Shown piece after piece: positions 1 through 32,830 of a stretch of 32,830 nucleotides of DNA (positions within the stretch are counted from its first letter, which is position 1; each line of letters starts with the position of its first letter). The position numbers and the translations under genes are program-made. The notes below the pieces were generated by a model, which was not told where the DNA came from, searched no databases, and saw nothing but the letters and a program-made list of their open reading frames with translations. The DNA is taken from positions 1 through 32,830 of the IMG/VR virus record IMGVR_UViG_3300036801_000211, one strand, 5' to 3'. The stretch is from a virus.

Positions 1-98
1 TCGATCTTGCCGTCGGGCGCGACGCCCAGGCCGCTCTTGAGGTGGACCTCTGGATCCATCACTCGCTCGAGGCGCTCCTCGATGATCGTCGACTTCAC
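1..98 (-). CDS. Small hypothetical protein, 5' part (runs off the left edge)
   Basis: This is the first 32 codons of a gene whose end lies outside the window. The start is GTG at 98-96, overlapping the exonuclease stop as GTGA, with a good ribosome site (GGAAGGAG) seven bases upstream. The peptide begins MKSTIIEERLERVMDPEVHL and ends with GVAPDGKI. The V-x-DPE-V pattern loosely recalls MIP18/DUF59 proteins, but the fragment is too short to assign. Its position directly after a recombination exonuclease suggests an early DNA-metabolism operon. It may continue into the fragment at the right edge if the genome is circular; that join works only with a gap of one base (or one plus a multiple of three). 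Confidence 0.7.
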   Translation of the reverse strand, partial: MKSTIIEERLERVMDPEVHLKSGLGVAPDGKI

Positions 99-1054
99 GC
101 GAACACTCCTTCCGGCTCTGGCTGTGCGTCCTTGCGCGCAGACGTCTTCTTCTTGAGCTCGACCGGCTCGGCGAGCAGGCCATGGACGGCGACGGGCTGG
201 GCGCCGGGCACGTTGAGCGGCTGGCCGATCACACCCTTGGACAGCTCCTCCTGCCAGCGAAAAACTTCTCGCACGTACTTAAATGCCTTGAACACCTGCT
301 CGTCGGCGATGACCGGGATGAGGCTGTAGCCGTCCTCGCGCAGGTGCAGCGCCACGCAGCCGTCGACCGACGGCACGGGCTCCTCGCTGCCGTCGGGCAG
401 GCCGATGAACTCGGCGAAGCGGTACGCGGCCATCTGCAGCGCCGCCTCGGGATAGACGTCCTTCGAGCTCTTGGTGTCGCCCAGGACGCGCCCCAGCCCG
501 GGGATCGTGGCGATGAAGTCGAGCGTGCCGGCGTAGCGCTCGGTCCGGTTGTAGACGGTCATCTCCGACGCCTCGAAAGTCGGGTTCCAGTCGGCCACGA
601 AGGCATCGAAGGATTCGATGAAGGGCAGCAGCTCGTCGGACGGCGGCGTGAGCGGCTTGCCCAGGATGAGCGACTCGATGCGCGCGTGGATGGCCGTGCC
701 GCGGTTGGCCTTGCGATCGCGCTCGCGCCACGGGCTGCCCTTGAGCCACTCGATCGTCGCGTCGACCGCGTCCGGATCGCTGACCACGCCCAGGACGGAG
801 TTGTCGTCCGAGCGCTTGAGCCTGACCGAGCCGAGCATCGACGTGATCTGGCGGTGGTTCGCCGCGGCGTACTCGGCCACCGCCTTGGCCGCCCAGTAGG
901 TCAGCGCCGGCGACGGCAATCCCCCCTTAATTAGGGTTGTAACTGACCAGAAGACCTCGGCCGGCTGGTCGAGCGGCACGTCGTTGCGGCGCCACTCGTA
1001 CAGCCGCTTGGAGCTCACCGTGCGGGCGTTCTTCGGCCCCGAACGTGTTGCCAT
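95..1054 (-). CDS. PD-(D/E)XK exonuclease, RecB/Cas4-like phage type
   Basis: A 319-residue nuclease probably resecting DNA ends for phage recombination or replication. The PD-(D/E)XK core is visible: RGTAIHARIE with His123, the GTLDF strand with Asp179, then GDTKSS with Asp193 and Lys195, followed by the Q-x3-Y element (Gln207, Tyr211) typical of the RecB/Cas4 exonuclease group. I chose the ATG at 1054 because AAGGGGA lies nine bases upstream; an in-frame ATG at 1087 has no clear ribosome site. The stop overlaps the next gene by four bases. No RecT/Beta-type annealing protein is recognisable in the window, though the truncated neighbour cannot be excluded. Confidence 0.85.
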   Translation of the reverse strand: MATRSGPKNARTVSSKRLYEWRRNDVPLDQPAEVFWSVTTLIKGGLPSPALTYWAAKAVAEYAAANHRQITSMLGSVRLKRSDDNSVLGVVSDPDAVDATIEWLKGSPWRERDRKANRGTAIHARIESLILGKPLTPPSDELLPFIESFDAFVADWNPTFEASEMTVYNRTERYAGTLDFIATIPGLGRVLGDTKSSKDVYPEAALQMAAYRFAEFIGLPDGSEEPVPSVDGCVALHLREDGYSLIPVIADEQVFKAFKYVREVFRWQEELSKGVIGQPLNVPGAQPVAVHGLLAEPVELKKKTSARKDAQPEPEGVFA

Positions 1055-1144
1055 AGTTCCCAATCCCCTTCGTTCCTCGATCCCCATTCCGGCTCGTCGG
1101 CCGGACCGTCGCCGTGCCCGGTCGGTCCGGCCCCTCGAGCCCCG

Positions 1145-1375
1145 TTACCCGACTGCCGACTCTCTCGAGTCCTCGTTGAGCGCGGCCGCGGCAACCGTCG
1201 CGCGCCCTGAATTGCCACCCTCGAAGTCACCCTTGTGGGCAGGTGTCCCGGTCAAGCCGGTCGTGGCCTCGTGCGCGATCGCGGAGCGGATCCGCTCGTC
1301 GCGCCCGCTCTCGTCGATGAAGAAGATGTGCGACGTGCCGCACTCGACGCAGAAGCGCTTCTCGATGGCGGTCAT
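1145..1375 (-). CDS. Small CxxC protein, unknown function
   Basis: A 76-residue protein starting at an ATG that overlaps the stop of the HNH gene as ATGA, which supports translational coupling. Residues 9-12 form a CVEC pair followed by GTSH, so a small metal site or half zinc ribbon is possible; a second Cys pair is not seen. The rest is acidic and Ala-rich, with no recognised fold. It lies between an HNH endonuclease and a recombination exonuclease, which only suggests an early function. The 90 bases between its stop and the exonuclease start hold nothing I can assign. Confidence 0.55.
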   Translation of the reverse strand: MTAIEKRFCVECGTSHIFFIDESGRDERIRSAIAHEATTGLTGTPAHKGDFEGGNSGRATVAAAALNEDSRESAVG

Positions 1376-1842
1376 GACGCTGTCGCGACATAACGCGCAC
1401 GACGTTGAGCCCGCGTGCAGATCGAGCAGAACCGGCCACCCGACCGCTTCCGGCTGTCGTACTGGTGCCCGCGCGGGCAGGTCGTCTGCCGGGCGTGAAT
1501 CGCCGAAACGCTGACGCCGCGCAGGACGTTCTCACGGTGAGTGACCGGCTCTAGGTGCGCGGGATTGACGCAGGTAGTGACACGACAGAGGTGGTCGAGG
1601 GTCAGGCTCTCGGGGATGTCGCCCTTGGTGAGTCGGAACGCGACCCGATGAGCCAGGTTTTCGCCAAGCACGCGGGACTGGCCGTAGCCGTGATTGTTCA
1701 CGGGACCGCGCCACAGCCAACAGCCTTCGGTCTTCTCGACCTGCTGCCAGAAACGCTCAATCGCGCGGCTCGTGCTGGACGCGCGCAGACGCTCAAGTCG
1801 GAAGGCATTTGCCGCTGGGCTGAGCGCGGGCCGACCTGGCAT
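1372..1842 (-). CDS. HNH endonuclease with C-terminal zinc knuckle
   Basis: A 156-residue free-standing HNH nuclease. The core is LDHLCRVTTCVNPAHLEPV at about 82-100: Asp83-His84, paired Cys86/Cys91, then Asn93 and His96, matching the HNH_3 type common in phages. A second metal site follows: CPRGH at 122-126 with CSIC at 139-142. The N-terminal third (CWLWRG, HRVAFRL) is typical of the same family. The start is the ATG at 1842, coupled to the upstream stop as TGATG; an ATG six bases earlier is possible. Genes of this type are often mobile, but in an early operon it could also be a phage nicking enzyme. Confidence 0.88.
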   Translation of the reverse strand: MPGRPALSPAANAFRLERLRASSTSRAIERFWQQVEKTEGCWLWRGPVNNHGYGQSRVLGENLAHRVAFRLTKGDIPESLTLDHLCRVTTCVNPAHLEPVTHRENVLRGVSVSAIHARQTTCPRGHQYDSRKRSGGRFCSICTRAQRRARYVATAS

Positions 1843-2045
1843 CACCATCCGAAGATCCCGATCAGCAGCCCACCCACGGCGAGCGGCGCCAGGACCGCGG
1901 CGACGACGAGCAGCGTCGCGAGGATCCAGCCGAGCAATGTCCTGGCGCCCTCGGACGGCGTGTAGTCGAGCCGCTCGTCCTCGTGCATCCAGCGATCGCC
2001 GGGCAGCCAGGCGAGGCGATCGCCGCGGCGCGCCATCTGCTTCAT
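1842..2045 (-). CDS. Small single-span membrane protein
   Basis: A 67-residue protein with a charged N-terminal half (about 1-36, rich in Arg, Asp and Trp) and one strong hydrophobic segment from about residue 38 to 66 (LLGWILATLLVVAAVLAPLA). It has no signal-peptidase site. Its start overlaps the upstream stop as ATGA, and its stop overlaps the HNH start as TGATG. The role is unknown. Small membrane proteins in early phage operons are sometimes superinfection-exclusion factors, but nothing here proves that. Confidence 0.65.
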   Translation of the reverse strand: MKQMARRGDRLAWLPGDRWMHEDERLDYTPSEGARTLLGWILATLLVVAAVLAPLAVGGLLIGIFGW

Positions 2046-2209
2046 GCGGCCTTCGCCTTGCCGGCGGGCGCAAATGAGCCGCCCGGGATGTACCTGCGCG
2101 ACTTGGCGCGCTTGCCCAGCGCCGCCACGAGACCGCCCTCGAGGCCGAGGACGAGCTGCACCGGCACGGGCTGCGGGTCGAGCGCCAGCCGGCGGACGCG
2201 GCGAGTCAC
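2042..2209 (-). CDS. Small basic protein, unknown function
   Basis: A 55-residue reading frame with a GTG start that overlaps the stop of the HTH gene as GTGA, and a stop that overlaps the next ATG as ATGA. The chain of overlaps is the main reason to call it a gene. It begins MTRRVRRLALDPQPVPVQLV, is rich in Arg and Lys, and has no Cys motif or membrane segment. The basic charge would allow nucleic-acid binding. I do not recognise a family. Confidence 0.55.
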   Translation of the reverse strand: MTRRVRRLALDPQPVPVQLVLGLEGGLVAALGKRAKSRRYIPGGSFAPAGKAKAA

Positions 2210-2439
2210 GCTGCGACTCCGGACGGGCGTCCGCGCTGCCCCGGGAATCGCGCTTCGATGCCCAGTGCCGCCATCCAGCGAGAGATCGTGGAGACGTTGA
2301 CGCCGAGTTCCCGTGCGACCTCGGCCAGGGTCATTCCTCGCTCGTGGTAGAGATACGCGAGTTCCAGCTCCAAGGCTTTGCCGCGCTGGGCTTCGATGCG
2401 GAGCATCGGGCGGGTCTTAGTCGCGGGTGTGGCGTCCAT
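2206..2439 (-). CDS. Small helix-turn-helix protein, first gene of the early operon (Cro-like position)
   Basis: A 77-residue protein with a clear helix-turn-helix at about 35-56 (GMTLAEVARELGVNVSTISR), of the homeodomain-like/resolvase-type group. It is the first gene leftward of the divergent switch, the place where lambdoid phages carry cro. The chosen ATG at 2439 lies only about two bases from the predicted transcription start and has no Shine-Dalgarno, so translation may be leaderless. A longer frame back to 2511 would run through the promoter region and is less likely. It could act as an early repressor or activator on the same operator. The fold is also seen in small terminase subunits, but the position argues against that. 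Confidence 0.75.
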   Translation of the reverse strand: MDATPATKTRPMLRIEAQRGKALELELAYLYHERGMTLAEVARELGVNVSTISRWMAALGIEARFPGQRGRPSGVAA

Positions 2440-2444
2440 TGGCG

Positions 2445-2480
2445 CGGAGTATTGCACTACTGCCAGAAGAATGCAATAGT
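2445..2480. promoter_or_regulatory. Overlapping divergent promoters with inverted-repeat operator
   Basis: A perfect 7-bp inverted repeat, TATTGCA (2450-2456) and TGCAATA (2472-2478), has centres 22 bp apart, about two helical turns. Rightward, TTGCAC (2452-2457), 17 bases, then AATAGT (2475-2480) can serve as -35/-10 for the repressor. Leftward, TTGCAT (complement of 2471-2476), 17 bases, then AATACT (complement of 2448-2453) can serve the early operon. Each -10 overlaps the other promoter's -35. The repeat is seen directly; the promoter function is inferred. Confidence 0.6.
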
Positions 2481-2501
2481 GAATGTAATGAGCACTAGCG
2501 C

Positions 2502-2951
2502 ATGAGTGCAACGGTTCTGCCGTTCCCTCTTGAACGCCGCGTATCTAGCGTTCCTGCCATGCCCAAAGAGGAAGAGGCAGCAGCCGACTATCGCCTACGA
2601 ATGGCGAGCCTTCTGGCGTTGCTCAGGACCGCGACCGGCTGGACTCAGTCCATGGCCGAGGAGCGCATGCAGATCCCGATCGGCAAGCTTGGCCGGTGGG
2701 AGCGAGCCGATTACCCGCCTAAAGCGTTCGAGCTCGCGGCCATCTACAAGGCCTATGAGTGGCTGGGCATCGAAATGGATTGGCTCATCTGGCCGCCCGA
2801 CCTGGCAGGTCTTACGGACGTTCGCGAGAAGCTGTCCGTGCTAGCACGAGCCGGTGCCATTGCAGCAGACGAGGCCGAGGCGCGGGCGATGCTTCGACGC
2901 CTGCAATCCGGCGCAAGGCTCGCCGCCGCGCGCGGTAAACGGTCAGCGTGA
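2502..2951 (+). CDS. HTH repressor, probable lysogeny (immunity) regulator
   Basis: A 149-residue plus-strand protein divergent from the early operon, the classic place for a CI-type repressor. The N-terminal half holds an XRE-like helix-turn-helix at about 34-70: LLRTATGWTQ, then MAEERMQIPIGKLGRWERAD, where the second part would be the recognition helix. The C-terminal half is helical and Ala/Arg-rich, with no LexA-type Ser-Lys protease motif, so induction may not be by RecA-stimulated self-cleavage. The ATG at 2502 has no Shine-Dalgarno and sits about 15 bases after the predicted transcription start. An alternative ATG at 2559 has no better ribosome site. Other transcription regulators of similar fold are possible. 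Confidence 0.75.
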   Translation: MSATVLPFPLERRVSSVPAMPKEEEAAADYRLRMASLLALLRTATGWTQSMAEERMQIPIGKLGRWERADYPPKAFELAAIYKAYEWLGIEMDWLIWPPDLAGLTDVREKLSVLARAGAIAADEAEARAMLRRLQSGARLAAARGKRSA

Positions 2952-3057
2952 ATTCGGCCTCGATCGCTTCGATGACCGCGGGATCTGTGACGGCGTCGGG
3001 CAACGCTCTGAACCTCGAAAATCGTCCCGCCATTCAGATCGCCGGGTCGCTACGATC

Positions 3058-3073
3058 GCTGAACCGATTCAGC
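3058..3073 (+). terminator. Short hairpin after the repressor gene
   Basis: GCTGAA, loop CCGA, TTCAGC forms a perfect 6-bp stem 107 bases after the repressor stop. No T-tract follows, so terminator activity is doubtful. The rest of 2952-3158 shows no gene; a weak promoter-like TTGATA at 3120-3125 could serve the lipoprotein gene. Confidence 0.3.
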
Positions 3074-3158
3074 AGCCATTAGTACTGGGTCGCTTGTGCC
3101 ACCTGTACGCACTCGGATGTTGATAACCGGCGATGTTTTCCACAATCTGAGGAGTCAC

Positions 3159-3677
3159 ATGAGGTTTGCCCGCCTCGCAGCGGTCGCGCTAGTGGCCATC
3201 GGCTGCTCTTCCAGTCCAGCTGCTACGCCGATCATCATCTACGTCACCCCGCCGCCGACTCCCGCGCCGACCCTGGCGCCAACGGCCGCCGTAACGCCCT
3301 CCCCAAGTCCGTCGCCGAGTCCGACGTCGACCACACATACCCTGCAGGTTCAAGTTGCGCTGCTCGCCGGCTCGGACATGCACTACACCGGCACTGGCGA
3401 TGGATGTGTATCCGCCGGTCCCTATTCCGACGTCGCTCCCGGCATGCAGGCCACGATCAAGGATGCGAACGGGAACATCCTGGGCATAGCTGAATTCGAG
3501 ACGCCCGGAACGTCGCCAAGCCTCGGTGAATGCGACTTCACGGCAACGGCGACCAATATCCCCGAGGTGCCGTTCTACGCGGTCGACCTCGGACGTCGCG
3601 GGTCGGTCCAGTTCTCGCTCTCGGAACTCGAGCAACACGGGTGGGTCGCCGGCCTATCTATCGGCAACACCAACTGA
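3159..3677 (+). CDS. Secreted lipoprotein, probable lysogenic-conversion (moron) gene
   Basis: A 172-residue lipoprotein. The N-terminus is a bacterial lipoprotein signal: MRFAR, a hydrophobic stretch, then a lipobox ending AIGC with the lipidated Cys at about residue 16. A linker of about 45 residues rich in Pro, Thr and Ser follows (TPPPTPAPT, PSPSPSPSPT), then a domain of roughly 110 residues with GDGC, YSDV, GECDF and RGSVQFSLSE. Similar extracellular domains occur in bacterial lipoproteins of unknown function. The ATG at 3159 is preceded by GAGGAG six bases upstream; an earlier in-frame ATG at 3096 would hide the signal peptide. It shares the repressor's strand, opposite to all structural genes, so it is probably expressed in the lysogen. 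Its stop is one base from the convergent tail gene. Confidence 0.85.
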   Translation: MRFARLAAVALVAIGCSSSPAATPIIIYVTPPPTPAPTLAPTAAVTPSPSPSPSPTSTTHTLQVQVALLAGSDMHYTGTGDGCVSAGPYSDVAPGMQATIKDANGNILGIAEFETPGTSPSLGECDFTATATNIPEVPFYAVDLGRRGSVQFSLSELEQHGWVAGLSIGNTN

Positions 3678-3678
3678 C

Positions 3679-4119
3679 CTAGTCCGCCACCCAGCCCGGC
3701 GCCTGGTTCGCGCCAACCCACTTGAAGGTGTAGTCGCTCGCAGGATCCGCCGGCGGATCGATGACGGTCGGCGTGCCGTCCGCGCCGGCGACGAGGATCT
3801 GCCCGGGTGTCGTCAGCGGGTTGGCGAAGCGGTCGACCGAGGCGTTGCGGTCGAGGACGTCGTACACGAACCGATCGGAGCCGATCTCGCGATACAGCAC
3901 GTAGTCCCCTGGCTGCAGCTCGAGCGACGGCGCGACGTCGAAGCCGGGCGTCGGCTGCGCGGTGCGCGAGCCCTCGCGGACGGCCGCCTTGCGAAGACCA
4001 GCGTCATACGAGTCGACATAGCCCTTGCCGTAGGCGTTGGCTACCGGCGCCACAGCCTGGCGCGCGACGCGCTGGTCGCCCTTCGTCCAGAGGTCGGCGA
4101 CTTCTTTCGACGTCGTCAC
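3679..4119 (-). CDS. Tail-module protein, unknown function
   Basis: A 146-residue protein, the last gene of the structural operon. The start is GTG at 4119, overlapping the upstream stop as GTGA. The N-terminal 45 residues look helical (VADLWTKGDQRVARQAVAPV) and the rest looks like beta structure (GDYVLYREIGSDRFVYDVLD, then VIDPP and ASDYTFKWVG). I do not recognise a family. Its position after the hub-like and fibre genes suggests a minor tail, baseplate or fibre-associated protein. It ends one base from the convergent lipoprotein gene. Confidence 0.65.
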   Translation of the reverse strand: MTTSKEVADLWTKGDQRVARQAVAPVANAYGKGYVDSYDAGLRKAAVREGSRTAQPTPGFDVAPSLELQPGDYVLYREIGSDRFVYDVLDRNASVDRFANPLTTPGQILVAGADGTPTVIDPPADPASDYTFKWVGANQAPGWVAD

Positions 4120-5309
4120 AGCGCGATCGACCTCACCAGCCGCGCCGTGCCCGACATGTCGCCGTGGTAGATCGACATCGTGACCGTGTCGAGCAGCGAG
4201 TTGCCGTAGCCCGCGCCCGAGAAGCTGACGACGTCGCGGCCGCGCACCAGCGGCACCGGCACCGAGTGGAACTGGATCTGCTCGACGTAGCCTGAGTGCT
4301 CGGCGAGCAGCTGGCGGGCAACCGCCAGGGCGGTGACCGGATCGTTGATGTCCGGGCTCGTGTACGGATCCGCCGGCAGGTCGAGCGCCGGCGTCCACAT
4401 CAGCGGATCAGCGGGATTGGTGATGACGGCCGTGGCGCTGATGGTGTAGCCGTCGGGGCCGATGCCGAAGACGTCCTGGCGGTTGAAGCGCACCTGCGAC
4501 GGCAGCTTGGCGTCGAACTCGGTCAGGATCTTGCTCGAGCCGCCGGCGAAGTCCCAGACAGGTGACACGGTCGTCGGGTCGACGACAGGCGCCATCTTGA
4601 CCACGCCGTTGCCGTCAATCCACAGGTCGCAGCCCATGTCGGCTGCCCAGCCACTGGCGCTGCCCAGGATCTCGTCGCCTGTGCTGAAGGTGCGCGCCGT
4701 GGCCACGACGAAGCCGCCGTCGTCGAGGTCGTACAGCTGGTCGGTCGTGCCCAGGCCACCGAGCTCGAGCAGCTGCCGGATCGCGTCCTTGCCGTCGGTC
4801 CCTGCGGCGATCGTCGTCGGGCCGGAGAAGTTGCGCTTGGCGATCGCGAGTCTGCTCGAGACCGTGAACGTCACCTTCCCCGTGTCGAGGCCTGTCTGCG
4901 GATCCGCCACGATGCCGGTGATGAGCGGCTCGAAGATCTCCGTGCCGCCCACCAGCGCGCCGCGCCAGACGCGCACGTTGCGCTCGTTGGCGAGCAGCGC
5001 ATCGGGCGCGCCCGGCGTCAGCGTGCCGTCGGCGTTGACGAGCTCGACGGTCGCCGAGATGAACGTGTCGGAGGTGCGATCGCTCGTGACGGAGCCGCCC
5101 GTGCCCTTGTCGCGCACCGTGGCCAGGATCGACTGCAGGTCGGCGCCCAGAAACTCGACCTTCGATATCGGCCGGTGCGACCCGCGCAGGACGTCGGCGA
5201 GCGTCGGCGGGGCAGGGACGAAGACGACGATGCGAATGTCGCGCAGGATCCCATCGCCGCTCTCCTGCAGCAGCCTGTCGCCGGTCTCCTGGAGGATGTA
5301 CGAGCTCAT
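4116..5309 (-). CDS. Tail tip/baseplate hub-like protein
   Basis: A 397-residue protein starting at the ATG that overlaps the fibre-gene stop as TGATG (MSSYILQETGDRLLQESGDG). The section around 80-150 (ATVELVNADGTLTPGAP, VRVWRGALVGG, EPLITGIVADP) resembles DUF5047-like and related minor tail proteins, where a ring-forming beta domain measures out local coordinates. The middle (DAIRQLLELGGL, FSTGDEILGSASGWAADMGC) and the C-terminal section resemble hub proteins of siphovirus baseplates. It is probably part of the tail tip complex. The family match is from memory of sequence style, not a search. Confidence 0.65.
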   Translation of the reverse strand: MSSYILQETGDRLLQESGDGILRDIRIVVFVPAPPTLADVLRGSHRPISKVEFLGADLQSILATVRDKGTGGSVTSDRTSDTFISATVELVNADGTLTPGAPDALLANERNVRVWRGALVGGTEIFEPLITGIVADPQTGLDTGKVTFTVSSRLAIAKRNFSGPTTIAAGTDGKDAIRQLLELGGLGTTDQLYDLDDGGFVVATARTFSTGDEILGSASGWAADMGCDLWIDGNGVVKMAPVVDPTTVSPVWDFAGGSSKILTEFDAKLPSQVRFNRQDVFGIGPDGYTISATAVITNPADPLMWTPALDLPADPYTSPDINDPVTALAVARQLLAEHSGYVEQIQFHSVPVPLVRGRDVVSFSGAGYGNSLLDTVTMSIYHGDMSGTARLVRSIAL

Positions 5310-6694
5310 CAGGCGCCCATGTACACCATCGAGAAGTAGAAGTTGGTCGAGCGCGCCGAGCCGCTCACCTGGGCATAGAAGACCTCGACGTAGTCGCCGG
5401 CCGTCAGGTAGACCGGCGCTGCACATGAGATGAAGCCCTGCCCGGCGCCAGGCGTGAAGCTCTGGTATGCGAGGTAGGGGCCGGTGCCGATCGTGAGCGT
5501 GCCGCCGAGGTTCTTGCATAGCGCGAGCGTGATGAGGCCGGTCGTGCTCGTGTCGCCCTTGCGATCGGCCCGTGCCTGGATCATGTACCAGCCCGTGCGT
5601 GGCGCGATGAAGCGGCTCGGGTTGGTCGTCATGTCGTGGTAGGCGTCCGTGTCCTTGTTCTCCACGGCGCTGTTGCCGGTGCTGAACGACACGACGGTCG
5701 GCGGAGCGCCGCTACTGAATGACAGCCCTTCGACCTGAACGTCACAGGCCGACTTGGACCGCCACAGGACGTCGTTGCCGTCGGTCTCGAGCGCCTGGTT
5801 GGCCGAGCCGATCGCCTTGCGCACGACGGCCGGCGTCGAGTTGACGGTGAGCAGGTCGCCGCGCGTGGTCAGGATGTCGAGCAGGATCGTCGCCAGCGCC
5901 GTCCACACCGGATCCGTGCCATTGGAGCGCAGCAGCGCGCCTGACGAGCCCAGGGCGAGCCTGGCGGCCGCTGACGCGCCGCGGGCGATGATGTCACCGC
6001 GCGTCGTCAGCAGGCTGGCTGCGATGCCGCCCAGGTTCGATAGCGCCGTCGACGCACTGGCCACGTCGGACAAGTTGTTCGCCGACAGCAGCGCGCCGAC
6101 CAGGTCGTGCTCGAGCAGGTCCCAGCTGCTGCCGACTGAGGCCTGCGTGCCGCCGGCGTTGTCGGCGATCGCGAAGTAGACGTCGCCGACGTCGACCGCG
6201 GTGCCCGACGACCCGCCGATCTTGCCGGCGACGCTGACGACGTACGAATCGCCCTTGCTCGCAGCGGGATAGTTCGGGTTGCCCGAGGCGTCGGTCGAGC
6301 CCTTGAACTCGAGCAGGCCGGTGACCGCGTTGGCGATCGCCGTCTTGACCGCCTTCTGCGACGGCAGCCTGGTGTCGCTGTTCGCCGCAAGAGTGCCATC
6401 CGTGTCGACGGCGAGGGCAGCCGCCGTGCCAACAGCCGACGTCTGGACGTAGCTGCCCAGGTCCGTGATGATCTCGGCGAGCGCGGCCTCGACGTCGGTC
6501 GCGGTGAAGTGGTTGCCGGCGTCGGCGATCGACACGTCAGCTGCATCCGTGGACCCGGACACGCCGGCCAGCAGGTTGGCCACGGTGATCTTCTTTGTCG
6601 CGGGCGATCCGGCCGGGTCGTCGACTATGACCAGCACGTCGCCGTCGTCGACGCTGAGCAGCTCCGTGAGCTCGGTGATCTTTGCATCGCTCAC
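5309..6694 (-). CDS. Tail fibre / receptor-binding protein
   Basis: A 461-residue probable fibre. The N-terminus (KITELTELLSVDDGDVLVIV) is the usual attachment start of such fibres. The shaft region has two related repeats at about 228-264 and 274-311, each starting TTRGD and ending in a DG/NGTD-x-(V/L)W element, a common caudovirus fibre repeat. The last 120 residues (PSRFIAPRTGWYMIQARAD, then AGDYVEVFYAQVSG) resemble a C1q/TNF-like jelly-roll head, likely the host-contact domain. The start is GTG with GGAGGG six bases upstream. Confidence 0.82.
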   Translation of the reverse strand: MSDAKITELTELLSVDDGDVLVIVDDPAGSPATKKITVANLLAGVSGSTDAADVSIADAGNHFTATDVEAALAEIITDLGSYVQTSAVGTAAALAVDTDGTLAANSDTRLPSQKAVKTAIANAVTGLLEFKGSTDASGNPNYPAASKGDSYVVSVAGKIGGSSGTAVDVGDVYFAIADNAGGTQASVGSSWDLLEHDLVGALLSANNLSDVASASTALSNLGGIAASLLTTRGDIIARGASAAARLALGSSGALLRSNGTDPVWTALATILLDILTTRGDLLTVNSTPAVVRKAIGSANQALETDGNDVLWRSKSACDVQVEGLSFSSGAPPTVVSFSTGNSAVENKDTDAYHDMTTNPSRFIAPRTGWYMIQARADRKGDTSTTGLITLALCKNLGGTLTIGTGPYLAYQSFTPGAGQGFISCAAPVYLTAGDYVEVFYAQVSGSARSTNFYFSMVYMGA

Positions 6695-6706
6695 GGCTTG
6701 CCCTCC

Positions 6707-9700
6707 CTACGCCGTTACGGCGTTGAAGATCTCGAGCGCCACGGCGGCGACCTCGATGTAGGTGATGTCGACCTGGATCCAGCCACCTGGCTGGTCGGTG
6801 TCCTTGACCGACGTCAGGCGCACGAAGCGCACCGAGCCGTAGGGCGTCTTGAAGATCGAGATCGAGCCGGCTGTCTTCCAGCCGCGCAGGGTCCGCACCA
6901 GGTCGCGGTCCTTGGTCAGCAGCGAGATCGTGGCCTCGTAGCCCGACGTGCCCCAGTCGAGGATGACCTTCTCGCCGCGGCCGGGCACGTCGAAGACCTC
7001 GAGGTCGGTCTGGCTGTCGCCCTGGCCGTGCGCGGTCTTTCCTGGGATGGCCGTCCGCGCCGACGGCAGCTGGATCACGGCGTCCGGGCGGATGAACCAG
7101 TAGTCGTGCAGGTAGTCGGGCCCACCCGGATCGTCGCCCAGCTCGGCGCTCATCTCGGCCGGATCGGATTCCGCCCAGCCATTGCTCTGGGTGACGCGCA
7201 CGATCGTCTGGGCATTGTGCGGCGCGTTGTAGATGTACAGCTCGGTCTGGTCCGGGTCGGTGATCGTGCCCACGAGCTGGTATTGCTTCGAGCCTGACTT
7301 GATGTAGACGAAGTACTCCTCGAACGCCAGGTCGCTCGAGCCGGTCCAGTCGACGATGAGCGAATCGGATCCGTCGGGTCCGGGATCCGGCGTGACGACC
7401 AGGCCCTCGATCGCGTCCGGCTTGGTGAACGCCGTCGTGAAGGTGCCGAAGACCGTCGCCGCCAGGCCGTCCGTGTCGTAGACCGAGTAGGCGTAGCTGA
7501 CCGTCTCGCCCGTGTCCAGGACGTGCAGCAACGCGGTCAGCTCAGGCGTCGACGCGGCGACTAGATCGCTGTCGAGGATGACCGCGCTGGCGATCGAGAG
7601 GGTGAGCCGCTGCGCCGCCATGTCCTTGCCGCTCGCGCTGTCATAGGTCCCCGCGAAGGTCGGCGTCGGGTCAGTGACGATGTCGCCGTCGGCCGGTGTG
7701 ACGTCGGCCAGCGTCGGCGCGTTGGAGTACTTGAGCGGCATGTAGCTCGAGAACGACGAGCGGACGTCGGCGCTGTCGTCGTAGCGGGCGCGCGTCTTGA
7801 AGATGTCGTCGAGCGTGAGCAGGCTGTCTGGGATCTGCCACTCGTCGGTGATGTCCGAGGTGATGACGTATGGCGAAGCGCCGACCTGGTCGTCGTCGCT
7901 GTCGCGCAGCTCGATCTCGCGCCGCGTCGGGTCGTCTTCGTAGCCGAGGTCGATGTCGGTGTCGCGATTGGGAAAGACGGCCACCGGCTGGTCGGTCGTC
8001 GTCACCCACACGCCATCCGTGCGGCCGAGGAAGGCGTACAGGTCGCTGCCCGGGCCGACGACCTGATCGGTGTCGCTCTCGAGCGATACCGGCGCCGGCG
8101 CGCCAGGGGTGGCGTTGATGTGGATGCTGAATGGCTGGTCGTTGAAGTTGCCGAGGTCGCTGTCGCCGGTGACGCGGACAGCACCGTCAACCTGGACGTT
8201 CTGGCCCCAGACGAGCTCGTCGACTGGAATGGTCAGGTCCTTGTGCGCAGCGCTCGTGAACGACACCACCCCGCTGTCGTAGAGCACGGTCGTACCAGTG
8301 CTGTCCTTGGCGCGGATCCGGGCCTCATCGATGTTGCTGCCGTTGGGGTCGGCCAGACGGAAGGTAGGCGTCTCGGTGTCGATCTTGTACGACGTGTCGA
8401 GCGCGACGTAGCCGCTGCCGGCGTCGTAGGTGATGAGCGGCCCGCTATCGACCGTCGGCGTGAACGCCTGGTACGAAGCCATGCCGACGGTGATGCCGTA
8501 CTTGTTGGTCAGGTTGATGATGAAGACGAAGTTCTGGTCCCATGCCAGCGGCCCGCCGACGTTGCCGTCGTAGTCGATCGAGACGGTGCGCAGGTCTTCG
8601 CCCGGGTCGACGTCCTGGTCGACGTTCATGAGCATCGTGTACGCGCCGGCGATGACCTGCTGGACGTCGATGTGGTAGTGCGTGATGTAGTCCGACGGAT
8701 CCGGCGAGTTCAGCGTCGCGCGGAATGTCGGGGTGAGCGTCGCCGGCGTCACGCCGACATTCGTCGGCCGGCCCGGCGTCACGCCGAGGGCAACGACCGC
8801 GGGGTCGCTGTAGTCGCCCCAGTCCTTGCCGTCGTAGAAGCGGATCTTGACCGTGCCGCTCGCGCCCAGGGGCAGGCCGGTGATCTGGTGTGCGCGGACT
8901 GTGCTGCTCGGAGTGTTGATCGTCACCACGGCGTCGACCGAGCCGTCGCCGCCTGGTGCTGACGGCCCCGGCGATTCCACGACCGCGTCGCCGCTCGAGT
9001 GGTCGTAGGCGAGCGGCGAGACTGTCAGGCCGGTGCCGCCCGAGCCCGACGTGCCGACATTGCTGACCAGCACCTCCTCGGCGATCGGGTCCGTTGTCAG
9101 CTGGATCCAGTCGCCGGCGTTGAAGCCCGTGACCGAGGTGAGCTTGATGTTCGTGGCACCGGCGGCCGCGGCCGCGGCCAGCGTCGTGTCGGCTGGCCGG
9201 CCGGCGCCGCCGACCGTCGACTTGTAGGTCGAGTAGCCCGTCGCCGGGATGTGGCGCTGGTAGTACCAGCCGCCGTCGTACTCGGAGCCGACGAGCTCGT
9301 CGGTGATGCCGGCGTAGGCGCGCGGGAAGGTGTCGGCGAAGCACTCGTCGGGGCGCGACAGGTAAGCGCCGTTGGTCCAGTAGCCGGAGACCGACGTATT
9401 CGGCGCGGGCGACATGAGGCCCGACACCGTCGAGCGCTTGGCTCGGTTCATGACGTCCGGGTCGATGCTGTGGCCGGTCTCGTGCAGGACCGTGTACTTG
9501 GTCTGTTCGGCGCCGAGCTTGTTGTTGACGAACGACGTGCCGCGCTTAGGCGTGTAGCCCCACGGCGCATCGCCACCGGCGCTCCAGCCGTTGGCCGAGA
9601 AGAACGAGGGCGGGACGAAATGGATATCCACTCGACCGCCGGGCAAGAGGTCGTCAATGTCGACGCCGCCGACAGATGAGACGAGCCCATAGGCTGCAGT

Positions 9701-9805
9701 CGCCCAGGTGATCTGGTTGGCCGACGGTGCCGGAACCGCACCATAAGGCGTCGAGCCCGCATCCTTGACGTAGACGGTCGTGCCGCCGACGAGCGTGTCG
9801 CTCAT
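6707..9805 (-). CDS. Large tail tip protein with N-terminal zinc metallopeptidase and FN3-like repeats
   Basis: A 1032-residue protein after the tape-measure gene. Residues 60-175 hold a zincin signature: VLHETGHS with His108, Glu109 and His112, and a downstream RPDECFAD motif offering Glu154 as third ligand. Residues about 200-870 are a chain of beta-sandwich modules of fibronectin-III style (for example SAPGGDGSVDAVVTI, LTPTFRATLNSPDPSDYI). The last 120 residues (VILDWGTSGYEATISLLTKD, then TPYGSVRFVRLTSV) resemble a tail-tip end domain. It probably sits at the tip, where the peptidase could cut a cell-surface protein or wall crosslink during entry. The ATG overlaps the previous stop as ATGA. 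The target and activity are unknown. Confidence 0.8.
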   Translation of the reverse strand: MSDTLVGGTTVYVKDAGSTPYGAVPAPSANQITWATAAYGLVSSVGGVDIDDLLPGGRVDIHFVPPSFFSANGWSAGGDAPWGYTPKRGTSFVNNKLGAEQTKYTVLHETGHSIDPDVMNRAKRSTVSGLMSPAPNTSVSGYWTNGAYLSRPDECFADTFPRAYAGITDELVGSEYDGGWYYQRHIPATGYSTYKSTVGGAGRPADTTLAAAAAAGATNIKLTSVTGFNAGDWIQLTTDPIAEEVLVSNVGTSGSGGTGLTVSPLAYDHSSGDAVVESPGPSAPGGDGSVDAVVTINTPSSTVRAHQITGLPLGASGTVKIRFYDGKDWGDYSDPAVVALGVTPGRPTNVGVTPATLTPTFRATLNSPDPSDYITHYHIDVQQVIAGAYTMLMNVDQDVDPGEDLRTVSIDYDGNVGGPLAWDQNFVFIINLTNKYGITVGMASYQAFTPTVDSGPLITYDAGSGYVALDTSYKIDTETPTFRLADPNGSNIDEARIRAKDSTGTTVLYDSGVVSFTSAAHKDLTIPVDELVWGQNVQVDGAVRVTGDSDLGNFNDQPFSIHINATPGAPAPVSLESDTDQVVGPGSDLYAFLGRTDGVWVTTTDQPVAVFPNRDTDIDLGYEDDPTRREIELRDSDDDQVGASPYVITSDITDEWQIPDSLLTLDDIFKTRARYDDSADVRSSFSSYMPLKYSNAPTLADVTPADGDIVTDPTPTFAGTYDSASGKDMAAQRLTLSIASAVILDSDLVAASTPELTALLHVLDTGETVSYAYSVYDTDGLAATVFGTFTTAFTKPDAIEGLVVTPDPGPDGSDSLIVDWTGSSDLAFEEYFVYIKSGSKQYQLVGTITDPDQTELYIYNAPHNAQTIVRVTQSNGWAESDPAEMSAELGDDPGGPDYLHDYWFIRPDAVIQLPSARTAIPGKTAHGQGDSQTDLEVFDVPGRGEKVILDWGTSGYEATISLLTKDRDLVRTLRGWKTAGSISIFKTPYGSVRFVRLTSVKDTDQPGGWIQVDITYIEVAAVALEIFNAVTA

Positions 9806-10554
9806 TGGCCCGGGTCCGGCGTGAACACGACCTCGAACTGCGTCGACGTATCGCCGTCGGCGTCGAAGTACGGCGCGCTGACCGTGAACGATTGCCCGTC
9901 AGCACCTGGCGTCACGTTGACGGGCGCTGGCTTGTTGGGCGGCGTGTTCGAGGACCCGGCGATCTCGATGTACGGAGCTGAGCCGCTCTCGCGCGTGTTG
10001 AGCGTGACGCGCTGGTTGGTCTGCGTCTCATCCTTGGCGACGAGCACGACGACCAGGTTGGCCACCTCGGGGTGCGCCCACCACCACTGGCCGAGCGCCA
10101 GCGAATGGATGTGGATCCAGTCGCCAGCCGACGGGCTGCCCTCGTAGCCGGCCTCGGTGCTGGCGTCGACCGACGGGCCAGGGAAGTGGCCGCTGGCAGC
10201 GCCGGCGGTGATGACGTAGGTGCTGATGTCGCCGCCCGACGGCACGCCGTTCTGGCCGGCTACGACGTTGACCTCGGTAAAGCTCGTCGTGCCGCGCTTG
10301 GCCCAGAGCTTGACCGCCGAGCCGATGCCGGCATTGCCGCTGACGACATGGACGACCAGGTCGAACTCGGTGATCGAATCCGCGGTCGGGAACGGGTCGA
10401 ACAGGTTGCCTCGCGGAAACTGCAGCGCGCTGCGGTTGATGAAGTCATACGAGCCGGTGCCCAGGCCGACCGACATCTTCTTGCCGTTGCCGTTGCCGGC
10501 GCCGGTCGAGAAGTCCGCGAACCAGGCGTCGAGATTGGCGTTCTGGGTCGCCAT
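9802..10554 (-). CDS. Minor tail protein, distal-tail-like position
   Basis: A 250-residue protein lying right after the tape measure, where distal tail proteins are normally coded. The body looks like a beta-sandwich carbohydrate-binding or DNRLRE-type domain (SALQFPRGNLFDPFPTADSI, FDLVVHVVSG, then NQRVTLNTRESGSAPYIEI). The last 45 residues (NKPAPVNVTPGADGQSFTVS, then DADGDTSTQFEVVF) look like the start of an FN3-type module, and the next gene continues in the same style. Starts and stops overlap both neighbours (TGATG, ATGA). The exact role is inferred from position. Confidence 0.65.
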   Translation of the reverse strand: MATQNANLDAWFADFSTGAGNGNGKKMSVGLGTGSYDFINRSALQFPRGNLFDPFPTADSITEFDLVVHVVSGNAGIGSAVKLWAKRGTTSFTEVNVVAGQNGVPSGGDISTYVITAGAASGHFPGPSVDASTEAGYEGSPSAGDWIHIHSLALGQWWWAHPEVANLVVVLVAKDETQTNQRVTLNTRESGSAPYIEIAGSSNTPPNKPAPVNVTPGADGQSFTVSAPYFDADGDTSTQFEVVFTPDPGQ

Positions 10555-13163
10555 CAGATCGGCCTGCCGGACAGGTTGAGCGGCGCGGTCAGGCGCAGCT
10601 TCGCGACCTCCTTCAACGCGTCGAGGACGCCCTGCTTGACGTAGGTGAGCATCTCGGTCGGCGTGCCCGCCGGCACATTGATCGTCACCCCGCCCAGGTT
10701 GATCGTCGTGCCGGCGCCGGCGGACGTTAGGGAGCTGCCGGCCAGACTGCCCGGGTCAGACATGATCGTCGCCCCGCTGTCGAACCTCACGAGCTCCGGG
10801 CCCTTCTCGCCGACGAGGCCGAGAGTGTGCGCGGGCAGATAGCCGCCGTCGGCGAACTGTGGCAGGTGGCTGATCTTGCTCGCTCCGGTGATCGCCACGC
10901 CGACGCTGTAGCTCGTCTTGAGCGAATCGAAGATGCTGTTGAAGGAGCCAACGAAGTCCTTGGCGTTGGTTTTGGCGTCGCCGTAGTACGTCGAGAGCCC
11001 GGTGTCGAGGTTCTTGGACGCGGCGATGCTGCCGGTCCCGTAGGCCTTCTGCAGGTCGGCCAGGTAGCCAAGCAGCGACTGCTGTTCGGCGAGGGCCTGG
11101 GCGCGGATGACCGGATCCTTGCTGTTTAGACCGTCCTGCAGTGCTTTGCTCGCGAGCTCACCCTTGACCTTCGCGATCTCCTTCGCCGAGTCGAGCGGGT
11201 GCTTCATCTCGTTGACAAAGTCGGTCCAGCCCTGGTCAGCGGCCGACTTCTCGTCCTTGATGCCCGTCAGGAACGAGCGCGTCAGCCCGTTGGCAGCGTC
11301 GTCGCCGGTGGTCGACCAGCCGGTGTCATGCGCGAACGCGGCCTGCGTCTGCTGCGCGGCCGTCAGGCCGGCGACGTCCCAGCCCTTGTCGAAGCCGAAG
11401 CTGGTCGCGACCGCCGGCATCTGGGCTGCCGTCGACGCCGCGAAGTTGCCCATGAAGGACTGGCCGGACTCGTAGCCCGCCTGCGAGATGAGCGGCGTCG
11501 CGGTGTTGAGGTACGCCTGGCCAACCTTCTCGGCCGCCTTGCCCGCGGCGTCGTAATTCGCCTGCGTCAGGAACGGGCCAGCCTGTGACAACGACTGGTT
11601 ATAAGCGTCGACGAAGACCTGCGAGTACTTGGTCTTGACCTCGTCCGAATAGCCGTTCGCGTAGACGTCAGCGGCTTGCGCGCCGAGCTGCGACAGCTTC
11701 GTCCCGCTGTCTTGGCCGGTGAGGTTGTCAATGATCTTTGGCATGAAGGCCACGGCCGCCGCTCCTGCGCCGATCGCGAGCACCGGTGCCAAGGCGGCTA
11801 TAAATCCACCACCTACCGCTTCCCCAGCTATGCCCGCCGCGCCCACGGCTTCCTCGCCGCCCAGCGCCGCACCTGCGGCCGCACCCTCGGCCGCGCCCTC
11901 CGCCGTGCCAGCAGCCGCGGCTGCGGCGGTCTTCTCGCCTGTCATCAGGCCGAACTTCGAGAGCCATCCGGTGACGGCGCTCGGCCCTGTCGCAGCTGCG
12001 CTCTCGGCCTCGCCCTCAGCTGCGCCGATCGCGGTCGCCTCGACGGTCGCCGTCGGGATGACCTTCGCCGCGAGTCCTTTGAAGCCCGAGATGAACAGGC
12101 CGGCCACGCCGCCGAGCAAGCCGCCCAGTGGCGTCATGATCCTGGTCAGGCCCTCGAGGCCCATGCCGATCTGGCCGATCTGGCCGGTGAAGGGGCCGAC
12201 CTGGGCGGCGATGCCGTTGAAGAACTCCTGGAAGCGATCGCCCCACGTCTTGGTCGCCTCGGTCGTGTTGTCGAGCGAGCCCTGGCTGTTGTCGATCGCC
12301 GTCGTCAGGCTGTCGACGTCGAGCTGGCCACTGCGGATCTGCTGGGCCATCGTCGTGCCGACCTTGGTGCCGAAGATCTTTGCCGCGTCGCCGGCCGCGG
12401 TCATGTCGTCGGGGGCGCTCTTGATCTGGGCGACGAGATCCTGCATGGCCGTCTTGGCGTCGGTGGCGCCCTGTTTGGCGAACGCCGCCATGGCCTTGTT
12501 CATGCCCGATGCGAGCTGTGTCGAATCGCCGCCCGCCTTGTTCCACGCCGCGAGCAAGGCGATCGAGCCGCTCGTGCTGTAGCCCATGTCCTGCAGCGTC
12601 GGCCCGACCTTGGCCAGCGCGTCCTCGAGGTCACTCGAGTGGATGCCGGTGGCCTGCTCGGCAACCGTCAGCTTGTCGAGGAAGTCGGGCGCCTGAGCAG
12701 CCGGAACGTTCATGCGCTGCATGGCGGCTGTGACTTGGTCGGTCGCGGCGACGACATCGGTGCCCGTCAGGTGCGCATAGTCCAGGAAGCCCTTGGTCGC
12801 CTGGTCGAGCGCCGGCCCGGTCAGGCCGAGGCGGGTGTTCACCTCGCCGACGGCGTTGCCGACGGTCGCCAGATCGTCCGGGACCTGGCCGGCCACGTTC
12901 TTCATCGACTGCTGCAGGCCCTGCAGCGCCGTGCCGCTGGCGCCGGTCAGCTTGATGATGTTGTTCGAGCCGGTGGCGTAGTCCTGGCCCATCTGCAGCG
13001 CCAGGCCGCCGACAGAGCCCATGGCCGCGCCGGCGCCAACCAACGCCGCCTTGGCGCCGGTGCTGAAGCCGCCGACCGCCTTGTTGGCACTGGCCACGCC
13101 GGTCGTGACCTGGCTGGAATCCAGCCCGAGTAGAATCTGGAGCTTGGCGATCGGCCCAGACAT
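10554..13163 (-). CDS. Tail tape measure protein
   Basis: An 869-residue tape measure, the scaffold that sets tail length and is ejected at infection. The N-terminus (LQILLGLDSSQVTTGVASAN) and the following AALVGAGAAMGSVGGLALQM match the TP901/PhageMin_Tail group. The Gln/Ala-rich helical section with LDKLTVAEQATG and ALLAAWNKAGGDSTQLASGM is characteristic. Hydrophobic stretches occur near 345-365 and 455-480. The C-terminal piece (TTINLGGVTINVPAGTPTEM) is common in this family. At about 1.5 angstrom per residue the tail would be near 130 nm. It follows the chaperone genes, as expected. Confidence 0.93.
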   Translation of the reverse strand: MSGPIAKLQILLGLDSSQVTTGVASANKAVGGFSTGAKAALVGAGAAMGSVGGLALQMGQDYATGSNNIIKLTGASGTALQGLQQSMKNVAGQVPDDLATVGNAVGEVNTRLGLTGPALDQATKGFLDYAHLTGTDVVAATDQVTAAMQRMNVPAAQAPDFLDKLTVAEQATGIHSSDLEDALAKVGPTLQDMGYSTSGSIALLAAWNKAGGDSTQLASGMNKAMAAFAKQGATDAKTAMQDLVAQIKSAPDDMTAAGDAAKIFGTKVGTTMAQQIRSGQLDVDSLTTAIDNSQGSLDNTTEATKTWGDRFQEFFNGIAAQVGPFTGQIGQIGMGLEGLTRIMTPLGGLLGGVAGLFISGFKGLAAKVIPTATVEATAIGAAEGEAESAAATGPSAVTGWLSKFGLMTGEKTAAAAAAGTAEGAAEGAAAGAALGGEEAVGAAGIAGEAVGGGFIAALAPVLAIGAGAAAVAFMPKIIDNLTGQDSGTKLSQLGAQAADVYANGYSDEVKTKYSQVFVDAYNQSLSQAGPFLTQANYDAAGKAAEKVGQAYLNTATPLISQAGYESGQSFMGNFAASTAAQMPAVATSFGFDKGWDVAGLTAAQQTQAAFAHDTGWSTTGDDAANGLTRSFLTGIKDEKSAADQGWTDFVNEMKHPLDSAKEIAKVKGELASKALQDGLNSKDPVIRAQALAEQQSLLGYLADLQKAYGTGSIAASKNLDTGLSTYYGDAKTNAKDFVGSFNSIFDSLKTSYSVGVAITGASKISHLPQFADGGYLPAHTLGLVGEKGPELVRFDSGATIMSDPGSLAGSSLTSAGAGTTINLGGVTINVPAGTPTEMLTYVKQGVLDALKEVAKLRLTAPLNLSGRPI

Positions 13164-13953
13164 CAGGCGATCACTCCGCCGAACTGGGCGTTGATGCCGA
13201 TCACCTTTGCGAGCAGCTCCTCGTCACTCAGTGGAGCGACGTCGACCCTCGCCCAGGCGGGCAGGAAGTCGTTCGGTGCGAACGGCTGCGGCCGCTTCTT
13301 CGCGTCGCGGTAGACGTTCGCGAGCAGCGTCATCAGGTCAGCGTGCTGGTAGGTCGCGAGCCGTTCGGCGGGCGACACGCGACTGTCGACGATGCGCAGG
13401 TATGCAGCCCACTCGGAGAACTCGGCGGCCGAGATGTGTTGCTGTGCATCGCTGACTGACTTGTGACCGAGCAGGGCTGTCAGTCGGAACCAGAGTTCCC
13501 GCTCGGGTCGGCTTTTAGGAGCTGCTCGAGCTCGTCGACCGCGCCGCGATCGAGGCCTGACATGCGTCGCGCGACGCGCATCAATCGCAGCAGGCCGCCG
13601 GCGCTGCGCTTGGTCAGCATCTGCTCGACCTCGGCGATCTTCGCGCGCGGCACGAGCGGCTCGCCGTCGGGCGTGCACAGTGCCCGGGCGACGATCTTCG
13701 CGCTGATGTCGTTGACGCCGTCGCCGAACGTTGTGTTCTCGATCGTGTCGCGGTCGTGGCCGGTCAGGCCGCGCAGGTAGAACGTCGGTTTGCCCGGCCA
13801 CTCGAGGACACGCACCGCCTCGACCGGCCGGTCCTCACCACCGAGCGCCAGGCGCAGGTCGTCGAGGCTTGCGATCGTATCGGGAGTCGCAGCCTGGTCC
13901 TCGACCGCTGGGCCGGCCGCTTCACCCGCAGTCCGCTGTCCTGCTCGTGCCAC
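13163..13953 (-). CDS. Tail assembly chaperone G-T fusion, by probable -1 frameshift
   Basis: The second chaperone frame has no obvious start of its own and stays open upstream across the stop of the first. Slipping back one base at CTA-AAA-GCC (13518-13510) would join 147 residues of G to 116 residues of T, a 263-residue product as in lambda gpGT. The T part (ISAAEFSEWAAYLRI) resembles the DUF4035/T-type chaperone. Such pairs bind the tape measure and help major tail protein assembly, and the next gene is the tape measure, overlapping as TGATG. The shift itself is inferred from layout. The heptamer CCTAAAA is not a perfect X-XXY-YYZ site. Confidence 0.75.
13480..13953 (-). CDS. Tail assembly chaperone G
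   Basis: A 157-residue protein read without the frameshift. It starts at GTG with GGAGG six bases upstream. Residues 30-150 (LALGGEDRPVEAVRVLEWPG, FYLRGLTGHDRDTIENTTFG, IVARALCTPDGEPLVP) match the phage tail chaperone group that precedes the tape measure in siphoviruses. It would be the abundant form, with a minority of ribosomes making the G-T fusion. It is the first leftward gene after the opposing plus-strand gene, so it must be read through that locus or from a promoter nearby. Confidence 0.82.
   Translation of the reverse strand: MARAGQRTAGEAAGPAVEDQAATPDTIASLDDLRLALGGEDRPVEAVRVLEWPGKPTFYLRGLTGHDRDTIENTTFGDGVNDISAKIVARALCTPDGEPLVPRAKIAEVEQMLTKRSAGGLLRLMRVARRMSGLDRGAVDELEQLLKADPSGNSGSD
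13510..13518 (-). other. Candidate -1 frameshift site
   Basis: On the minus strand the G frame reads CTA AAA GCC here. A run of four A lets the Lys codon re-pair one base back, giving AGC as the next codon in the T frame. It lies 12 codons before the G stop, the usual place for this event. No strong downstream pseudoknot was worked out by eye. Confidence 0.6.
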
Positions 13954-13988
13954 TCAACACCTCCGGGCGAAAGATTGCCTCGATATGC

Positions 13989-14008
13989 TGTGCAAGTGGT
14001 GCTGCACA
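13989..14008 (+). promoter_or_regulatory. Inverted repeat just before the plus-strand gene
   Basis: TGTGCA (13989-13994) and TGCACA (14003-14008) are perfect inverted 6-mers ending one base before the ATG. They could bind a dimeric regulator, possibly the product of the adjoining gene itself. No matching -35/-10 pair is evident. Confidence 0.35.
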
Positions 14009-14009
14009 A

Positions 14010-14465
14010 ATGAGTGCTCAGCCGGGATCCAAAGTGCAGGCTTTGCGGCTAGAAGTGCAGACGCGGGCGCTGCTCTATCCGCCCCGGCAGCGGTCGATGC
14101 TGCTCCACGAGCTCGAGCTCGAGGGACGCGCCCCGGCCCGCCGGACGTTCTATGCCTGGATCCACGGCCTCACGCCGAGCACCGGCGGAGAGCAGTGGTC
14201 AGTCCTGACCGATTCCACCGGACGCCCTGATCTCGTCTTCCGCGCGCTGACGGCGCTGTATTCGGCCTCAGACGGACGGCTGTCCTCGATAACGACCGAC
14301 GAGGCCAGGATCATCGTGGCTGTCGCACTCGCGAAGCCCACACTCCTCGAGGAGACCGGCCCGTTCACGCCGGCAGGACTCGCTCCGTGGCTCTGGGCCC
14401 AGCGCTACCTGCGCGCGAAGCCGGAGGAGTACTCGGCGATCGACCTCGAGCTCGCTGCCCCTTAG
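14010..14465 (+). CDS. Opposite-strand gene in the tail module, unknown (possible DNA-binding protein)
   Basis: A 151-residue frame on the plus strand, inside an otherwise minus-strand structural operon; the opposite strand here has no convincing gene. The N-terminal part (LLYPPRQRSMLLHELELEG, then APARRTFYAWIHGLTP) could hold a helix-turn-helix with RTFYAWI as recognition helix. The C-terminal half (ARIIVAVALAKPTLLEETG, PWLWAQRYLRAKPEEYSAID) is helical with no known motif. The ATG at 14010 has no clear ribosome site; the same frame is open further upstream. Its stop overlaps the convergent SAP/zinc-finger gene by four bases. It may be a moron expressed in the lysogen. Confidence 0.6.
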   Translation: MSAQPGSKVQALRLEVQTRALLYPPRQRSMLLHELELEGRAPARRTFYAWIHGLTPSTGGEQWSVLTDSTGRPDLVFRALTALYSASDGRLSSITTDEARIIVAVALAKPTLLEETGPFTPAGLAPWLWAQRYLRAKPEEYSAIDLELAAP

Positions 14466-14755
14466 CGGTGATTGCTCGCGATGTGGATGATCGTGTCGCG
14501 CCGATGCAGCGATGCGAACGAGCAGCGCCCGCACTCATAGTTCGGCAGGCCCTTCCAAGTGCCCTCGCGAAAGTCGTCCGTGGTGACGCTCTTCGCTCGC
14601 TCGGCGATCCCCGCCAGGTGCACGTCGATCCGAGTCGCGATGTCGGCCTTGGTGCCGCTCGTCGGGATCCCGAGGACCTGCGCTTGGGCCCGTAGCTCGT
14701 CGCGTGTCGGCTCGGGCGCCGATTCGATCTCCGGTCCAGCTGCTGCGTCCGTCAT
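14462..14755 (-). CDS. SAP domain plus C2H2-type zinc finger protein
   Basis: A 97-residue protein with two small nucleic-acid-binding modules. Residues 17-47 (TRDELRAQAQVLGIPTSGTK) fit a SAP helix-extension-helix motif. Residues 75-96 give C-x2-C-x12-H-x4-H (Cys75, Cys78, His91, His96), the spacing of a classical C2H2 finger. The start overlaps the tail-terminator stop as ATGA. Phages often place SAP-containing small proteins near head-tail genes, sometimes fused to structural proteins, but this combination is unusual. A structural zinc role in the tail or a DNA-binding role are both possible. Confidence 0.7.
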   Translation of the reverse strand: MTDAAAGPEIESAPEPTRDELRAQAQVLGIPTSGTKADIATRIDVHLAGIAERAKSVTTDDFREGTWKGLPNYECGRCSFASLHRRDTIIHIASNHR

Positions 14756-15120
14756 GGTGTCACCTCGCTGTACGTGATGAGCAAATCGACCATTCGCCGA
14801 AAGATGCCGTTGTCCGGCTCGTCGAGCTCGCGGTCGTCGGCGATCTCGATACGCTGGAAGAAGTCGTCCGAGTAGCCGGACAGCGCGCGCGGACCAGCGT
14901 CGGCGACGGTGTCCGCGGCGTCGGCGTCGTTCGCCCAGCAGTCGACCTGGACGCGGACCGTTGGCAGCCGGTCGTCGCCGTCATGCGCGTAGCCCTTGAC
15001 CGTGTCGACGCGCGTGTATGACTGCGCCGGCAGAGGTGCGTTCTCGGGCAGCTCGCCGCGGTAGACGGCGTCGGGGGTCGCCGTGTTGAGGAGCGTCACC
15101 AGGGCAGCCTCGTAGCTCAC
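14752..15120 (-). CDS. Tail terminator / tail completion protein
   Basis: A 122-residue protein of the DUF3168/gpU-like type that caps the tail tube. The pattern is typical: N-terminal helix (YEAALVTLLNTATPDAVYRG), then PAQSYTRVDTVKGYAHDGDD, a strand RVQVDCWA, a long helix (DADAADTVADAGPRALSG), and terminal strands. It follows the HK97-gp10-like gene after one intervening peptidase gene, close to the standard order. Both ends overlap neighbouring genes by four bases. Confidence 0.75.
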   Translation of the reverse strand: MSYEAALVTLLNTATPDAVYRGELPENAPLPAQSYTRVDTVKGYAHDGDDRLPTVRVQVDCWANDADAADTVADAGPRALSGYSDDFFQRIEIADDRELDEPDNGIFRRMVDLLITYSEVTP

Positions 15121-15599
15121 GAGAGCTGCTCGAGGAGCGCAACGGTCTTAGGAGCCGCGGCCATCTCGCGGGCGAAATAGGTGCCGTTCCACGCCCACTC
15201 CATGAAGATGTCCGCGAATGCCTCGGCCGGGTTGCTCTTGCCGTAGTCGGTCACAACCTCGCCGAGGTTGAGCCAGTCGACCTGCGCGTGCAGCGCATGG
15301 CCGAGCTCGTGCAGGACGGTCGTCGGGTGTGGATCCGGATAGGGGAGGAAGATCGTGACCTGGTCGTCAGGCAAGCCGTGACGTTTGCCATGCCACGTCG
15401 ACGCGCATTCGGCGTAGTCGGTGAACCAGTCGTATCCCGCCTCAAGGTGGACGCCGTTGAAATCGGGCAGACCGATCTTCACGGGTGCGATTCCAGTCAC
15501 GAAGCCAACGCCCGAGAACCGCCTGACGAGTCGCTCCGGCAGCTGACCGAACGCCACGCCGATGATCTCGTTGTAGCCGGCGCCGTGGTGGCGGTTCAC
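15117..15599 (-). CDS. Free-standing zinc metallopeptidase, lethal-factor-like (ATLF) style
   Basis: A 160-residue protein that is essentially one zincin domain. VLHELGHAL gives His97, Glu98 and His101; NPAEAFADIF gives Glu126 as third ligand. The pattern HELGH, then about 25 residues, then ExFA is like the anthrax-lethal-factor C-terminal family found in phage MuF-type and other secreted peptidases. It begins at GTG, overlapping the gp10-like stop as GTGA. No signal peptide is seen, so it is either virion-packaged or acts in the cytoplasm. Its place between gp10-like and tail-terminator genes is unusual. Confidence 0.78.
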   Translation of the reverse strand: MNRHHGAGYNEIIGVAFGQLPERLVRRFSGVGFVTGIAPVKIGLPDFNGVHLEAGYDWFTDYAECASTWHGKRHGLPDDQVTIFLPYPDPHPTTVLHELGHALHAQVDWLNLGEVVTDYGKSNPAEAFADIFMEWAWNGTYFAREMAAAPKTVALLEQLS

Positions 15600-16114
15600 G
15601 GCACGACCTTGGCGACGAGCTCGCGCAGCTTCGCCTCGACAGCCGCAGCAGCTGCGTCCTGCGAGGCGTCGAACGCCGGGCGTGCCGATGGGCGCGCGAC
15701 CGCGGCCTTCGCTCCCTTGCCGCTGCGTGCTCGAGCACGACCCGACGAGCCGAACTCGAGCTTCGCGGCGTAGTTGCGCGGCTGCTCTTCCTTCGACAGG
15801 CCTGGCACCGTGGCCGTGGTGATGACGACCGTCGCGCCGGTGATCCCGGCCGGCCCACTCCGCGGCCGCGCGGGCATCGCCCGGATCGAATCGCGGTACG
15901 CGCCGGGATGCTTGTCCTCGGGCTCTTGGCCGACGGGTGCGCGGCCCTGCCATTCCTTGGCGATCACGTCGCCGCCGGCGATCGTCGCCTGCATGATGAC
16001 CTCGGTGCTGACCCCGTTCACCAGTTTCTGCAACGCCGCGGCGAGCTCTGGACCGCCGGACAGGTACGCCTTGACGCGTGAGCCGCCCGGTGTCAGCGGA
16101 ACGAGCGTCGCCAT
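15596..16114 (-). CDS. HK97 gp10-like head-tail component
   Basis: A 172-residue protein of the HK97-gp10/neck protein type that links head connector to tail. The N-terminal helix (GGPELAAALQKLVNGVSTEV), the basic element with GRAPVG near residue 60, the strand GATVVITTATV, and the phrase YAAKLEFGSSG followed by an ARPAFDAS segment are family hallmarks. The start is coupled to the previous stop as TGATG. The Ala/Arg/Lys-rich loop at 127-150 is longer than usual. Confidence 0.8.
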   Translation of the reverse strand: MATLVPLTPGGSRVKAYLSGGPELAAALQKLVNGVSTEVIMQATIAGGDVIAKEWQGRAPVGQEPEDKHPGAYRDSIRAMPARPRSGPAGITGATVVITTATVPGLSKEEQPRNYAAKLEFGSSGRARARSGKGAKAAVARPSARPAFDASQDAAAAAVEAKLRELVAKVVP

Positions 16115-16434
16115 CAGGCGCTCAGATGGCGCGCGGTGAGGCGCGTCTGGCGGCCGCCGAGAAGCACGTCGACCTCGTCGATGATGTATCGGCGGTCGGC
16201 GCTGTCGAGCACGGCCATCTCTGGCTTGATGTCCTCGTGCTTGCCGGCGATGACGACGTCGTACTGGTCGGCGATCGTCACCATCTCAGGACCGCGCGTG
16301 CCGATGACAGACGGCACGATCGTCGCCGGCAGATCGGCGAGTCCCTCAATGGTCGCCCAGGCCCGCGACGTGGCCGCCGTAGCGGACTTGCTCAGCGTGG
16401 CCTGCTGGATCGACACGAGCTCGCGGTAACGCAT
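16114..16434 (-). CDS. Head-tail joining (head closure) protein
   Basis: A 106-residue protein of the phage head-tail joining group (SPP1 gp16-like). It is rich in beta strands: RELVSIQQAT, AWATIEGLADLPATIV, MVTIADQYDVVI, YIIDEVDVLLG, QTRLTARHLS. The position after the gp6-like connector and before the gp10-like gene is standard. It starts with no gap after the upstream stop and ends coupled to the next ATG. Confidence 0.7.
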   Translation of the reverse strand: MRYRELVSIQQATLSKSATAATSRAWATIEGLADLPATIVPSVIGTRGPEMVTIADQYDVVIAGKHEDIKPEMAVLDSADRRYIIDEVDVLLGGRQTRLTARHLSA

Positions 16435-16968
16435 TCAGGCGAAGAGCTCCTGCTGCCCGAGCGTGGCGATGATCGCCTCGCGCTCCGCCTGATAGCCGGC
16501 GACCGAATACGACTCCATCCACGGCCCGCCGCCCTGCTGCTTGACGCCTGGCTGGAAGTTCATGTCGAGCTGGATCAGCTTGATGAGCACACGGCGACGA
16601 TCGACCCGCGTGTCGACGGGCACGTACACGACGACGACCGGCGCGCGCCACGCCTGCCAGCGCCGCTCGAGGTACTGGCCTTCCAGACGGTAGTCGGTGT
16701 CGGCGATCAGGACGTGGTCGTGCGGCTCGGTGACGCTCGTGATGCTCGCCGCGTCCTGCTTGAGCCGGACCAGCGACGCGAACTGGGTCTCCGTCCGGTA
16801 GAACGTCTCGGTCGTCGGCAGGATGTTCCCGTCGCCGTCGACGTCGAGCAGGCCGAATCGCCGCGCGAGCTCCGACTCAGCCGCGGCGATCCGGTCGTCG
16901 AGCGTCTCGTCACTCTCAGCCGTGTCGGGGATGTACCCGCGCAGCTGATCGTGGGTCAGGATGCTCAC
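16435..16968 (-). CDS. Head-tail connector protein (gp6-like)
   Basis: A 177-residue helical connector that would dock under the portal. The N-terminal segment ILTHDQLRGYIPDTAESDET and DDRIAAAESELARRFG are typical, as is the mid-protein strand set (FYRTETQFASLVRLKQDAAS, DYRLEGQYLERRWQAWRAPV, VVVYVPV). The C-terminal helix ends REAIIATLGQQELF. The start overlaps the small zinc-ribbon gene as ATGA. It is well supported by context. Confidence 0.78.
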   Translation of the reverse strand: MSILTHDQLRGYIPDTAESDETLDDRIAAAESELARRFGLLDVDGDGNILPTTETFYRTETQFASLVRLKQDAASITSVTEPHDHVLIADTDYRLEGQYLERRWQAWRAPVVVVYVPVDTRVDRRRVLIKLIQLDMNFQPGVKQQGGGPWMESYSVAGYQAEREAIIATLGQQELFA

Positions 16969-17240
16969 TGGTCCTCGACAGGTTCCTTCGCGCTCTTGTT
17001 CGGCGCGCTCTTGATGGCCTTGTCCGCGGGCGCCGACTTGACGGCCTTCTCGCCGTCATCGTCGCGCTCGTAGGCATAGCCGGCCTTGCCTCGACGCACG
17101 AACTGCTTGGGCAGCTCGACGTCGTTCTTGCGTCTGGCCACGATCACCTCCGTTGGCAATGACTGAACGGGTGGGAGCGCCATCTCCTGCTCACCGCAGG
17201 TGCCGTCTGGCGCTCCGCAGATAGGACACGGACGGCCCAT
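16965..17240 (-). CDS. Small Cys-rich (zinc-ribbon-like) head-module protein
   Basis: A 91-residue protein beginning MGRPCPICGAPDGTCG. A near-identical Cys pattern (CPICG then TCG) starts small proteins downstream of capsid genes in many actinophages; their function is not established. The remainder is charged and Lys-rich (RGKAGYAYERDDDGEKAVKS), probably disordered. An internal ATG at residue 20 could be a second start, but the Cys motif supports the longer form. Confidence 0.7.
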   Translation of the reverse strand: MGRPCPICGAPDGTCGEQEMALPPVQSLPTEVIVARRKNDVELPKQFVRRGKAGYAYERDDDGEKAVKSAPADKAIKSAPNKSAKEPVEDQ

Positions 17241-17255
17241 GTCTTCAGAGTCCGG

Positions 17256-17693
17256 TTAGGACGTCGCTTCGAGCACTGGCTGGCCGGTGACCATGATGGT
17301 TACCGGGGCCTGGTGGACACCGGCCACCGGCGCCGCGATCGGCCCGTAGGCCGTCACGTAACCAGAGAACGCCCACCGCTTGCTCAGCCGGGGATAGACC
17401 AGACGGAAGTGCGTCGGGTCGTCGACGTCGATCAGCGAGCCCAGGCCTGTTGCCAGGTCATGAGTCGCGTCGGACGGATCCCAGTTGAGCTCGAACGTGA
17501 CCTGGCCGCCATCCTTCAGGGTCGGAACTCGCTCCTTGTACCCGTCCGGAGAGTCGTGCGCCGTCACCTCGACGTTGTCGCGGGTCATCTGCGGACCCGA
17601 GATGTCCTTCACGCCCGCGACGGTCGTGAAGGCCTCGGTCATTGCGCCGTCGCCGATCTGCAGCTGCGCCCCGTAGCTGGCCGTTGCGCCCAT
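17256..17693 (-). CDS. Major tail (tube) protein
   Basis: A 145-residue tube subunit. The sequence has the gpV/TP901-type pattern: FTTVAGVKDISGPQ near the start, then VEVTAHDSPDGYKERVPTL, then GGQVTFELNWDP, and a C-terminal YVTAYGPIAAPVAGVHQAPV strand pair. It would stack in hexamers around the tape measure. It is coded immediately after the capsid and a small protein and before the connectors, unlike the usual siphovirus order. Confidence 0.85.
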   Translation of the reverse strand: MGATASYGAQLQIGDGAMTEAFTTVAGVKDISGPQMTRDNVEVTAHDSPDGYKERVPTLKDGGQVTFELNWDPSDATHDLATGLGSLIDVDDPTHFRLVYPRLSKRWAFSGYVTAYGPIAAPVAGVHQAPVTIMVTGQPVLEATS

Positions 17694-17697
17694 CGAC

Positions 17698-18033
17698 TTA
17701 CTCGCCGATCGGCTGGGCCTTCACGTCGAACGTGAAGGACGGGGTGGTGCCACCGATCGTGTAGCGCGCCCGGAGGCGCGCGAAGAACGGCGTCTGGATG
17801 TTGAGGACCTCCCGGGCCACGGCGGTCTTCTGGCTGAAGGTGCCGATGGTGTTCCAGTTGGTCCCGTCGATCGAGTCCTCGAGGACGACGTCGAGCGTCG
17901 GGGTGGTGCCCGACGCTGCCGTCACGTTCAGCTCGGCACGAAGCGCGAGCATCCCCGTGTCACCGAGGTTGTGGGCTGCGGACGATCCGCTGGCGGTCTT
18001 CGCGCCAGTGATCGCGAAATCGATGACCTTCAT
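17698..18033 (-). CDS. Small beta-rich head protein, possible decoration protein
   Basis: A 111-residue protein between major capsid and major tail genes, with a strong ribosome site (AAGGAGGAG, five bases before the ATG), suggesting high expression. The sequence is nearly all beta strands (MLALRAELNVTAASGTTPTL, DVVLEDSIDGTNWNTIGTF, then FFARLRARYTIGG). Similar small proteins are common in siphovirus head modules and may decorate the capsid or form fibres. I cannot name a family with certainty. Confidence 0.7.
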   Translation of the reverse strand: MKVIDFAITGAKTASGSSAAHNLGDTGMLALRAELNVTAASGTTPTLDVVLEDSIDGTNWNTIGTFSQKTAVAREVLNIQTPFFARLRARYTIGGTTPSFTFDVKAQPIGE

Positions 18034-18043
18034 CGTCTCCTCC

Positions 18044-19327
18044 TTACGACAGCCACTCGGCCAGCGTCACGTCGACGAAGGCGGTTGGGAAGAAGACGGC
18101 GAAGCCGAGGCGCTCCTCGGCCAGGACCACGACCAGGTTGCGAACGAAGAAGTCCGCGTGCTGATCGGCGGTCATGATCTGGATGCCCTGGCGCTCGTAG
18201 ACCGTGCCACCGGGGTTGAACGCGCCGACGAGGGCGTGCCCTTCCGCGATCGCGAGCGATTCCACGCGGCGCAGCCCCCAGATCGGCTGGTCGTAGGTGA
18301 AGTTGCCGATCGGGTTGCCGCCCCGGTACTCGCCGGTCGTCGTCTTCAGCAGGTCGAACTCTTCCGAGTCGACCGGGTGCATGACGACGGCGTCAGGGTT
18401 GAGCTTGGACAGGCCGGTCTTGACGAGCCGGCGCGCCGTCCTGATGCCGTCGAGGTTGTCCTCGCCGGTCAGGTCGAGCGTCTGCAGCGTGCCCTGGTCG
18501 TAGATGCCCGACAGGTTCGGCGACGTGCCGTCCCCGTTGAGCAGCTGGTCTTCCTCCTCGAGCTTGAGCAGGTAGGTCAGCTGGTTGTCGATCAGGCCCT
18601 GCAGCTGCCCGGCATCGCCGAGCGCCTGGCGGGTCGCTGCCATCCAGACCGCGATCGTCTCCACCGGAGACGTGACGCGCTCGAATGTCATGCTCGCCTG
18701 GGCCTTGGTCGCGCCGCTGACGCCCGTCTGCTGCTCGTGCGGAGCTGCCGCGCCCTCGAGCGCCGTCTGGCGCGCGTAGGAGATGACGTCGCTCTGGACC
18801 GTCGCCTGGCTGAACAGGGCGCGGACGTTGAGCGGCTGGGGCGGGATGATCTGCGCGCCGGGCACGTAGAACGGCGTCACCAGCGGCGAGCCGTTGCCCG
18901 TGTCCGGGATCGTGGTGATCACGTCGGTGCTGGCCTTCACGTCGACCTGGCGCGACTTGAAGTTCTGCTTGTCCGACGACAGCGCACCCGAAGCGACGAG
19001 CTCCTTGTACGCCTCCGACTCGACGAAGACCTGGCCCATCGTCTTGCGGCCGCGGCCCGAGACGTCCACGGAATGAACCGAGAACGGGATCGGTGGCCCA
19101 CCCTTGACGCCGCCGGCGACGTCGGCCAGGACGTCACGCAGCTGGAGCACGTTGCCTTCGCGGGCGGACTCGGTCTTGTACTGCTTCGTCAGCTCCTGCC
19201 CTTCGGCAAAGAGCGTGTCGAAGCGGTCCTTGTCCTCCGCCTTCGGGCCGTCGTCGCCGTTGACCAGCGCGTCGGCCTCCTTGAACTTGGCGATGGCTGC
19301 TTCGCGCAGCTCTGCCGCCTTACCCAT
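18044..19327 (-). CDS. Major capsid protein, HK97 fold
   Basis: A 427-residue capsid precursor. The first 65 residues (ELREAAIAKFKEADALVNGD, then DTLFAEGQELTKQYK) form a coiled delta domain that the protease normally removes. The core begins near 120 and shows HK97 marks: SPLVTPFYVPG, the LEGAAAPHEQQTG E-loop region, ASMTFERVTSPVETIAVWMA, EEEDQLLNGDGTSPNLSGI, NPDAVVMHPVDSEEFDLLK, and FFVRNLVVVLAEERLGFAV. The ribosome site GGAGGT lies eight bases before the ATG. It overlaps the protease gene by eight bases. Confidence 0.95.
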   Translation of the reverse strand: MGKAAELREAAIAKFKEADALVNGDDGPKAEDKDRFDTLFAEGQELTKQYKTESAREGNVLQLRDVLADVAGGVKGGPPIPFSVHSVDVSGRGRKTMGQVFVESEAYKELVASGALSSDKQNFKSRQVDVKASTDVITTIPDTGNGSPLVTPFYVPGAQIIPPQPLNVRALFSQATVQSDVISYARQTALEGAAAPHEQQTGVSGATKAQASMTFERVTSPVETIAVWMAATRQALGDAGQLQGLIDNQLTYLLKLEEEDQLLNGDGTSPNLSGIYDQGTLQTLDLTGEDNLDGIRTARRLVKTGLSKLNPDAVVMHPVDSEEFDLLKTTTGEYRGGNPIGNFTYDQPIWGLRRVESLAIAEGHALVGAFNPGGTVYERQGIQIMTADQHADFFVRNLVVVLAEERLGFAVFFPTAFVDVTLAEWLS

Positions 19328-20432
19328 TGGTGCTTACCTCCAGATTGATGTCGTGGTTGAGCGCCTCGAGCGCCAGGCGGGCACGGGCCGCTGCGACCCA
19401 GTCCGTTGACGACGTGCGCTTCGCGCTGCCCTTCTCGGCGGTGGCAGAAGCAATCAGGTCCTTCATGTCGTTGACGAGAGCGGACAGGGTGTCGATGTGT
19501 CCCTGCAGACGCTCCACGTTCGAAGACGACAGGACCCGGCCTTCTTTGACCCGCAGCCGATAGACGTTCACGCGCTTGTCGAGACCCTTGACCGCCCGGG
19601 TCACGCGCTCGGCGTGCTGGGCGATCGGGGCGGTGCGGCTCATGTACATCCAGTCGTCGAAGACGTCCTGGGCAGCCGCTTCGTCGTCGGCGATGTCGTC
19701 GAGGTCGTCGGGCGTGCCGACTTCCTTGGCTGTCGCCGCGATGTATGTGGTGATCAGATCGCGGGCCTCACTGAGGGTGGTTACGTCCTCGGCGGCATCG
19801 CCGTCGAAGTCCTCCAGCTCCGCGTTGATGAGCGAAAGGACCTGCTCGAGCACGTAGTCGGCAGTCCGCACGTTGTCGATTGCCGACTTCTGGCCGGGCT
19901 TGGCGAGCGTCTTCACGTCGGTTACTCCTGCTTCGCGGTTCATGGGGACCATGACCAGGCTGACCTCGAAGAGGCGGCTGGCCTTCAACAGATGTCGTCC
20001 GTCCTGCTTGAGAACGGCGCCGCCTGGCGCGATCTCGTAGCCGATCGAGAGACCCATCGTCAGTCCAGCGGCGAGGCGCTCGGCCGCGATCGTTCGCTTC
20101 TCCTGCGCCGCGGCCGTCGAATGGAACTCGGCGACCATGGCCAGGCCGACGGCATCCTCTGTCGCAGCCTTCGGCATCGCGACCGGGCTTCCCCAGTCGT
20201 GGTTCCAGGCGAGCATTCCCTCGTGCAGGAAGTCGGGCAGGACGTCGTCAAAGAACCCGGGCTCGATGATGTCGCCGCCGTCGTCGCGATTCCCAAAGAC
20301 CGCGCCGTAGCCACTCAGGGTGCCGTTGCCCGTTACGTCGACGGCGACGTCCTGGAGCGGAAACGTCTTGTGGCCGACTATCGGCCTGGTGTTGAACTTG
20401 GCGGCGCGCGGCCGCGCGGCGAGCATCGTCAT
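19320..20432 (-). CDS. Prohead protease (HK97 family) with long C-terminal scaffold-like region
   Basis: A 370-residue protein. Residues 20-175 are an S78/U35-type prohead protease: GYGAVFGNRDDGGDIIEPG, the catalytic His78 in AWNHDWG, and Ser129 in TMGLSIGYE, with FEVSLVMVPMN after it. Residues 185-370 are helical and acidic to mixed charge (EQVLSLINAELEDFDGDAAE, VTRAVKGLDKRVNVYRLRV, SSSNVERLQGHIDTLSALVN), as in fused protease-scaffolds. It cuts the capsid delta domain during maturation. The start overlaps the portal stop as ATGA. Confidence 0.88.
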   Translation of the reverse strand: MTMLAARPRAAKFNTRPIVGHKTFPLQDVAVDVTGNGTLSGYGAVFGNRDDGGDIIEPGFFDDVLPDFLHEGMLAWNHDWGSPVAMPKAATEDAVGLAMVAEFHSTAAAQEKRTIAAERLAAGLTMGLSIGYEIAPGGAVLKQDGRHLLKASRLFEVSLVMVPMNREAGVTDVKTLAKPGQKSAIDNVRTADYVLEQVLSLINAELEDFDGDAAEDVTTLSEARDLITTYIAATAKEVGTPDDLDDIADDEAAAQDVFDDWMYMSRTAPIAQHAERVTRAVKGLDKRVNVYRLRVKEGRVLSSSNVERLQGHIDTLSALVNDMKDLIASATAEKGSAKRTSSTDWVAAARARLALEALNHDINLEVSTNG

Positions 20433-21895
20433 TGGGCCACGGCCTCCTGGACCTGCAGGCGCCCGCTGTTGCGGAGCGCGATCATTCGAGCCTCATTGCG
20501 TGCCTCGATGGCGGCGAGCAGCTCCTGGGACTTGCCGGCGACGTCGTCTGCCGTCGGGCGCGCGATCTCGAGCTGCTCGGCCGTGCGCAGGTAGATCTCA
20601 GGTCCCGGATCGACCGGCTGGCCGGTCGCACGCTGGAAGTCCTGCAGCGTGATAAGGCCCGCGCCGGCGGCGGCCTGAGAGCGCGTCCAGATGGCGCTCT
20701 GGTCTTCCTGCAGCGCGCTGACCTTCGACAGGTCGAAGAAGACGTCGAGGTCCGAGATGTCGGCGAAGTCGTCGAGCAGCTGCACCTCGAGCTCGGCGGC
20801 GATCAGCCGCTGCAAGGGCACGATCGCCTCCTGGTAGGCGCTCTTGCGCGCCTCGGCGAAGTTCGAGAAGGTCGACCGGTCGAGGCCCGCGCCGAGCCCG
20901 GCGACGATGGCCGACACGCCGAGCACGGCTGAGACGCGCTCCTCCGGGATCCGGCGCAGCTCGCGCAGGTTCATCTGCTCGGGCGACCAGGACAGGATCT
21001 TGATGTCGGTGGCCGCGGTCATGACCATCGGCTCGCCCGTGCGGTCGCCGCCGAACTTGTCCATGAAGTCCTGCTTGACCTTCTGCGGGTCGCGGATCGC
21101 GCCAGTCGCGCCGGCGGTGTTCGCCGGCGCAATGACAACGCCGGGCACGCCCAGGTTGCGCATCAGCGAGGCGGTGAGGTTGGCGGCCTCGTCGTCCGTG
21201 AAGATCTCGCGGAAGAGCGACGCCAGACGGCTACGACCGAGCCGCGGGTTGATGTCGTCGATGCCCTCGCGGAAGTGCACGACCTCGCTGACGGGCACCT
21301 GGTACACCTCGCCGTCGACGAGGTAGTCGTACCAGCCCACGAAGACCGTGCGGTCGTCAGCTGGCCAGCGTGGCCGCATCATCCGTTCGGGCACCCACCA
21401 CAGACCGACGACGCGATCGGGGAACGGGCCTGACCCGGCGCGCACCTTGATCCAGTACGCATTGCCGCGGGTGAAGAGGTCGAAGACCGTTGCGATCCAC
21501 AGCAGCACGCCCGAGAAGAACGCGTTGGGCCGCTCGAGCAGGCGCAGCATCGCGCCCGGGCCGGTTTCGCCCGCCGGGATGAGCTCGTCAGTCGGGCCAC
21601 CGGTGCGCCTAACGGCAACAGGTGCCTCGGGGAAGTTGCGTGCGACCCAGCCCACGGTGGCCACGACGATGCTGTTGCGCGTCGGGTCGCCGACGTCGGC
21701 CTGGTAATCGAAGCGGGTCCGGCCGAGCAGCGCGTGGTAGCCCCACCAGGTCACGCGCGACGTGAACGTCATCGAGAACGACTTGACCGCGCCCCACGCC
21801 TGGCTGATTCCGACGGCCGCAGCGTGGGCAGCCTTGCGCCACACCGGCGCCTCCGGCGTGACCTCGCGCACCCGGTACCACGACTGGACGCTCAT
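20429..21895 (-). CDS. Portal protein
   Basis: A 488-residue HK97-type portal forming the DNA gate at one capsid vertex. Recognisable segments: NSIVVATVGWVARNFPEAPV, RLLERPNAFFSGVLLWI, FTRGNAYWIKVRAG, VVGLWWVPERMM, EVVHFREGIDD, GRSRLASLFREIFTDDEAAN, LMRNLGVPGVVI, and ISDLDVFFDLSKVSALQEDQ near the end. The start is the ATG at 21895 overlapping the terminase stop as ATGA (MSVQSWYRV); the frame is open further upstream but only as shadow of the terminase. Confidence 0.93.
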   Translation of the reverse strand: MSVQSWYRVREVTPEAPVWRKAAHAAAVGISQAWGAVKSFSMTFTSRVTWWGYHALLGRTRFDYQADVGDPTRNSIVVATVGWVARNFPEAPVAVRRTGGPTDELIPAGETGPGAMLRLLERPNAFFSGVLLWIATVFDLFTRGNAYWIKVRAGSGPFPDRVVGLWWVPERMMRPRWPADDRTVFVGWYDYLVDGEVYQVPVSEVVHFREGIDDINPRLGRSRLASLFREIFTDDEAANLTASLMRNLGVPGVVIAPANTAGATGAIRDPQKVKQDFMDKFGGDRTGEPMVMTAATDIKILSWSPEQMNLRELRRIPEERVSAVLGVSAIVAGLGAGLDRSTFSNFAEARKSAYQEAIVPLQRLIAAELEVQLLDDFADISDLDVFFDLSKVSALQEDQSAIWTRSQAAAGAGLITLQDFQRATGQPVDPGPEIYLRTAEQLEIARPTADDVAGKSQELLAAIEARNEARMIALRNSGRLQVQEAVAQ

Positions 21896-23427
21896 GCGCT
21901 CGTCCACTCGACGGCGCCGACGCCTTCGTTGGCGGCGGCCTGCGAGTTGACCATCGCTGCGGCCGTCAGCGCGTCGATCACCCGGCGCTCCTGCTGCGAG
22001 GCCACGTTGCGTGTCGGCGTCGAGCGATCGAACCGAGCTGCGCCGAAGCGATCTACGCGCGCAACGGCGTTCATGACGTGGCGCGTCAGACCGACATCGC
22101 CGGTGTGCTTCAGCCAGCCGGCGCGCAGGCCTTCCATGAACTTGTCGTAGTCGTTGACGGCCAGCGCCTGGCTCTGTGGCCGGATGATCACCGTCGAGCC
22201 GAAGGTCTTCTCGATCCACTGCGCCAGGTCTGCAGCTCGAGCAGGATCCATGACCACGGTGTTGATCGGGTTGCGCCCGTTGATCGCGGTCAGGGCATCG
22301 TGGACGAGCTCGACGTCGAGCAGCGAGCCGTCCCGCGGCGGCGTCAGGATCTTCGCCGCGCCGAGCAGGCGGAAGTCAGCATCACGCCACCAGAACGGCA
22401 CCAGCGCCGTGGTGTCCCACTGCCAGGCGACATCGATGCCGAGCCAGATCGGCTCCTCGACCGGGATCTCGTCGGCGACCCGCGCCGATGCCCACTGGAC
22501 CTCGGTGATCGCGGCGCCGGCCGGCCGCGTCGCGATGTTGCAGACGAAGCGCTTCCAGTGGTCGAGCGTCATCGTCGGTGCGTCGTACTTGGCGCGCAGA
22601 CTCTCGCGCGTGATCGTGCGCAACGGATTCGCCGCCTTCACCAGGCGCAGGTCCTCGACGTCGCCGTCCTCGGGCACCGCCCAGTCATGGAGCACAAACG
22701 TCGGCGTCGCGGCGCGCAGGAACGCACGGCGGCGCGTCTGCGACTGCGCGTGCTGGCGAACACGCTCGCGTGTCTGCTCGAACTCGGACCCCGGCGAGCC
22801 GGCCGTCGAGATCGCCACGAGCTGGCCCTCGCGCTTGTCGAGCTTGCCCGCCCACGTCCGGTACAGGGTCATGTCGCGATGTCGGTGGAGCTCGTCGATC
22901 AGCGCGAGCGTCGGGATCACGCCATCACCGGTGTTGTCGTCTGCGGCGTAGATCTGGATCCGTCCGCCGGCGTAGTGATTGATGCGGCGGTAGCCCTCGA
23001 GGCAGACGAAGCGCGGTACCTCGGTCTTGAGCTTGCCCTTGGCCTCGGCGATCGCCGAGTGCAGCCGCTCCTTGAGGTACGGCGAGCGCAGCACGAAGCC
23101 TTCCATCGCCCGGTACATGACCTCGGCCTGGTCGCGCGACGACGCGGCGACGGGGACTGAGGCCTGCTCGCGGAACTCGCAGTGGTAGAGGGCGAGCCCG
23201 CCGACGAGCGTGGTCTTGGCGTTGCCCTCGGGCAGCACGAGCCAGCACTCGTGATAGCCGTCGAAGACGTCGCGCACGAACGCCTCCTGGAACGGCTCGA
23301 GTGTCCACCACTCGCCGGTGTCGAGCTTCAGCTTCTTCGCCCACCACCGGAAGTGGCCGACCGTGAACGGGATCAGCCGCGATTTGCGTTGCTTCGGAGG
23401 CCGATCGTCGCGTGGCACCTCGCGCAC
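21892..23427 (-). CDS. Terminase large subunit
   Basis: The DNA-packaging motor, about 511 residues. The ATPase has a Walker A near 65-73 (LPEGNAKTT, a variant P-loop), Walker B near 174-179 (LALIDE), and a coupling segment VAISTAGSP. The nuclease domain has Asp332 in LGIDVAWQWD and Asp394 in VVMDPARAADL. The frame stays open upstream through the HNH gene, so the start is uncertain: I chose GTG at 23427, with GTG 23418 as alternative, because both put about 20 residues before the conserved FTVGHFRWW and neither has a clear ribosome site. No separate small subunit is recognised nearby. Confidence 0.92.
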   Translation of the reverse strand: MREVPRDDRPPKQRKSRLIPFTVGHFRWWAKKLKLDTGEWWTLEPFQEAFVRDVFDGYHECWLVLPEGNAKTTLVGGLALYHCEFREQASVPVAASSRDQAEVMYRAMEGFVLRSPYLKERLHSAIAEAKGKLKTEVPRFVCLEGYRRINHYAGGRIQIYAADDNTGDGVIPTLALIDELHRHRDMTLYRTWAGKLDKREGQLVAISTAGSPGSEFEQTRERVRQHAQSQTRRRAFLRAATPTFVLHDWAVPEDGDVEDLRLVKAANPLRTITRESLRAKYDAPTMTLDHWKRFVCNIATRPAGAAITEVQWASARVADEIPVEEPIWLGIDVAWQWDTTALVPFWWRDADFRLLGAAKILTPPRDGSLLDVELVHDALTAINGRNPINTVVMDPARAADLAQWIEKTFGSTVIIRPQSQALAVNDYDKFMEGLRAGWLKHTGDVGLTRHVMNAVARVDRFGAARFDRSTPTRNVASQQERRVIDALTAAAMVNSQAAANEGVGAVEWTSA

Positions 23428-23675
23428 AGAACGCGCAGGTTCGACGGGTCGTTCGTCCCGCCCATGCTTTGCGGCACGATGTGGTCGACCGCCAGGCGAT
23501 ACGTCGACCCGCAGTTCTCGCACGCCGGCACGCGACGTCGCACCAGCTGCCGGATCCGGCGCCAGTCGCGGCCGTAGCCGCGCTGCTCCTCCGTCAGCTG
23601 GTGTGTCGCGCACCGGTTTCCGCGCGAAATCACGCGCGGGCATCCCGGCACGGCGCACGATCGGACGATCGGCAC
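23373..23675 (-). CDS. HNH endonuclease next to the terminase
   Basis: A 100-residue HNH nuclease. CENCGS (Cys52, Cys55), VDHIVPQSMGG (Asp64, His65), then SNLRVLCARCH (Asn79, Cys84, Cys87, His88) complete the fold. In HK97 and related cos phages an HNH protein beside the terminase stimulates cleavage of the packaging site, so the same role is likely here. An N-terminal Cys/His group (CAVPGCP, RCATH) is also typical of this set. The start is GTG at 23675. It overlaps the terminase start region by about 55 bases. Confidence 0.88.
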   Translation of the reverse strand: MPIVRSCAVPGCPRVISRGNRCATHQLTEEQRGYGRDWRRIRQLVRRRVPACENCGSTYRLAVDHIVPQSMGGTNDPSNLRVLCARCHATIGLRSNANRG

Positions 23676-23682
23676 CCATCGC

Positions 23683-24018
23683 CTAGTCGGTCGGCGTCGG
23701 CTGGACGTCGTGCCCGGGACCCCAGCTCGAGGCGATCGAGCCGACAGTCTCGGCGACATACGCGGCGCCGGCGGCGAGCCCGGCCGCCGTCAGCGCGACC
23801 TGGTCAGCGGCGTAGCCCACGACGAGCAGGAGCGCGATCGGCAGGACGCGGCCTGCGAGGTGCGATCGCACGAACGCGGCCAACTCGTCGAGCTTGAGCG
23901 TGCCATCGCGCAGGGCCGCGAACACGCCGAGGGCGAAGTCGAGGAATGCGACGGCGAGCAGCGCGTACAGCGCCATGCCGGACGGTGACGCGAAGAACGC
24001 GTCGAAGAGCTCTTTCAC
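23683..24018 (-). CDS. Holin-like membrane protein
   Basis: A 111-residue protein with three hydrophobic segments at about 14-36, 56-73 and 76-96, and an LDFALGVFAALRDGTLKLDE element that resembles a holin family of firmicute and actinobacterial phages. A holin would form the membrane hole that sets lysis time. The start is GTG at 24018 with GGAGG a few bases upstream. It sits at the left end of a lysis-like cassette, beside the HNH-terminase genes. Confidence 0.72.
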   Translation of the reverse strand: MKELFDAFFASPSGMALYALLAVAFLDFALGVFAALRDGTLKLDELAAFVRSHLAGRVLPIALLLVVGYAADQVALTAAGLAAGAAYVAETVGSIASSWGPGHDVQPTPTD

Positions 24019-24043
24019 TCCAACCTCCAATCGATGGTGGCGA

Positions 24044-24283
24044 TCATTCGCCGCGCCTCATGCCGACCGTTCCGTCAGCGACCGTGGTCGATCTGCGAGC
24101 CGGAGTCGGGTTCAGGTAATTCGGGGTGCAGCGGTGCTCCACCCCGACCCACCAAATGCCGCAGTCAGGACACTTGTGGGGCCCGAACACGCTCGGCGGT
24201 GACGCGAGCGCTCGGTCCAAATCTGGCTGCCGGCAGTTGTCGCAGGTGACGCCGGCGATGTGGAAGCAGAAGCCGCCGATCAC
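24044..24283 (-). CDS. Small zinc-ribbon protein, unknown function
   Basis: A 79-residue protein with two Cys pairs: CDNCRQ at about 14-17 and CPDCG at about 38-41, plus VEHRC further on, a likely zinc ribbon. It overlaps the preceding gene through GTGA at 24283; a GTG six bases earlier at 24289 is also possible. Its role in the lysis region is unknown. Confidence 0.6.
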   Translation of the reverse strand: MIGGFCFHIAGVTCDNCRQPDLDRALASPPSVFGPHKCPDCGIWWVGVEHRCTPNYLNPTPARRSTTVADGTVGMRRGE

Positions 24284-24507
24284 GTCCACGGTCCCTTGCC
24301 TGTCAGGTACTCGACTGCCTCAGTCCATGTTTCCGAGGTCTCACCGCGAGACGAGACACTCGCCATCACCGAGGCGAACTCGTTGGGCGGAACCGTGATT
24401 TCGGCCAGGACGTTCAGCGGCTCGTTGTGGGGCGGCGGCGCGTAGACGATCCGGACGCTGCCGTCGGGTTGACGCTCGAAGAAGAAGCCCTCTCTGAGGT
24501 GAAACAT
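24280..24507 (-). CDS. Small hypothetical protein
   Basis: A 75-residue protein coupled to the peptidase gene upstream (TGATG) and the zinc-ribbon gene downstream (GTGA). The opening MFHLREGFFFERQPDGSVRI followed by VYAPPP and LAEITVPPNEFASVMASV is a style often seen in small phage proteins of unknown function, compatible with a compact beta-sheet and helix. No motif suggests an activity. Confidence 0.6.
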   Translation of the reverse strand: MFHLREGFFFERQPDGSVRIVYAPPPHNEPLNVLAEITVPPNEFASVMASVSSRGETSETWTEAVEYLTGKGPWT

Positions 24508-25238
24508 CACGTGAGCGCCGTCTTCGCCGCGGCGATCTTGGTGTTGAGCTGGGCGATGGTGTTCAGCGCGTTGGTGCGATCGTTCTGGCACGACACCAGC
24601 GCTGACGCCGACTGCGCGAGCTGATTGCTGAGGTCGTCGATCTGGGCTTGCAGGTCGACCGGATCCGGAGGCGTTGGATCCGGCGGCGGCACCGGGACCG
24701 GTGCGCCGTAATCCTTGAGGGCGACAGCGGCCAGCTGCGGCCAGGCTGACGTCGGGATCGGGTCGAGGTAGAAGCGCTGCCAGGCGGGCTGCACCCCGAA
24801 GAGGGCGCCCGAGCCGTAGCACGCGAAGTTCTCGCAGCCCTCGTGGTCGTAGTCGGACGACTGCCACTTTGTCGCCGGCGGCGCCTCGAGCGCCATGATG
24901 TCCTGGCGCTGCTCGGTGGTCATCCACTGGCCGTCGAGGACGTGGCAGCACTCGTGGGCGAACGTCTCGGGCACGTGGTGCACGAGCGCCTGCCAGAGCA
25001 TGATCTTGTGCGGGTTGGGGGTGTAACCGACCGATGGCCCGCCGTCGGCGCGCTTGGGCATCTGCGTCGCCGGGTAGAAGCCGACCTGGACGTTCTTGAT
25101 GCGATCGCCGAGCACGTCCGACACGTGCTTGGCCATGTCGCTGATCTTGGCGATGAGCGCCGGCGTGCCGGTTATTGAGAAGGCTCCGACGGTCACGGTC
25201 TGGATCGCGCTTGGCTTGATCACTGCGGCCTCGTTCAT
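24507..25238 (-). CDS. HECCH zinc metallopeptidase with C-terminal coiled coil, candidate endolysin
   Basis: A 243-residue protein. Residues 92-100 (TFAHECCHV) give His95, Glu96 and His99; GCENFACYGSG gives Glu136 as likely third zinc ligand. A Pro-rich linker at about 180-194 (VPVPPPDPTPPDP) leads to a coiled coil at 195-240 (DLQAQIDDLSNQLAQSASAL). The start is the ATG at 25238, overlapping the previous stop as ATGA. No signal peptide is seen. Placed among holin-like and membrane genes, it could be the cell-wall-cutting enzyme, but its substrate is unknown. The peptidase fold is inferred from the motif only. Confidence 0.72.
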   Translation of the reverse strand: MNEAAVIKPSAIQTVTVGAFSITGTPALIAKISDMAKHVSDVLGDRIKNVQVGFYPATQMPKRADGGPSVGYTPNPHKIMLWQALVHHVPETFAHECCHVLDGQWMTTEQRQDIMALEAPPATKWQSSDYDHEGCENFACYGSGALFGVQPAWQRFYLDPIPTSAWPQLAAVALKDYGAPVPVPPPDPTPPDPVDLQAQIDDLSNQLAQSASALVSCQNDRTNALNTIAQLNTKIAAAKTALT

Positions 25239-25573
25239 TCGTGCGGCATGTGGTTGGAGTCGATCAGCGCGCGGATGGCAAGCAGCGCCCAGACGCTGAC
25301 GCTGATGAGCGCCATCGCGTTGAAGAAGCCGATCGCCTGGCGCAGCCATTCGTAGTCCGGCATCACCACCAGCGAGAACCAGCGCACCGCGCCGAGCGTG
25401 CTCGTGACGGCGCTGATGAGGAAGATGCGGGCGAAGATCACCATCAGCCGGTAGCCGTCCTGATCGCGCAGGGCGTCACGGAGATCGGCTGCCTTGCGCC
25501 ACAGGTAGAACAGCCCCATAGCGACCACGGCCACGAAGATGCCTAGCGCGAAGTTGATCGGCGCTTCTTCCAT
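25235..25573 (-). CDS. Three-span membrane protein of the lysis cassette
   Basis: A 112-residue protein with hydrophobic segments at about 7-25, 43-63 and 82-102 and a charged loop between the first two (RKAADLRDALRDQDGYR). The ATG is preceded by GAGG. The layout could suit a second holin or antiholin, though no family is recognised. It overlaps the preceding small gene by 31 bases and the peptidase gene by four. Confidence 0.65.
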   Translation of the reverse strand: MEEAPINFALGIFVAVVAMGLFYLWRKAADLRDALRDQDGYRLMVIFARIFLISAVTSTLGAVRWFSLVVMPDYEWLRQAIGFFNAMALISVSVWALLAIRALIDSNHMPHE

Positions 25574-25728
25574 TCCTGCCTCACAAGGGCTCGTTCGACG
25601 GCCGCGAGCTCGCGGACAAGAGCGGCGTTCTCGGCCAGGACACGGCGGCTCTCCGCCACTGCGGCAGCGACCGCGGGGTCGCGCTGAACTGGGGCCGCCA
25701 TGATGAGGACACCGATCAGGCTAGGCAT
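25543..25728 (-). CDS. Small helical protein of the lysis cassette
   Basis: A 61-residue protein, Ala-, Val- and Arg-rich, that is mostly one long helix (AAAVAESRRVLAENAALVRE, then VERALVRQEWKKRR), perhaps a coiled coil. The start at 25728 overlaps the previous gene by eight bases; an ATG at 25701 would give a 52-residue form. Unknown function. Confidence 0.5.
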   Translation of the reverse strand: MPSLIGVLIMAAPVQRDPAVAAAVAESRRVLAENAALVRELAAVERALVRQEWKKRRSTSR

Positions 25729-25948
25729 CGCGCCGGTGCTCCAGCGCTTTGGCCAGGAGCTCGTTGGACTTCTTCAACGCGTCGGCCTGGGATTGGTTGA
25801 CGGCGAGCAGCGCTTCCTTGTCCTGGCGCAGCCCGACCACCTCGGAATCCGTGTGAAAGCGGCCGTCGGCCAGCCACTTCAGGACCAGGAAGAACGCGCC
25901 GGCTGCGCCCGTAACGAGCAGCAGGTTGACAACAGACGGGTCGGGCAC
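25721..25948 (-). CDS. Small membrane protein with coiled coil, first late-region gene
   Basis: A 75-residue protein with one N-terminal hydrophobic span at about 6-26 (VVNLLLVTGAAGAFFLVLKW) and a long helix after it (residues 34-72, EVVGLRQDKEALLAVNQSQ, then SNELLAKALEHRR). This form suits a membrane-anchored lysis accessory such as a small holin or spanin-like protein. The start is GTG at 25948. It is the first gene leftward of the structured intergenic region. Confidence 0.6.
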   Translation of the reverse strand: MPDPSVVNLLLVTGAAGAFFLVLKWLADGRFHTDSEVVGLRQDKEALLAVNQSQADALKKSNELLAKALEHRRDA

Positions 25949-25969
25949 TCACGCCGTCACTGAGAAGTG

Positions 25970-26007
25970 CTGGGCGGGCGCCTTTGGGAGGTGGCTAACC
26001 CGCCCAG
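25970..26007 (-). promoter_or_regulatory. GC-rich hairpin in the predicted late leader
   Basis: CTGGGCGGG (25970-25978) and CCCGCCCAG (25999-26007) form a perfect 9-bp stem with a 20-base loop, 22 bases before the first late gene. There is no T-tract, so a simple terminator is doubtful; an attenuator or antitermination element is possible. Confidence 0.45.
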
Positions 26008-26018
26008 TCGTCGAGGAG

Positions 26019-26034
26019 GGGAGATGCATCTCCC
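26019..26034. promoter_or_regulatory. 16-bp perfect palindrome, candidate operator
   Basis: GGGAGATGCATCTCCC is a perfect palindrome with no spacer. It lies at the predicted start point of late transcription and about 75 bases from the end of a LuxR-type HTH gene, so it could be that protein's binding site. Confidence 0.5.
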
Positions 26035-26036
26035 AC

Positions 26037-26066
26037 GTTATGCGGCCTCAGTGGGTCGGCTGGCAA
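26037..26066 (-). promoter_or_regulatory. Candidate late promoter
   Basis: On the minus strand TTGCCA (26066-26061) is followed 18 bases later by CATAAC (26042-26037), a fair match to a sigma-70 type promoter, with a start expected near 26030. An 8-bp inverted repeat (CCCACGTT 26032-26039, AACGTGGG 26065-26072) overlaps both boxes. All lysis and structural genes lie downstream. Confidence 0.45.
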
Positions 26067-26095
26067 CGTGGGGGTAGTACCGTCACGAGGCAGAA

Positions 26096-26111
26096 CTAGA
26101 CAAAGGTCTAG
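26096..26111 (-). terminator. Small hairpin at the end of the LuxR-type gene
   Basis: CTAGAC and GTCTAG form a 6-bp stem with a 4-base loop that includes the TAG stop of the HTH gene. On the minus strand only TTCTG follows, so any terminator effect would be weak. Confidence 0.35.
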
Positions 26112-26320
26112 GTCAGGAGCTTCACCAGGGCGCCCGCGGCGTGCGGCGCCTCGAGCCGGATGTAGACCCTCGACAGCGCGTTCTTAACCGTCGACTCGGC
26201 GACGCCGAGCTTCTTGGCAGCTGCCGCGATCTTGTCCGACTCGACGTACACGGCGAAGATCTGGGCGTCTCGTGAGGACAGGCCAGCCCGCAGGGCAGCG
26301 TCGTAGACGGCCGAGTTCAC
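26108..26320 (-). CDS. LuxR/GerE-type HTH protein, candidate late regulator
   Basis: A 70-residue protein that is almost only a GerE/sigma-4-like DNA-binding domain: LSSRDAQIFAVYVESDKIAA, then KKLGVAESTVKNALSRVYIR, with ESTVKNALSRV as recognition helix. It starts at GTG, overlapping the integrase stop by three bases (GTGA). It lies between the integrase and the predicted late promoter, so it could switch late genes on or off, or help regulate excision. There is no receiver or ligand domain. Confidence 0.75.
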   Translation of the reverse strand: MNSAVYDAALRAGLSSRDAQIFAVYVESDKIAAAAKKLGVAESTVKNALSRVYIRLEAPHAAGALVKLLT

Positions 26321-27600
26321 TCGCGTGACTCCCTGCGTGACTCCCTGGGCCGTGTTTCCGCGAGGGAAGGCGGGCGGCTGTTAACCGCTTGGTCGTAGGT
26401 TCGAGTCCTACCGCCGGAGCCATTTTCTCCCTCATCTGACGCACTCGGCGACACTGCATCGCCAGTCGCGTGACTCCCTGCGTGACTCCCTGGCCGGTGG
26501 CCGACGGCGCGGTCCATGAGCTTCGCCGTCGCGCGGCGCTGCTCGGGTGTCGTCGCCGTGTAGATGTCGAGCGTCGTGACCGACGAGGCGTGGCGCAGAA
26601 AGTGCTGAGCCATCGACGGGTGAGCGCCCTGGTCGGCGAGTAACGCGCCGGCGCCGTGGCGCAGCTGGTGGACGTGCATCTTGGGCAGGCCGGCCCTGGC
26701 CATCAGCGCCTGGAAGTGATGGCCGAACCAGCTGACGCTGACGGCCAGGCCGCGCTCTGTGGTGAACATCAGCGCGACCGGGTCCAGCCGCTCCACGTGT
26801 CGCTTGAGCGCATCGAGCACGAAGTCGGGCAGGTCGATCGTGTCCTCCGACGTCTCGCTCTTCGCCGGCGCGAGCTCTGCCCGCGATCCGGATCCGCGCA
26901 GCTGGTGGGTGACGGTGAGAGTGCCCCCCTCGAGGTCGACGTTGTCGACCGTCAGGCCGAGGATCTCGGACGCGCGCAGCGCCGCAAAGCCGAGTGCGTA
27001 GGCCGCCTCGTAACGGTCGCCGGCGATCGCGTCGAGGATCGCGTTGGCCATCTCCGGCGTCATGGCCAGCTGCCGGCGCCGCGGCACCCGGCGCAGCTTC
27101 ACGAGCTTGGCCTCGTTGCGCTGGATGTGGCCGCGCTGGTAGGCGACCTCGAGGGCAGTGCGCAGCATCAGCTGCGCGTTACGGATCGTCTTCGGGCTGG
27201 CAGGGCCCATGTCGACGAGCGGGCTGCGAGGGCCGTTGTACCTGGTCGCCCGCATCCGGTTGCACGCTTCCTCGATGTGTTCGGCGCGAAGGTCGACGAG
27301 GGCGATGTGATGGATCGGCGCGAAGTGCTCGACGCCGGCGCGGTAGCCGCGGATCGTGTTCGGCGCGACGGTGCCGGTCACCGTCTCAGCGAGCCACCTT
27401 CGGAGGTAGTCGCCAAGGCTGCGCTTTGACGGCTGGCTCCACGCCTTTGCCGACCCCTCGAGCTCGGCGAGCGCGGCGGTTGCTTCGCGGCGCGTCTTGC
27501 GGATCCGCTTGGTGTACTTCCGGTCGTTGCGGCCGCCCTGGCTCCATTGCGCGACCCATTTCCCGTCCGCTCGCTGGAAGATCGACCCCTGACCTGGCAT
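26317..27600 (-). CDS. Tyrosine-type site-specific integrase
   Basis: A 427-residue integrase for insertion into a host tRNA-Asn gene. An N-terminal arm-binding domain (GSIFQRADGKWVAQWSQGG), a SAM-like core-binding domain (SLGDYLRRWLAETVTG, TIRGYRAGVEHF), and the catalytic domain follow. Active residues are visible: Arg in FAALRASEILGL, HQLRHGAG (H-x-x-R), the His in LRHASSVTTL, and the nucleophile Tyr in LDIYTATT. The last 60 residues (GENGSGGRTRTYDQAVNSR) are coded by the antisense of the attP tRNA copy and its arm repeats, so the tail is a by-product of attP. The ATG at 27600 is preceded by GAGAGGGG. Confidence 0.93.
   Translation of the reverse strand: MPGQGSIFQRADGKWVAQWSQGGRNDRKYTKRIRKTRREATAALAELEGSAKAWSQPSKRSLGDYLRRWLAETVTGTVAPNTIRGYRAGVEHFAPIHHIALVDLRAEHIEEACNRMRATRYNGPRSPLVDMGPASPKTIRNAQLMLRTALEVAYQRGHIQRNEAKLVKLRRVPRRRQLAMTPEMANAILDAIAGDRYEAAYALGFAALRASEILGLTVDNVDLEGGTLTVTHQLRGSGSRAELAPAKSETSEDTIDLPDFVLDALKRHVERLDPVALMFTTERGLAVSVSWFGHHFQALMARAGLPKMHVHQLRHGAGALLADQGAHPSMAQHFLRHASSVTTLDIYTATTPEQRRATAKLMDRAVGHRPGSHAGSHATGDAVSPSASDEGENGSGGRTRTYDQAVNSRPPSLAETRPRESRRESRE
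26321..26348. repeat. attP arm repeat, copy 1
   Basis: Two tandem copies of GCGTGACTCCCT (26323-26334, 26335-26346), with TC before and GG after. The same 28 bases recur at 26466-26493 on the other side of the tRNA copy. Likely integrase arm-binding sites. Confidence 0.75.
26371..26422 (+). other. attP core: 3' part of tRNA-Asn (GTT)
   Basis: The plus strand carries 52 bases that match the 3' part of a tRNA-Asn: anticodon stem-loop with CTGTTAA, variable region, T-arm with TTCGAGT loop, 3' acceptor strand and CCA. There is no 5' half, so it is not a working tRNA. Phages that insert into tRNA genes carry such a copy to restore the gene after integration. Confidence 0.9.
26466..26493. repeat. 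attP arm repeat, copy 2
   Basis: Identical to copy 1 over 28 bases, again two tandem GCGTGACTCCCT units (26468-26479, 26480-26491), in the same orientation on the opposite side of the attP core. Confidence 0.75.
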
Positions 27601-27778
27601 TCGCCGACCCCTCTCCACCTGACAATTCTCGCAGTGACCAGGCCGGGACGAACCACAGCCGGCCGATCTTGAACGCACCCGGAATCTCGCCGCGCTGGCA
27701 CCAGCGCTGCACAGTGACCGCATCCATGCCGATCGCCTCACCGAACTCGGCGGTCGTGTAGGCCTGGCGCTCGATCAT
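27386..27778 (-). CDS. Excisionase-like protein (MerR/HTH_17 domain)
   Basis: A 130-residue frame starting MIERQAYTTAEFGEAIGMDA with VTVQRWCQRGEIPGAFKIG and LWFVPAWSL, a compact winged-helix of the excisionase/HTH_17 group that would bend DNA at attP to favour excision. It starts at the ATG overlapping the previous stop (ATGA). The frame has no stop until 27386, so it overlaps the integrase start by 215 bases in another frame. Residues beyond about 58 (from the integrase ATG) are low-complexity Arg/Ala-rich and may be a by-product. Confidence 0.75.
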   Translation of the reverse strand: MIERQAYTTAEFGEAIGMDAVTVQRWCQRGEIPGAFKIGRLWFVPAWSLRELSGGEGSANARSGVDLPASGREMGRAMEPGRPQRPEVHQADPQDAPRSNRRARRARGVGKGVEPAVKAQPWRLPPKVAR

Positions 27779-27936
27779 GCGGCGTGCCGCCTCTGGATGA
27801 AATGCCGCCAGTAGGTGACGGTGCCGCGCCTGTTCGGGACGAGCTCGAGCGGCTTGCCGCAGGTGCACCAGGCGAAAGCCACACGCATCTGGGCCAGCGT
27901 CGTGCGCTCCGTGTCGACGATGGCGGCGTGCGTCAC
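27775..27936 (-). CDS. Small CxC protein, unknown function
   Basis: A 53-residue frame with a GTG start coupled to the previous stop (GTGA) and a stop coupled to the excisionase ATG (ATGA). It holds WCTCGKPLELVP and ends VTYWRHFIQRRHAA. One Cys-x-Cys and two His could bind metal. Unknown function; called from the overlap chain. Confidence 0.5.
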   Translation of the reverse strand: MTHAAIVDTERTTLAQMRVAFAWCTCGKPLELVPNRRGTVTYWRHFIQRRHAA

Positions 27937-28064
27937 CAGCCACCCCAGTCAGCCGGATCCGGCTCGACGTTGGGCAGCCACTGGCGGCGCTCGCGGTGGA
28001 ACGCGACGGCGGCGAGCGAAACGGCCAGCGCGAGGATGGCGAGGAGGATGAGCAGAAGCTTCAC
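27933..28064 (-). CDS. Tiny membrane protein
   Basis: A 43-residue peptide with one N-terminal hydrophobic span (KLLLILLAILALAVSLAAVA) followed by a basic, Trp-containing tail (FHRERRQWLPNVEPDPADWG). It starts at GTG overlapping the previous stop (GTGA). Its function is unknown. Confidence 0.5.
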   Translation of the reverse strand: MKLLLILLAILALAVSLAAVAFHRERRQWLPNVEPDPADWGGW

Positions 28065-28228
28065 TTGCTGGCTTCGTTCGTCGCTGGGCGGCCTACCCAG
28101 CGCATCCTCACGACGATGCCGTTCTCGTCGCGCTCGATTGCCCAATGCGACGCGACGGATTCGACGCGCACGCGCTCGCCGGGAATCGCGCCGAGCGGTT
28201 TACGGGTTTTTGGATCGACGAGGATCAT
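28061..28228 (-). CDS. Small hypothetical protein
   Basis: A 55-residue protein starting at the ATG overlapping the resolvase stop (ATGA): MILVDPKTRKPLGAIPGERV, with RVESVASHWAIERDENG and VRMRWVGRP after. It looks like a small all-beta domain. No family is recognised. Confidence 0.5.
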   Translation of the reverse strand: MILVDPKTRKPLGAIPGERVRVESVASHWAIERDENGIVVRMRWVGRPATNEASK

Positions 28229-28704
28229 CGCTGGTCCGCCCAGGTGACGGCGACCGCGAGCGCCTGCCACTCGTCGGCGGCGATGCCGTGCAGCGGCCCC
28301 GGCGTCTTCATCGTCCCAACCGCGGCCGAACGTCCGCCAATCCCACCGAATCGGTCAACAAGGGCGCCGCGGATCATCGTGTCGTTGGCGGTCGCCTTGC
28401 CGGTGAGGTGGTGGCGCAGCTTGTTGCGGCCGATTCGGGCGAACGGGATCCCGCGCTCCTCGGCTGCCTGGCAGAAGCGGCCGACCCACCACAGCGTCTC
28501 GGTTACTTCCTTGCCGATGTGGGAGCCGAACGAGCTCTCCATCCACTCGATGGCGAGGACGTCAAAGCGGGTCTCCTTGACGGCGGCGAGGACGAGCTCA
28601 TTGAGGTGCTTGCCATGCGCCATGATCGGCCGGCTGTCGCCAACCTCATAGCCGACCCAGCCGGACAGCTGCGAGCCGGGGTCGATGGCCAGGACAACGG
28701 TCAT
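28225..28704 (-). CDS. RuvC-like Holliday junction resolvase
   Basis: A 159-residue RNase H-fold nuclease. The acidic set is in place: Asp8 in LAIDPGSQLSGW, Glu53 in LAIEWMESS, and Asp144 in GIAADEWQALAVAV, with His139 nearby. RuvC-like enzymes cut recombination or branched DNA before packaging. The gene lies just left of the repeat region, next to the replication ATPase. The ATG at 28704 has a short frame ending in ATGA upstream, but that frame looks non-coding. Confidence 0.85.
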   Translation of the reverse strand: MTVVLAIDPGSQLSGWVGYEVGDSRPIMAHGKHLNELVLAAVKETRFDVLAIEWMESSFGSHIGKEVTETLWWVGRFCQAAEERGIPFARIGRNKLRHHLTGKATANDTMIRGALVDRFGGIGGRSAAVGTMKTPGPLHGIAADEWQALAVAVTWADQR

Positions 28705-29002
28705 GACTGGGCCTCAGCGGGCCACTGGACGGGCGACATCGCGAATATTTCTCGCGGAAACGTAACGGCGTGCCGAGGGGGGAGAGGTCGACGAGACATT
28801 TCCGCCGCGCCGCCCCGTCGGAACGACCCAGACCGGCACAGGCCGAGCGAACGCAACGCGGTTGCGCCGGGCGCCTCGGGCAGATCGCCCGCTGGCCGCA
28901 ACCTCGACGGCTCTCCCCTGTAAGGGGAGCCGAGAGTTGCGCTGCCCTCGGAAATTGAAAGCGCAACTGTTGCGCAACCGGTTGCGCTTTGGCTCGTCAC
29001 GC
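28705..29002. other. Non-coding repeat region, candidate replication origin
   Basis: A 298-base stretch without a convincing gene. It holds an AT-rich patch with inverted CGCGA and TCGCG (28740-28756), a hairpin at 28913-28929 (CTCCCCT, loop GTA, AGGGGAG) and several GTTGCGC/GCGCAAC heptamers, most densely at 28961-28987. A frame at 28701-29015 is coupled at both ends, but its translation looks random. Repeats plus an AT-rich patch beside a replication ATPase suggest an origin; terminator or operator roles are also possible. Confidence 0.5.
28961..28987. repeat. GCGCAAC repeat cluster, copy A
   Basis: GCGCAAC, one base, GTTGCGC, then the 16-bp palindrome GCGCAACCGGTTGCGC (28972-28987). The flanking AAA and TTT extend the outer arms. 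The downstream CTCGTCACGCT is shared with copy B. Confidence 0.75.
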
Positions 29003-30367
29003 TCAGTCTGCCCATAGTCCCTCGACCTCCCCGACCTCGGCCTCGTCCTGATGAAGCGCAACTTGTTGCGCAACCGGTTGCGCTCCGGGCAGCTCGTCAC
29101 GCTGCACGGCCGCCCAGTGACCGCTCGCGAGCTTCATCACGAAGCCCTGCTTGGCCAGCTTCGACAGCACCGCGCGCACCTTGTTCGCCGGCTCGCCGAC
29201 GTAGTCGCCCAGCTGCTTGACGTCCTTGCCACCGGCCAGCAGCGCGGTGTAGATGCGCGTCGCCAGTGGCTTGTCGGCCTCGAGCTTCTCGTCCGTCACC
29301 TCCTCGCGGAAGAACGAGATCTCGCCGTCGCCGCGCGCCACCTTGATGCCCATCGGCGCACCGTGGCCCCACTTCACGTCGTCATTGAACTTCTCCTGGT
29401 AGAGCGCCAGGTGCATCGTGCCGTCGGGATCCGTCGAGCCCGCGCGCAGCTGCCACACCGAGCGGCTCAGCCACTTCTTGTAGACCGAGCCGTAGGGCTT
29501 GACCGCGCGCTCCTCGCGCGTGATGTCGGCGCCCGCCACGTGGTCGAGCAGGGCGTTCGTCGTGGGCAGGTGGCCGAGCGCCGCGAACAGCCGGCGGGTG
29601 CTGTCGTTGGCGTCGCCGCCATCGCCCCGGGTCGGCTCGGCGAGCCCGACCGAATCGACCACCACGAGCCTGTCGCCGTGTTGCGCTACGTGTTGCGCTA
29701 CCTCGTGAATCTGGTCCGTGAAAGGGATGCCGTTGCCCCTTCGATAGCAGATCTCCGGCGGCTCGAGACCGAGCCCCTTGGCGATGCCGGCGATGCGGTC
29801 GTTCCACTGCCGGTACTGGCCCTCGTAGTCGACGATGAGCACGCCGCCCGGCTCAGGCACGCGCCAGCCGTCCATCGTCGTCTTGCCCGTGCGCATGGCC
29901 ACGGCGATCATCGCCATGAGCGTCGACTTGCCGGCGTCGCCCTCGCCGAAGATCGTCGTCGTCTCGCCGCGCGGCAGGATCGGCTCGACGCACCACTCGA
30001 CGGCGTTGATCGGCGGCGCGGTGCCGACCGTCTCGAAGGGCTGGCCAGTGCGCTCATGCTCGAGCACCGCCAGGCAGAACTGCTCGAGCATCTTGCGCCA
30101 CTCCTCGGCGGGCGTGCCGTTCAGCCGGCCGAGATCGGTCGCCGTCTGCTGGCGGTCGGCGCGCGAGCTCGCGCTGAACTTGGCGCGCAGCAGGTGGCCT
30201 TCCGGCGCGCGCTCGACCGTCAGCTCGCCGACCACTTCACCGCGGCTCTCGTAGATCCTGTCGAGCGACAGGCTCACGCCCTTCGCCACGAGTGTGCCGA
30301 CGTAGCCCAGGCCGACGCGCTCGACCTGGAGCTCGTCGGGATCCTGGGCGCGGCGTCGCGCCGTCAT
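29003..30367 (-). CDS. RepA-like replicative ATPase/helicase (AAA_25, RecA fold)
   Basis: A 454-residue replication ATPase. Walker A at 141-149 (GEGDAGKST) and Walker B at 234-239 (LVVVDS) match RecA-fold hexameric helicases; VLIVDYEG at 176-183, LLDHVAGAD and PYGSVYKKWLSRSVWQLR are typical of the RepA/AAA_25 phage group. The C-terminal part at about 360-430 (IYTALLAGGKDVKQLGDYVG, VRAVLSKLAKQGFVMKLASG) is a winged helix. The gene's 3' end carries copy B of the GCGCAAC repeats. The start overlaps the previous stop (ATGA). Confidence 0.85.
   Translation of the reverse strand: MTARRRAQDPDELQVERVGLGYVGTLVAKGVSLSLDRIYESRGEVVGELTVERAPEGHLLRAKFSASSRADRQQTATDLGRLNGTPAEEWRKMLEQFCLAVLEHERTGQPFETVGTAPPINAVEWCVEPILPRGETTTIFGEGDAGKSTLMAMIAVAMRTGKTTMDGWRVPEPGGVLIVDYEGQYRQWNDRIAGIAKGLGLEPPEICYRRGNGIPFTDQIHEVAQHVAQHGDRLVVVDSVGLAEPTRGDGGDANDSTRRLFAALGHLPTTNALLDHVAGADITREERAVKPYGSVYKKWLSRSVWQLRAGSTDPDGTMHLALYQEKFNDDVKWGHGAPMGIKVARGDGEISFFREEVTDEKLEADKPLATRIYTALLAGGKDVKQLGDYVGEPANKVRAVLSKLAKQGFVMKLASGHWAAVQRDELPGAQPVAQQVALHQDEAEVGEVEGLWAD
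29056..29083. repeat. GCGCAAC repeat cluster, copy B
   Basis: The same unit as copy A with two bases between the first heptamers and the identical 16-bp palindrome at 29068-29083, 96 bp away. It lies inside the end of the ATPase gene, where it encodes QPVAQQVAL. Confidence 0.75.
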
Positions 30368-30591
30368 GCGGCATCTGGCTCATCCGGAGTGATGAGGACG
30401 CTGCGCAGTATGCCGATTGCGTCCTGCTCGTTGGCGCATTGGATGAGATCGGGTCGCCAGTCGTGCTTGTGTGGCAGCGTCAGATGATCAAGCGCCCGTC
30501 GTGCCGCGACTTCGATGTTCTCGAGTTGTCGGAGCCGGTCCGCGTAGACGTAGGCCAGGTCACGTTCGACGACAGGCGAGATGTCGCTCAT
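30364..30591 (-). CDS. Small helical protein, unknown function
   Basis: A 75-residue protein with a strong helix (LAYVYADRLRQLENIEVAAR) and no motif. It starts at the ATG overlapping the previous stop (ATGA) and ends overlapping the ATPase start. It is likely an early replication accessory only by position. Confidence 0.55.
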   Translation of the reverse strand: MSDISPVVERDLAYVYADRLRQLENIEVAARRALDHLTLPHKHDWRPDLIQCANEQDAIGILRSVLITPDEPDAA

Positions 30592-31031
30592 GCCAGGTAC
30601 TCGTCCGGTCGCATCTCGACCAGCTCGTGGTGTGGCCGCTCGATCGCGTAGCTGTCGCCCTCGTAGCTGAACGTATGCATGAGCGGATCCGGCGTGGCGT
30701 CGTAGATGTCGCGCCACAGCGCGTCGAGGACGGCGCGTATCGGGTCGAGCGAGCGCGCACGGCCGTTCGATAGCGGCGGTCGATCGAGCACGCCCTGGAT
30801 CCAGCGGGCGACGGCGACGCGGTCGCCTTCATGCAGTTCGGCGACGAGATATTCGGTGCGATCGAGGCGGTTATCTATCTCGGCGCGGATGCTCTGGCGC
30901 ACGGTAGCCGCAGCGTTGGCCTCACATTGTGAGTGCTCTTCCATGCAGTTCGGGCAGCGCCGAATTGTCAGATCGGCGGTCGTTTTATTACCGCTCTCAT
31001 TCACATCGGCATCGGCGAAGAGGTCGGTCAT
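30588..31031 (-). CDS. Hypothetical early protein with CPNC motif
   Basis: A 147-residue protein. Near residue 26 it holds CPNCMEEHSQC, with Cys26, Cys29 and Cys36 as possible metal ligands. The rest is mixed helix and strand (YLVAELHEGDRVAVARWIQ, then MHTFSYEGDSYAIERPHHEL). Both ends are coupled (ATGA). No family assigned. Confidence 0.6.
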   Translation of the reverse strand: MTDLFADADVNESGNKTTADLTIRRCPNCMEEHSQCEANAAATVRQSIRAEIDNRLDRTEYLVAELHEGDRVAVARWIQGVLDRPPLSNGRARSLDPIRAVLDALWRDIYDATPDPLMHTFSYEGDSYAIERPHHELVEMRPDEYLA

Positions 31032-31585
31032 GCGCCCAGCCGGTCCTTGTAGGCCATGACGTCCTTGAAGTCGCGCTCCGTGCCGCCCTGGTCGGGGTGC
31101 GTGGCACGCAGCGCCTTCTTTAGCCCGCCGTGCTGCTCGGCCAGCAGCCGTCCGCGCTCGGCGTCGACGACGTGGCCGGCCTCGAGCTGGGCGAAGCCCT
31201 CGTACTGCTGGTTCGACTGCGTGATGCCGTAGCGCTCGAGCTTGCGCAGCGCCTCGAGGCCGCGTCCGATGGCGTACAGGTTGGCGTTGAAGTCGCGGAA
31301 GGCGTTCGTGTGGAACACGAGCTGCCGGTCGTCGACCATGAAGCTGACCTCGGCGCCGGTCGAGTAGTAGAGCTGCTTGCGCATCGTGCCGGCCAGGCTG
31401 ATGTTGTCCGCATCCGTGACCACGCCGATCTGGACGTCGAAGCCCTTAATGCGGTCGATCTCGTCGCCCAGTAGATCGAGCGCGGCCGCGCGATCGACGC
31501 CGCGCGAGCGGTAGCCAAACTGATTCGGCTGCCTAGGCTCGTCCGGATACGGCCACTCGGGCATGGCCCGGTAGATCGCCCTCAC
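31028..31585 (-). CDS. J-domain-like phage protein
   Basis: A 185-residue protein. The C-terminus (LKKALRATHPDQGGTERDFK, then DVMAY) holds the HPD triad (163-165) of the DnaJ J-domain. The N-terminal part (residues 20-130: RAAALDLLGDEIDRIKGFDV, NLYAIGRGLEALRKLERYG) matches a region seen before J-domains in other phage proteins. It may recruit the host DnaK-type chaperone in replication or assembly; the role is untested. The start is GTG, overlapping the previous stop (GTGA). Confidence 0.78.
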   Translation of the reverse strand: MRAIYRAMPEWPYPDEPRQPNQFGYRSRGVDRAAALDLLGDEIDRIKGFDVQIGVVTDADNISLAGTMRKQLYYSTGAEVSFMVDDRQLVFHTNAFRDFNANLYAIGRGLEALRKLERYGITQSNQQYEGFAQLEAGHVVDAERGRLLAEQHGGLKKALRATHPDQGGTERDFKDVMAYKDRLGA

Positions 31586-31815
31586 GGCTCGCCTACTTCG
31601 ACGTAGCCCTCGAGCTTCATCAGCTCGCTGAACGTCTCCTCGCGCAGGTAGCGCGCGATCCTGCGCAAGACCGGCTGGTTTGCCAGCTCGAGCCGCTCCT
31701 CGAGCTGCTTGGCGCTCTCCCAGGCGTTGCGCAGCTCGTGCGCTTGCGGAACGTGCTCAGGCGCTGCGCCGGTGCTGTGCGCGCGGATGAGCTCGGCCTC
31801 GGACATGAGCGTCAT
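31582..31815 (-). CDS. Small helical early protein
   Basis: A 77-residue protein, mainly helical (AHELRNAWESAKQLEERLEL, then RRIARYLREETFSELMKLE), probably a coiled coil. It starts at the ATG overlapping the previous stop (ATGA). Unknown function. Confidence 0.55.
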   Translation of the reverse strand: MTLMSEAELIRAHSTGAAPEHVPQAHELRNAWESAKQLEERLELANQPVLRRIARYLREETFSELMKLEGYVEVGEP

Positions 31816-32681
31816 GACTCGTAGCCCGACGGGTAGATGAGATTGACCGCGGCGTTGAACGCCGAGAACCACCCGGCAGCCTGCACCGGCGTCCAGGACG
31901 GCCCGTTTTCGATGAGCCACTCAATCAGCGCATCGATCAGCTTCGGTGGCGAGGAATCGGCCACAGCGTGGTCGTAGCCGTCGTTGAACGCCCTGGCCCG
32001 AACCTCGCCATCGGGATGCTGGATCAGGACAACGGTGGTCTGGGCGTTGACGCTGTCTTCACTTGATTCGTTAGTCGAAGCAAGTGAAGCGTCGTTTTCG
32101 GCCTCATTTGTCAAGTGATCGCCGGCGCTGGACTTTTCTGCGACCAGGCGAGCCGCTCGAGCCTGTGCCTCGCGCTGCTCTTCCGCGGCTACAGCAGCTG
32201 CGACGGCTGGCTTCGGCGCTGGAAACGGCTTCTTGGCTCGCTCTCGAGCCGCGTCAGCGATCTGCTCGTGGGTCATGGTGCCCGGCAGCGGGCCAGTCAG
32301 GCCGCGGCGGCGCTGGTAGCGAAGCATCCGGCTCTGCAGGCCGGCCTGGCTGATGCCGAACTGCCGCGCGGCGGCTGCCTGACCGATCGAGGTCGCCAGC
32401 TGCCACGTTTCCTCGAGCTGCTGGTCGCTCAGCGGCGTTCGCGGCGGGTTGTTCTTCGGCTTGGGCTCACCCAGCTGCGCGGCAAGCGTCTCCCTGCGTG
32501 CTTGGGACGCGACCTTCTGGCCCTTTCGGATCAGCGCCGGGTCCACCTGCTCGATCTGCACCACTCTCCCGATCTCCTCCTGAGTCATGACGCTCCCGTC
32601 TGGCCGCTGGAAGGGCTGGAATCGCTCCTGGGCGACTCCCTGCCACGGCCCGCGGCCGCCGCCGCCCTGGTACTGCCGCAC
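31812..32681 (-). CDS. HTH DNA-binding early protein
   Basis: A 289-residue protein with a helix-turn-helix at about 85-127 (LSDQQLEETWQLATSIGQAA, then RQFGISQAGLQSRMLRYQR), a long Ala/Glu/Arg-rich helical middle at about 135-185, and a C-terminal domain of about 90 residues (TVVLIQHPDGEVRARAFND, LIEWLIENGPSWTPVQAAGW). The GTG at 32681 has GAGGA nine bases upstream. It opens the replication cluster in this window and could be an origin-binding or regulatory protein. Confidence 0.62.
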   Translation of the reverse strand: MRQYQGGGGRGPWQGVAQERFQPFQRPDGSVMTQEEIGRVVQIEQVDPALIRKGQKVASQARRETLAAQLGEPKPKNNPPRTPLSDQQLEETWQLATSIGQAAAARQFGISQAGLQSRMLRYQRRRGLTGPLPGTMTHEQIADAARERAKKPFPAPKPAVAAAVAAEEQREAQARAARLVAEKSSAGDHLTNEAENDASLASTNESSEDSVNAQTTVVLIQHPDGEVRARAFNDGYDHAVADSSPPKLIDALIEWLIENGPSWTPVQAAGWFSAFNAAVNLIYPSGYES

Positions 32682-32686
32682 GGCGG

Positions 32687-32830
32687 CTAGTCCTCGATGA
32701 GCGCGATCTGCAGCCGGCTCGACGCCTTGCGCTCGAACGACACCGCGGCGGCCTTGTTGTGGACGCGCGTGATGCGGTAGGCGCCGACACGCACGGCATG
32801 GCCGTCAGGCAGCTCGAGTCGGGCGCACAG
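32687..32830 (-). CDS. 3' end of a small gene (runs off the right edge)
   Basis: The last 47 codons of a gene ending TAG, whose beginning lies outside the window. The end peptide has ELPDGHAVRVGAYRI and FERKASSRLQIALIED, a beta-rich pattern. If the genome is circular with a one-base gap, it would continue the fragment at 1-98 as a single 80-residue gene. It precedes the HTH gene by five bases. Confidence 0.65.
   Translation of the reverse strand: MCARLELPDGHAVRVGAYRITRVHNKAAAVSFERKASSRLQIALIED

Follow-up and report, generated by a model that had tools for sequence, protein, structure and literature searches.

The segment 28852-29083 of a virus contig is most probably a replication origin, or the main initiator-binding part of one, in which the replication ATPase would bind its own word, GCGCAAC, through a C-terminal winged helix; judged from sequence comparison, we put the probability of this reading at roughly 84%. 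Origin iterons at the end of the replication ATPase gene, as the sequence-only reading had proposed, are the interpretation supported best by the comparison, namely by a conserved array position, by array-wide replacement of the word and by covariation of word and winged helix, with origin activity as the predicted consequence. The term window is used here for the whole stretch of DNA analysed (32,830 nucleotides). This virus contig of 32.8 kb has a GC content of ~67%; its genes include one for a tyrosine integrase, one for a RuvC-like resolvase and one for the AAA_25 ATPase. The features discussed are as follows.

29003..30367, minus strand: replication ATPase, 454 aa, with AAA_25 / RepA-like P-loop motor, candidate initiator (Pfam AAA_25, E 4.7e-19)
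29108..29260, minus strand: C-terminal winged helix by topology, residues 370-420, proposed word reader (AlphaFold2, pLDDT ~88)
29150-29188, minus strand: predicted recognition helix ANKVRAVLSKLAK, residues 394-406 (AlphaFold2 model)
29056..29083: iteron unit 1, four heptamers, in the ATPase coding tail, encoding AQPVAQQVAL
28961..28987: iteron unit 2, four heptamers, 3' of the ATPase stop codon
28897..28942, minus strand: hairpin core, GCGCAAC - GC hairpin - GTTGCG, the words pairing at the stem base
28913-28929: GC hairpin CTCCCCTGTAAGGGGAG, between the inverted words
28852..28867: distal word sites, CGCAAC at 28852 (plus) and GCGCAAC at 28861 (minus)
29680-29689 and 29692-29701, minus strand: GTTGCGCTAC pair (AGCGCAACA type), in the ATPase gene, encoding VAQHVAQH
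~28739-28757: patch TCGCGAATATTTCTCGCGG, previously described as AT-rich
28225..28704, minus strand: RuvC-like Holliday-junction resolvase, 3' of the array (PHROG 1770, E 1.7e-10); in L185, the array is likewise followed by a frame that looks similar by eye

Proposed Iteron Array and Hairpin Core

Counting on the window sequence revealed ten exact GCGCAAC/GTTGCGC heptamers in 28861-29083, starting at 28861(-), 28936(-), 28961(+), 28969(-), 28972(+), 28981(-), 29056(+), 29065(-), 29068(+) and 29077(-). The cluster reported by the sequence-only reading is present where it was placed and lies far beyond chance: in a scan of all 7-mers in the window it ranked first (n = 10, p 2.7e-18, with 0.08 GCGCAAC expected per 250 bp), the baseline being 60 simulated windows, in which the best cluster reached 1e-8. 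Comparison of the heptamer count with expectation, proposed earlier as a check, gave 25 copies in the whole window versus 10.5 expected, a number reached by 0/100 shuffles; the excess falls mostly in the cluster, and the 15 copies outside it are near expectation. Six-base CGCAAC sites at 28852 and 28897 extend the earlier list. Another of the window's stronger word clusters, below that of GCGCAAC, is CCTTCAC(G), four times in 250 bp at 17606-17850; AGGGAGTCAC/ACTCCCT repeats, four in 250 bp, occupy 26317-26580, where the tyrosine integrase gene has its 3' end, and are possibly arm-type sites of the integrase or attP.

The 16-bp palindrome GCGCAACCGGTTGCGC was found twice, at 28972-28987 and 29068-29083, confirming two composite units 96 bp apart. 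Word spacing inside a unit is 11-12 bp, and the GTTGCGCTAC pair, likewise recovered at 29680-29701 in the ATPase gene, has its word sites 12 bp apart. The ATPase stop codon lies at 29003, so that of the two units only that at 29056-29083 falls within the gene, in agreement with the claim that one unit is coding, and 6/10 cluster heptamers lie outside the gene. Selection at the DNA level in the coding part, suggested on the same occasion, gains support from relatives, in which the tail after the winged helix often consists of word-encoded repeats.

The AT-rich patch of the sequence-only reading is present at ~28739-28757; the core holds a GC hairpin instead of a clear AT-rich stretch. A strongly AT-rich melting site was not found near the array, where the lowest GC was 50% in 40 bp and the sequence between the two units has 62% GC; in contrast, the 85 bases past the stop have 25-32% GC in the related loci L147-L149. 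GC skew of the window showed no clear inflection and speaks neither for nor against an origin.

The hairpin, overlooked before, is framed by inverted words; the DNA fold of the core gave z -3.1, and the word-framed pattern occurs once in the window with 0.08 expected. A standard terminator is less likely, because no T run follows the stem. Hairpins with their own inverted words at the base were also seen in L147, L148, L149, L150, L151, L152 and L190, though not clearly in all of the AAA_25 set. By analogy with the ssi hairpins of RSF1010, the structure may have a role in helicase loading or priming.

The ATPase and Its Predicted Winged Helix

Pfam analysis of the ATPase returned AAA_25 as the sole family above the cut-off, so that the protein was not placed in a family of the P4, SaPI or PICI type. 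The structure model of the whole ATPase was of low confidence (pLDDT 43), and the C-terminal domain alone was used. A Foldseek search with this domain retrieved winged helices (best E 1.5e-3), namely O-methyltransferase N-terminal domains, HmgR and ADAR1 Z-alpha. The tail is predicted to be disordered in the structure model, and the protein ends in EVEGLWAD. The likely reader of the word is this winged helix at the C-terminus of the ATPase itself. The separate HTH protein that the sequence-only reading had named beside the ATPase gives way to this domain.

The predicted helix with VRAVL in the window resembles FRTVL, LRAVL and LRTVI of the proteins whose arrays carry GCGCAACA, and is unlike FRREL and FRTTL, which go with other words. 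Past the conserved arginine, the window has AV, the GCGCAACA readers have TV, AV and TV, and those of GCGGGACA and GCGTGACA have RE and TT. This agreement, seen in four proteins of which three are related, is suggestive. Neither tblastn nor peptide patterns retrieved a close relative of the ATPase from viral contigs, plasmids or genomes, and a search in phages gave one weak match; conservation is therefore argued from proteins ~24% identical.

In the proposed mechanism, the ATPase encoded at 29003-30367 would bind GCGCAAC by its winged helix and, because words are 11-12 bp apart within a unit, several copies could share one face of the DNA. The bound copies would load the RecA-like helicase ring, and the GC hairpin at 28897-28942, extruded or exposed as a single strand, might assist loading or priming. 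With its target words lying beside and within the gene that encodes it, the initiator could move together with the origin as one module, and a change of reader domain would allow a change of word. The array, its significance and conserved position, the array-wide word replacement, the covariation in relatives and the predicted winged helix come from the sequences themselves; binding of the word, melting, the part played by the hairpin and origin activity are inferred from them.

Related Initiators with Replaced Words

Relatives were reached by scanning for runs of three consecutive heptamers and then looking for AAA_25 among the matches other than collagen; most contigs with triple heptamers were collagen-like tail repeats and were set aside. 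Two Mixta prophages were found to encode an AAA_25 primase-helicase with a GCGCAAC array directly 3' of the gene, and their kin L148-L152 have arrays in the same place. The word differs: GCGCAACA in L146, L149 and L150, which are close relatives of each other; GGGACA/GCGGGACA in L148, where nearly every copy at matching positions has changed with one or two variant copies; and GCGTGACA in L151 and L152. Replacement throughout an array with the layout kept is, in such sequence comparisons, the trace expected of a sequence-specific protein reader. In L146-L152, the entire arrays are non-coding.

Genome searches with the window ATPase and L194 yielded more AAA_25 initiators whose arrays have other words, including TGAAGCA, TGCAACA, TGGGACA, GGGTGGA, GTTGGGA, CTTCCCA and GGCGACA. 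A significant word array was present at the 3' end of 25/35 AAA_25 genes (below threshold in the other 10/35) versus the 5' part in 1/23 of the same genes, and at the 3' end of 59/63 VapE-type genes versus the 5' part in 0/63; the genes were gathered by homology and partly by word searches and are not a random sample, so that these rates describe the set only and not a population. A profile search (A3) of 395 genomes from the order to which Mixta belongs added few members, and the capsid, used as bait for relatives, yielded none.

Words lie inside the coding tail, as in the window, in L183, L194, L196, L198, L225 and L226. They encode low-complexity tails past the winged helix (SQPSQPSQP, VSHVSHV; the window counterpart is AQPVAQQVAL), and the tail peptide of relatives changes along with the word. 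Because L196 and L225 share RKTLYRM but differ in word, the helix alone does not fix the word. After the variable tail, a conserved acidic-aromatic tip (PDYEEF, PDGEDF, DEEWMN) was observed in L194, L196, L197, L198, L225, L226 and L232, resembling in sequence an SSB-type interaction tip. Three related initiators of a single genome, G121 (L183, L194 and L225), each have a different word in the coding tail, and two prophages of one Mixta mediterraneensis genome (L165 and L166) have 99% identical AAA_25 initiators with the same word, providing a natural case for origin incompatibility.

The window itself combines an AAA_25 motor, a predicted C-terminal winged helix, a word array at and inside the gene end and, within the array, a hairpin framed by inverted words. 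When the 19-base composite was tried as a marker, 16 viral contigs matched, 0 of them with AAA_25. In L009/L018, the composite lies at the end of a D5-type helicase gene that has CCGCGGCTACC as its own array word, and in L003, of the group named after it, an array next to the VapE-type gene was not found; for these two reasons, the palindrome alone is not diagnostic.

Covariation of Word and Reader

Covariation was measured in families other than the window's own, with 80 VapE-type loci giving 72 proteins that have a clear word of the form NNNNCAACC or NNNNCCACC. In these 72 proteins, word identity went with the ~20 C-terminal residues rather than with the body: once body identity was accounted for, the partial r was 0.76, against at most 0.18 in shuffles, and the ten columns most informative on the word are all in the tail. 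Among pairs at least 96% identical in the body, tail identity was 0.95 with the same word versus 0.51 with a different one; this comparison within a band is the stronger part, because phylogeny is not preserved in the shuffles. VLRR tails occur with GTAAC, VTRR or SRR tails with GTTAC, VQRR tails with GTACC, GTCCC or GGAACC, and GKQQRVF tails with AGACAACC. Between L156 and L157, which have 98% overall identity, both tail and word differ. Exceptions are three proteins with VQRR/KVLKVW tails and mixed GTAACC and GTATCC arrays. Arrays mixing GTAACCACC and GTATCCACC were observed in the VapE-type loci L303, L310 and L311, possibly caught midway through a word change.

Across ~100 related phage genes, each initiator appears to have its own word, with word and reader apparently changing together. 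The practical outcome is a simple rule for finding phage origins: search the 3' end of the primase-helicase gene for a private word. In many near-identical initiator pairs (e.g., L156/L157), word and reading residues differ together, with the reader beside several targets, so that origin specificity, prophage compatibility and origin-targeting defence can be put to direct test; such pairs also bear on the standing question of how DNA-binding proteins acquire new specificities. More tentatively, and at a little under even odds in our estimate, winged helix or wing and origin word may together constitute a modular recognition code that can be read across phage primase-helicases, with hypervariable, private words replaced array-wide under pressure of compatibility or escape from origin-targeting defence; the window would then be the case of VRAVL with GCGCAAC.

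Alternative Explanations

The array might instead be an operator, with the palindromic words binding a repressor or the ATPase and controlling transcription at the ATPase-RuvC junction without any origin. The 16-bp palindromes are operator-like, HTH proteins are encoded in the window and autoregulation is common among initiators; yet the array lies at the 3' end of the initiator gene and not at a promoter, different families share this position, the word varies in step with the C-terminus of the initiator itself, and P4 has the same layout in crr, a replication region required in cis. We consider an operator unlikely. A partition (centromere) site, or a site of packaging or recombination rather than an initiator-binding origin, is less probable again: parS sites can also be iteron-like arrays and the RuvC-like resolvase adjoins the array, but a ParA/ParB-like gene was not recognised among the neighbouring ORFs scanned, and the covariation in relatives is with the C-terminus of the initiator.

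That a protein motif (AQPVAQQVAL, VAQHVAQH) drives the coding repeats, with the DNA words as by-products, would account for the copies at 29056-29083 and 29680-29701, which are coding. It is very hard to reconcile with the six of ten cluster heptamers beyond the ATPase gene and with the wholly non-coding arrays of L146-L152; moreover, the tail is predicted to be disordered and the peptide changes with the word in relatives. We regard this explanation as highly improbable.

Comparison with Known Systems

As a positive control, the method was applied to the 3' end of P4 alpha and returned GTGAACA, the annotated crr type 1 repeat; with N15 repA as a second positive control, an array was not found. 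Immediately 3' of alpha comes the crr of P4, in which ten type 1 repeats are annotated, and like the window, P4 has an array of two repeated blocks directly 3' of an initiator gene, whose product joins a helicase motor to a C-terminal origin-reading domain. The C-terminal domain of alpha reads the origin, and alpha is a primase fused to a helicase of a different type than the window ATPase. P4 further differs in its word (GGTGAACA), in that the array is not in the alpha coding sequence, and in a second set of sites (ori1) ~4.5 kb away. At the oriV of RSF1010, a RecA-like hexameric helicase (RepA) acts together with iterons and with ssi hairpins for priming; there, a separate RepC reads the iterons, whereas in the window the reader appears fused to the helicase.

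The Rep of SaPI and of Gram-negative PICI (Pri-Rep) and Cch2 resemble the window in having short iterons directly downstream of the helicase gene. Action of Rep helicases on downstream iterons is experimentally established for SaPI and PICI; SaPI Rep recognises, through its C-terminal domain, iterons that directly follow the rep gene, Cch2 of SCCmec binds direct repeats downstream of its own gene, and plasmid assays gave origin activity for SaPI/PICI, with a PICI pri-rep-ori segment replicating a plasmid (PMC7581432, PMC6092414). PICI origins have two iteron sets around an AT-rich region, where the window has a GC hairpin and no strong AT-rich stretch; unlike SaPI/PICI, its iterons lie partly inside the gene and its motor is AAA_25. 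With P4, SaPI and PICI, the window shares the array at the 3' end of the initiator gene and a predicted C-terminal winged helix; an SF3/D5- or VapE-type motor and an AT-rich site between iteron sets were not found in it.

In the V. cholerae PLE, RepA's DNA-binding domain and the iterons of the origin vary together, and replication requires a cognate pair; a phage nuclease mimicking this reader domain is thought to select for origin change (PMC8263062). PLE RepA_N parallels the proposed covariation of reader domain and origin iterons and differs in its RepA_N fold, N-terminal reader, ~30-bp iterons and origin in a separate noncoding region. Word-reader covariation on the scale seen here was not found described in the searchable literature, with most subscription journals outside its scope, and the pairing of initiator winged helices with origin words constitutes a natural dataset, apparently unrecorded. 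Proteins with a primase, a RepA- or VirE-type ATPase and a winged helix have been described as PrimQH (PMC5862659). Given the precedents of P4, SaPI/PICI, PLE and PrimQH, the mechanism is of a known kind, and what sets the window apart as a variant is the AAA_25 motor, the iterons inside the gene and the word-framed hairpin.
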